DNA from: Burkholderiales bacterium | GTDB lineage: Bacteria; Pseudomonadota; Gammaproteobacteria; Burkholderiales; Burkholderiaceae_C | Assembly (NCBI GenBank): GCA_028868995.1 | Contig: JAGWTH010000032.1 | Span: 1-46,141, forward strand | Direction of reading: 5' to 3' | Length of the DNA: 46,141 nucleotides | Shown: positions 1 to 46,141 of the stretch, piece by piece | Position numbering within the stretch: position 1 is the first letter of the stretch | How the letters are laid out: each line of letters starts with the position of its first letter | Notes under the pieces: model-generated | Seen by the model: the letters and a program-made list of their open reading frames with translations, nothing else | The model's database searches: none | What the model was told of the DNA's origin: nothing | Translations under genes and position numbers: made by a program

Positions 1-2
1 CG

Positions 3-425
3 GCGCCCGTCCGGGCCGCGGCGGTGCCGCCGCCCCCGCGCGTGGAGCCCGCAGCGCGGCCGTCGTCCTCACCGCGCGTGCCGCACTGGGTCGTGGCCGG
101 CGGCATCGCCGCGGTGGTGGTCCTGCTGGGCGGCTTGATCTACCTGGCGCAGCTGCCGTCGCCGGCCAAGCTCAAGACCTACGACTGCGCCGGCAGCGGC
201 TTCGTCGTCGGCTACAGCATGGGCGGGGCGCACATCCGGATCACGTCCGGCACCACCGTGGTCGAGGGCACGGTGGACGCGGGCAACCGCATCGCCTGGG
301 GCCAGCCCCAGCCGCCCGGGGCGAGCCTGGGGGTGCCCCTGCCCGACATGATCCGCTTCGCCGACGCGACCACGCTGGGGCTCGCCGGCGACGCCGGGCC
401 CGGCATCACCTGCAAGCTGCGCTGA
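3..425 (+). CDS. Hypothetical membrane-anchored protein, 5' end cut by the window edge
   Basis: The frame is open from the first bases of the window, so the true start is probably upstream; an internal GTG lies at 24. What is visible is a Pro/Ala/Arg-rich stretch, then one hydrophobic helix (HWVVAGGIAAVVVLLGGLIY), then a small domain of about 85 residues with two cysteines (YDCAGSG near its start, ITCKLR at the very end) that could pair. This looks like a cytoplasmic or linker N-terminus, one membrane anchor and a small exported domain. I do not recognise the family. It converges on gcvP, with 45 bases between the two stop codons. Confidence 0.55.
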   Translation, partial: APVRAAAVPPPPRVEPAARPSSSPRVPHWVVAGGIAAVVVLLGGLIYLAQLPSPAKLKTYDCAGSGFVVGYSMGGAHIRITSGTTVVEGTVDAGNRIAWGQPQPPGASLGVPLPDMIRFADATTLGLAGDAGPGITCKLR

Positions 426-470
426 AGCCACCCGCGCCGCCGCTTGCCGGCTGCGTGGCCGGTCCTTCCC

Positions 471-3362
<2,892 letters not shown>

Positions 3363-3413
3363 GGCAGCGCGGGGCCCGGGCGCGTCCCGGGCTTCAGGAA
3401 AGGGGAAGGGGGA

Positions 3414-3791
3414 TCAGGAGTTCGCCTGGACGAACTTCTGGTACGCGGGCTCGTCCATGAGCACGTCGAATTCGGCCATGTCCTTGATCAGGACCTTGAA
3501 GAACCAGCCGTTGCCCATGGGGTCGCTGTTGGCGAGCGACGGGTCGGCGCGCAGCGCCTCGTTGACCTCGGTGACCTCGCCCGCGACGGGCATGTAGATG
3601 TCGGCGGCCGCCTTCACCGATTCGACGACGCCCGCGACCTCGCCCTTGGCCAGGGTCTTGCCCACCTCGGGCAGGTCGACGAACACCACGTCGCCCAGCG
3701 CGTCCTGCGCGTGCAGCGTGATGCCGACGACCGCGGTCTCGTGGTCCTCCAGCTGGATCCACTCGTGCTCGGGCGTGTACTTGACGGTCAT
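3414..3791 (-). CDS. gcvH: Glycine cleavage system H protein
   Basis: This is the lipoyl carrier that shuttles the aminomethyl intermediate between GcvP, GcvT and the lipoamide dehydrogenase. The 125-residue length is typical. The lipoylation motif VVESVKAAADIYMPV puts the modified lysine at about residue 60, and the N-terminus YTPEHEWI is the usual H-protein opening. It starts 27 bases after the gcvT stop, with a good purine-rich ribosome site (AAGGAGAA) ahead of the ATG. It is cotranscribed with gcvT and gcvP. Confidence 0.97.
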   Translation of the reverse strand: MTVKYTPEHEWIQLEDHETAVVGITLHAQDALGDVVFVDLPEVGKTLAKGEVAGVVESVKAAADIYMPVAGEVTEVNEALRADPSLANSDPMGNGWFFKVLIKDMAEFDVLMDEPAYQKFVQANS

Positions 3792-3818
3792 GGTTCTTCT
3801 CCTTCTTGCGGGGCGGGT

Positions 3819-4949
3819 TCAGCCGCGGTGGTAACGGTTGGGGACGAAGGGCATGGCGCTCACTTCCATGGGCACCGGCTTGCCGCGCACGACGGCCTGC
3901 AGGCGCGTGCCGGGCGTGGCCAGGGCGGGCGGTACGTAGCCCATCGCGATCGGCCGGTCGGCGCTGGGCGCGAGCAGGCCGCTGGTGACTTCGCCGATGC
4001 GCCGGCCGGCCGCGTCCTGCAGCTCGGTGTGTTCGCGCACCGGCACGCGCTCCAGGGCGACCAGGCCCACGCGCTTGCGCGCGACCGGCACGGTGCCGTC
4101 GAGCTGGCCGAGCACCCTGGCGGCGCCGGGGAAGCCGCCCGCGCGGGCGCCGCCGGTGCGCCGCACCTTCTGGATCGCCCAGGTGAGCGCGGCCTCCACC
4201 GGCGTGGTGGTGGTGTCGATGTCGTTTCCGTACAGGCACAGGCCGGCTTCCAGGCGCAGCGAGTTGCGCGCGCCCAGGCCGACGGGCTTCACTTCCTCGC
4301 GCGCGAGCAGGGCGCGGGCCAGCGCCGCGGCGCTCGCGGCGGGCACCGAGATCTCGAAACCGTCCTCGCCGGTGTAGCCGCTGCGGGTGATGAACAGCTC
4401 GGCGCCGTTCCAGCGGAAGGCGGCACCGGTCATGAATACCAGCTGCTCCACGCCCGGCACCAGCGCCTGCAGCGCCTGGGCCGCCTTGGGGCCCTGCAGC
4501 GCCAGCAGGCCGCGGTCGAACATCGGGACGATCTCGCAGCGGCCGCCGATGCGTTCGCGGATGTGGGCCAGGTCGCCCGTCTTGCAGGCACCGTTGACCA
4601 CCACGAAGAGGTGGTCGCCGCGGTTGACGAACATCAGGTCGTCGATGATGGTGCCCTCGTCGGTCAGCAGCAGGCCGTAGCGCTGGCGCCCGGGCGCGAG
4701 GTCGACCACGTCCACCGGCATCAGCGTCTCGAAGGCGGCGGCGGCCTCGGGGCCCGCCAGCCGCAGCTGGCCCATGTGCGAGACGTCGAACAGGCCGGCG
4801 CTGGCGCGGGTGTGGTGGTGCTCGGCCATGAGGCCGGCGGGATACTGGACCGGCATGGTGTAGCCGGCGAAAGGGACCATGCGCGCACCCAGTTCCAGGT
4901 GCAGGGCATGCAGCGGGGTCTTCTGCAGTTGTTCCGAAGGGGTCGTCAC
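3819..4949 (-). CDS. gcvT: Glycine cleavage system T protein (aminomethyltransferase)
   Basis: It transfers the methylene group from lipoyl-GcvH to tetrahydrofolate and releases ammonia. The 376 residues fit the family. Visible landmarks are KTPLHALHLELGARMVPFAGYTMPV, the folate-site region GLFDVSHMGQLRL, GYTGEDGFEI in the middle, and GARNSLRLEAGLCLYG. It is first in the operon, directly downstream of a tandem glycine riboswitch, so glycine should induce it. Confidence 0.96.
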   Translation of the reverse strand: MTTPSEQLQKTPLHALHLELGARMVPFAGYTMPVQYPAGLMAEHHHTRASAGLFDVSHMGQLRLAGPEAAAAFETLMPVDVVDLAPGRQRYGLLLTDEGTIIDDLMFVNRGDHLFVVVNGACKTGDLAHIRERIGGRCEIVPMFDRGLLALQGPKAAQALQALVPGVEQLVFMTGAAFRWNGAELFITRSGYTGEDGFEISVPAASAAALARALLAREEVKPVGLGARNSLRLEAGLCLYGNDIDTTTTPVEAALTWAIQKVRRTGGARAGGFPGAARVLGQLDGTVPVARKRVGLVALERVPVREHTELQDAAGRRIGEVTSGLLAPSADRPIAMGYVPPALATPGTRLQAVVRGKPVPMEVSAMPFVPNRYHRG

Positions 4950-4999
4950 GGGGACTCCACAGGCGCTCGAGGGCCATCGTACACACGATGGGCGGGCCC

Positions 5000-5178
5000 G
5001 TGCTGTCCGCTTTACCTGAGAGATTCGCCCCGGGCGGGGTTTGCTCCTTCGGTGGGCCGCGGTGCTGGCCGCGGCCTCTCTCCAGCAAGGTGACGCCCCG
5101 CGGACGGGGCGCTTGTCAGTCCTGGGTACCTGAGCGTTCGACGCCTTCGGCGGTTCCTCGCGGAACTCTCTCCTGACG
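5000..5178 (-). promoter_or_regulatory. Tandem glycine riboswitch upstream of gcvT
   Basis: On the minus strand the leader holds two aptamer-like units. The first (about 5176-5112) has GGAGAGAGTTCC, then AACCGCCGAAGGCG, then GCTCAGGTACCCAGGACTG. The second (about 5092-5003) has CTGGAGAGAGGCC, a long P3 arm, CCACCGAAGGAGCAA, then ATCTCTCAGGTAAAGCGGAC. GGAGAG, CCGAAGG and CTCAGG...GGAC are conserved glycine-riboswitch core elements. A short linker containing a hairpin (GCGCCCCGTCCGCGGGGCG) separates them. The gene behind it is gcvT, the classical target. Exact ends are estimates. Confidence 0.93.
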
Positions 5179-5238
5179 GCGGCGATTGTAGCCGCAGCCG
5201 CAAGCCGCCCGCGCGCGGGCGCGGGCGGCGGTGCGCGC

Positions 5239-6537
5239 TCAGGTCGCCGACGCGGCCGCGCCCTGTTCGGCGCGCTTGTCGTGGCCGATCGCCAGCACCA
5301 GCACGATCGCCACGACAGCCAGCAGCGCCAGGAACAGCACGGCGTAGAAATCGTTGCCCATCTTGTCCTTCAGCGTGCCGAAGAGGGTGGGGCCGAAGTA
5401 GCCCCCCAGGTTGCCGATGGAGTTGATCCAGGCGATGCCGGCGGCGGCGGCCGTGCCGCTGAGGATGGTGGTGGGCATCGTCCAGAACACCGGCAGCGCC
5501 GTGAAGATTCCGAAGGAGGCCAGCGTCACGAAGGCCATCTTGGGCACTGGCGCGGCGGTGGCCGCGGCCCCCACCAGTCCGGCGGCGATGCACACGAGCG
5601 AGGCCAGCACGAAGCCCTTGCGCTCCTTGGTCGCGTCCGACATCTTCGTCCACCACAGCATGCCGATCGCGCCGATCAGGTAAGGGAAGGCATTGATGAA
5701 GCCGATCTGCACGTTACCCAGGCCGCCGAAGCCGCGGATGATCTGGGGCAGGAAGAAACCCAGGCCGTACAGGGGCACGGTCACGCCCATGTAAACAAAG
5801 CCGAGCGCGATCACGCGCCAGTTGACCAGGGACTGCTTCCAGGAGATCTTGCTGAAGGTCTCGCGGTTGCGGCGCTCGGCGTCGAGCCTGCCCAGCAGCC
5901 ACCGGCGTTCGTCGGCGTCCAGCCACTTCGCGTCCTTCGGGCCGTCGGGCAGGTAGAGCAGCACGAAGAAGGTCAGGATCAGCGCCGGCACCGCCTCGAG
6001 GATGAACAGCCACTGCCAGCCGTGCATGCCGCCCATGCCTTCCATGTTGAGGATGTAGCCGGAGATGGGCGAGCCGATCACCGTGGAGATCGGGATCGCG
6101 AACATGAACCAGCCGACGATGCGGGCGCGGTAGGTCGCCGGGAACCACAGGGTGATGTAGAAGATGACGCCCGGGAAGAAGCCCGCCTCGGCGATCCCCA
6201 GCAGGAAGCGCACGATGTTGAAGCTCGTCGCGCTGCCCACCCAGGCCTGCACGGCGGAGATCACGCCCCAGGTGAACATGATGCGGGCGATCCAGCGGCG
6301 CGCGCCGAAGCGCTCCAGCGCCAGGTTGCTCGGCACCTCGAACAGGAAGTAGGCCAGGAAGAAGATGCCCGCGGCGCTTCCGAAAACGGTGCTGGAGAAG
6401 CCCAGATCCTTCGACATCGCCGCCCCTGCGAAGCCCAGGTTCACGCGGTCCAGAAACGCGACGAAGTAGCTGACCATCAGCAGCGGCAGCAGCCGCCAGC
6501 TGATCTTGGAGATGGTCCTTTGCTCGAGTGCATCCAT
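5239..6537 (-). CDS. MFS transporter, anion:cation symporter (phthalate/tartrate/glucarate) type
   Basis: A 432-residue inner-membrane transporter with about 12 hydrophobic segments. The opening LPLLMVSYFVAFLDRVNLGFA, then FFLAYFLFEVPSNLALERFGARRWIARI and FLLGIAEAGFFPGVIFYITLWFP, are typical of the anion:cation symporter family. The family takes up organic acids with protons, usually aromatic acids, tartrate or sugar acids. The substrate cannot be read from the sequence. It lies downstream of the ETF-QO gene on the same strand but beyond that gene's terminator, so it probably has its own promoter in 6538-6650. Confidence 0.88.
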   Translation of the reverse strand: MDALEQRTISKISWRLLPLLMVSYFVAFLDRVNLGFAGAAMSKDLGFSSTVFGSAAGIFFLAYFLFEVPSNLALERFGARRWIARIMFTWGVISAVQAWVGSATSFNIVRFLLGIAEAGFFPGVIFYITLWFPATYRARIVGWFMFAIPISTVIGSPISGYILNMEGMGGMHGWQWLFILEAVPALILTFFVLLYLPDGPKDAKWLDADERRWLLGRLDAERRNRETFSKISWKQSLVNWRVIALGFVYMGVTVPLYGLGFFLPQIIRGFGGLGNVQIGFINAFPYLIGAIGMLWWTKMSDATKERKGFVLASLVCIAAGLVGAAATAAPVPKMAFVTLASFGIFTALPVFWTMPTTILSGTAAAAGIAWINSIGNLGGYFGPTLFGTLKDKMGNDFYAVLFLALLAVVAIVLVLAIGHDKRAEQGAAASAT

Positions 6538-6650
6538 GGCAGGGGTCCTTGTTGGTGTTGGAATGTGCCGCAGCAGGCTAGGTCCTGCCCTGCCGGGCGT
6601 CCACGGGGGAAGCGCGAGGTTTGCTGAAAGAGGGCTGACGGCCCGGGAAA

Positions 6651-6677
6651 GGAAAAAGCGCCGCGGTGCGGCGCTTT
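6651..6677 (-). terminator. Rho-independent terminator after ETF-QO
   Basis: Read on the minus strand, a 10-bp perfect stem (AAAGCGCCGC with GCGGCGCTTT, 3-base loop) runs into a T-rich tail (TTTTTCC). It sits about 20 bases after the ETF-QO stop and ahead of the MFS gene. Confidence 0.85.
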
Positions 6678-6697
6678 GCGCGGCGGCTCGGGGCCGC

Positions 6698-8374
6698 TCA
6701 CATGTTCGCGTAGTTCGGCCCGCCGCCGCCTTCGGGCGTGACCCACACGATGTTCTGCGTCGGGTCCTTGATGTCGCAGGTCTTGCAGTGCACGCAGTTC
6801 TGCGCGTTGATCTGCAGCCGCTCGCGGCCGTCCTCCTGCACGAACTCGTACACGCCGGCCGGGCAGTAGCGCTGCTCGGGGCCGGCGAACTTCTGCAGGT
6901 TCACGTTCACCGGCACCGAGGCGTCCTTGAGCGTCAGGTGCGCCGGCTGGTTCTCCTCGTGGTTGGTGTTGGAGATGAACACCGAGGACAGGCGGTCGAA
7001 GGTGAGCTTGCCGTCCGGCTTGGGATAGGCGATGGGCTTGCACTGCACCGCCGGCTTCAGGTACACGTGGTCGGGCTGTTCGCGGTGCAGCGTCCAGGGG
7101 ATGGTGCCGCGCAGGACGAACTGCTCGATGCCGGTCATGAAGGTGGCCACCGTGCGGCCCTTCTTGAACCACTGCTTGAAGTTGCGCGCCTTGTTCAGCT
7201 CCGTGTACAGCCAGGACTGCTCGAAGGCCTCGGGGTAGGCCGTGAGCTCGTCGTGCTGGCGGCCGGCCTGCAGGGCGTCGAAGGCCGCGGCTGCGGCCAG
7301 CATGCCCGTCTTGATCGCCGCGTGGCTGCCCTTGATGCGCGAGGCGTTGAGGTAGCCCGCGTCGCAGCCCACCAGGGCGCCGCCAGGGAACACGGTCTTC
7401 GGCAGCGACAGCAGGCCGCCCACGGTGAGCGCGCGCGCGCCGTAGCCGAGGCGCTTGGCCTTGCCGCCCTCGAAGTACCAGCGGATGTTCGGGTGCGTCT
7501 TGAAGCGCTGGAACTCCTCGAACGGCGACAGGTACGGGTTCTGGTAGTCCAGGCCCACCACGAAGCCGACGGCGACCTGGTTGTCCTCCATGTGGTACAG
7601 GAAGGAGCCGCCGTAGGTCATCTCGTCCAGCGGCCAGCCGGCGCTGTGCAGGGCCAGGCCAGGCGTGTGGCGCGACGGGTCGATCTCCCACACCTCCTTG
7701 ATGCCGATGCTGTAACTTTGCGGGTCGCGGTCGGCATCGAGCTTGAAGCGGGAGATCAGCTGCTTGCCCAGGTGGCCGCGCGCGCCCTCGGCGAAGACGG
7801 TGTACTTCGCGTGCAGCTCCATGCCCAGCTGGAAGTTCTCGGTGGGCTCGCCGTCCTTGCCGATGCCCATGTTGCCGGTGGCCACGCCCTTGACGGAGCC
7901 GTCCTCGTTGTACAGGACCTCGGCGGCGGGGAAGCCGGGGAAGATCTCCACGCCCAGGGCTTCGGCCTGCTGCGCCATCCAGCGCACGACGTTGGCGAGG
8001 CTGACGATGTAGTTGCCGTGGTTGCCGAAGTTGGGCGGCAGCAGGAAGTTCGGCACGCGCCGGGCCTTGTGCTCGCCCAGGAACAGGAAGATGTCCTCGG
8101 TGACGGGCACGTTCAGCGGCGCGCCCTGGGCCTTCCAGTCGGGGATCAGCTCGGTGAGCGCGCGCGGGTCCATGATGGCGCCCGACAGGATGTGCGCGCC
8201 GGGCTCGGAACCCTTCTCCAGCACCACGACCGAGACTTCCTTGCCGGCGGCGGCGGCGAGCTGCTTCAGGTGGATCGCGGTGGCCAGGCCGGCGGGGCCG
8301 CCGCCGACCACGATCACGTCGTATTCCATCGCTTCGCGGGGCCCGAACCGGGCCAGGATTTCTTCTTGCGTCAT
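6698..8374 (-). CDS. Electron-transfer flavoprotein:ubiquinone oxidoreductase
   Basis: This enzyme takes electrons from reduced ETF (acyl-CoA and amino-acid dehydrogenations, glycine-betaine-type demethylations) and reduces ubiquinone at the membrane. The 558 residues match bacterial ETF-QO. The FAD site is VIVVGGGPAGLATAIHLKQ near residue 20. The C-terminal 4Fe-4S ligands are seen as CPAGVYEF and NCVHCKTCDIKDP. The frame stays open upstream of 8374, but family members start at MTQEEILARFGPREAMEYDV, so I chose that ATG. It is divergent from the SDR gene and ends in a clear terminator. Confidence 0.95.
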   Translation of the reverse strand: MTQEEILARFGPREAMEYDVIVVGGGPAGLATAIHLKQLAAAAGKEVSVVVLEKGSEPGAHILSGAIMDPRALTELIPDWKAQGAPLNVPVTEDIFLFLGEHKARRVPNFLLPPNFGNHGNYIVSLANVVRWMAQQAEALGVEIFPGFPAAEVLYNEDGSVKGVATGNMGIGKDGEPTENFQLGMELHAKYTVFAEGARGHLGKQLISRFKLDADRDPQSYSIGIKEVWEIDPSRHTPGLALHSAGWPLDEMTYGGSFLYHMEDNQVAVGFVVGLDYQNPYLSPFEEFQRFKTHPNIRWYFEGGKAKRLGYGARALTVGGLLSLPKTVFPGGALVGCDAGYLNASRIKGSHAAIKTGMLAAAAAFDALQAGRQHDELTAYPEAFEQSWLYTELNKARNFKQWFKKGRTVATFMTGIEQFVLRGTIPWTLHREQPDHVYLKPAVQCKPIAYPKPDGKLTFDRLSSVFISNTNHEENQPAHLTLKDASVPVNVNLQKFAGPEQRYCPAGVYEFVQEDGRERLQINAQNCVHCKTCDIKDPTQNIVWVTPEGGGGPNYANM

Positions 8375-8500
8375 GGGGTCTCGTCGATAATGGATCGGGA
8401 CACGCGCGCGCTGCGCGCCGGCCGCGGGGCTCACGCATTCTATGCGCGGACCCGGCGGCATCGAACGACCGTTCCATTCGCATTCCAGAGAGGATTCCCC

Positions 8501-9283
8501 GTGGCTTACAGCATCGACTTGTCCGGCCGTGTCGCCTTCGTTACCGGCGCCTCCAGCGGGCTGGGCGCGCAGTTCGCCCGCGTGCTGGCGCGCTCCGGCG
8601 CCGCCGTCGTGCTCGCGGCGCGCCGCATCGAGAAGCTCAAGGACCTGCGCGCGCAGATCGAGGGCGAGGGTGGCGACGCCCACGTGGTCGGCCTGGACGT
8701 GACCGACCTGGCCAGCATCCGTGCCGCCGTGGCGCACGCCGAGACCGAGATGGGCTCGATCGACATCCTGGTCAACAACTCGGGCGTCAGCACCACCCAG
8801 CGCATCCAGGACGTCGCCGAGGAGGACTACGACTACGTCTTCGACACCAACGTCAAGGGCGCCTTCTTCGTCGCCCAGGAGGTCGGCAAGCGCATGCTCG
8901 CGCGCGCCCGCGGCGCGGCGCCCGGCAGCTTCACCGGCGGCCACATCATCAACATCGCCTCCACCGCCGGCCTGCGGGTGCTGCCCCAGATCGGCGTCTA
9001 CGCCATGAGCAAGGCGGCCGTGATCCACATGACCAAGGCCTTCGCGCTGGAGTGGGGCCGCTTCGGCATCAACGTCAACGCGATCTGCCCCGGCTACATC
9101 GACACCGAGATCAACCACCGCCACTGGCAGACCGAGCAGGGCCAGAAGCTGATCCAGATGCTGCCGCGCAAGCGCGTGGGCAAGCCCGAGGACCTGGACG
9201 CCGTGCTGCTGATGCTCGCCAGCGACCGCAGCGAGTTCGTCAACGGCGCCGTCATCTCCGCCGACGACGGCTTCAGCCTCTGA
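8501..9283 (+). CDS. SDR-family NAD(P)-dependent oxidoreductase
   Basis: A 260-residue classical short-chain dehydrogenase. The cofactor motif VTGASSGLGAQFA is near residue 14, NNSG is near residue 90, the catalytic serine lies in NIASTAGL, and YAMSK supplies Tyr and Lys. The start is a GTG at 8501, with AGAGAGG eight bases upstream; the longer open frame upstream lies over the ETF-QO gene and is not real. The substrate is unknown. Being divergent from ETF-QO, a link to acyl-CoA metabolism is possible but is only inference. Confidence 0.92.
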   Translation: MAYSIDLSGRVAFVTGASSGLGAQFARVLARSGAAVVLAARRIEKLKDLRAQIEGEGGDAHVVGLDVTDLASIRAAVAHAETEMGSIDILVNNSGVSTTQRIQDVAEEDYDYVFDTNVKGAFFVAQEVGKRMLARARGAAPGSFTGGHIINIASTAGLRVLPQIGVYAMSKAAVIHMTKAFALEWGRFGINVNAICPGYIDTEINHRHWQTEQGQKLIQMLPRKRVGKPEDLDAVLLMLASDRSEFVNGAVISADDGFSL

Positions 9284-9287
9284 GGCG

Positions 9288-10079
9288 TCAGCCCGGTTTC
9301 GCGGGTCCGCCGCGCAGCTCCTGCACGCGGCGGTTGACCCGGCCCGCTCCCACCCGCCACAGCAGCCGCCCGGACAGGCTCAGCCGCCCGCGCACGTACG
9401 CCACCGAGGAATAGAACTGGTACGGGTCGTCGTACACGCCCCAGTCCAGCACCGGCCGGCCCTCGGCCTCGTCCGGGGCGAACTGGCCGAAGGCGTCGTC
9501 GCGCCCGTCCCAGTGCAGGGTGCCGGCGACGTGCACGCCGTAACCGAGGCGGCGGCCCTCGCGCCGCAGGCGGTCGCGCGCGGCGACCGCCAGCCGCGGG
9601 TCGGCGACATAGGCGTCGGTGGCGAGCCAGCGGCCGTCCAGCCGCACCTCGGTGCAGGCATGCTCGATGGTGCGGTCCCCCAGGTCGGCCACCCCGTGCA
9701 GGAAGTCCGGCGGCAGCGTGACGAAGCGCATGCGCGCCGGGATGCCCAGCGAGCGCAGCAGCGCCACCATCAGCGTGGCCTTGGTGTGGCAGTCCCCGCG
9801 GCCCGCGCGCAGCACCTGCGGCCCGGTGGTGGTCACGCCGTCCGGCACGCAGGCGAAGGGCAGGGCGCGCACGAACTGGAAGCAGGCCAGGGCCTGCTCG
9901 CGCGGGGTGGCCTTCAGCTGGGTGAGCTTCTTGGCCGTCAGCCGCACCTTGGGATGCTCGTGCTGCAGCAGCGGGGTGTCGGCGAGCCAGTGCGCGGGGG
10001 GCGGCTCCGCCGGAGGCCGGCTGGCGGCGAACCCGCCGGCGGCGGGGGGCAGGGAGGCCAGGAAGTCGCGTTCGTCCAT
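9288..10079 (-). CDS. Transglutaminase-like cysteine protease-fold protein
   Basis: About 263 residues from the ATG at 10079 (MDERDFLASLPP); a start 12 codons upstream is possible. It shows the transglutaminase-core order of catalytic residues: Cys in RAGRGDCHTKATLMVALLRS, His in RTIEHACTEVRL, Asp in WLATDAYVADPRL. No signal peptide or membrane segment is seen. The family acts as proteases or amidases on unknown targets. It converges with the SDR gene, with only 4 bases between stops. Confidence 0.8.
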   Translation of the reverse strand: MDERDFLASLPPAAGGFAASRPPAEPPPAHWLADTPLLQHEHPKVRLTAKKLTQLKATPREQALACFQFVRALPFACVPDGVTTTGPQVLRAGRGDCHTKATLMVALLRSLGIPARMRFVTLPPDFLHGVADLGDRTIEHACTEVRLDGRWLATDAYVADPRLAVAARDRLRREGRRLGYGVHVAGTLHWDGRDDAFGQFAPDEAEGRPVLDWGVYDDPYQFYSSVAYVRGRLSLSGRLLWRVGAGRVNRRVQELRGGPAKPG

Positions 10080-10143
10080 GCCCCCCATACGCGCCGGCCG
10101 GCCGGCCGGATGCAAGACCCTGTGCCGGGCCGGGGCAATGGAC

Positions 10144-10725
10144 CTACTTCTTCTCGCGCGGCATGCGCCCGAGCAGGTAGAACTCGGGGTTGGGCATCAT
10201 GTTGGAGAAGCTGGCCATGCGGTTGGACAGGCCGAAGAAGGCCGTGATCGCGGCGATGTCCCAGATGTCCTCGTCGTCGAAGCCGTGCGGATACAGGGCC
10301 TGGAAGTCCGCCTCGCCGATCTCGTGCGAGCGCAGGCAGACCTTCATCGCGAAGTCGAGCATGGCGCGCTGGCGCGGCGTGATGTCGGCCTTGCGGTAGT
10401 TCACCGCCACCTGGTCGGCCACGAGGGGTTTCTTCTCGTAGATGCGCAGGATGGCCCCGTGCGCCACCACGCAGTACAGGCAGCTGTTGGCCGCGCTGGT
10501 GGCCGTGACGATCATCTCGCGGTCGCCCTTGGTGAGCGAGCCGCCTTCCTTGAGCATCAGCGCGTCGTGGTAGGCGAAGAAGGCGCGCCACTCGGCGGGC
10601 CGGCGGGCCAGCGCGAGGAACACGTTGGGCACGAAGCCGCTTTTTTCCTGCACCTCCAGGATGCGCTGGCGCATGTCCTCGGGCAGGTCCTTCAGTTCGG
10701 GCATGGGGTAGCGGGTCGCGGTCAA
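10144..10725 (-). CDS. Peroxidase-related / AhpD-like carboxymuconolactone decarboxylase-family protein
   Basis: An AhpD-fold protein with the redox motif NSCLYCVVAHGAI (Cys-x2-Cys-x3-His), which in this family gives thiol peroxidase or disulfide activity. I prefer the TTG at 10725 because GGAGACG lies just ahead of it and the resulting start (TATRYPMPELKDLPEDMRQRI) resembles relatives. The ATG at 10704 is the alternative. The still longer frame begins inside a palindromic repeat and reads MGPRLRGDD, a classic repeat artefact. Family: AhpD-type, 190-200 residues. The physiological role is not known. Confidence 0.85.
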   Translation of the reverse strand: MTATRYPMPELKDLPEDMRQRILEVQEKSGFVPNVFLALARRPAEWRAFFAYHDALMLKEGGSLTKGDREMIVTATSAANSCLYCVVAHGAILRIYEKKPLVADQVAVNYRKADITPRQRAMLDFAMKVCLRSHEIGEADFQALYPHGFDDEDIWDIAAITAFFGLSNRMASFSNMMPNPEFYLLGRMPREKK

Positions 10726-10746
10726 CTTCGTCTCCAGCTCTTCGTC

Positions 10747-10766
10747 GTCCCCGCGAAGGCGGGGAC
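10747..10766. repeat. REP-like palindrome
   Basis: An 8-bp perfect stem (GTCCCCGC with GCGGGGAC) closes a GAAG loop between two divergent genes. It belongs to the widespread type of extragenic palindrome with CCCCGC-x4-GCGGGG; a second copy with the same stem core is at 37719-37734. Confidence 0.75.
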
Positions 10767-10832
10767 CCAAGGCGATCGAGCATACAACCGCGGCGGGCGT
10801 ATGCTCGCGGCTTTGTCCCGCAGGAGCCCCGC

Positions 10833-11213
10833 ATGCCGCTCTCGAACGACCCGGAAACCCAGGCCGGACTGAAGACCCGCCGCCAGGTGCTGGGCGACGC
10901 CTACGTCGACGCCGCCCTGGGCAAGGTCACGCCCTTCACCGAGCCGCTGCAGGAGCTGGTGACCAAGCACGCCTGGGGCAACACCTGGCAGCGCCCGGGC
11001 CTGGACCTGCGCACGCGCAGCATCGTCACCGTGGCCCTGCTGGTGGGCCTGGGCAAGATGCACGAGCTGAAGATCCACGTGCGCGGCGCGCTCAACAACG
11101 GGGTCACGCCGGCGGAGCTGCAGGAGATTTTCCTGCACGCCAGCGTGTACTGCGGCTTTCCCGCCGCGCTCGACGCCTTCCGGACGGCGTCGGAAGTGAT
11201 CGACGCGAAGTAG
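10833..11213 (+). CDS. Carboxymuconolactone decarboxylase family protein (PcaC-like)
   Basis: A 126-residue single-domain protein. TRSIVTVALLVGLGKMHELKIHVRGALNNGVTPAELQEI followed by LHASVYCGFPAALDAF is the signature of gamma-carboxymuconolactone decarboxylase and close relatives. True PcaC works in the protocatechuate branch of the beta-ketoadipate pathway. No other pca gene is visible here, though CoA-transferase genes able to act on 3-oxoadipate lie 2.2 kb downstream. The function may therefore be PcaC or an uncharacterised relative. It is divergent from the AhpD-like gene. Confidence 0.85.
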   Translation: MPLSNDPETQAGLKTRRQVLGDAYVDAALGKVTPFTEPLQELVTKHAWGNTWQRPGLDLRTRSIVTVALLVGLGKMHELKIHVRGALNNGVTPAELQEIFLHASVYCGFPAALDAFRTASEVIDAK

Positions 11214-11229
11214 GCGGCGGCGCGGCCGC

Positions 11230-12642
11230 TCAGGGCCGTGTCACGTCGCGCACCGGCCGCAGGATCACGGTGTAGAGCCGCTCGCCGTCCTCTTCGCTGA
11301 CCGAGATCGAGGCCTGGGCCCGGAAGGCCCGGCCGTCGCTGCGCAGGCCTTCGACGATCCGCCCCGCCGCCATCTGGCGCACGTGGTCCGGCGTCAGCTG
11401 CTCGCGCAGGCGGCGGTGCCCCGCGCGGGCCGCCGGCGGCAGCAGCGACTCGACGTCCCGCCCGAGCGCATCCTCCTGCGGCAGCCGGAACATCGCCTCG
11501 GCGGCGCGGTTGAACAGGACGATGCGTCCCCGGGCGTCGGCCGTGACGATCCCGTCGATCGCCGTGTCCAGCACGCCCTGCAGGCGCGCCAGCAGCCGCC
11601 GCTGCGCCGCCGTGGCGTCCTGGACCTCCGCGCTCGCGTGCAGCAGCGCCTGGCCCAGCTGCTGCGCTTCCTGGAAGGCCGCCGGCGGCAGCTCCACCGG
11701 GGCGCCGTGGCCGGTCGCGCGCACGGCGCTGCCCAGGGCCTCGACCGATTCGCTGAGCGAGCGGGCCAGCCGCCACCCCAGCCACAGGGTCAGCACCAGG
11801 ACGGCCGCCGTGCCGGCCAGCAGCACCGCGGAAGTCCGCACGATCGGCGCGACCAGCTCCGTGCGCGGGATGCCGATCACCACCGACCAGCCGGAGCGGT
11901 CGGAGCGGCTGAAGGCGGAGACGACCGGGACGCCGTCCACCGTCGTGCTCTCCACCGCGTCCTCCGGCGTCTGCTGGATGCGGGCGACCAGGGCGGGCCG
12001 CGCCAGGGTGCCCAGGAAGCGCTCGTGCTCGTGGGTGCGGGCCGCGATGCGGCCCGAGCGGTCCAGCACCGCGGCGATCCAGCTGGGTGGCAGCTTCTGC
12101 CGCACGAGCATCTCGCGCAGGGAGTCGGGATCCAGGGTGGCCGCCAGGGTGCGCCCGCCGGGCAGCGGCAGGCCCACGCCGGCCACGTACCGGCCGGACA
12201 CCAGGGAGCGGAAGAGGTCCAGCACTTTCAGTCCCTCGCCCTGCACCGCCTCCCGGATTCCCGGCAGGGGATCGGCGGGCAGGGCCTGGCCGTCCGGGAG
12301 CTTGGTATTGAGCAACTGGCGGCCGTCGCCGTCCAGCAGGACCACGCTGCGGACCTGTTCGGTCCGGACGAACGCCTGGGCCTCGTCGGACAGCCTGCCG
12401 AGGTCGTCCGCCGCCAGGGCCGGCGAGTTCGCCAGCCCCTGCAGCGTGCGCTGCACGCCCTCGAGGCGGTCGTCGACCCCGGCGATGAGGGCCCGCGCCG
12501 TGGCCACGGCGTGCTGCTCCTCCTGGTGGCGGTCGCGCTGGTACTCGTAGGCGACCAGGCCGAGGGCGAGCCCCGCCATCGGCAGCACGCAGCCCAGGGC
12601 GAGCAGGAGGATCAACTGGCGGAACGTGGGCAGCGGGCGCAT
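11230..12642 (-). CDS. Membrane sensor with extracytoplasmic Cache-like and PAS domains, no output domain
   Basis: A 470-residue protein with two transmembrane helices (about residues 8-30 and 270-292). They flank a periplasmic sensor region of about 240 residues that looks like a double Cache domain (VRSVVLLDGDGRQLLNT, YVAGVGLPLPGGRTLAA, WSVVIGIPRTEL). A linker helix and a PAS domain follow (GVLDTAIDGIVTADARGRIVLFNRAAEAMF). The chain stops just after the PAS core at VRDVTRP, where relatives usually continue into a histidine kinase or GGDEF/EAL module. It may act through a partner, possibly the PAS-LuxR protein encoded next to it on the same strand. No frameshifted output domain is seen downstream. 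Confidence 0.85.
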   Translation of the reverse strand: MRPLPTFRQLILLLALGCVLPMAGLALGLVAYEYQRDRHQEEQHAVATARALIAGVDDRLEGVQRTLQGLANSPALAADDLGRLSDEAQAFVRTEQVRSVVLLDGDGRQLLNTKLPDGQALPADPLPGIREAVQGEGLKVLDLFRSLVSGRYVAGVGLPLPGGRTLAATLDPDSLREMLVRQKLPPSWIAAVLDRSGRIAARTHEHERFLGTLARPALVARIQQTPEDAVESTTVDGVPVVSAFSRSDRSGWSVVIGIPRTELVAPIVRTSAVLLAGTAAVLVLTLWLGWRLARSLSESVEALGSAVRATGHGAPVELPPAAFQEAQQLGQALLHASAEVQDATAAQRRLLARLQGVLDTAIDGIVTADARGRIVLFNRAAEAMFRLPQEDALGRDVESLLPPAARAGHRRLREQLTPDHVRQMAAGRIVEGLRSDGRAFRAQASISVSEEDGERLYTVILRPVRDVTRP

Positions 12643-12722
12643 GGCATCGGTGGACTTCGCGCGGGGGCCAAGGGGAGTCCCTCACGTCCGGCCAAGCTTG
12701 CGCTGCCGGGCTGCCGGAATGC

Positions 12723-12736
12723 TTGCGCTGGATCAA
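12723..12736. promoter_or_regulatory. FNR/ANR-like half-consensus box upstream of the sensor gene
   Basis: TTGCGCTGGATCAA fits TTGAT-N4-ATCAA with one good half and one weak half. It lies about 80 bases upstream of the sensor start and downstream of the LuxR gene. This is weak evidence on its own. Confidence 0.35.
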
Positions 12737-12767
12737 GCGGGGCGGGAGGCCGCCGGCCGCGCCGGCC

Positions 12768-13310
12768 TCAGCCGGCCATCAGCTTGTGCACCAGGTCCGC
12801 CGTGGTGCTGGCGCGGTACTTGCGCATGAGGCGCGCCCGGTAGATCTCCACGGTGCGGTGGCTGATCGTGAGCGTCTTGCCGATCTCCTTGGAGGTCAGG
12901 CCCTCCAGCAGGCGCGCCGCCACCTCGCGCTCGCGCGGCGTGAGCTCCGCCTTCACCGGGCGCTGCGCGCTCAGGTCCTCGAAGGCCCAGATGCCCGCCT
13001 CATGCGGCGCCTGCCGGTTCAGCGCGCGGCCGCTCACGTGGCACCAGAACAGCTCGCCGTTGGCGCGCTTCATCACGCGGTCGTCGGCGTAGCGGCCGCG
13101 GGCGTTGAGGATGGGCCCGATGCGCGCGCCCAGCCGCTCGTACTCCTCGGCGCTCGGGTACAGCACCTTGAAGGACTGGCCCTTGAGCAGCTCGCGCGAC
13201 CAGCCGAACATCTCGCACAGCTGCGCGTTGCAGTCCACAATGGCGCGGTTGCGCGAGAGGCACAGGCCCACGGGCGCCTGCTCGAAGGCCAGCCGGTAGT
13301 CGACATCCAT
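12768..13310 (-). CDS. PAS-domain LuxR-family transcriptional regulator
   Basis: 180 residues: an N-terminal PAS domain (MDVDYRLAFEQAPVGLCLSRN, IVDCNAQLCEMFGWSRELLKG) and a C-terminal LuxR/GerE helix-turn-helix (LTPREREVAARLLEGLTSKEIGKTLTISHRTVEIYRARLMRKY). There is no receiver domain, so the PAS domain is the likely signal input. It is divergent from the CoA-transferase pair across a 112-base AT-richer gap holding TACG-type repeats. It probably controls that operon and its own expression; that regulatory link is inferred from position. Confidence 0.9.
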   Translation of the reverse strand: MDVDYRLAFEQAPVGLCLSRNRAIVDCNAQLCEMFGWSRELLKGQSFKVLYPSAEEYERLGARIGPILNARGRYADDRVMKRANGELFWCHVSGRALNRQAPHEAGIWAFEDLSAQRPVKAELTPREREVAARLLEGLTSKEIGKTLTISHRTVEIYRARLMRKYRASTTADLVHKLMAG

Positions 13311-13330
13311 CGGGTGATCCTCTACGGGGA

Positions 13331-13359
13331 ACTACGTAACATCATAGGTAGTATCGTAG
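13331..13359. promoter_or_regulatory. Candidate operator/promoter between the LuxR regulator and scoA
   Basis: The divergent gap contains an AT-rich segment unlike its surroundings. CTACGTAAC at its left and TCGTAG at its right form an interrupted inverted repeat (CTACG...CGTAG), with TAGGTAGTA between. It is the best candidate for the regulator's binding site. It is a pattern only and not a recognised consensus. Confidence 0.4.
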
Positions 13360-13422
13360 CGCCCGACCGGGACGCCGCGCGCGCCCGTTTCCGAGGTTTC
13401 TGTCTTCCAGCAGGAGAGCAGT

Positions 13423-14124
13423 GTGAACAAGATCTATCCCAGTGCGGCGGCAGCGCTCGAAGGCGTCGTCGGCAGCGGCCAGCTGCTCGCCGTCGGCGGC
13501 TTCGGCCTGTGCGGCATCCCCGAGGCGCTGATCGAGGCGCTCAAGGCCACCGGCGTCAAGGACCTGACGGTCATCTCCAACAACGCGGGCGTCGACGGCT
13601 TCGGCCTCGGCAAGCTGTTGGAGACGCGCCAGATCCGCAAGATGATCTCGTCCTACGTGGGCGAGAACAAGGAGTTCGAGCGCCAGTACCTGGCGGGCGA
13701 GCTGGAGCTGGAGTTCACGCCCCAGGGCACGCTGGCCGAGAAGCTGCGCGCCGGCGGCGCCGGCATCCCGGCCTTCTTCACGAAGACCGGCGTGGGCACC
13801 ATGGTGGCCGAGGGCAAGGAGCTGCGCGAGTTCGACGGCGAGACCTACGTGATGGAGCGCTCGCTGGTGCCCGACGTGGCGCTGGTGAAGGCCGACGTGG
13901 CCGACCGCAGCGGCAACCTGCGCTTCAACCTCACCGCCCGCAACTTCAACCCGGCCTGCGCCATGGCCGGCAAGGTCTGCATCGTCGAGGTCGAGCGCAT
14001 CGTCGCCACCGGCGAGCTCGCCCCCGACGACATCCACCTGCCCGGCATCTACGTGCACCGCATCGTGCACAACCCGACGCCGGAAAAGCGCATCGAGAAG
14101 CTGACGACCCGTCCGCGCAAGTAA
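13423..14124 (+). CDS. 3-oxoacid CoA-transferase subunit A
   Basis: A 233-residue alpha subunit of a class I CoA-transferase that moves CoA between succinyl-CoA and a 3-oxo acid (acetoacetate or 3-oxoadipate). Diagnostic stretches are [34 protein letters not shown] and [19 protein letters not shown]. It starts with ATG at 13423 after CAGGAGAGCAGT(G) and is followed 10 bases later by the B subunit. Acetoacetate (ketone-body use) and 3-oxoadipate (aromatic degradation) are both possible substrates, so I give no gene symbol. Confidence 0.93.
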
Positions 14125-14134
14125 GGAGAAGGAC

Positions 14135-14776
14135 ATGCCCTGGACCCAAGACCAGATGGCCGCGCGCGCGGCCCAGGAACTGCAGGACGGCTTCTACGTC
14201 AACCTCGGCATCGGCATCCCGACGCTGGTGGCCAACCACGTGCCGGACCACATCGAGGTGTGGCTGCAAAGCGAGAACGGCATGCTGGGCATCGGCCCCT
14301 TCCCGTACGAGGACGAGGTCGACGCCGACCTGATCAACGCCGGCAAGCAGACCGTGACGACCATCAAGGGCTCGTCGATCTTCGGCAGCCACGACAGCTT
14401 CGCCATGATCCGCGGCGGCAAGATCAACCTGTCCATCCTGGGCGCCATGCAGGTGAGCGAGCACGGCGACCTGGCCAACTGGATGATCCCCGGCAAGATG
14501 GTCAAGGGCATGGGCGGCGCCATGGACCTGGTGGCCGGCGTGCCGCGCGTGATCGTGCTGATGGAGCACGTCGCGAGGAAGAAGGACGGCACCGAGGACC
14601 TGAAGATCCTGCCGCAGTGCACGCTGCCGCTGACCGGCGTGGGCGTGGTGGACCGCGTCATCACCGACCTGGGCGTGTTCGACGTCACGCCGCAGGGGCT
14701 GAAGGTGGTGGAGCTGGCGCCCGAGGTCACGTTCGACTTCGTGCAATCCAAGACGGGCGTGAAGCTGGTGAAGTGA
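14135..14776 (+). CDS. 3-oxoacid CoA-transferase subunit B
   Basis: A 213-residue beta subunit. [20 protein letters not shown] opens the fold, and the catalytic glutamate is in [11 protein letters not shown], which forms the glutamyl-CoA thioester. It begins 10 bases after the A-subunit stop with AAGGAGAAGG as ribosome site, so the two are translated together. A large hairpin repeat follows 6 bases after its stop and probably ends the transcript. Confidence 0.94.
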
Positions 14777-14782
14777 TGGATT

Positions 14783-14866
14783 GGTGGGGTTCGCTGGCGC
14801 TCACCGCCACCCTACGAGTTCGTACGGACCGGATGTAGGGTGGCGGTGAACGAAGTGAACCCCACC
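14783..14866. repeat. Long imperfect inverted repeat (REP-type pair) after scoB
   Basis: The left arm is 14783-14815 and the right arm 14835-14866, with a 19-base loop. Both arms begin GGTGGGGTTC and end TCACCGCCACCCTAC when read in the same sense; only the middle differs. A single-arm copy is at 42193-42231. It can act as a terminator-like structure. Its right arm contains the first possible start codons of the next gene. Confidence 0.85.
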
Positions 14867-16243
14867 GCCGCGAGCGAAGCGCTCGCCGGGATCTGGCAAC
14901 TTGCGGGCCTGCCGTCCCAGGCCCTCCCCTTCGCCCGCCTCACCGGCGCCGACCCGGTCTATCCCTCCTCCTTCGCGGTCGCCACCGCGGCCCAGTCCAC
15001 GATCGCCGCCGCCGCCCTCGCGGCCTGCGAGCTGGCGCACGCCCGCGGCGTGGCGCGCCAGGAGGTGAGTGTCGACGCCGTGCACGCGGCGGCCGAGTGC
15101 CTGGCCTGGTTCCGCCTCGACGGCCGCGTCCCCGAGCTCTGGGACAAGTTCTCCGGCCTCTACCCGGCGCGCGACGGCTGGGTGCGCATCCACGCCAACT
15201 TCGCGCACCACCGCCAGGGCGCGCTGCGCCTGCTGGGCCTGGACCCGGCGACCGCGGACCGCCCGGATGCCGAGCGCGCCGTGCGCGGCTGGGATGCGCT
15301 GGCCCTGGAGCAGGCCGCGGCCGAGGCCGGTCTGGTGGTGGCGGCCCTGCGCAGCTTCGCGCAATGGGATGCGAGCGGGGCCGGCCGCGCGATCGCGGCG
15401 CAGCCCCTCATCACCTTCGAGCGCATCGGCGATGCGCCGCCGCGCGAACTGCCGCCGCTGTCCGCGGACCAGCGCCCGCTGGAAGGCCTGCGCGTTCTGG
15501 ACCTCACCCGCATCCTCGCCGGGCCGGTGGGCGGGCGGGCCCTGGCCGCCTACGGCGCCGACGTGATGCTGGTCAACGCGCCGCACCTGCCCAACATCGA
15601 GGCGATCGCCGACACCAGCCGCGGCAAGCGCTCGGTGCTCGTGGACCTGCGCGCCGAGGCCGGGCATGCGGCCCTGGACCAGCTCCTGCAGGCCGCCCAC
15701 GTGTTCGTGCAGGGCTACCGCCCCGGCGCCATCGAGGCCCTGGGCTACGGCCCGCAGGCGCTGGCGCAGCGCCGCCCGGGGATCGTGTGCGTGTCGCTGT
15801 CGGCCTACGGCACGCAGGGACCGTGGGGCGGGCGGCGCGGCTACGACTCGCTGGTGCAGACCGCCACCGGCTTCAACCAGGCCGAGGCGCAAGCCGCCGG
15901 CGATCCGGGCAAGCCGAGGCCGCTGCCCATGCAGATCCTGGACGAGGCCACCGGCTACCTGGTCGCCTTCGGCGCCGCGGCGGCGCTGTGGCGCCAGCAG
16001 CGCGAGGGCGGCAGCTGGCACGTGCAGGTGTCGCTGGCGCAGACCGGCCACTGGCTGCGCCAGCTCGGGCGCGTGGAGGCTGGGTTCGCCGTCACGCCGC
16101 CCGCGCTGGAACCGTTCCAGGAAACCACGGCCACGGCCTGGGGCGCGCTGTGTGCCTTGCGCCACAGCGCGCAACTGAGCCGCACGCCGGCCCGCTGGAG
16201 CCGGCCGTCGGAGCGCCCGGGCGATTCGCCGCCGCGCTGGTAG
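14840..16243 (+). CDS. CaiB/BaiF-family (class III) CoA-transferase
   Basis: Up to 467 residues. The class III landmark EGLRVLDLTRILAGPVGGRALAAYGADVMLVN carries the first domain, followed by NIEAIADTSRGKRSVLVDLRAEAG, VFVQGYRPGAIEALGYGPQAL and GIVCVSLSAYGTQGPWGGRRGYDSLVQ. The usual catalytic Asp region is replaced or shifted and I could not place it. Possible GTG starts at 14840, 14846 and 14855 all lie inside the right arm of the upstream repeat, so the N-terminal residues (AVNEVNPTA) are repeat-derived. The substrate is unknown. Confidence 0.88.
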   Translation: MAVNEVNPTAASEALAGIWQLAGLPSQALPFARLTGADPVYPSSFAVATAAQSTIAAAALAACELAHARGVARQEVSVDAVHAAAECLAWFRLDGRVPELWDKFSGLYPARDGWVRIHANFAHHRQGALRLLGLDPATADRPDAERAVRGWDALALEQAAAEAGLVVAALRSFAQWDASGAGRAIAAQPLITFERIGDAPPRELPPLSADQRPLEGLRVLDLTRILAGPVGGRALAAYGADVMLVNAPHLPNIEAIADTSRGKRSVLVDLRAEAGHAALDQLLQAAHVFVQGYRPGAIEALGYGPQALAQRRPGIVCVSLSAYGTQGPWGGRRGYDSLVQTATGFNQAEAQAAGDPGKPRPLPMQILDEATGYLVAFGAAAALWRQQREGGSWHVQVSLAQTGHWLRQLGRVEAGFAVTPPALEPFQETTATAWGALCALRHSAQLSRTPARWSRPSERPGDSPPRW

Positions 16244-16371
16244 GGTCGGCGCGCCGGACGCGGGAAAGCGCCCACAGCGCGATGCTGGTTCGACCGGCTT
16301 GCCGGCCGCGCGCTTTCGGCGATCATCCGGGCATCGCGGTAGCGCCGACGAGGACGGCGAAAGGAAGGACG

Positions 16372-16725
16372 ATGAAAAAACTGCAATGGGGAGTACTGGG
16401 TGTCGCGCTGCTGGCCGGGGCCCCGGCGATGGCCTGCTACACCGTGTACGACGGCAACGGCCGTGTCGTCTACCAGGGCCTGGAGGCGCCGGTGGACATG
16501 AGCCTGCCGCTGCACCAGGCGCTGGCCGCGAGCAAGTTCCCGGCCGGCTCCAGCCTGGTGTTCGACGAGGGCGCCATCTGCACGCCCGTGGCGATCGCCC
16601 GGGTGGCGCGCCCGACCGGCCCGATGGCACCGGCCAACACCATCCGCATCGAGAGCACCGGCCGCGAGATCAAGCCCGGGGCGGCGCCCGCGCCGGCGCC
16701 GCGCAAGGCGCCTTCGGCGTCCTGA
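16372..16725 (+). CDS. Small secreted hypothetical protein
   Basis: 117 residues with a clear Sec signal peptide ([21 protein letters not shown], cleavage before CYTVYD). The mature part has two cysteines ([15 protein letters not shown] and [10 protein letters not shown]) and a Pro/Ala-rich tail. The start is well set by AAGGAAGGACG ahead of the ATG. Sequences of this look are annotated as periplasmic proteins of unknown function in Burkholderiales; I do not recognise a function. It converges with the glycosylase gene, 3 bases between stops. Confidence 0.85.
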
Positions 16726-16728
16726 GCT

Positions 16729-17284
16729 TCAGAACCGCCGGCTGAGGTAGGGCGAGCCCGCCAGGCCGAAGCGCCAGGGCCGCTCCACCGCCTTGCTGAT
16801 GCCGATGCGCGGCCCCACGACCACCTCGTGGCGCCCCTCGGCCGCGCGCACCTCGAAGGGCGGCCGGTCCAGCCGGTGGCCGTTGTACTCGTGCACGATG
16901 CCCAGCGCCTGGCCCAGGCGGCCCGGGCCGGAGCACAGCAGGCGCAGCTCCTGCACGCCCCGGCGCTCGCGCATCGCCTCGATGCCCGCCAGCGGCTGAA
17001 GCGCGCGGATCAGCACGCCGGCGCCATGGCCTTCCTCGCGGCAGACGAAGTTCAGGCACCAGTGGATGCCGTAGGAGCGGTAGACGTAGGCCCGCCCCGG
17101 CGGGCCGAACATCACGCGGTTGCGCGGCGTGGGCCCCATGTGGCTGTGCGAGGCCGCGTCCTCGCGGTCGTAGGCCTCGGTCTCGACGATGCGCCCGCCC
17201 ACGCCGTCGACCAGCAGCACGGCGCCGATCAGCGCGCGGGCGACCTCGGGCGCGTCCCCGGCGAAATCCGCCGGGCGCAGGCGC

Positions 17285-17292
<8 letters not shown>
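16729..17292 (-). CDS. Alkyladenine (3-methyladenine) DNA glycosylase, AAG/MPG family
   Basis: 187 residues. It excises alkylated and deaminated purines. The catalytic region is [18 protein letters not shown] (active-site Glu), and [18 protein letters not shown] is the family motif, with [15 protein letters not shown] towards the end. The apparent start is TTG at 17292, which overlaps the TAG stop of the upstream ABC gene by 8 bases, implying translational coupling. DNA-repair gene imuA lies just beyond the ABC gene, on the other strand. Confidence 0.92.
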
Positions 17293-19132
<1,840 letters not shown>

Positions 19133-19243
19133 GGCGGCGGGCTCCAGCAGGGCCGCCCCGACCGGCAGGGCGGCAGTTTTCGACGGTTCCGGGCAGGCGC
19201 GGCCGGCGGCGGGCCGGCCAGGCTTCCAGGGCCCGGCGGGATA

Positions 19244-19259
19244 CTGTATAAATCAACAG
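19244..19259 (+). promoter_or_regulatory. LexA (SOS) box of the imuA-imuB-dnaE2 operon
   Basis: CTGTATAAATCAACAG fits CTGT-N8-ACAG exactly and overlaps a -10-like TATAAAT. It ends 15 bases ahead of the imuA ATG. This placement means LexA would block the promoter, as expected for an SOS-induced mutasome operon. Confidence 0.88.
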
Positions 19260-19274
19260 GTGTCCCGTTCCACC

Positions 19275-20012
19275 ATGACCGCACCGCGCCTGCCGCCCGA
19301 CGCCCCCCTGCCGCCCCAGGTCTGGCGGGGGCGGGAACTGGCGCAGGCGCAGGAGCGCACGCTGGCCAGCGGCCATGCGGCCCTGGATGCGCAGCTGCCC
19401 GGCGGCGGCTGGCCCCTGGGCTGCCTGGTCGAGGTGCTGCAGCAGGAGGCCTCGCGGCACGTCTGGCAGCTCGCGGGGCCGGCCCTGGCGCAGGCCATGG
19501 CGGCCGGCGGCGATCCGGCGGTCCTGGTGCAGCCACCTTACCAGCCTTTCGGTCCCAGCCTGCGCGGGCAGGGCATTGTCCCCGAGCGCCTGCTGTGCGT
19601 GCAGGCGGGAACGCCCGCGCTGCGGCTGTGGGCGGCCGAACAGGCCCTGCGCTGCGCCGACGTCTGCGCGGTGCTGGCCTGGCTGCCGCAGGCGCGCGCC
19701 GAAGACCTGCACCGGCTGCACCTCGTGGCGCAGTCCGGCACCAAGCTGCTGCTGGTGTTCCGCGGCCTCGCGGCCCGGCAACAGGCCTCGCCGGCGCGGC
19801 TGCGGCTGCTGGTGCAGGGCGGCGAGGCGCTGGAGGTGCAGGTGCTCAAGCGCCGCGGCCCGCCGCTGCTGCAGCCGCTGGTGCTGCGTTCGCAACCCGA
19901 CCCGCTCGCCGCGCTGCTGGCCGCCCGCAAGGCGCGCCGCGCCGGCGTCCCGCCCGTTTCCCCCACCCCCGCATCGCATGGACTGGATCGCGCTGCATCC
20001 CTCGCGCCCTGA
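19275..20012 (+). CDS. imuA: ImuA, RecA-like partner of the SOS mutasome
   Basis: About 245 residues. The RecA/SulA-like fold is indicated by LASGHAALDAQLPGGGWPLGCLVEVLQ near the N-terminus and DVCAVLAWLPQARAEDLHRLHLVAQ in the middle. ImuA acts with ImuB and DnaE2 in damage-induced mutagenesis. I chose the ATG at 19275; a GTG at 19260 directly after the LexA box would add five residues, and neither has a good ribosome site. The 3' end overlaps imuB by 35 bases. Confidence 0.9.
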   Translation: MTAPRLPPDAPLPPQVWRGRELAQAQERTLASGHAALDAQLPGGGWPLGCLVEVLQQEASRHVWQLAGPALAQAMAAGGDPAVLVQPPYQPFGPSLRGQGIVPERLLCVQAGTPALRLWAAEQALRCADVCAVLAWLPQARAEDLHRLHLVAQSGTKLLLVFRGLAARQQASPARLRLLVQGGEALEVQVLKRRGPPLLQPLVLRSQPDPLAALLAARKARRAGVPPVSPTPASHGLDRAASLAP

Positions 20013-21261
20013 GGACGCGACGGCCTGGGGGTGGCGCGCCTTGCGGTTCACGCCCCGGGTCGCCGCCGTCGAGGAGGCCGTGCTGCTGGAAGTCGGCGCT
20101 TCGGTGCGCCTGTTCGGTGGCCGCCGCTCGCTGCTGCGCCAGCTGCTGGAGGCGCCGCCGGAGCTGCCGCGCGCGGCCTGGGCCGGCGGCTCCAGCTCGC
20201 TGGTGGCGCTGGCGCTGCTGCGCGGCAAGCGCCGCGGTGCGCCGCGGCCCGAGCCCTGGCCCGATGCGCTGCCGCTGGCGGACCTCACGGCGGCGGTGCC
20301 GCACCTGGCCACGCTGGAGCGCATCGGCTGCACGACCCTGGGCCAGCTTGCCCGCCTGCCGCGCGCGGGCCTGGCCCGCCGCTTCGGCGCGCCGCTGCTG
20401 CAGGCGCTCGACGCCGCGCTGGGCCGCTGTCCCGAGCGCTATGCCTGGCTGCAGCTGCCCGCGCGCTTCGACGAGAAGCTGGAGCTGCCCGCGCTCGCGA
20501 CCTCGGCGCCGGACCTGCTGTTCGCGGCGCAGCACCTGCTGACGCGCCTGCAGGCCTGGCTGCAGGCGCGCAACCTCGGCGTGCTGGCGCTGGAGCTGGA
20601 GTGGACGCTGGACCTGCGCCGCCTGGACGGCAAGCCCTTGCCGCCCAGCGAGCAGGCCGTGCTGCGCACCGCGCAGCCGACGCAGGACCTGCGCCACCTG
20701 CGGCGCCTGGCCGGCGAGCAGCTCGCCCGCACGGCGATCGCCGCGCCCGCCAACGCGCTGCGCCTGCGCAGCCTGGAGACGGTGCCCTGGGGCGGGGCCC
20801 CCACCAGCCTGCTGCCCGAGGACAACAAGCCGGGGGAGCGGCTGCACCAGCTGGTCGAGCGCCTGAGCCTGCGCCTGGGCGAGGCCAACGTCACGGTGCC
20901 GCAGGCGCTGGCGGACCACCGGCCCGAATGCATGCAGCAGTGGCAGCCCGCGCGCATCGCGGGCGCCGCCGCGGCGGTGAAGCAGGCCGCGGCCGACGCG
21001 CTCTATCCCACGTGGCTGCTGCGCGAGCCGCTGCCGCTGGCGGTGCGGGCCGACAAGCCCTGCTACCAGGGGCCGCTGCAGCTGCTCACGCGTGCGCGCC
21101 GGCTGGAGGCCGCCTGGTGGGACCCGGGCTGCGCGCGGCCGGTGCTGCGCGACTACTTCATCGCCCGCAGCGAGGCTGCGGGCCTGCTGTGGGTGTTCCG
21201 CGAGCGGCTGGCCGCCGGGCAGGAGCAGGCCCGCTGGTTCCTGCACGGCCTCTACGCCTGA
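19978..21261 (+). CDS. imuB: ImuB, catalytically inactive Y-family polymerase homologue
   Basis: 427 residues starting MDWIALHP, the usual ImuB opening. Y-family features remain: VEEAVLLEVGASVRLFGGRR, the helix-hairpin-helix LERIGCTTLGQLARLPRAGLARRFG, and the little-finger part ALELEWTLDLRRLDGK. The catalytic carboxylates of DinB-type polymerases are not visible, as expected. ImuB is thought to bridge DnaE2 and the sliding clamp; I could not identify a clear clamp-binding motif. Its start overlaps the end of imuA and dnaE2 follows after 10 bases, so the three are one SOS operon. Confidence 0.92.
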   Translation: MDWIALHPSRPEDATAWGWRALRFTPRVAAVEEAVLLEVGASVRLFGGRRSLLRQLLEAPPELPRAAWAGGSSSLVALALLRGKRRGAPRPEPWPDALPLADLTAAVPHLATLERIGCTTLGQLARLPRAGLARRFGAPLLQALDAALGRCPERYAWLQLPARFDEKLELPALATSAPDLLFAAQHLLTRLQAWLQARNLGVLALELEWTLDLRRLDGKPLPPSEQAVLRTAQPTQDLRHLRRLAGEQLARTAIAAPANALRLRSLETVPWGGAPTSLLPEDNKPGERLHQLVERLSLRLGEANVTVPQALADHRPECMQQWQPARIAGAAAAVKQAAADALYPTWLLREPLPLAVRADKPCYQGPLQLLTRARRLEAAWWDPGCARPVLRDYFIARSEAAGLLWVFRERLAAGQEQARWFLHGLYA

Positions 21262-21271
21262 AGGCACCGCC

Positions 21272-24200
21272 ATGTCCGGATTGCCCGCGTACGCGGAGTT
21301 GCATTGCCTCTCCAACTTCAGCTTCCAGCGCGGGGCCTCGCACCCGCAGGAGCTGGTGCGGCGCGCGCACGAACTCGGTTATGCGGCGCTCGCGCTCACC
21401 GACGAATGCTCGGTGGCCGGCATGGTGCGCGCCCATGGCGAGGCGAGGCGGCTGGGGCTGAAGCTGCTGCCGGGCGCCGAGTTCGCGCTCGACGGCTTCC
21501 GCCTGGTGGCGCTGGCGCGCAACCTCGCCGGCTGGGGCAACCTGTGCGAGTTCATCACGCTGGCGCGGCGCGAGGCGGACAAGGGCTCTTATGTGTGCAC
21601 GCGCGCGGCGAGCGACTTCGCGCTGCTGGCCGAATGCGAGATCCTGCTGGCGCCCGGCCACGGCCTGGCGCCGGACGAATTGCGCGAGCGGCTCGACTGG
21701 GCCCGGCGCCGGTTTCCCGGCCGGCTGTGGCTGGCCGCCGAACTGCTGCTGGAGGGCGCCGACGACCTGTGGCTGCACACGCTGCAGCGCGCGGGCGAGG
21801 CCGCGGGCGTGCCGCTGGTGGCCGCGGGCGACGTGCACATGCACGCGCGCTCGCGCAAGCCGCTGCAGGACGTGCTGACGGCGGTGCGCCTGGGGCAACC
21901 CGTGCCGGAATGCGGCTTCGCGCTGCAGCCGAACGCGGAGCGGCACCTGCGGCAGCGCATGCGCCTGGCCTCGCTGTATCCCGCGGAACTGCTGGCGCGC
22001 ACGCTGGAGGTGGCCGGCCGCTGCCGCTTCAGCCTGGAGGAGATCCGCTACCAGTACCCGCTGGAGACGGTGCCGCCGGGACTGACGGCGCGGCAGGCCC
22101 TGCGCCGGTTCACCATCGAGGGCGCGCGCGGGCGCTACCCGCGCGGCGTGCCCTGGGGCGTGCGCCGGCAGCTCGCGCGCGAGCTGGACCTGATCGCCGA
22201 CTGCGGCTATGAGATGTACTTCCTGACGGTGCACGACATCGTGCGCTTCGCCCGCTCGCAGGGCATCCTGTGCCAGGGGCGCGGCTCGGCGGCCAATTCG
22301 GCGGTGTGCTACTGCCTGGGCATCACCGCGGTGGACCCGGCCCGCTCGGACCTGCTGTTCGAGCGCTTCATCAGCCGCGAGCGCCAGGAGCCGCCCGACA
22401 TCGACGTCGACTTCGAGCACGAGCGGCGCGAGGAGGTGATCCAGTACATCTACCGCAAGTACGGGCGCGAGCGCTCGGCCATCGCCGCGGTGGTGGCGAG
22501 CTACCGCACGCGCAGCGCGATCCGCGACGTCGGCAAGGCGCTGGGCCTGCCCGGGCGGCTGGTGGACGCCTTCGCCAAGGACCACTTCTGGTTCGACGAG
22601 CGCGAGCTGCGCGAGCAGAAACTGGGTGAGCTGGCGGCGGCGCTGGAGGTGCAGGTGCCGGCCAGGGCGCTGGCGCTGTGGCTGGAGCTTTCCGGGGAGC
22701 TGATGGGGTTCCCGCGCCACCTCTCGCAGCACGTCGGCGGCTTCGTGCTGACGCAGGGCAAGCTCACCCGCCTGGTGCCGGTGGAGAACGCCGCGATGGC
22801 CGACCGCTCGGTGATCCAGTGGGACAAGGACGACCTCGACGCGATGGGGCTGCTGAAGGTGGACGTGCTGGCCCTGGGCATGCTCACCGCGATCCGCCGC
22901 TGCCTGGAGTTCGTGGGCGAGCGGCGCGGCGTGCCCTTCGCGCTGACCGACATCCCCGACAAGGACGAAGCCACCTACGACATGATCTGCCGCGCCGACA
23001 CGGTGGGCGTGTTCCAGATCGAGAGCCGGGCGCAGATGTCCATGCTGCCGCGCCTGAAGCCGCGCGTGTTCTACGACCTGGTGATCGAGGTGGCGATCGT
23101 GCGGCCGGGGCCGATCCAGGGCGGCATGGTCCACCCCTACCTGAAGGCGCGCGAGCGGCTGCGCCGCGGCGAGGCGATCGCCTACGAGAGCGAGGCGCTC
23201 AAGCCCGCGCTCGCGCGCACCCTGGGCGTGCCGATCTTTCAGGAGCAGGTGATGCAGATCGCCATGGTCGCCGCCGGCTTCTCCCCCGGCGAGGCCGACG
23301 AACTGCGCCGCTCGATGGCCGCGTGGAAGAGGAGCGGCGGCGTGCACAAGTTCGAGGGCCGCCTGGTCGGCGGCATGCTGGAGCGGGGCTACCGCCGCGA
23401 ATTCGCCGAGGCCATCTTCCGGCAGATCCTGGGCTTCGGCGAATACGGCTTCCCGGAAAGCCACGCCTACAGCTTCGCGCTGCTTGCCTACGACTCCAGC
23501 TGGCTCAAGTGCCACGAACCCGAGGCCTTCCTCGCCGCCATGCTCAACTCCCAGCCCATGGGCTTCTACGCCCCCTCGCAGCTGATCCAGGACGCGCGCC
23601 GGCACGGCGTGCAGGTGCTGCCGGCGGATGTCTCCTTCTCCGACTGGGACAGCCAATTGGGGTCAGATTCCAATTTCTCCCCGGAGAAATTGGAATCTGA
23701 CCCCAATTGGCGACCCCCGGTGCGGCTGGGGTTGCGCCTCGTCGGCGGCCTGACCGAAGCCGGCGCCCGGCGCATCGTGGCCGCGCGCGCCCGGCGCGCG
23801 TTCGCGGATGTCGAGGACCTCGCCCTGCGCGCGCAGCTCGATCGCGACGACCTCGATGCGCTGGCCGCGGCGGATGCGCTGCGATCGCTGGCGGGGCACC
23901 GCCGCCAGCAGGCGTGGGAGGCGTCGGCGCAGCACAAGGCGCCGGCGCTGCTGCGCCAGGCGCCCATCGACGAACCGCCCTTGCTGCTGCCGCCCGCGCG
24001 CGAAGGCGAGGAGATCTTCCACGACTACGCCGCGCTGGGCTTCACGCTGCGGCGCCACCCGGTGGCGCTGCTGCGTGAGCGGCTCGCGCGCATGGACCTG
24101 CTCAGCGCGCGCCAGCTGCACGACCTGCCGCACGACCGGCGCGCCGGCGCCTGCGGCCTCGTCACGGTGCGCCAGCAGCCGCAGACGGCCCACGGCACGA

Positions 24201-24436
24201 TCTTCGTGACCCTGGAGGACGAGACCGGCCCGGTCAACGTGATCGTCTGGAAGCACGTGCGCGAGCGCCAGCGCGACGCCCTGCTGCACGCCAAGCTGAT
24301 GGCCGTGCGCGGCGTGTGGCAGCGCGACGTGGCCAGCGGCGGCGAGGTGCGCCACCTGGTCGCCGAGCGGCTAGAGGACCTGACCCCGCTGCTCGGGCGC
24401 CTCGGCGGCATCGGCGCCAGCCGCGACTTCCACTGA
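21272..24436 (+). CDS. dnaE2: DnaE2, error-prone DNA polymerase III alpha-type subunit
   Basis: 1054 residues from the ATG at 21272 (MSGLPAYAELHCLSNFSFQRGASHP, PHP domain). The polymerase core shows ILCQGRGSAANSAVCYCLGIT and the catalytic aspartates in PDIDVDFEHERREEVI; thumb and fingers follow (SRAQMSMLPRLKPRVFYDLV, FGEYGFPESHAYSFALLAY). A C-terminal OB fold is present (GTIFVTLEDETGPVNVIVW). It performs mutagenic translesion synthesis with ImuA and ImuB. An unusual segment at residues about 795-813 is encoded by a perfect 28-bp-arm palindrome inserted in frame in the loop between the fingers and the helix-hairpin-helix region. Confidence 0.95.
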   Translation: MSGLPAYAELHCLSNFSFQRGASHPQELVRRAHELGYAALALTDECSVAGMVRAHGEARRLGLKLLPGAEFALDGFRLVALARNLAGWGNLCEFITLARREADKGSYVCTRAASDFALLAECEILLAPGHGLAPDELRERLDWARRRFPGRLWLAAELLLEGADDLWLHTLQRAGEAAGVPLVAAGDVHMHARSRKPLQDVLTAVRLGQPVPECGFALQPNAERHLRQRMRLASLYPAELLARTLEVAGRCRFSLEEIRYQYPLETVPPGLTARQALRRFTIEGARGRYPRGVPWGVRRQLARELDLIADCGYEMYFLTVHDIVRFARSQGILCQGRGSAANSAVCYCLGITAVDPARSDLLFERFISRERQEPPDIDVDFEHERREEVIQYIYRKYGRERSAIAAVVASYRTRSAIRDVGKALGLPGRLVDAFAKDHFWFDERELREQKLGELAAALEVQVPARALALWLELSGELMGFPRHLSQHVGGFVLTQGKLTRLVPVENAAMADRSVIQWDKDDLDAMGLLKVDVLALGMLTAIRRCLEFVGERRGVPFALTDIPDKDEATYDMICRADTVGVFQIESRAQMSMLPRLKPRVFYDLVIEVAIVRPGPIQGGMVHPYLKARERLRRGEAIAYESEALKPALARTLGVPIFQEQVMQIAMVAAGFSPGEADELRRSMAAWKRSGGVHKFEGRLVGGMLERGYRREFAEAIFRQILGFGEYGFPESHAYSFALLAYDSSWLKCHEPEAFLAAMLNSQPMGFYAPSQLIQDARRHGVQVLPADVSFSDWDSQLGSDSNFSPEKLESDPNWRPPVRLGLRLVGGLTEAGARRIVAARARRAFADVEDLALRAQLDRDDLDALAAADALRSLAGHRRQQAWEASAQHKAPALLRQAPIDEPPLLLPPAREGEEIFHDYAALGFTLRRHPVALLRERLARMDLLSARQLHDLPHDRRAGACGLVTVRQQPQTAHGTIFVTLEDETGPVNVIVWKHVRERQRDALLHAKLMAVRGVWQRDVASGGEVRHLVAERLEDLTPLLGRLGGIGASRDFH
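23653..23710. repeat. Perfect palindromic element inserted in frame within dnaE2
   Basis: Two 28-base arms (23653-23680 and 23683-23710) are exact reverse complements around a 2-base centre. The outer core of each arm is CCAATTGGGGTCAGATTCC. It is much richer in A and T than the surrounding gene. Translated, it gives QLGSDSNFSP and EKLESDPNW, which relatives of DnaE2 should lack. The frame remains open throughout. It looks like a short mobile REP-type repeat that landed in a tolerant loop. Confidence 0.9.
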
Positions 24437-24511
24437 GTCCCCGAGCCCTTCGACGGAAGTCTTTGGTTCGTGCCCCGGCGGCCGCGCAGGGCGATCCCTA
24501 CAATCCCGCGG

Positions 24512-25723
24512 GTGACTCCCCCCGGCCGCGCCGACCCCACCGGCCCCGTCCCCCCGCCCCTCTGGCTGCTGGTGATGATCACCATCAGCGGCACCATGGC
24601 CATGCACATGTTCGTGCCGGCGCTGCCCGTGGCGGCGCGCGGGCTGGCCGCCAGCGCCGGCGAGATGCAGATGGCCATCAGCATCTACATCATCGGGCTC
24701 GCCGTCGGCCAGCTGTTCTACGGCCCGCTGTCGGATGCCCTCGGCCGCCGCCCCCTGCTGATCGCGGGGCTCGCGCTGTACGCCGTGGGCAGCGTCGCCG
24801 CCGCCCTGGCGCCCGGGCTGCGCACCTTGCTGGCCGCGCGCCTGGTGCAGGCGCTGGGCGGCTGCGCCGGCCTGGCCCTGGGCCGCGCGATCGTGCGCGA
24901 CACCACGCAGCCCGAATCCGCCGTGCGCCAGCTCGCGTTGCTGAACCTGATGATCATGGTCGGCCCGGGCCTCGCGCCCATGGTGGGCGGCGCCTTGTCG
25001 TCCACCCTGGGCTGGCGCGCGATCTTCGTGCTGCTGGCAGCCGCCGGCGCGCTCACGCTGTGGTTCACCTGGCGCCTGCTGCCCGAGACCTCCAGGCCCA
25101 GCGGGCAGGTCGGCGTGCGGCCGCTGCTGCGCGACTACCGCGCGCTGGTGACCTCCCCGCGCTTCGCCGGCCTCGCCCTGGGCGGCGGCTGCGCGACCAC
25201 CTCGGTCTACGCCTTCCTCGCCGCCGCGCCCTTCATCTTCGTCAACGAGCTGCACCAGCCCGTGCACCTGGTGGGTGTCTACACGGGGATGATGGTGCTG
25301 GGCATGGCCGTGGGCAACGCGCTCACCGGCCGGCTGTCGCGCGTGCTGAACGCCGACCGGCTGCTGCGCATCGGCAACACGCTGAGCCTCGCCAGCGCCA
25401 TCGTGCTGATCGGGATCGTGCTGGCGCACCGCCTGAGCGTGCCGAACGCCATCGGCCTCGTGCTGCTGTTCACCTGCGGCTGCGGCATGGCCAGCCCCGC
25501 GGCGCTGGCCAAGGCGGTGGGTGTGGAGCCGCGCCTGGTCGGTTCCGCCGCGGGCCTCTACGGCTTCAGCCAGATGGCCATCGGCGCCGGCTGCACTGCG
25601 CTGGCGGCGCTGGGGAGCGATCCGGCGCTTTCGGCCACTGCCGTCATGGTCGGCGCGACGGCCTTCTCGCAGCTCGCCTTCACGGTGGCGCTGCGGCGGG
25701 AACGGGCAGCAGGCGCGCTGTAG
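24512..25723 (+). CDS. Bcr/CflA-family drug-resistance MFS transporter
   Basis: About 403 residues and 12 hydrophobic segments. Features are FVPALPVAARGLAASAGEMQMAISIYIIGLAVGQLFYGPLSDALGRRPLL (motif A after helix 2) and the helix-4/5 segment GCAGLALGRAIVRD, both typical of Bcr/CflA exporters (bicyclomycin, chloramphenicol and similar). The frame extends to a GTG at 24470. I prefer the GTG at 24512 because a -10-like TACAAT (24499-24504) would put the transcript start almost exactly there, giving a leaderless message. It lies between dnaE2 and the split tRNA gene. Confidence 0.88.
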   Translation: MTPPGRADPTGPVPPPLWLLVMITISGTMAMHMFVPALPVAARGLAASAGEMQMAISIYIIGLAVGQLFYGPLSDALGRRPLLIAGLALYAVGSVAAALAPGLRTLLAARLVQALGGCAGLALGRAIVRDTTQPESAVRQLALLNLMIMVGPGLAPMVGGALSSTLGWRAIFVLLAAAGALTLWFTWRLLPETSRPSGQVGVRPLLRDYRALVTSPRFAGLALGGGCATTSVYAFLAAAPFIFVNELHQPVHLVGVYTGMMVLGMAVGNALTGRLSRVLNADRLLRIGNTLSLASAIVLIGIVLAHRLSVPNAIGLVLLFTCGCGMASPAALAKAVGVEPRLVGSAAGLYGFSQMAIGAGCTALAALGSDPALSATAVMVGATAFSQLAFTVALRRERAAGAL

Positions 25724-26247
25724 AATGCGCGCCTGAACCGCGGGCGTCGTTCAATGGCAGGACCTGAGCTTCCCAAGCGTGCGACCTGATGGTCGTCGCC
25801 TACCCCCCGACGGTCGGGGGCCTCGAAAGAGGAGTCATCCGCACCAGCAGTCCTTGTGACTGCATTCAACTGTCTGACCACGTCTCGCGACGCGGTCAGG
25901 CCGCCCGGGCCGAAAGGTCGCCGGGCGAAACAGCCAACGAGGTCCGTCAGGACCCCCGCGGCACAGCCGGCCGAAAGGTCGGTGGTAAGTAGCGCGGCCT
26001 CAAGCTGTGCATGAAGTTGTCGCAGCGCCGAAAGGCGAGAGCGCGACCCGGTGTTCAGCCACCGGTAGCCTAGGTGCGGTGCGGGCTGGTAACGGCCCCG
26101 TGCTACAGCGCACTGACAACGTAGCCACCCCTTCGGGGGTTCGTGGCGCCCGTGAGGGTGCCCCGGAATACTGGAAGTCGAAATCCGGTTGAGGCGCTAG
26201 GCTGGGTCAACAGGGTTAACGGAAGTGAACCACTGCTAAATGTCGTC

Positions 26248-26308
26248 AAGCTCGACCAGACCAATTCGACGAAGTAGGTTTGGAGCGATCGGCTACCCCC
26301 TTGCTTGG
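26248..26308 (+). other. Intron exon-binding sites EBS2 and EBS1
   Basis: EBS2 is AAGCTC at 26248-26253 and EBS1 is GCTTGG at 26303-26308, both in the domain I region. They are exact complements of GAGCTT and CCAAGC in the interrupted tRNA exon. EBS2 can extend by a G-T pair. The two exon sites are separated by one base. This fixes the intron's 5' boundary independently of the GTGCG motif. Confidence 0.82.
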
Positions 26309-26628
26309 TGGGAGTACGCTGACAAGATGATCGCCGGCAAAAAGGTGGAACCCTCCTGACTCGTGCTTCGTGTACGGAACAGGGTAAGCCCGATACGGTG
26401 TGTGGCAGCGATGCCACACGAACTCGGTTGTAAGATCGAGCCTGCCGTAGCGGGTAAAGGATCGTGGAAAAAGCGAAGGCCGTCCTGTAATGGGACGGAT
26501 AGGGACGAATGTCCTGACCCGAAAGGGTGCAGACTTCCACGTGGTGGTCCTGTCGCAAGATAGGCCAGTAACAACCGCCCGAGGGGTGAAATGCCCCTCG
26601 CGGGCATGCTCATTCCCTCCGGGAACGG

Positions 26629-26702
26629 GCGGGTGTAGTTCAATGGTAGAACGGCAGCTTCCCAAGCTGCATACGAGGGTTCGATTCCCTTCACCCGCTC
26701 CA
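26629..26702 (+). tRNA. Intact tRNA-Gly(CCC) carried inside intron domain IV
   Basis: A 74-base cloverleaf with encoded CCA: acceptor GCGGGTG/CACCCGC, D arm GTTC/GAAC, anticodon stem GCAGC/GCTGC with loop TTCCCAA (anticodon CCC), and T arm GAGGGTTCGATTCCCTT. It has the same anticodon as the interrupted host gene but differs from it at 13 of 74 positions, so it is not a recent copy. It lies 17 bases ahead of the reverse-transcriptase ATG and just after two small hairpins (about 26580-26600 and 26614-26626). Confidence 0.96.
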
Positions 26703-26719
26703 TTTCAACGGAGGTTGAT

Positions 26720-28348
26720 ATGGACGCAAGCCATTGCGATGTTGCCTCCCCCACTTGGTCTGACTGGCACGGTATTCCGTGGTCGGACGTGCACCAGGTG
26801 GTCGGTAGGTTGCAGGCACGGATTGCGAAAGCAGCAAAGGCAGGCGAATGGCGCAACGTCAAACGCCTACAGAAACTCCTCGTTCGATCCACCAGTGCGA
26901 AGGCATTGGCGGTACGGCGGGTGACCGAGAACCGGGGTCGCAAGACACCGGGGATCGACGGACAAACCTGGGATACGCCGACTGACAAGTGCCAGGCGAT
27001 CGGAACGCTGCAAAGCGCCGGTTACAAGCCAAGGCCCCTGCGGCGGGTTCAGATTCCGAAACCGAATGGTGGCAAACGCCCTCTAGGCATCCCCACCATG
27101 CGTGATCGGGCTATGCAGGGACTACACCTGCTGGCACTGGATCCTGTCGCTGAAACGGTTGGTGATGTTCACTCGTACGGCTTTCGCCGCGAGCGTTCCA
27201 CCACGGACGCCATCGTGCAGGTGCGCAACGCACTTGACCGCAAGGCGTCCCCGAAGTGGGTGCTCGAGGGGGACATCAAAGGGTGCTTCGACAACATCAG
27301 TCACGACTGGCTATTGCGTCACGTCCTCATGGACCGACGCATTCTGCGCAAGTGGCTGAAGGCGGGGTACTTCGAAGGGGGAGTCCTTTTCCCGACTGAG
27401 CGCGGGACGCCGCAAGGGGGGCCTATCTCCCCCGTGTTGGCCAACCTAGCGTTGGATGGTCTGCAAGACGCGCTGGCCGGACTTTTCCGGACCACACGCG
27501 CCGCGCGGGCCGCCAAGGTGAACTTCATTCGTTTCGCCGACGACTTCGTCGTGACCGGCAGCTCGAAAGAGTTGCTGGAAAACGAAGTCAAACCTCTGAT
27601 CGAGCGCTTCCTGCGCGATCGGGGTTTGATGCTGTCCGAGACGAAGACCGTGATCACGCACGTGACGACGGGCTTCGATTTCCTCGGCTGGCACGTTCGG
27701 TGGGACGGAGACGAGCTGACCACGCGACCCTCCAAGAAGAACCTCAAGAACTTCCTGGACAAGGTCCGTCGCACGCTCCGCAAGGAGCGGACCGCGAACC
27801 CGCGGCGGGTGATAGAAAAGCTCAATCCGATCATCTCGGGCTGGGCCAACTATCACCGCAGCCAAGGGATCAGCCGGACATTCGCGAAAGCGGATCACCT
27901 GATCTGGCACGCGCTGTGGCGCTGGGCCTGCCGCCGTCACCCCAACAAGGGGAAACGGTGGGTCAAGGCCAAGTACTTCGAGCGCATTGCCGGCCGCGAC
28001 TGGCGCTTCACGCAGCCGGGTCAGATGTTGGTGACCTTGGCGGACTTCCCCAGAAGGACGCACATCAAGGTCGACAGCCAGCGCAACCCGTACCTGCCGG
28101 AAGACGAGCAGTATTTCGACGCGCGCCTCGCGCGCTCGATGAACAGCTCACTGACTGGTCGTCGGAAACTGGCATGGCTTTGGCGGTGGCAGGACGGAGC
28201 CTGCCCGGAGTGCGGCGAAAAGATCACACGGGAAACCGGGTGGAATATCCACCACGTGATCCGCCGTACCGAGGGTGGGAGCAACAAGCTGAGCAACCTC
28301 AGACTGCTGCACCCGAACTGTCACCGGCAGCTACACGCCAACGAGTAA
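26720..28348 (+). CDS. ltrA: Group II intron reverse transcriptase/maturase with HNH endonuclease
   Basis: 542 residues with a strong ribosome site (GGAGG). Reverse-transcriptase blocks are visible: RGRKTPGIDGQTW, RPLGIPTMRDRAMQ, SYGFRRERSTTDAI, WVLEGDIKGCFDNISHDWLL, GTPQGGPISPVLANLALDGL, and the catalytic FADD at residues 272-275 (FIRFADDFVV). A maturase (X) region follows (INPIISGWANYHRS-like). The C-terminus is a zinc-type HNH nuclease (CPECGEK from residue 495, WNIHHVIRRTEGGSN, HPNCHRQLH). It is full length, so both splicing and mobility are plausible. Base composition is less GC-rich than the neighbours, fitting transfer. Confidence 0.97.
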   Translation: MDASHCDVASPTWSDWHGIPWSDVHQVVGRLQARIAKAAKAGEWRNVKRLQKLLVRSTSAKALAVRRVTENRGRKTPGIDGQTWDTPTDKCQAIGTLQSAGYKPRPLRRVQIPKPNGGKRPLGIPTMRDRAMQGLHLLALDPVAETVGDVHSYGFRRERSTTDAIVQVRNALDRKASPKWVLEGDIKGCFDNISHDWLLRHVLMDRRILRKWLKAGYFEGGVLFPTERGTPQGGPISPVLANLALDGLQDALAGLFRTTRAARAAKVNFIRFADDFVVTGSSKELLENEVKPLIERFLRDRGLMLSETKTVITHVTTGFDFLGWHVRWDGDELTTRPSKKNLKNFLDKVRRTLRKERTANPRRVIEKLNPIISGWANYHRSQGISRTFAKADHLIWHALWRWACRRHPNKGKRWVKAKYFERIAGRDWRFTQPGQMLVTLADFPRRTHIKVDSQRNPYLPEDEQYFDARLARSMNSSLTGRRKLAWLWRWQDGACPECGEKITRETGWNIHHVIRRTEGGSNKLSNLRLLHPNCHRQLHANE

Positions 28349-28428
28349 GTTTTCTGGAAGAGAGGGGCCGACCAAGAGCCCCATTTGCTGCGGTCGGAGC
28401 GCGAACGCGCCGAGACTTCAGGCTGCTT

Positions 28429-28504
28429 GAGCCGGATGCGAGGGAAACCCGCCCGTCCGGTTCTTAGGGGAGGGACACGCCGCAAGGCGTGTTCCTTACC
28501 CGAC
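28429..28504 (+). ncRNA. Group II intron domains V and VI
   Basis: Domain V (28429-28463) has outer strands GAGCCGGA and TCCGGTTC, the catalytic AGC triad, and a GAAA loop. Domain VI (about 28466-28501) is a long hairpin with loop GCAA and a bulged adenosine at 28498, the expected branch point, 7 bases from the intron end. It follows the reverse-transcriptase stop by 80 bases. Confidence 0.93.
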
Positions 28505-28630
28505 TCAAGACGTGGGTTCGATTCCCATCGCCCGCTCCATCCCCAAGGCGCTGCGGCGCCGGGCCGCCAGGGCCCAGCGCCGCCTGCCGGATGACCCCGG
28601 AACCGCGCAGGCCCCGGGGTCGCCTCCTCG

Positions 28631-31600
28631 CTACTTGAAGATCGAGACGCCGCCCGTGCCGTCGGCCACGTACACGCGGCCGTTGGCGATCGCGGTGGCA
28701 TCGGCCGTGCCGATCGTGTCCTGCCGCTCCAGCAGCGTCGGCTTGGTGATGTCGCTCCAGTCCAGCTTGATCACGCCGGCGTCGGAGTAGCCAACGTACA
28801 GCAGCGTGCGCGGGGCCGACAGCTGGTACACGTTGCCCGCGGCGTCGCGCAGCGGCCGGTTCGCGGGGAAGTACTGGATCGTCATGTACTGGGCGCCGCC
28901 CTCGACGGTCGCGAGTTCCGGGTGCGCCGGGTCGGCCTGCAGCTTGTAGCGCGCGGCGGCCACGGGGCGGCAGTCCAGGCCCGTCTGGCGGTTGAACACC
29001 TTGGTCGGGTCCACGCCGATGCACACGCCGCCCGGGAGCTGGCTCGCCACCGGCTGGACCAGGTCGTGCAGGCGGTAGGCGACCAGGCCGTAGCTGTCGT
29101 AGCTGAAGTAGGCCACGTCGCCCGCGATCTGCACGTCCACCGCCTTGCCGTCGGCGGAGCCGACTTCGACCGTGCCTTCCTCTTCCTCCAGCTTGATCGG
29201 CTCGAAGGTCTTGATCAGCGTCATGCCGGGGCGGATGCCGTTGACCAGCAGGTCCGTCATGTCCACCACCGAGATGCCGTACGGGCCGGCGGAGGAGATC
29301 GCGTACATCCTGCCGTCGGACGGGTCGGTCCAGAGCTTCACCGCGCTGGCGCGGCCCAGCGGCGGCTTGCCGCTGGTGGTGCCGCCCAGGTTGGCCACCA
29401 CGTGGACGCCGGTGACCGGGTCCGCCGGCACCGAGGTGTCGTAGACCGTCAGGCCATTTCCGCCGTCGGCCACGATCGCGTAGTTGCCGTAGAAGGTGGC
29501 CCCATAGGCGTGGTCCTGCCCCTTGATGCCGCCGAGGTTGCCCGAGGATTCCGTGCTGTGCTCGTACACGTCGCCGGGCGCGATGTTCAGCAGCACCGGG
29601 GCGCCGGGCGCGCCCGATCCGATGCTGCTGACGTCCACGGCGCGCATGCCGATGCTCTGGCACATGACGAATGCGCGGTTCGGGTTGTCACCGAAGTACA
29701 CGCCCGCCGCGTGCGCCGCGGGGATGTAGCCGGCGGTCGGGTATTCGTCCATCAGCGTGTTGGCGACCAGGTGCGGGACGTCGATGGGCGCGCCATTGGT
29801 ATCGGCGATGCGCCACACGCTCATGCCGTGCGGGCCGTCGGCCACGAACAGGTGGTTGCCCATGACGGCCAGGCCTTCCGTATGGCCGATGGCCACGTCC
29901 GTGGGCATGCCCGCGGGCGCCGCGCCCACCTCGCTGGTGCTGGCGAAGTGCACCGGCACGGCGAACCGGTCGGCCACCGCCACGCCCGAACCCGTCAGGT
30001 CCTTGATGTCGATGAAGGACAGGCCGCCGGCGCCGGAAGCCTGCACCACGTCCACCTGGCCGGCGGTGGTGACGTCGGCCGAGGCCATCACCAGCAGCGC
30101 GCCGCCGTGGCCGTTGATCTCGCCGGTGGCCAGCAGGATCGGGTAGGTGAAGTTGCCGCTGCCGTCGGCCACCAGGTACTTGGGCATGGACTCCTCGCCC
30201 ACGGGCACAGGGGTCATGTCGTAGGAGGTGACGAACTCGTAGTCGGGCCAGTACTTCGTCGACGGGTTGTTGTCTTTGTTGAAGTGACCGCTTCCGTTGT
30301 GCCAGTTGGCCTGCGGGTTTTCCGCGCCGGCCACCACCACCAGCCCCGCGAAGTGTTCGCTCATGTAGGCCTTGAAGCCCGTGCCGGGGGCGCTGTCGGC
30401 GATGACGCGCACGTCCGTGACGCCTCCGTCCTTCAGCATGCCCGAGCCGTGGTGCGACAGGATGGACTGGTTCTGCTGGCCGGTGGGCTCGTCGGGGCCG
30501 TGCGCGGGCGCGGCGGGTACGTAGCCCGAGTAGTGCGGCGTCGCGGGGTTGGTGACATCCACCGCCACCAGGCCGCCCAGGCCGTAGGCGATGTAGGCCA
30601 TGGTCTTCGGGCCCGGCAGGTCGATGACGTCGACCTTCTGGGCGTTGTAATAGTACTTGCCGTAGCGGTCGAAGGCCGCCCACGGCGACGGGGACAGCGC
30701 CGTGCCGCTGCGGTGGGCCTGCAGCTCCAGCTGCGCCTGCTGCCAGGTCGGCATGCCGTCGGCGTCGACGTAAGTGCCTGGAATCTCAACGGCCTTCTCA
30801 TTCTGGTAGCCGAACCAGTCCTCGCTGGTGCTGGCGTCGCCGTACAGGTTGTAGAGGCCGGTGCGGCTCAGGGTGGCGGGGTCGTAGATGGCCAGGCCGA
30901 TGAATCCCAGCACCACGTAGAGCAGGCCGCCGTGCATCTTCAGGTGGCGCGGGCCGCCCCAGGGGTTCTCGCCGGCGTACTTGAGGGTCCAGGCCTCGGG
31001 GCCGTCGATCACCAGCTGGGCGCCGTCGGCCGCCGTGTTCAGGTTGGCCAGCTTGGTCTTCTGCACGCCGAACGCCTCGTTGGCGATGACGAGCCAGTCG
31101 TCGGTGCCGTCGTTGTAGACCAGCACGTGGGCGATGGTGCCGTTGGTCTCCGTGGCCGCGGCCGAGGTCAGCAGGTTGCCGCCGCCGTCCACGTAGTCGA
31201 AGGACGGCCGGCTGTAGCCGACGCTCACCACCTTCACCAGGGCCGGCGCGGTGGGTGTGCTCAGGTCGATGACGGCCAGGCCCTTGTTGCCCATGGCCAC
31301 CAGGGCGCGCTTGTTGGCGGCATCGACCGTGATGGACAGGATGGCGCCGGGCAGGTCGCGCACCTCGGCCACGGCGCCCTTGGCCACGCCGATCCTGGTG
31401 ACGGCCACCCGTTGCCCATGCTGAAGACCGCCCAGTCGCCCGACGCGTCGGTGTACAGGTCCACCGCGGTGGTGGCACCGCCGATCCGGGCGACCAGCTG
31501 GCTCAGGGAGGCTTCGATGATCGTGAGCGGCTCGGCGGCCGCGGCGCTGGCCGAACTGGAGCCCCCCCCGCCGCAGCCGCTCAGGGCCAGGGTGAACGCG

Positions 31601-31671
31601 GAAGCGGCACCCGCGAGCACGGTCCGGCGGGTGGGCTTCCAGGTGTCGACGGCGGTGCGGAGTTTCTGCAT
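28631..31671 (-). pseudogene. LVIVD-repeat beta-propeller lipoprotein, frameshifted near its N-terminus
   Basis: The N-terminal part (from ATG 31671) reads KPTRRTVLAGAASAFTLALSGCGGGG: a twin-arginine-like signal ending in a lipobox (LSGC). It continues to GDWAVFSMGNG near 31412, where the frame must shift by one base to continue as VAVTRIGVAKGAV. The remaining 920 or so residues are an exported repeat protein with many GLAVIDL/VDVSS/VYVADGTGG-type blades, typical of LVIVD propellers. A lost G in the GGG run at about 31409-31411 would explain it. It is a large surface or periplasmic protein of unknown function. Two FNR-like boxes lie upstream, suggesting oxygen control. Confidence 0.85.
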
Positions 31672-31721
31672 GACGGGCTCTCTCTCTGATGTGGATGTGA
31701 CGATGGGCGTCGCTACTTCGA

Positions 31722-31799
31722 TTACGACGTTTCGTAACTATCCCCAGGGAGGGGCCGTCAGGCTTGCGTCAGATCAACTGCCGACTTGATTCAGATCAA
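31722..31799 (-). promoter_or_regulatory. Operator cluster upstream of the LVIVD lipoprotein: palindrome plus two FNR/ANR-like boxes
   Basis: TTGATTCAGATCAA (31786-31799) is a perfect FNR/ANR consensus, and TTGCGTCAGATCAA (31764-31777) is a second, weaker one 22 bases away. TTACGACGTTTCGTAA (31722-31737) is a separate perfect 6-bp inverted repeat with a 4-base spacer. All lie between the lipoprotein start (31671) and the end of gabD, so they most likely serve the lipoprotein. Confidence 0.7.
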
Positions 31800-31851
31800 G
31801 CGCGCGGGAAGCGCCCATGCCGCCCGGCACGCCCGCGTCCGCCACCCGTCC

Positions 31852-33342
31852 TCAGCGCAGCACGTCGCCGATGCAGAGGTACTTCATCTCCACGTATTCG
31901 TCGATGCCGTGGCTGGAGCCCTCGCGGCCCAGGCCCGACTGCTTCACCCCGCCGAAGGGGACGTGCTCCGTGGAGATGATCCCGGTGTTGATCCCCACCA
32001 TGCCGTACTCCAGGCCCTCGCTCACGCGGGTGATGCGGCCGATGTCGCGGCTGTAGAAGTAGCTGGCCAGGCCGAACTCGGTGTTGTTGGCGGCGTCCAC
32101 CGCTTCCTGCTCCGTCTGGAAGCGGAAGACGGGCGCCAGCGGGCCGAAGGTCTCCTCGCGAGCGCACAGCATGTCGCCGGTGGCGTTGGCGATCACGGTC
32201 GGCTCGAAGAACTGGCCCTGCAGCCGCTTGCCGCCTACCACGATGCGCCCGCCCTTGGCGACGGCGTCCTGCAGGTGGCGCTCCACCTTTTCCACCGCCG
32301 CCGGCTCGATCAGCGGGCCCTGCACCACGCCTTCCTCGAAGCCGCTGCCCACCTTCATGCCCTTCACGCGGGCGGCCAGCTTCTGGACGAAGGCGTCGTA
32401 CACGGCGTCCTGCACGTACAGGCGGTTGGCGCAGACGCAGGTCTGGCCGGCGTTGCGGTACTTGCTGGCCATGGCGCCCTCGACCGCCGAATCGAGGTCG
32501 GCGTCGTCGAACACGATGAAGGGCGCGTTGCCGCCCAGCTCCAGCGACAGCTTCTTCACCGTCGGCGCGCTCTGCGCCATCAGGATGCGGCCGACCTCGG
32601 TGGAGCCGGTGAAGCTCAGGTGGCGCACCACGTCGCTCGCGCACAGGACCTTGCCGATGGCGATGCTGTTGGCGCTGTCGGCGGTCAGCAGGTTGATCAC
32701 GCCGGCCGGGATGCCGGCGCGGTTGGCCAGTTCGGCGGCGGCCAGGGCGGTCAGCGGCGTGAGTTCGGCCGGCTTGATCACCACCGTGCAGCCCGCGGCC
32801 AGCGCCGGCGCGACCTTGCGGGTGATCATGGCCAGCGGGAAGTTCCAGGGGGTGATCGCGGCGCATACGCCGACCGGCTGGCGGATCACCTGGATGCGCT
32901 TGTTGTTGTCGAAGGTGGGCAGCGTCTCGCCGTGCACGCGCTTGGCTTCCTCGGCGAACCACTCGACGAAGCTGGCGCCGTAGGCGACCTCGCCCTTGGC
33001 CTCGGGCAGGGGCTTGCCCTGTTCGGCGGTCATGATGCGGCCCAGGTCGTCCTGGTTGGCCATCAGCAGGTCGTACCACTTGCGCATGAGGATGCTGCGC
33101 TCCTTGGCCGTCTTGCCGCGCCAGGCCGGCCAGGCGGCGTTGGCCGCGGCGATGGCCTGCTCGGCCTCGTTGACGCCCAGGTTGGCCACCTCGGCCAGCT
33201 TCGCGCCGGTGGCCGGATCGTGCACGGCGAAGCGGGAGGCGCCCGCCACCCACTGGCCGCCGACCAGGGCGTCGGTCTTCAGCAGGGTGGGGTCCTTGAG
33301 CTGGGCGAGGGGGGAGGTCTTCATGTCCATGGGCATCTCCAT
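31852..33342 (-). CDS. gabD: NAD(P)-dependent succinate-semialdehyde dehydrogenase
   Basis: 496 residues of the aldehyde dehydrogenase superfamily, closest in look to GabD. It oxidises succinic semialdehyde to succinate in the GABA route. Landmarks are ITPWNFPLAMITRKVAPALAAGCTVVIKPAELTPL, the general-base Glu in LELGGNAPFIVFDDAD, and the nucleophilic Cys in YRNAGQTCVCANR. ETFGPLAPVFRF and VPFGGVKQSGLGREGS near the end are GabD-like. It could start at MEMPM or at either of two later methionines within 7 residues. It is divergent from alaS. No GABA transaminase is visible. Confidence 0.9.
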   Translation of the reverse strand: MEMPMDMKTSPLAQLKDPTLLKTDALVGGQWVAGASRFAVHDPATGAKLAEVANLGVNEAEQAIAAANAAWPAWRGKTAKERSILMRKWYDLLMANQDDLGRIMTAEQGKPLPEAKGEVAYGASFVEWFAEEAKRVHGETLPTFDNNKRIQVIRQPVGVCAAITPWNFPLAMITRKVAPALAAGCTVVIKPAELTPLTALAAAELANRAGIPAGVINLLTADSANSIAIGKVLCASDVVRHLSFTGSTEVGRILMAQSAPTVKKLSLELGGNAPFIVFDDADLDSAVEGAMASKYRNAGQTCVCANRLYVQDAVYDAFVQKLAARVKGMKVGSGFEEGVVQGPLIEPAAVEKVERHLQDAVAKGGRIVVGGKRLQGQFFEPTVIANATGDMLCAREETFGPLAPVFRFQTEQEAVDAANNTEFGLASYFYSRDIGRITRVSEGLEYGMVGINTGIISTEHVPFGGVKQSGLGREGSSHGIDEYVEMKYLCIGDVLR

Positions 33343-33388
33343 TTGGGTGTTTGCGCCTATGGTAGCCCGACGAAAAAGGCCCCAAACC

Positions 33389-33394
33389 TATAAT
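33389..33394 (+). promoter_or_regulatory. -10 element of the alaS promoter
   Basis: A perfect TATAAT in a strongly GC-rich setting, 23 bases ahead of the alaS start. No clear -35 element is seen. Confidence 0.65.
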
Positions 33395-33416
33395 CGAAGG
33401 TTCAGCCGGATCCCCC

Positions 33417-36019
<2,603 letters not shown>

Positions 36020-36041
<22 letters not shown>

Positions 36042-36535
36042 ACCGGCGCCTGTTCATCGGCGCAGCCGCCGCGCTCGCCGTTCCCGCCCTGCGGGCCCAG
36101 GCCCAGGTCGAGCGTCTCGCCGCGGGCACGCGGCTGGCGCCATGGAATGGCTTCGGTCTCGACGGCAAGCCGGTCGCCGTGCCGGCCGCCGGCAAGCCGA
36201 CGGTGGTGAACTTCTGGGCCACCTGGTGCCCGCCCTGCCGCGCGGAGATGCCGCTGCTGCAGCAGATGGCCGAGTTCTACGGCGAACGCCTCGCCTTCCA
36301 GGCGGTGAACTTCAAGGAGCGCGCCGTCACGGTGCAGCGTCACCTGCGCGAAGCGAACTGGTCCATCCCGGTCGTGCTCGACCCCCTGGGCGCCGGAGCC
36401 CAGGCCTGGAGGGTCCAGGTCTTCCCCACGACCTTCGGTTTCGACGCGCGGGGCCAGCCGCGCTGGCGCGTGCTCGGCGAGTACGACTGGAGCTCGCCCC
36501 AGGCCGGCCAGTTGGTCGAGAGCCTCTGGCGCTGA
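36020..36535 (+). CDS. TlpA-like exported thioredoxin
   Basis: About 171 residues from the ATG at 36020, which overlaps the end of alaS by 22 bases; a TTG at 36038 (directly over the alaS stop) would shorten it by 6. An N-terminal hydrophobic signal ([20 protein letters not shown]) precedes a thioredoxin fold with the redox motif [19 protein letters not shown]. The family reduces or protects periplasmic disulfides. The product is probably a periplasmic thiol oxidoreductase coupled translationally to alaS. Confidence 0.88.
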
Positions 36536-36572
36536 TGGACGGGCGCGGGCGTGCCCCGCGTTGACCCTGTGC

Positions 36573-36601
36573 TTGGATCGGGAAAGGGCCGGTCCCATAA
36601 T
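36573..36601 (+). promoter_or_regulatory. Sigma-70-like promoter for a leaderless message
   Basis: TTGGAT (36573-36578) and CATAAT (36596-36601) are spaced 17 bases. The predicted start of transcription is about 36608, and the ATG of the next gene is at 36610, leaving essentially no leader. Confidence 0.6.
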
Positions 36602-36609
36602 CGCCGGCC

Positions 36610-37704
36610 ATGCAGACCCGCCGCCACTTCCTCCAGACCGCCGCCGCCGGCGGCTTCGTCGCTTCCCCGCTCGCCGCCCTGGCGCAGGAGCGCCGGTTCG
36701 CGCCCGAGCCGGGCGCCTGGCGCACCTTCGACGTCACGACGCGGGTGGACCTGAACCTGTCGCAGGGCGCCGCGAGCGTCTGGCTGCCGATCCCCTCGGT
36801 CGACAGCGACTGGCAGCGCTCGCTGGAAAGCAGCTTCACCACCAATGGCCAGGCCCGGCAGGTGACCGATGGCCATGAGGGCGCGCGCATCCTGCGGGTG
36901 GATTTCGCCGCGGCGACGCGGCAGCCCTACGTGGAACTCACGAGCCGGGTGCGCACGCGCGACCGCGCGGTGGACTGGAAGCGTCCGACGCCGGCGGCCA
37001 TGGACGCGCAGTCGCGGGCGTACTGGCTGCGCGCCACGCAGCTGATCCCCACCGACGGCATCGTGCGCGAGACGGCGCTGAAAGCCGTGGGGGACGCCCG
37101 CACCGACGTGGACAAGGTGCACCGCATCTACGAGTGGGTGGTGGCCAACGCCCATCGCGAGCCGAGCGTGCGCGGCTGCGGCGAGGGGGACGTCAAGGTG
37201 ATGCTGGAGACCGGCAACCTGGGCGGCAAGTGCGCCGACATCAGCGCGCTGTTCGTGGGCCTGTGCCGCTCGGTGGGCGTGCCCGCCCGCGATGTCTACG
37301 GCGTGCGCCTGGCGCCCTCGGCCTTCGGCTACAAGACCCTCGGCGGCAACAGCGCCAGCCTCAAGGGCTCGCAGCACTGCCGCGCCGAGGTCTTCCTGCA
37401 GGCGCACGGCTGGGTGGCCATGGACCCGGCGGACGTCGCGAAGGTGATGCGCGAGGAGACGCCCACCTGGATCAAGACGGTGTCCGACCCGCTGGTGGCG
37501 CCCGTGTACAAAGGCCTGTACGGCGGCTGGGAAGGCAACTGGATGGCCTTCAACACCGCCAACGACGTGAACCTGCCCGGCGCGCGCATGGGCATGCTGC
37601 ACTTCCTGATGTACCCGATCGCCGAGGACCAGCAGGGCCGCTTCGACTCCTACGCGCCGGACGACTTCCGTTACCAGATCACGGCGCGCGAGATCACGGC
37701 CTGA
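36610..37704 (+). CDS. Exported transglutaminase-like protein
   Basis: 364 residues with a twin-arginine-like signal (MQTRRHFLQTAAAGGFVASPLAALAQ). The transglutaminase core is seen as VHRIYEWVVANAH, the nucleophilic Cys in GGKCADISALFVGLCRSVGVPARDVYG, and His/Asp in QHCRAEVFLQAHGWVAMDPADV. It is likely a periplasmic amidase or protease of unknown target. It has no recognisable ribosome site and a promoter whose start point nearly coincides with the ATG. Confidence 0.85.
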   Translation: MQTRRHFLQTAAAGGFVASPLAALAQERRFAPEPGAWRTFDVTTRVDLNLSQGAASVWLPIPSVDSDWQRSLESSFTTNGQARQVTDGHEGARILRVDFAAATRQPYVELTSRVRTRDRAVDWKRPTPAAMDAQSRAYWLRATQLIPTDGIVRETALKAVGDARTDVDKVHRIYEWVVANAHREPSVRGCGEGDVKVMLETGNLGGKCADISALFVGLCRSVGVPARDVYGVRLAPSAFGYKTLGGNSASLKGSQHCRAEVFLQAHGWVAMDPADVAKVMREETPTWIKTVSDPLVAPVYKGLYGGWEGNWMAFNTANDVNLPGARMGMLHFLMYPIAEDQQGRFDSYAPDDFRYQITAREITA

Positions 37705-37718
37705 CACCGGCTGGTCAA

Positions 37719-37734
37719 CCCCGCCTGCGCGGGG
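37719..37734. repeat. REP-like palindrome between convergent genes
   Basis: CCCCGC and GCGGGG flank a CTGC loop, in the 46-base gap between two stop codons. Same stem core as the copy at 10747-10766. It may also work as a bidirectional terminator. Confidence 0.65.
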
Positions 37735-37750
37735 ATGATGGGTCCGGGCT

Positions 37751-38452
37751 TCAGCGCTTCGTGAACACGACGTCCCACACCCCGTGCCCCAGCCGCAGCC
37801 CGCGGTTCTCGAACTTGGTCAGCGGCCGGTAGTCGGGCCGCGGCGCGAAGCCGTCGGCGGTGTTGCGCAGCGCCGGTTCGGCCGACAGCACCTCCAGCAT
37901 CTGCTGCGCGTAGGGTTCCCAGTCGGTGGCGCAGTGGAGGTAGCCGCCCGCGGCCAGCCGGGCCACCAGCTTCGCCACGAAAGGCGCCTGCACCAGGCGT
38001 CGCTTGTTGTGGCGCGCCTTGTGCCAGGGATCGGGGAAGAAGATGTGCGCGCCGGCGAGTGAGCCCGGCGCCAGCATGTGCTCCAGCACTTCCACGGCGT
38101 CGTGCTGCACGATGCGGATGTTGGTCAGGCCCTGGTCCCCGATGCGTTTGAGCAGCGCGCCCACGCCCGGCGTGTGCACCTCGCAGCACAGGAAGTTCTT
38201 CTCCGGCATCAGGCCGGCGATGTGCGCCGTGGCCTCGCCCATGCCGAAGCCGATCTCCAGGATGGTGGGCGCGTCGCGGCCGAATAGGGCGGCCAGGTCC
38301 ACCGGCTGCGCCTGGTAGGGCACGAGGTACTTCGGGCCCAGCACCTCGATCGCCTTGGCCTGGCCGACCGTGGTGCGGCCGGTGCGCAGCACGTAGCTGC
38401 GGATGCCGCGGGGGTGGGACACGCTCTCGGGCGTGTTCGCTTCTTCGCTCAT
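37751..38452 (-). CDS. trmB: tRNA (guanine-N7-)-methyltransferase
   Basis: 233 residues. The enzyme makes m7G46 in tRNA variable loops. The SAM motif is [16 protein letters not shown]. Then come [28 protein letters not shown], and the family signature [20 protein letters not shown] with the conserved FPDPW. It lies downstream of gluQRS on the same strand with a hairpin between, so the two tRNA-modification genes are near each other but may be separate transcripts. Confidence 0.95.
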
Positions 38453-38480
38453 GCCCCCGATTGTCCCCTACGGAATCACT

Positions 38481-38507
38481 GAAGAATCCGCCTCTGGCGG
38501 ATTCTTC
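38481..38507. terminator. Perfect 12-bp hairpin between gluQRS and trmB
   Basis: GAAGAATCCGCC and GGCGGATTCTTC flank a 3-base TCT loop, 7 bases after the gluQRS stop. The stem extends to 16 bp with one wobble. There is no T-tract on the minus strand, so it is a possible terminator or a repeat, not a classical one. Confidence 0.5.
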
Positions 38508-38513
38508 GGTGGC

Positions 38514-39386
38514 CTACGGGAAGCGCTCGCCCCAGGCGCGTGCCGCCTGCGCCAGGGCGTCGGCGAGCGTGCCGTGCGGCGACAGGGCAATCCCCAGGGC
38601 CGCAGCCGCCCGCGCCAGCGCCGCGCGCGGGTCCGTCAGGTCCAGCGGCGTCGCGCCGTTCTGCTTGGACAGCTTCTCGCCGTTGGCGCCCAGCACCAGC
38701 GGCGCATGCAGGTAGCTGGGCTGCGCGCAGCCCAGCGCGCGCTGCAGCAGGATCTGGCGTGGCGTGTTGCCCACGAGGTCCTCACCGCGCACGACGTGCG
38801 TGATCCCCTGGTCCGCGTCGTCCACCACCACCGCCAGCTGGTAGGCGAACAGGCCGTCGGCGCGCTGGAGCACGAAGTCGCCGACCTCGTGCGCCACGTC
38901 CTGCAGGTGCACGCCCAGCCGCCGGTCGGTCCAGGCAACGGTGCCCTCGGGCACGCGGAAGCGCCAGGCGCGCGCGGACCGGCCGTGCAGGCCGTCGCGG
39001 CAGGTGCCGGGATAGACCAGCAGGCCGTGGCGCGTCCGCTCGCGGCCCTTCGCGTGCAGCGCGAGCTCGATGTCCTTGCGCGAGCAGGCGCAGGGGTAGG
39101 CCGCGCCCGCCGCCACCAGCCGGTCGAGGGCGGCCTGGTACAGCGGCTCGCGCCGCGACTGCCAGACGGGCGGCTCGTCGGGCTGCAGCCCGCAGGCCGC
39201 CAGCTGGCGCAGGATCTCGCGGTCCGCGCCCGGCACGCAGCGCGGTCGGTCGGTGTCCTCGATGCGCACCAGCCACTGGCCGCCGTGCGCGCGGGCGTCG
39301 AGCCAGCTCGCGAGCGCCGCCACCAGCGAGCCGGCGTGCAGGGGCCCGGTGGGCGACGGCGCGAACCGGCCGCGGTAGCCCTTCAT
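38514..39386 (-). CDS. gluQRS: Glutamyl-Q tRNA(Asp) synthetase
   Basis: 290 residues. It attaches glutamate to queuosine at position 34 of tRNA-Asp. It resembles the catalytic half of GluRS without an anticodon-binding domain. [21 protein letters not shown] is the HIGH-type region, CACSRKDI carries zinc-ligand-type cysteines, and [11 protein letters not shown] is the KMSKS equivalent. The ATG overlaps the LysR-type gene stop (ATGA), so it is translated with it. The longer upstream open frame is the shadow of that gene. Confidence 0.94.
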
Positions 39387-40369
39387 GCCAGGCGGTGCCG
39401 CTCCAGCAGCGCGGCGCGGGTGGCGGCGCTTTCCAGCTGCGCCAGCCACCATTGCAGGGCCCGGCCGGGACCCATGGGGCCGGCGCTGCGCCAGGCGTAG
39501 CTCAGGCGCACGTTGCGCCGGCTCGCCCGCTGCAGCTCGCGCTGGACCAGGCGGCCGCTCTCCAGGTAGGGCCGTGCCATGGGCTCGGGCAGGAAGCCGC
39601 CGCCCAGGCCGCGCAGCTGCGCATCGAGCTTGGCGCGCATGGAGGGGACGGTCAGCACGTCCTGGCCCGCCAGCAGGGACACGGTCATGGCCTGGCCGCG
39701 CTGCAGGGTCGTGTCGGAGACCGCCACCGCGCGGTGCTTGACCACGACCTCGTCCGGGATGGGCTGGTCGGCCGCGGCGAGCGGGTGGTGCGGCGAGACG
39801 CAGTAGACGAAGGGCAGCGTGCCCAGCTCGTGGCTTTGCACGCCTGCCGTGGTGCCCGGCTCCAGCACCACGCCCACTGCGAGGTCGGCCCGGCCCGAGG
39901 TGAGCGCGTCCAGGGTGCCGGCCAGCGCCTCGTGGCGCAGGCGCAGGCGCGTGGTGGGCTCCAGGGCATAGAAGCCTTCCGCCAGTTCCATCACGGTGGA
40001 CCAGGAGAGGGCCGTGTCCACCGCCACGGTGAATTCCGCCTCCCAGCCGGTGGCCACGCGCTTGACGCGGTTGGCCATGGCATCGATGTCCTGCAGCAGC
40101 TGCTGGCCGGCGCACAGCAGCTCGTTGCCGGCGGCGGTGAGCCGCGCCTGGCGCGAGCTGCGGTCGAACAGCAGCACGTCCAGGGCCTCCTCGAGCTGGC
40201 GGATGCGGTAGGTGACGGCGCTGGGCACCAGGCCCAGCTCGCGGGCGGCCGCGGCGAAGCTGCCGTGGTCGGCCACCGACTGCACCAGGCCGAGGGCATC
40301 GGGGGTCAGGACGTCGCGGGGGGAAGGCAAGTCAGGACTCGTTCGTTCAAATCGTTTGAATGATGCCAT
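39383..40369 (-). CDS. LysR-family transcriptional regulator
   Basis: About 328 residues from [17 protein letters not shown]. The winged helix-turn-helix is [48 protein letters not shown], followed by a type 2 periplasmic-binding-like effector domain. It is divergent from the pirin-DoxX-flavodoxin set (66-base gap) and probably controls it; this is the standard arrangement. A TTCAAATCGTTTGAA palindrome overlaps its first codons (40346-40360). Confidence 0.92.
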
Positions 40370-40435
40370 CAAAAGAAAGCCGCTGCAGAGGAAGGGGAAG
40401 CCCTCTACATTTGCGTTCATTCAAAGGAATTGACC

Positions 40436-41140
40436 ATGCTGACCCTTCGCAAGTCCCAGGAACGCGGCTATGCCGACCACGGCTGGCTGAAATCCTTCCA
40501 CAGCTTTTCCTTCGCGAACTACTACGACCCCGAGCACATGGGCTTCGGCAACCTGCGCGTGATCAACGAGGACCGCATCGCCCCGGGCACCGGCTTCGGC
40601 ACGCATGGCCACCGCGACATGGAGATCATCAGCTACGTGCTGTCCGGCGAGCTGGCGCACAAGGACACGCTGGGCAACGTCAAGGGCATCCCGCCGGGCG
40701 ACGTGCAGCGCATGAGCGCCGGCCGCGGCGTGATGCACAGCGAGTTCAACCACGCCCCGGACCGCACCACGCACTTCCTGCAGATCTGGATCGAGCCCGA
40801 CGTGACCGGCATCGAGCCGGGCTACGAGCAGAAGAGCTTCCCCGATGCGGACAAGCGCGGCCGCCTGCGGCTGGTCGCCTCGCCCGACGCGGCGCAGGGC
40901 TCGGTCCTGATCCACGCCGATGCGCGCCTGTATGCCGGCCTGTTCGACGGCGCCGAAAAGGCGTCGCTGGCGGTCGACCCCCGACGGCTGGTCTACGTGC
41001 ACCTGGTGCGCGGGGAACTGTCCGTGAACGGCACGCGGATCGCCACGGGCGACGCGGCCAAGCTGCAGGGCGAAAGCCAGCTGGTGCTGGCCGAAGGCAA
41101 GGACGCAGAAGTGCTGGTGTTCGACCTGGCCCCGCATTGA
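40436..41140 (+). CDS. Pirin-family protein (YhhW-like)
   Basis: About 234 residues of the bicupin fold. GFGTHGHRDMEIISYVLSGEL supplies the metal-site histidines and glutamate, and AGRGVMHSEFNH the remaining ligand. Some relatives act as quercetin 2,3-dioxygenases; others modulate metabolism or stress responses. I chose ATG 40436 over the TTG two codons upstream. It heads a probable three-gene operon (pirin, DoxX, flavodoxin-like reductase). Confidence 0.92.
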   Translation: MLTLRKSQERGYADHGWLKSFHSFSFANYYDPEHMGFGNLRVINEDRIAPGTGFGTHGHRDMEIISYVLSGELAHKDTLGNVKGIPPGDVQRMSAGRGVMHSEFNHAPDRTTHFLQIWIEPDVTGIEPGYEQKSFPDADKRGRLRLVASPDAAQGSVLIHADARLYAGLFDGAEKASLAVDPRRLVYVHLVRGELSVNGTRIATGDAAKLQGESQLVLAEGKDAEVLVFDLAPH

Positions 41141-41172
41141 CCCGATCGACTCACCAACCCAAGGAGACATCC

Positions 41173-41631
41173 ATGGCTACCCTCGCTTCTTCCTCCCCTT
41201 CCGCGGCCTCCGGCGGCGCCTCGCTGACCTCGGCGCAGAACCTCTTCACCCTCGTCGGGCGCATCCTGATCGCGCTGCTGTTCGTGCCCACCGGCTGGGG
41301 CAAGCTCATGAACTTCTCCGGGACCGTGGCCTACATCACGTCCGGGGGCGTACCCCTGCCCGAGGTGTGCGCGGCCATCGCGATCTTCGTGGAGCTGGGC
41401 CTGGGCCTCGCGCTGCTGGTCGGCTGGCAGGCGCGCTGGGCCGCCCTGGGCCTGGCGATTTTCACCCTCGTGGTCTCGCCGATCTTCCACCACTACTGGT
41501 CGGTGCCCGACGCGCAGGTGTACATGCAGAAGCTGAATTTCTTCAAGAACATGGCCATCGCTGGCGGCCTGCTCGCCTTCGCGTCCTTCGGCGCCGGCGC
41601 CTTCAGCCTCGACGGCCGCGGCCGCGGCTGA
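41173..41631 (+). CDS. DoxX-family membrane protein
   Basis: 152 residues with four hydrophobic segments. LVGRILIALLFVPTGWGKL and FVELGLGLALLVGWQARWAALGLAIF are typical of the DoxX/YphA group, linked in other bacteria to redox or thiol-stress complexes at the inner membrane. It begins 32 bases after the pirin with a strong AAGGAGA ribosome site and is followed 10 bases later by the reductase gene. Confidence 0.88.
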   Translation: MATLASSSPSAASGGASLTSAQNLFTLVGRILIALLFVPTGWGKLMNFSGTVAYITSGGVPLPEVCAAIAIFVELGLGLALLVGWQARWAALGLAIFTLVVSPIFHHYWSVPDAQVYMQKLNFFKNMAIAGGLLAFASFGAGAFSLDGRGRG

Positions 41632-41641
41632 CGCTGCGCGC

Positions 41642-42196
41642 ATGTCCGAGATCGTCGTCGTCTACCACTCCGGCTACGGCCACACGCAGCGCATGGCGCA
41701 GGCCGTGGCGCAGGGGGCGGGCGCGAGCCTGCTGGCGATCGACGCCGACGGCAACCTGCCGCCCGGGGGCTGGGAACAGCTCCAGGCGGCGGACGCCATC
41801 GTCTTCGGCTCGCCCACCTACATGGGCAGCGTGAGCTGGCAGTTCAAGAAGTTCGCCGACGCTTCCTCCCGGCCCTGGTACGCCCAGGCCTGGAAGGACA
41901 AGCTCGCGGCCGGCTTCACCAACAGCGCCGGGATGAGCGGCGACAAGCAGGGCACCCTGCTGACCCTGTTCACCCTGGCCATGCAGCACGGCATGATCTG
42001 GGTGAGCCAGGGCCTGATGCCGGCCAACACGCGCGCGGCCAGGCGCGACGACGTCAACTACCTGGTGTCCTACAGCGGCGCGATCGCCCAGTCGCCCAGC
42101 GACGCCGGCGCCGAGGCCATGTCGCCGGGCGACCTGGAAACCGCGCGGCTGTTCGGCGCGCGGATCGCGGACATCGCCTCGCGCTTCCAGAAGTAG
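41642..42196 (+). CDS. Flavodoxin-like NAD(P)H-dependent oxidoreductase (WrbA-like)
   Basis: 184 residues. The FMN phosphate loop is VVVYHSGYGHTQRMAQAVAQG, followed by IVFGSPTYMGSVSWQFKKFAD and GMSGDKQGTLLTLF, as in the WrbA/flavodoxin fold. It likely reduces quinones by two electrons. The stop codon (TAG at 42194) is also the first part of a dispersed repeat, and the TnpB element lies 75 bases further on. A second, classical WrbA is encoded on the other side of that element. Confidence 0.88.
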   Translation: MSEIVVVYHSGYGHTQRMAQAVAQGAGASLLAIDADGNLPPGGWEQLQAADAIVFGSPTYMGSVSWQFKKFADASSRPWYAQAWKDKLAAGFTNSAGMSGDKQGTLLTLFTLAMQHGMIWVSQGLMPANTRAARRDDVNYLVSYSGAIAQSPSDAGAEAMSPGDLETARLFGARIADIASRFQK

Positions 42197-42231
42197 GGTG
42201 GCGGTGAGCGCGCGCAGCGCCGAACCCCACC
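42193..42231. repeat. Single-arm copy of the GTAGGGTGGCGGTG repeat
   Basis: Starts GTAGGGTGGCGGTGA and ends GAACCCCACC, matching the right arm at 14835-14866 at both ends with a different centre. Its first bases supply the stop codon of the flavodoxin-like gene. Confidence 0.75.
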
Positions 42232-42303
42232 GCCCCGGCAAGTCCATGCGAAAGGCCTCCCGCAGGACTAGGCGTTCACTTAACATGTTGACGTAATCGT
42301 CAT

Positions 42304-42332
42304 AGGCCGCACAGCACCTTGCTGTGCGGCCT
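42304..42332 (+). terminator. Strong hairpin near the left end of the TIR element
   Basis: AGGCCGCACAGC and GCTGTGCGGCCT form a 12-bp perfect stem with a 5-base loop. On the plus strand it runs into TTTCTCTCT, terminator-like. On the minus strand it lies about 105 bases downstream of the tnpB stop, where a guide-type RNA could end. Confidence 0.6.
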
Positions 42333-42437
42333 TTCTCTCTGCGGAAGAAATCTTCGGCGAAGAGCACTCGTGGCAAACGTACGCCGCATCAGCGGCGGCC
42401 CGGGATCCTAGAAGCCCCGGGCTGAGGACCATCTCTT

Positions 42438-44232
42438 CTATCCCGGCGGCGATGGCGCCTGCGCAGGCTCCTCTTTCGAGTCGGAAGCGGTCTCAACGCG
42501 ACAGAGGAACCAGCTGCGAAGCTTTGCGCCCCATAGCTTGCGGTTCGTGCCGACGCCCCAAGCGACATCCTTCCATTGAGCCCCTGCCAGGGCCTTCGTT
42601 CTCTGCGTCCGGGTAGCTGGCAGGTGCGGAAAGACGAGTCGCTCGTCGAACTTCTTGACGAAGTTCCTGGCACCCTCTGTTTTCCAGACGGTGCCCATCA
42701 ATGCTTGCCGCCCAAGCCACAGAGCCGCGGAGGTGTCCGCGTTCATGCGATTGGGCATGCCGTATTTGGTGAAGCCTCCGACCGAGGAGTACGAAGAGTT
42801 CACCAAATAGAGCTTCAGGTGCTGCTTCTCGCAGGCGCGCGCGACCATCTCAGCGAACTGCGCGCTCGGAAGGCTCCCCAGCATGTCGTTGTACGGCTTG
42901 CTCACGGCGCCAGCACGCGCAGCCAACTTCTTTGTGGCGAAGTCCAGATTCTCGATCACCACCGGCAGGTCAAGGCGCTTGGCGCGCCGGGCGAGCTGCG
43001 CGACAACCGTGCCGATCTCCTGCTTGCGCTCCTTGTCCGTACGGCCGCGCAGATCCCAATGCATGAAGCCGGCCTGCACCATCCTGTTGATGACCAGGCG
43101 GTTGCCGTCCGGCTTCACTGCGCACCAAGCGACGCCGCGGGCGTTGAAGTCGAGCCCGAGCACGCCGGCCTCCCGGCTGCGGGCGGTCTGCTCCTCGAAA
43201 CCAGTCGGCAGATCGATGCTCGCCTGCACGTACCACGCAGGGCTGCCGTCGTCCTGCAACCGGCACAAGACGCGCATCGTCACAGGCTGCCTCCCCATGG
43301 CATCGATCAATGCCGCACGTGCCGCGCCCTTGTGTGACACGAAGTCCACCTCATCGATCACGACGAAACGGCACTGCATGCGCAGAGGCATGTCCTTCTG
43401 CTTGCCGCCGGATCGCGGAATGCCGCGTTCGTCCATGCGCTCGTGAGCGATCTTGTCAGTCAGGCGGACTCGCAGCTGATTAGTCTCAGGCAGCCATTGC
43501 ACTTCCGGGTTTCCACTCGGCTTGTCCGTCGCCCCGAGCGACCACCACTGGCCGTCTCGCGCAACGCGCCAGGCCAGCCGCCAGTCCTCAAGGCTGCGAA
43601 ACGGTGTCTCGTCCTCATTGTGAGCGCCTGGTCGCTGGCGCAAGAGCTCCTTGGAGCCGAAGCACAGACCGAAGCGTCCTGCATCGAGCCTCTGGCGAAG
43701 GCCGCGCAGCGTGCCACGTTTGGCGTCCAGTACCCGCTGTTTCTGCTTGACCCAGTTGCGGCAGAAAGCAAGCTCCGACGCGATCTCCCGCAGAGTGGAA
43801 AGCGCCCTGAGGTACTTCGGCGAGCGCTCCCGCCGGCCCGCAGGGGCGGCCTTGTCTCGTTGCGCGCGAACCTTCGCCCGGCGCTTTTCCAGCGCCTTGA
43901 TCTTCTTCTCCTTCTCCGCGATCGCAGCCTGCACGCTTCGAGACGGCCAGTTCCAGCTGCTGGATCTCGTGCTGCTTCAACTGGCCGAGCGCCGCATGCT
44001 TCATGTCGGCAGCGGTCTGCAACGAACCAACTTGCTTGCTGGTGAACCCAAGCTTTGAGAGCTCCGCGTACACCTGCGCCGACGTGAGCCCCTGGCGGAA
44101 CGAGAGGCTCCATGCCTTGCGCAGCCCGAAAGACCAATGTGCCGCGTTGCTCTCAAGCAAGCGGCACATCTCAGGGTCAGGATTCAGGCGGGCTTCGAAG
44201 GTGTGAAGCAAAGCGGTATACTGTAATTTCAT
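42438..44232 (-). pseudogene. tnpB: TnpB-like RuvC nuclease, split by one frameshift
   Basis: The N-terminal part (from ATG 44232, about 99 residues, MKLQYTALLHTFEARLNPD) runs out of frame near 43935-43950. The other frame then carries about 498 residues. The three RuvC motifs are intact: LGLDFNARGVAWCAV (Asp), PVVIENLDFATKK (Glu) and MNADTSAALWLGR (Asp). The usual CxxC zinc finger between motifs II and III is missing; VNSSYSSVGGFTKYG stands in its place, as in a zinc-less TnpB-related subgroup. The reconstructed length (near 597) exceeds typical TnpB (about 400). Function is likely lost unless the frameshift is an error or recoded. Confidence 0.85.
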
Positions 44233-44244
44233 ACAGTATACCGC
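44213..44244 (-). promoter_or_regulatory. 12-bp-arm palindrome with LexA-like box over the tnpB start codon
   Basis: GCGGTATACTGT and ACAGTATACCGC are exact reverse complements around an 8-base centre. The middle reads CTGTAATTTCATACAG (44221-44236), an exact CTGT-N8-ACAG LexA-type match. In the transcript the tnpB AUG would fall in the loop of the hairpin. It could be a repressor operator, a translational lock, or both. Confidence 0.75.
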
Positions 44245-44306
44245 AGCATCAACACGTTAAGTGAACGCCTAGCCCGCAGCAGGCCCTTTTCATGTGCGGA
44301 CGGCGC

Positions 44307-44909
44307 TCAGCCGAACAGCTTCGTCGCGATCGTCGCCACGTGCCGGCCCTGGAAGGCCGCCATGCCCAGCTCCTGTTCGCTCGGCTGGCGCTCGCCCTGG
44401 CCGCCGGCGATGGTGGAGGCGCCGTAGGGGCTGCCGCCCTTGATCTCGTCCAGGCCCATCTGGCGCTGCTCGGCATACGGCAGGCCCACGACGACCATGC
44501 CGTGGTGCAGCAGCGTCGGGTGGAAGGTCAGCAGGGTGCTTTCCTGGCCGCCGTGCTGCGTGGCGCTGGAGGTGAAGACCGAGCCGACCTTGCCCACCAG
44601 CTTGCCGGTGGCCCACAGGGCGCCGGTCTGGTCGAGGAAGGTGCGCATCTGGCCGGTCATGTTGCCGAAGCGCGTGGGCGTGCCGAAGATGATGGCGTCG
44701 TAGTTGGCCAGGTCGGCCGGCTGCGCGACCGGCGCGGCCTGGTTGGCCTTGCCGCCCGCGGCGCGGAAGGCCTCGTCGGCCATGGTCTCGGGCACGCGCT
44801 TGAGGTCGACCTGCGCGCCCGGGACTTCGCGCGCGCCTTTCGCGACGGCCTGCGCCATCGTCTCGATGTGGCCGTAGAAGCTGTGGTACAGGACGAGGAT
44901 CTTTGCCAT
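44307..44909 (-). CDS. wrbA: NAD(P)H:quinone oxidoreductase, WrbA type
   Basis: 200 residues, normal for WrbA. The FMN loop is [59 protein letters not shown] and [12 protein letters not shown] are WrbA hallmarks. It performs two-electron reduction of quinones, protecting against semiquinone radicals. Its transcript converges on the flavodoxin-like gene and is separated from it by the TIR element. It is divergent from the second pirin. Confidence 0.96.
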
Positions 44910-45060
44910 GGAGTGCTTTCCTTCTGTGGTGCGGGGTGAGGGGAAGCCTGCACTCTAGGCCGTGCCGGCGCGCGCGCCGCCCGCCACGATTGACGACACC
45001 ATTCAGTGGATTTCAACGATGCGGCCCCACGGCGCGGGCGCGCATGGCTACCATGTCCCC

Positions 45061-45942
45061 ATGATCCAGCAGCAGCTCGACGGGCATGAGAAGGACCTCG
45101 GTGGCGGCTTCGTCGTGCGGCGCGTGCTGCCGCACGCGCGCCGGCGCAGCGTCGGGCCCTTCATCTTCTTCGACCACTTCGGGCCCGCGGAGGAATCCCC
45201 GGGCGCGAACCACGACGTGCGGCCGCATCCGCACATCGGCCTGGCCACGGTCACCTACCTGTTCGAGGGCGCGATGATGCACCGCGACAGCCTCGGCAGC
45301 GAACAGCTGATCGAGCCCGGCGCGATCAACTGGATGACGGCCGGCCGCGGCATCGTGCATTCCGAGCGGCGGCCGGCGCACCTGCGGGATGCGCGCTACG
45401 TGAACCACGGGCTGCAGCTGTGGACGGCCCTGCCGCTGGCGCAGGAGGAGGCCGAGCCTTCCTTCTCGCATACGCCGGCGGACGCCATCCCCGAATGCAG
45501 CGTGGGCGATGCCCGCGTGCGCGTGCTGGTGGGCGAGGCCTTCGGCGCGCGCTCGCCGGTGCCGGCGCTGTCGCGCACGCTGTACCTGGACCTGTGGCTG
45601 CCCGCGGGCGGCCGCCTGGAGCTGCCGCCGCTCGCGCAGGAGCAGGCCCTGTACCCCGTCGCGGGCGGCGTCGAGTCCGACGGGGCCGCGCTGGCCGAAC
45701 GCCGGATGGCGGTGCTGGAGCCTGGGCGACCCACGACGCTGTTCGCCGCGACAGATACGCGCTTGATGCTGGTAGGCGGCGATGCGCTCGATGCGCCGCG
45801 CCACATGTGGTGGAACTTCGTCTCCAGCCGCAAGGACCGCATCCTGCAGGCCAGCGCGGACTGGGAGGCCATGCGCATGGGCACGGTGGCCGGCGACCCG
45901 GAGTTCATCCCCTTGCCGCCGGCGCGGTTCAACGCGTCGTAG
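45061..45942 (+). CDS. Pirin-family protein
   Basis: 293 residues from the ATG at 45061 (MIQQQLDGHEKDLGGGFVVRRVLPHA). RPHPHIGLATVTYLFEGAMMHRDSLGSEQLIEPGAINWMTAGRGIVHSER is the classical pirin N-terminal cupin with the metal-binding His, His and Glu/His positions. It is longer than the first pirin in this window and belongs to the standard pirin branch. An upstream ATG-free extension is possible but overlaps the wrbA promoter. Divergent from wrbA, it fits an oxidative/electrophile-response set. Confidence 0.93.
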   Translation: MIQQQLDGHEKDLGGGFVVRRVLPHARRRSVGPFIFFDHFGPAEESPGANHDVRPHPHIGLATVTYLFEGAMMHRDSLGSEQLIEPGAINWMTAGRGIVHSERRPAHLRDARYVNHGLQLWTALPLAQEEAEPSFSHTPADAIPECSVGDARVRVLVGEAFGARSPVPALSRTLYLDLWLPAGGRLELPPLAQEQALYPVAGGVESDGAALAERRMAVLEPGRPTTLFAATDTRLMLVGGDALDAPRHMWWNFVSSRKDRILQASADWEAMRMGTVAGDPEFIPLPPARFNAS

Positions 45943-46013
45943 CGCAGGCGCCTGCCCTTCCATCCCTCGGCCCCGGCAGCAGGTGCCGCCGGGCCGCCCG
46001 GGACTAGGGCCTG

Positions 46014-46141
46014 TTAACACAAACCGCGAAGTCCGTCGGCGACCAGCACGAAGCTGAGAAAGCCGAGGAACATCACGTCGAGTTTCTCAAACCGAGAGAA
46101 GATGCGCCTGAAGCCTTTGAGGCGGCGGAACAAGCGCTCGA
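46014..46141 (-). CDS. IS5-family transposase, C-terminal end (cut by the window)
   Basis: The minus strand encodes ERLFRRLKGFRRIFSRFEKL followed by DVMFLGFLSFVLVADGLR and a TAA, the typical ending of IS5-type DDE transposases. GGGCCTGTTAACAC at 46007-46020 would be the IS terminal inverted repeat, overlapping the stop codon. The rest of the element lies beyond the window. Confidence 0.85.
   Translation of the reverse strand, partial: ERLFRRLKGFRRIFSRFEKLDVMFLGFLSFVLVADGLRGLC

Follow-up and report, generated by a model that had tools for sequence, protein, structure and literature searches.

A group II intron in bacterial tRNA-Gly(CCC) carrying a second tRNA-Gly(CCC): a candidate natural home-and-rescue element

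The window, a stretch of 46,141 nucleotides, contained a tRNA-Gly(CCC) gene interrupted in the anticodon stem, and all the features described here were found on the forward strand. The 5′ exon (25740–25778) comprised the first 39 nucleotides of the tRNA, up to anticodon-stem position 40, and the 3′ exon (28505–28539) comprised the last 35 nucleotides, from position 41. The joined exons were called by ARAGORN as a tRNA-Gly(CCC) with CCA; the exon limits agreed with uninterrupted genes of the same genus and, for the 5′ exon, with guide pairing. A tRNA-Gly(CCC) was called by ARAGORN in 28 of 29 same-genus loci, and 20 of these 28 uninterrupted genes matched the joined exons at each of the 74 bases, which confirms the intron boundaries and bears out the first-pass annotation, where the exons were read as a perfect tRNA broken by a group II intron. 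No flanking DNA in common with the window was found by blastn in the 29 loci; therefore, the empty sites prove the junction and not a shared neighbourhood.

The intron (25779–28504) was 2,726 nucleotides long, started with GTGCGAC and ended with CCCGAC. It thus had the GUGYG 5′ end of a bacterial group II intron and also domains V and VI (28427–28504), which were matched by Rfam RF00029 (52.2 bits against a cut-off of 40) and present in the predicted fold; RF02012, for domains D1–D4, matched at 26047–26196 with 93 bits. The A at 28498 is the likely branch point, judging from its position. The 5′ exon contained IBS2 (GAGCTT, 25766–25771) followed by IBS1 (CCAAGC, 25773–25778), which paired at 6 of 6 positions each with EBS2 (AAGCTC, 26248–26253) and EBS1 (GCTTGG, 26303–26308), respectively. 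IBS3 is presumably the T at 28505, the first base of the 3′ exon. EBS1 was identical in the 37 introns of the clade that were scored and paired 6/6 with IBS1 in every one of them, and EBS2 was fully paired with the host tRNA in only 8 of the 37. The intron-encoded protein (IEP; 26720–28348, 542 amino acids) contained the Pfam domains RVT_N, RVT_1, GIIM and HNH, that is, a reverse transcriptase with a maturase domain and an HNH endonuclease, and matched NCBIfam TIGR04416 with 367 bits against a cut-off of 300. The active-site motif of the reverse transcriptase was FADD in the window and YADD in 48 of the 49 IEPs of the clade that were examined. The intron of the window is predicted to be mobile.

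A second complete tRNA-Gly(CCC), with CCA encoded, was present inside the intron at 26629–26702 (ARAGORN; Rfam RF00005, 72.9 bits), as the first-pass annotation had reported. This tRNA, called cargo below, was placed by its position on the domain IV side of the intron, immediately 5′ to the IEP gene, and its cloverleaf was present in the predicted fold of 26440–26725. A small predicted hairpin directly 3′ of the cargo contained GGAGG (26710–26714), the likely ribosome-binding site of the IEP. Host and cargo tRNA differed at 13 of 74 positions, so the cargo is not a simple copy of the host gene, a point already made in the first pass; the likely cause is the change of guide-contact pairs described below.

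The search was extended to related introns, some of which are near-copies of each other; P values take these rows as independent. One locus (L302) was left out of all counts, being apparently the same contig as L057 (14,568 bases) with the IEP at the same position. In the IEP tree, the tRNA-Gly(CCC) introns, represented by 49 IEPs, formed a single clade (SH-aLRT 100). In all 50 introns, at least one flank was a tRNA-Gly(CCC) exon broken at position 40/41 (the 5′ exon in 44, the 3′ exon in 48 and both in 42). A home-and-rescue element is expected to carry on board a copy of the gene that it interrupts, and a cargo tRNA-Gly(CCC), whole or in part, was found in 50 of 50. The first-pass annotation had named related introns without the cargo as the finding that would speak against it; none was found among the 50, which share the same target. 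The cargo was intact beside the IEP in 45. In the remaining loci, an intact cargo lay beyond an integrated island (L262 and L263), the cargo was cut by an island bringing its own tRNA-Gly(CCC) (L259), it read N in the middle (L058), or it was spread across two contigs (L089/L260). No tRNA was called inside 55 more distant intron loci, 3 of which end early upstream. Island-like insertions were also seen in the cargo of L051, L080 and L084.

In all 45 intact cases the cargo ended 14–18 nucleotides before the start codon of the reverse transcriptase, with GGAGG or GGGGG in between, and the recurrence of this arrangement in 45 of 50 related introns excludes chance. Across 25 distinct cargos, 98.1% of the stem cells were paired, and changes on both sides of a pair numbered 59, compared with a mean of 20.4 after shuffling. 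The anticodon loop was TTCCCAA in 27 of 27 distinct cargos. Judged by its pairing, compensated changes and constant anticodon loop, the cargo is maintained as a tRNA. A cargo promoter of its own was considered from a TAnnnT motif upstream, resembling a −10 box, in the Rhodocyclales introns; the motif was not common to the other subclades and, being flanked by complementary G/C runs that form a hairpin stem by eye, it was dropped. The share of GGG among glycine codons was 0.255 in IEPs of the tRNA clade, compared with 0.272 for groEL-clade IEPs and 0.254 for the rest; since the tRNA clade is not special in this respect, a role of the cargo in translation of the IEP was rejected.

The guide site of a home-and-rescue element should be changed in the cargo with the structure kept, and this was found in most of the clade: in 38 of 42 introns the cargo had another 29:41 or 31:39 pair than its host tRNA, and each of the 42 changed pairs was Watson-Crick in the cargo. 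The cargos of L069 and L090 differed from their own host tRNA at positions 29 and 41 only. Four of the 42 cargos, that of the window among them, kept both pairs and differed only further out; the window's cargo differed from its host at a single guide base (−13), so that EBS2 paired with the cargo sequence CAGCTT at 5 of 6 positions. When the +1 base was counted (its EBS3 partner is putative), the guide paired better with the host than with its own cargo in 35 of 37 introns, equally in one and worse in one. Without the +1 base the host was better in 30, equal in 1, and the cargo was better in 6 (L047, L066, L068, L073, L088 and L130). Against 36 native sequences the mean percentile of the cargo with its own guide was 0.20 (0.28 without the +1 base), that is, worse than most natives. 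The cargo state required 17 changes on the IEP tree. Host-like GC|T was kept in 126 of 141 native genes, by hand count. Host genes with T29:A41 were found in L077 and in the near-copies L093 and L086; these had been invaded all the same, and mismatch there is thus no absolute bar. The host gene of L077 was identical to the cargo of L081, and that of L093/L086 was one base from the cargo of L090.

In the window's genome, 44 tRNA-family matches were found over the whole genome, and its glycine tRNAs were GCC (two), UCC (one) and the cargo; no other CCC tRNA was called among the 44, in answer to the first-pass suggestion that other tRNA-Gly(CCC) genes be counted. An intact tRNA-Gly(CCC) pattern was matched in 49 of 50 host genomes, by the cargo in 48 and by the island tRNA in one, so that the cargo was the only uninterrupted tRNA-Gly(CCC) found in 48 of 50. 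The first-pass annotation had taken the intron to provide a replacement for an essential tRNA. The replacement part is supported by comparison, with a matching tRNA and the same target in 50 of 50 relatives; the word essential is not supported, since the pattern was matched in no more than 141 of the 274 class genomes and wobble allows tRNA-Gly(UCC) to decode GGG. Because the other 133 of 274 had no match, some hosts may gain little from the rescue. A C28/U42 mismatch was considered as insertion damage and rejected: it is native, being present in 27 of 29 genes in a sample ordered by resemblance to the cargo of the window.

We propose that the intron is a natural home-and-rescue element, in which a group II intron whose reverse-transcriptase gene is intact splits the anticodon stem of tRNA-Gly(CCC) while carrying another, complete but guide-mismatched tRNA-Gly(CCC); from the sequences compared, we consider this reading probable. 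The intron ribonucleoprotein would locate the tRNA gene by pairing of EBS2, EBS1 and EBS3 with the anticodon arm, followed by reverse splicing into the gene and copying-in by the reverse transcriptase of the intron. The incoming intron would bring a tRNA-Gly(CCC) that is transcribed within the intron RNA and excised by the tRNA-processing enzymes of the host, and the cell would therefore keep the tRNA however slowly the intron is spliced. Splicing, when it occurs, would also restore the host tRNA from the intact exons. We infer that the cargo is expressed and used by the cell. In most introns, a compensated base-pair swap at the guide-contact positions would leave the cargo a good tRNA and make it a poorer target of its own intron in two senses, as a DNA target and as a false 5′ splice site in the RNA. 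Insertion of an element with a guide-mismatched cargo would thus likely cost little in a gene that is mostly single-copy, self-targeting would be reduced, and loss of the element would become costly. Excision of the cargo from the precursor would split the intron RNA, which speaks against the mechanism. Whether the lineage, specialised on one tRNA gene with a guide-mismatched replacement, has played a repeated recoding game, with former cargos becoming resident genes that are invaded again by differently recoded introns, is an evenly balanced question.

Other explanations have been weighed. The changed guide pairs may act in RNA and not against self-insertion in DNA, so that EBS1 and EBS2 in the precursor are left to the true 5′ exon and are not taken up by the cargo, which would give false splicing at the cargo anticodon. 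The cargo and the guides lie in one RNA, and it is established that the same pairings serve both splicing and insertion in group II introns (PMC4424553, available text); however, the predicted tRNA fold partly ties up this site in the cargo, and sequence cannot separate this effect from avoidance of self-insertion. We regard it as a tentative alternative of some weight. The constant place of the cargo before the IEP would also suit a processing signal, at which host tRNA enzymes cut, thereby freeing the message for the reverse transcriptase or regulating the intron, tRNA function being irrelevant. Any tRNA would suffice for this, but the CCC anticodon loop seen in every one of the 27 distinct cargos is that of the interrupted gene, and introns of neighbouring clades do without a cargo, which makes this explanation unlikely.

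If the cargo were a foreign tRNA acquired by chance, its difference from the host gene would reflect only where it came from, or the need to avoid recombination between identical repeats, by which part of the intron would be lost. Within the class sample, three genomes from other families (G485, G566 and G567) did have native genes that match the window's cargo exactly, and a native gene in G575 was the same as another cargo type. The differences in L069 and L090, limited to positions 29 and 41, would hardly stop recombination, yet they hit the guide, and pairing with their own guide was poorer for cargos than for most natives; we consider such an acquisition quite improbable. Finally, splicing could have been lost, with the cargo taking over completely from the split gene, whose exons would be relics. 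That the cargo is the only uninterrupted copy in nearly all hosts would agree with this, but the window's exons equal native genes and no decay was seen wherever both exons were readable. Moreover, 49 of the 50 IEPs translated without an internal stop, apart from L072, with one stop; the fiftieth, L089, is cut by the contig end. In the Gallionellaceae, 7 of 8 loci shared the same upstream neighbour gene at 84–98% IEP identity and the exons were still intact. We consider this loss of splicing very unlikely.

Prophages and integrative elements exploit tRNA genes as safe sites, and the tRNA stays intact because they rebuild the 3′ end of the same gene, whereas the intron of the window brings along a whole separate tRNA. 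The introns in groEL stop codons formed a neighbouring clade on the IEP tree, which does not settle the exact branching, and no tRNA was called inside them; for one locus, L102, a profile was used to check that the target is groEL. The statement in the first pass that group II introns normally go to non-coding or dispensable sites was not quite right in view of this clade. The groEL introns of Azotobacter vinelandii and other Gammaproteobacteria resemble that of the window in a similar IEP, site specificity and an important target gene. In sequence, they avoid harm by a stop codon, TA|G, formed at the splice point; the window's intron sits in tRNA-Gly(CCC) and its IEP belongs to a separate clade. 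An intron close to the 3′ end of groEL in Azotobacter is reported in the available part of PMC4465626, which cites Michel et al. (2007). Ribozyme introns also interrupt other tRNA genes, such as chloroplast trnK with its group II intron and MatK, but their usual site is 37/38 in the anticodon loop, and the available portions of PMC4033280 and PMC4424553 describe no replacement tRNA. IStrons, in which a group I intron is joined with an IS element, are likewise mobile elements rendered harmless by a ribozyme, in their case through splicing and not through a carried replacement gene (PMC4227781, in excerpt). The proposed element also resembles in design the synthetic home-and-rescue (HomeR) and Cleave-and-Rescue drives, which combine homing into a gene with a re-coded working copy (PMC7968924, in excerpt). 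These are man-made and CRISPR-based, target protein-coding genes and depend on sexual inheritance, whereas the window holds a predicted RNA-guided retroelement with a tRNA target in bacteria, for which drive is putative. If the proposal holds, bacterial retroelements share the design at which gene-drive designers arrived, with a tRNA as the rescue, and mobile introns have a further way to inhabit a conserved gene besides splicing and the choice of safe sites. Guides, targets and rescue copies can be read from the sequences of about 50 natural variants, which makes self-target avoidance and host resistance directly testable.

The distribution of these introns was scattered, and their cultured hosts include Piscinibacter sakaiensis, Duganella alba and Methylocaldum sp. 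14B. An IEP at E ≤ 1e-150 was present in 25 of 399 genomes of the family, 8 of the 25 falling in the tRNA clade with the window's own genome included. Among plasmids, 1,400 records contained related IEPs; the 15 matches listed were 54–55% identical, and seven records were found in the 60–80% band.

A tRNA-Gly(CCC) gene in the window was found to be split by a group II intron. When joined, the 5' exon (25740-25778) and the 3' exon (28505-28539) gave a 74-base tRNA-Gly(CCC), called by ARAGORN, with every stem formed and the CCA encoded. The insert separating them was 2,726 bases long, began with GTGCGAC, and contained group II D1-D4 (26047-26196; Rfam), domains V/VI (28427-28504; Rfam) and a gene for a group II reverse transcriptase/maturase with an HNH nuclease (26720-28348). 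The intron also contained a second tRNA-Gly(CCC), the cargo (26629-26702; ARAGORN), which differed from the host tRNA at 13 of 74 positions and was a cloverleaf in the predicted fold of the intron RNA (26440-26725). In 29 loci of the same genus, 28 uninterrupted tRNA-Gly(CCC) genes were called; 20 matched the joined exons at every base, so that the insertion is genuine and its borders with the exons are exact; the other eight differed from them by one base (two genes), four bases (one) or 10-12 bases (five). The first-pass annotation had described two distinct tRNA-Gly(CCC), one split and one whole within the intron, and ARAGORN, Rfam and the same-genus empty sites bore this out. The active site of the window's reverse transcriptase contained FADD; of the 49 clade members inspected, the remaining 48 contained YADD. 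Four more reverse-transcriptase genes or fragments (L010, L011, L012 and L013) were present in the same genome, with 34-53% identity to that of the window over the matched part. Tandem glycine riboswitch aptamers were found on the minus strand at 4993-5185.

Relatives came from two sources: the 80 best of 429 found, kept as named loci, and a family sample with 31 matches in 25 of 399 genomes; with the window, 110 loci were examined. Above 59.5% protein identity there were 50 introns after double entries (L045, L046, L049, L050 and L079) were dropped, near-copies such as L058/L060 and L086/L093 still being among them. Each of the 50 was flanked, on one side or both, by a tRNA-Gly(CCC) exon split at position 40/41 (5' in 44, 3' in 48, both in 42); missing exons were due to contig run-off, a position beyond an island, or another insertion (L071). 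The cargo was intact directly upstream of the reverse transcriptase in 45 of 50, ending 14-18 nt before the start codon. In L084 an island was integrated at the cargo 3' end, and an intact cargo lay on the far side of it on the same contig (L263), adjoining the 5' half of the intron; L051 had the same arrangement, with its two ends on separate contigs of one genome (L262). In L080 (Thauera propionica) the T loop of the cargo was cut by an island, and an island-borne tRNA-Gly(CCC) followed about 55 bases further on (L259). The cargo of L058 contained masked letters, and L089 stopped at a contig end, a cargo and the start of an intron-encoded protein (IEP) being present on a different contig from the same genome (L260). 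The insertions in the cargos of L051/L262, L084/L263 and L080/L259 were island-like in appearance. In 55 more distant loci, three of them cut short upstream, no tRNA was found inside the intron; in two of the 55, tRNA-Leu genes lay directly 3' of it. The observation of a split tRNA with a cargo, as read in these loci, stands and generalises.

The window's whole genome gave 44 tRNA-family hits, with glycine anticodons GCC (two), UCC (one) and CCC, the last as cargo only. An intact tRNA-Gly(CCC) pattern, which would overlook genes with unusual T arms, matched 49 of the 50 intron-bearing genomes, once each in 48, and had no match in the genome of L058; the second match in G423 was not a tRNA by ARAGORN. 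The sequence matched was that of the cargo in 48 genomes; in Thauera propionica (G429) it was the tRNA brought by the island. By these matches, the cargo is the sole intact copy in 48 of the 50 genomes. The interrupted tRNA had been taken to be essential, and this did not hold: the pattern was present in just 141 of 274 genomes of the class sample, so tRNA-Gly(CCC) can be dispensed with in many lineages.

On sequence grounds, the cargo is a conserved tRNA. In 25 distinct 74-base cargos (two of 27, with 75 bases, were omitted), 98.1% of stem cells were paired, dropping to 44-55% when the partners were slid; both-side changes occupied 59 cells, against a shuffled mean of 20.4 (reached in 0 of 500 shuffles). 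The sequences TTCCCAA (loop) and TCCA (end) were kept in all 27 distinct cargos.

The intron guides of the window were EBS1 GCTTGG (26303-26308), identical in 37 of 37 introns scored, and EBS2 AAGCTC (26248-26253); across the scored introns, EBS2 paired over all six bases in eight of 37. The last EBS2 base paired with host base -13 in 11 introns and was unpaired in the other 26. The letters of this pair varied between hosts: it was C:G in the window, G:C in L056, L064, L078 and L087, T:A in L065 and L069, and A:T in L090. The guide score combined EBS1, EBS2 and, at the first base of the 3' exon (+1), a T, a term that rests on an assumed EBS3. By this score the host was better than the cargo of the same intron in 35 of 37 introns, with a tie in L073 and the cargo better in L068. 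Without +1, the host was better in 30 of 37, tied in L131, and the cargo was better in six (L047, L066, L068, L073, L088 and L130). The contact pairs, which are 29:41 and 31:39 when standard tRNA positions are counted off from the anticodon loop, were compared in 42 introns, including an extra case, G675, from the class sample. One or both were changed between host and cargo in 38 of 42, and each of the 42 pairs so changed was Watson-Crick in the cargo. In L069 and L090 host and cargo differed at two of 74 positions, both within contact pairs; L088 and L078 had four differences each, of which four and two, respectively, were in anticodon-stem pairs. The contact pairs were unchanged in the window (L009), L055, L056 and L068, where differences were found at 28:42 and 27:43. 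The cargo is, as judged from its bases, mismatched to the guide of its own intron.

Native genes, uninterrupted and resident, served for comparison. In the class sample, 126 of 141 natives (cargos of the window and G675 taken out) had GC/T after the loop by hand count, the slash marking the intron site; no IEP was near any of those fetched from the 126, and no intron was near the 15 without it, only about 180 bases downstream being available for G447. A T at +1 was found in 5 of 45 cargos (Fisher P = 1e-22 against natives, kinship among rows ignored); the cut L080 cargo and L260 had this T as well. A reference set of 36 different native sequences came from the class sample, with unusual ones enriched on purpose; ranked against it, the guide scores had a mean percentile of 0.20 for 40 cargos (0.28 without +1) and 0.62 for 38 hosts. 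The cargo state at 29:41 with 31:39 (45 rows) required 17 changes on the IEP tree, a count that could fall given weak forks, against a shuffled mean of 21.0; it is therefore not one inherited accident. Three T29:A41 hosts (L077 and the near-copies L093/L086) were interrupted, so insertion is not strictly prevented by a 29:41 mismatch, and their own cargos were changed differently. The interrupted gene of L077 was identical to the cargo of L081, those of L093/L086 were one base off the cargo of L090, five introns had a cargo of the same sequence as a native gene in G575 (L249), and natives from other families were identical to the window's cargo. These identities fit cargos that would have turned into resident genes and then been invaded again; they could also come from common ancestry or gene conversion.

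In a tree of the 99 IEPs that could be translated, 49 tRNA-Gly introns formed a single clade (SH-aLRT 100), and 26 introns sited in ATGATGTA/GTGCGAC fell in a different one. The tree did not settle the branching order of these two clades and two smaller groups, and the 26-intron clade is therefore termed neighbouring, not sister. Cargo and tRNA target co-occurred and were confined to one clade in this sample. The Azotobacter vinelandii intron of the neighbouring clade, at the one locus checked, lay where a chaperonin gene (Pfam Cpn60) ends, and its first base there completes a TAG stop, a way of being harmless unlike that of the tRNA-Gly clade. By eye, TATAAT-like sequences lay directly upstream of many of the IEP relatives with roughly 50% identity (L132-L139, L142 and L148), and for L135 and L136 the beginning of a tRNA-Leu(CAG) gene formed the 3' flank. 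Michel et al. 2007 is reportedly a paper on specialised bacterial lineages.

Eight Gallionellaceae loci had IEP DNA 84-98% identical, with exons and cargo intact in all eight, and seven had an upstream neighbour gene in common; the arrangement thus outlasts speciation, or homing renews it. The nine Burkholderiales loci compared had no common upstream neighbour. Two pairs of draft genomes assigned to distant taxa contained identical IEPs, L058/L060 (Lysobacterales and Rhodocyclaceae) and L086/L093 (Planctomycetota and Proteobacteria), for which a binning error is more likely than transfer.

Most likely, the intron would home into tRNA-Gly(CCC) and bring a rescue copy to which its own guide is a poorer match; we infer expression, rescue, splicing, mobility and protection. 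In searches of an open-access library, no bacterial group II intron carrying the tRNA it interrupts was found, and passages of PMC4033280, PMC4390854, PMC8919778, PMC4465626, PMC4424553, PMC3073962 and PMC7968924 contained none.

Within the tRNA-Gly clade, L071 (Massilia sp. Bi118) appeared by eye to have another group II intron, starting with GTGCGCC, lodged after 5632 within domain V of its tRNA-Gly intron, perhaps a bacterial twintron. The intron of L072 (Dechloromonas SSB2) started with GCGCGAT instead of GTGCGAC and its IEP had one in-frame stop; it is likely decaying. The usual 3' end of a group II intron is an A followed by a pyrimidine; in this clade the last two bases varied (AC, CC, CG). 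An extra 142-aa open frame lay between the IEP and domain V in L085 (5742-6170), and small extra frames followed the IEP in L084 and L051, that of L051 being, by eye, shorter than that of L085.
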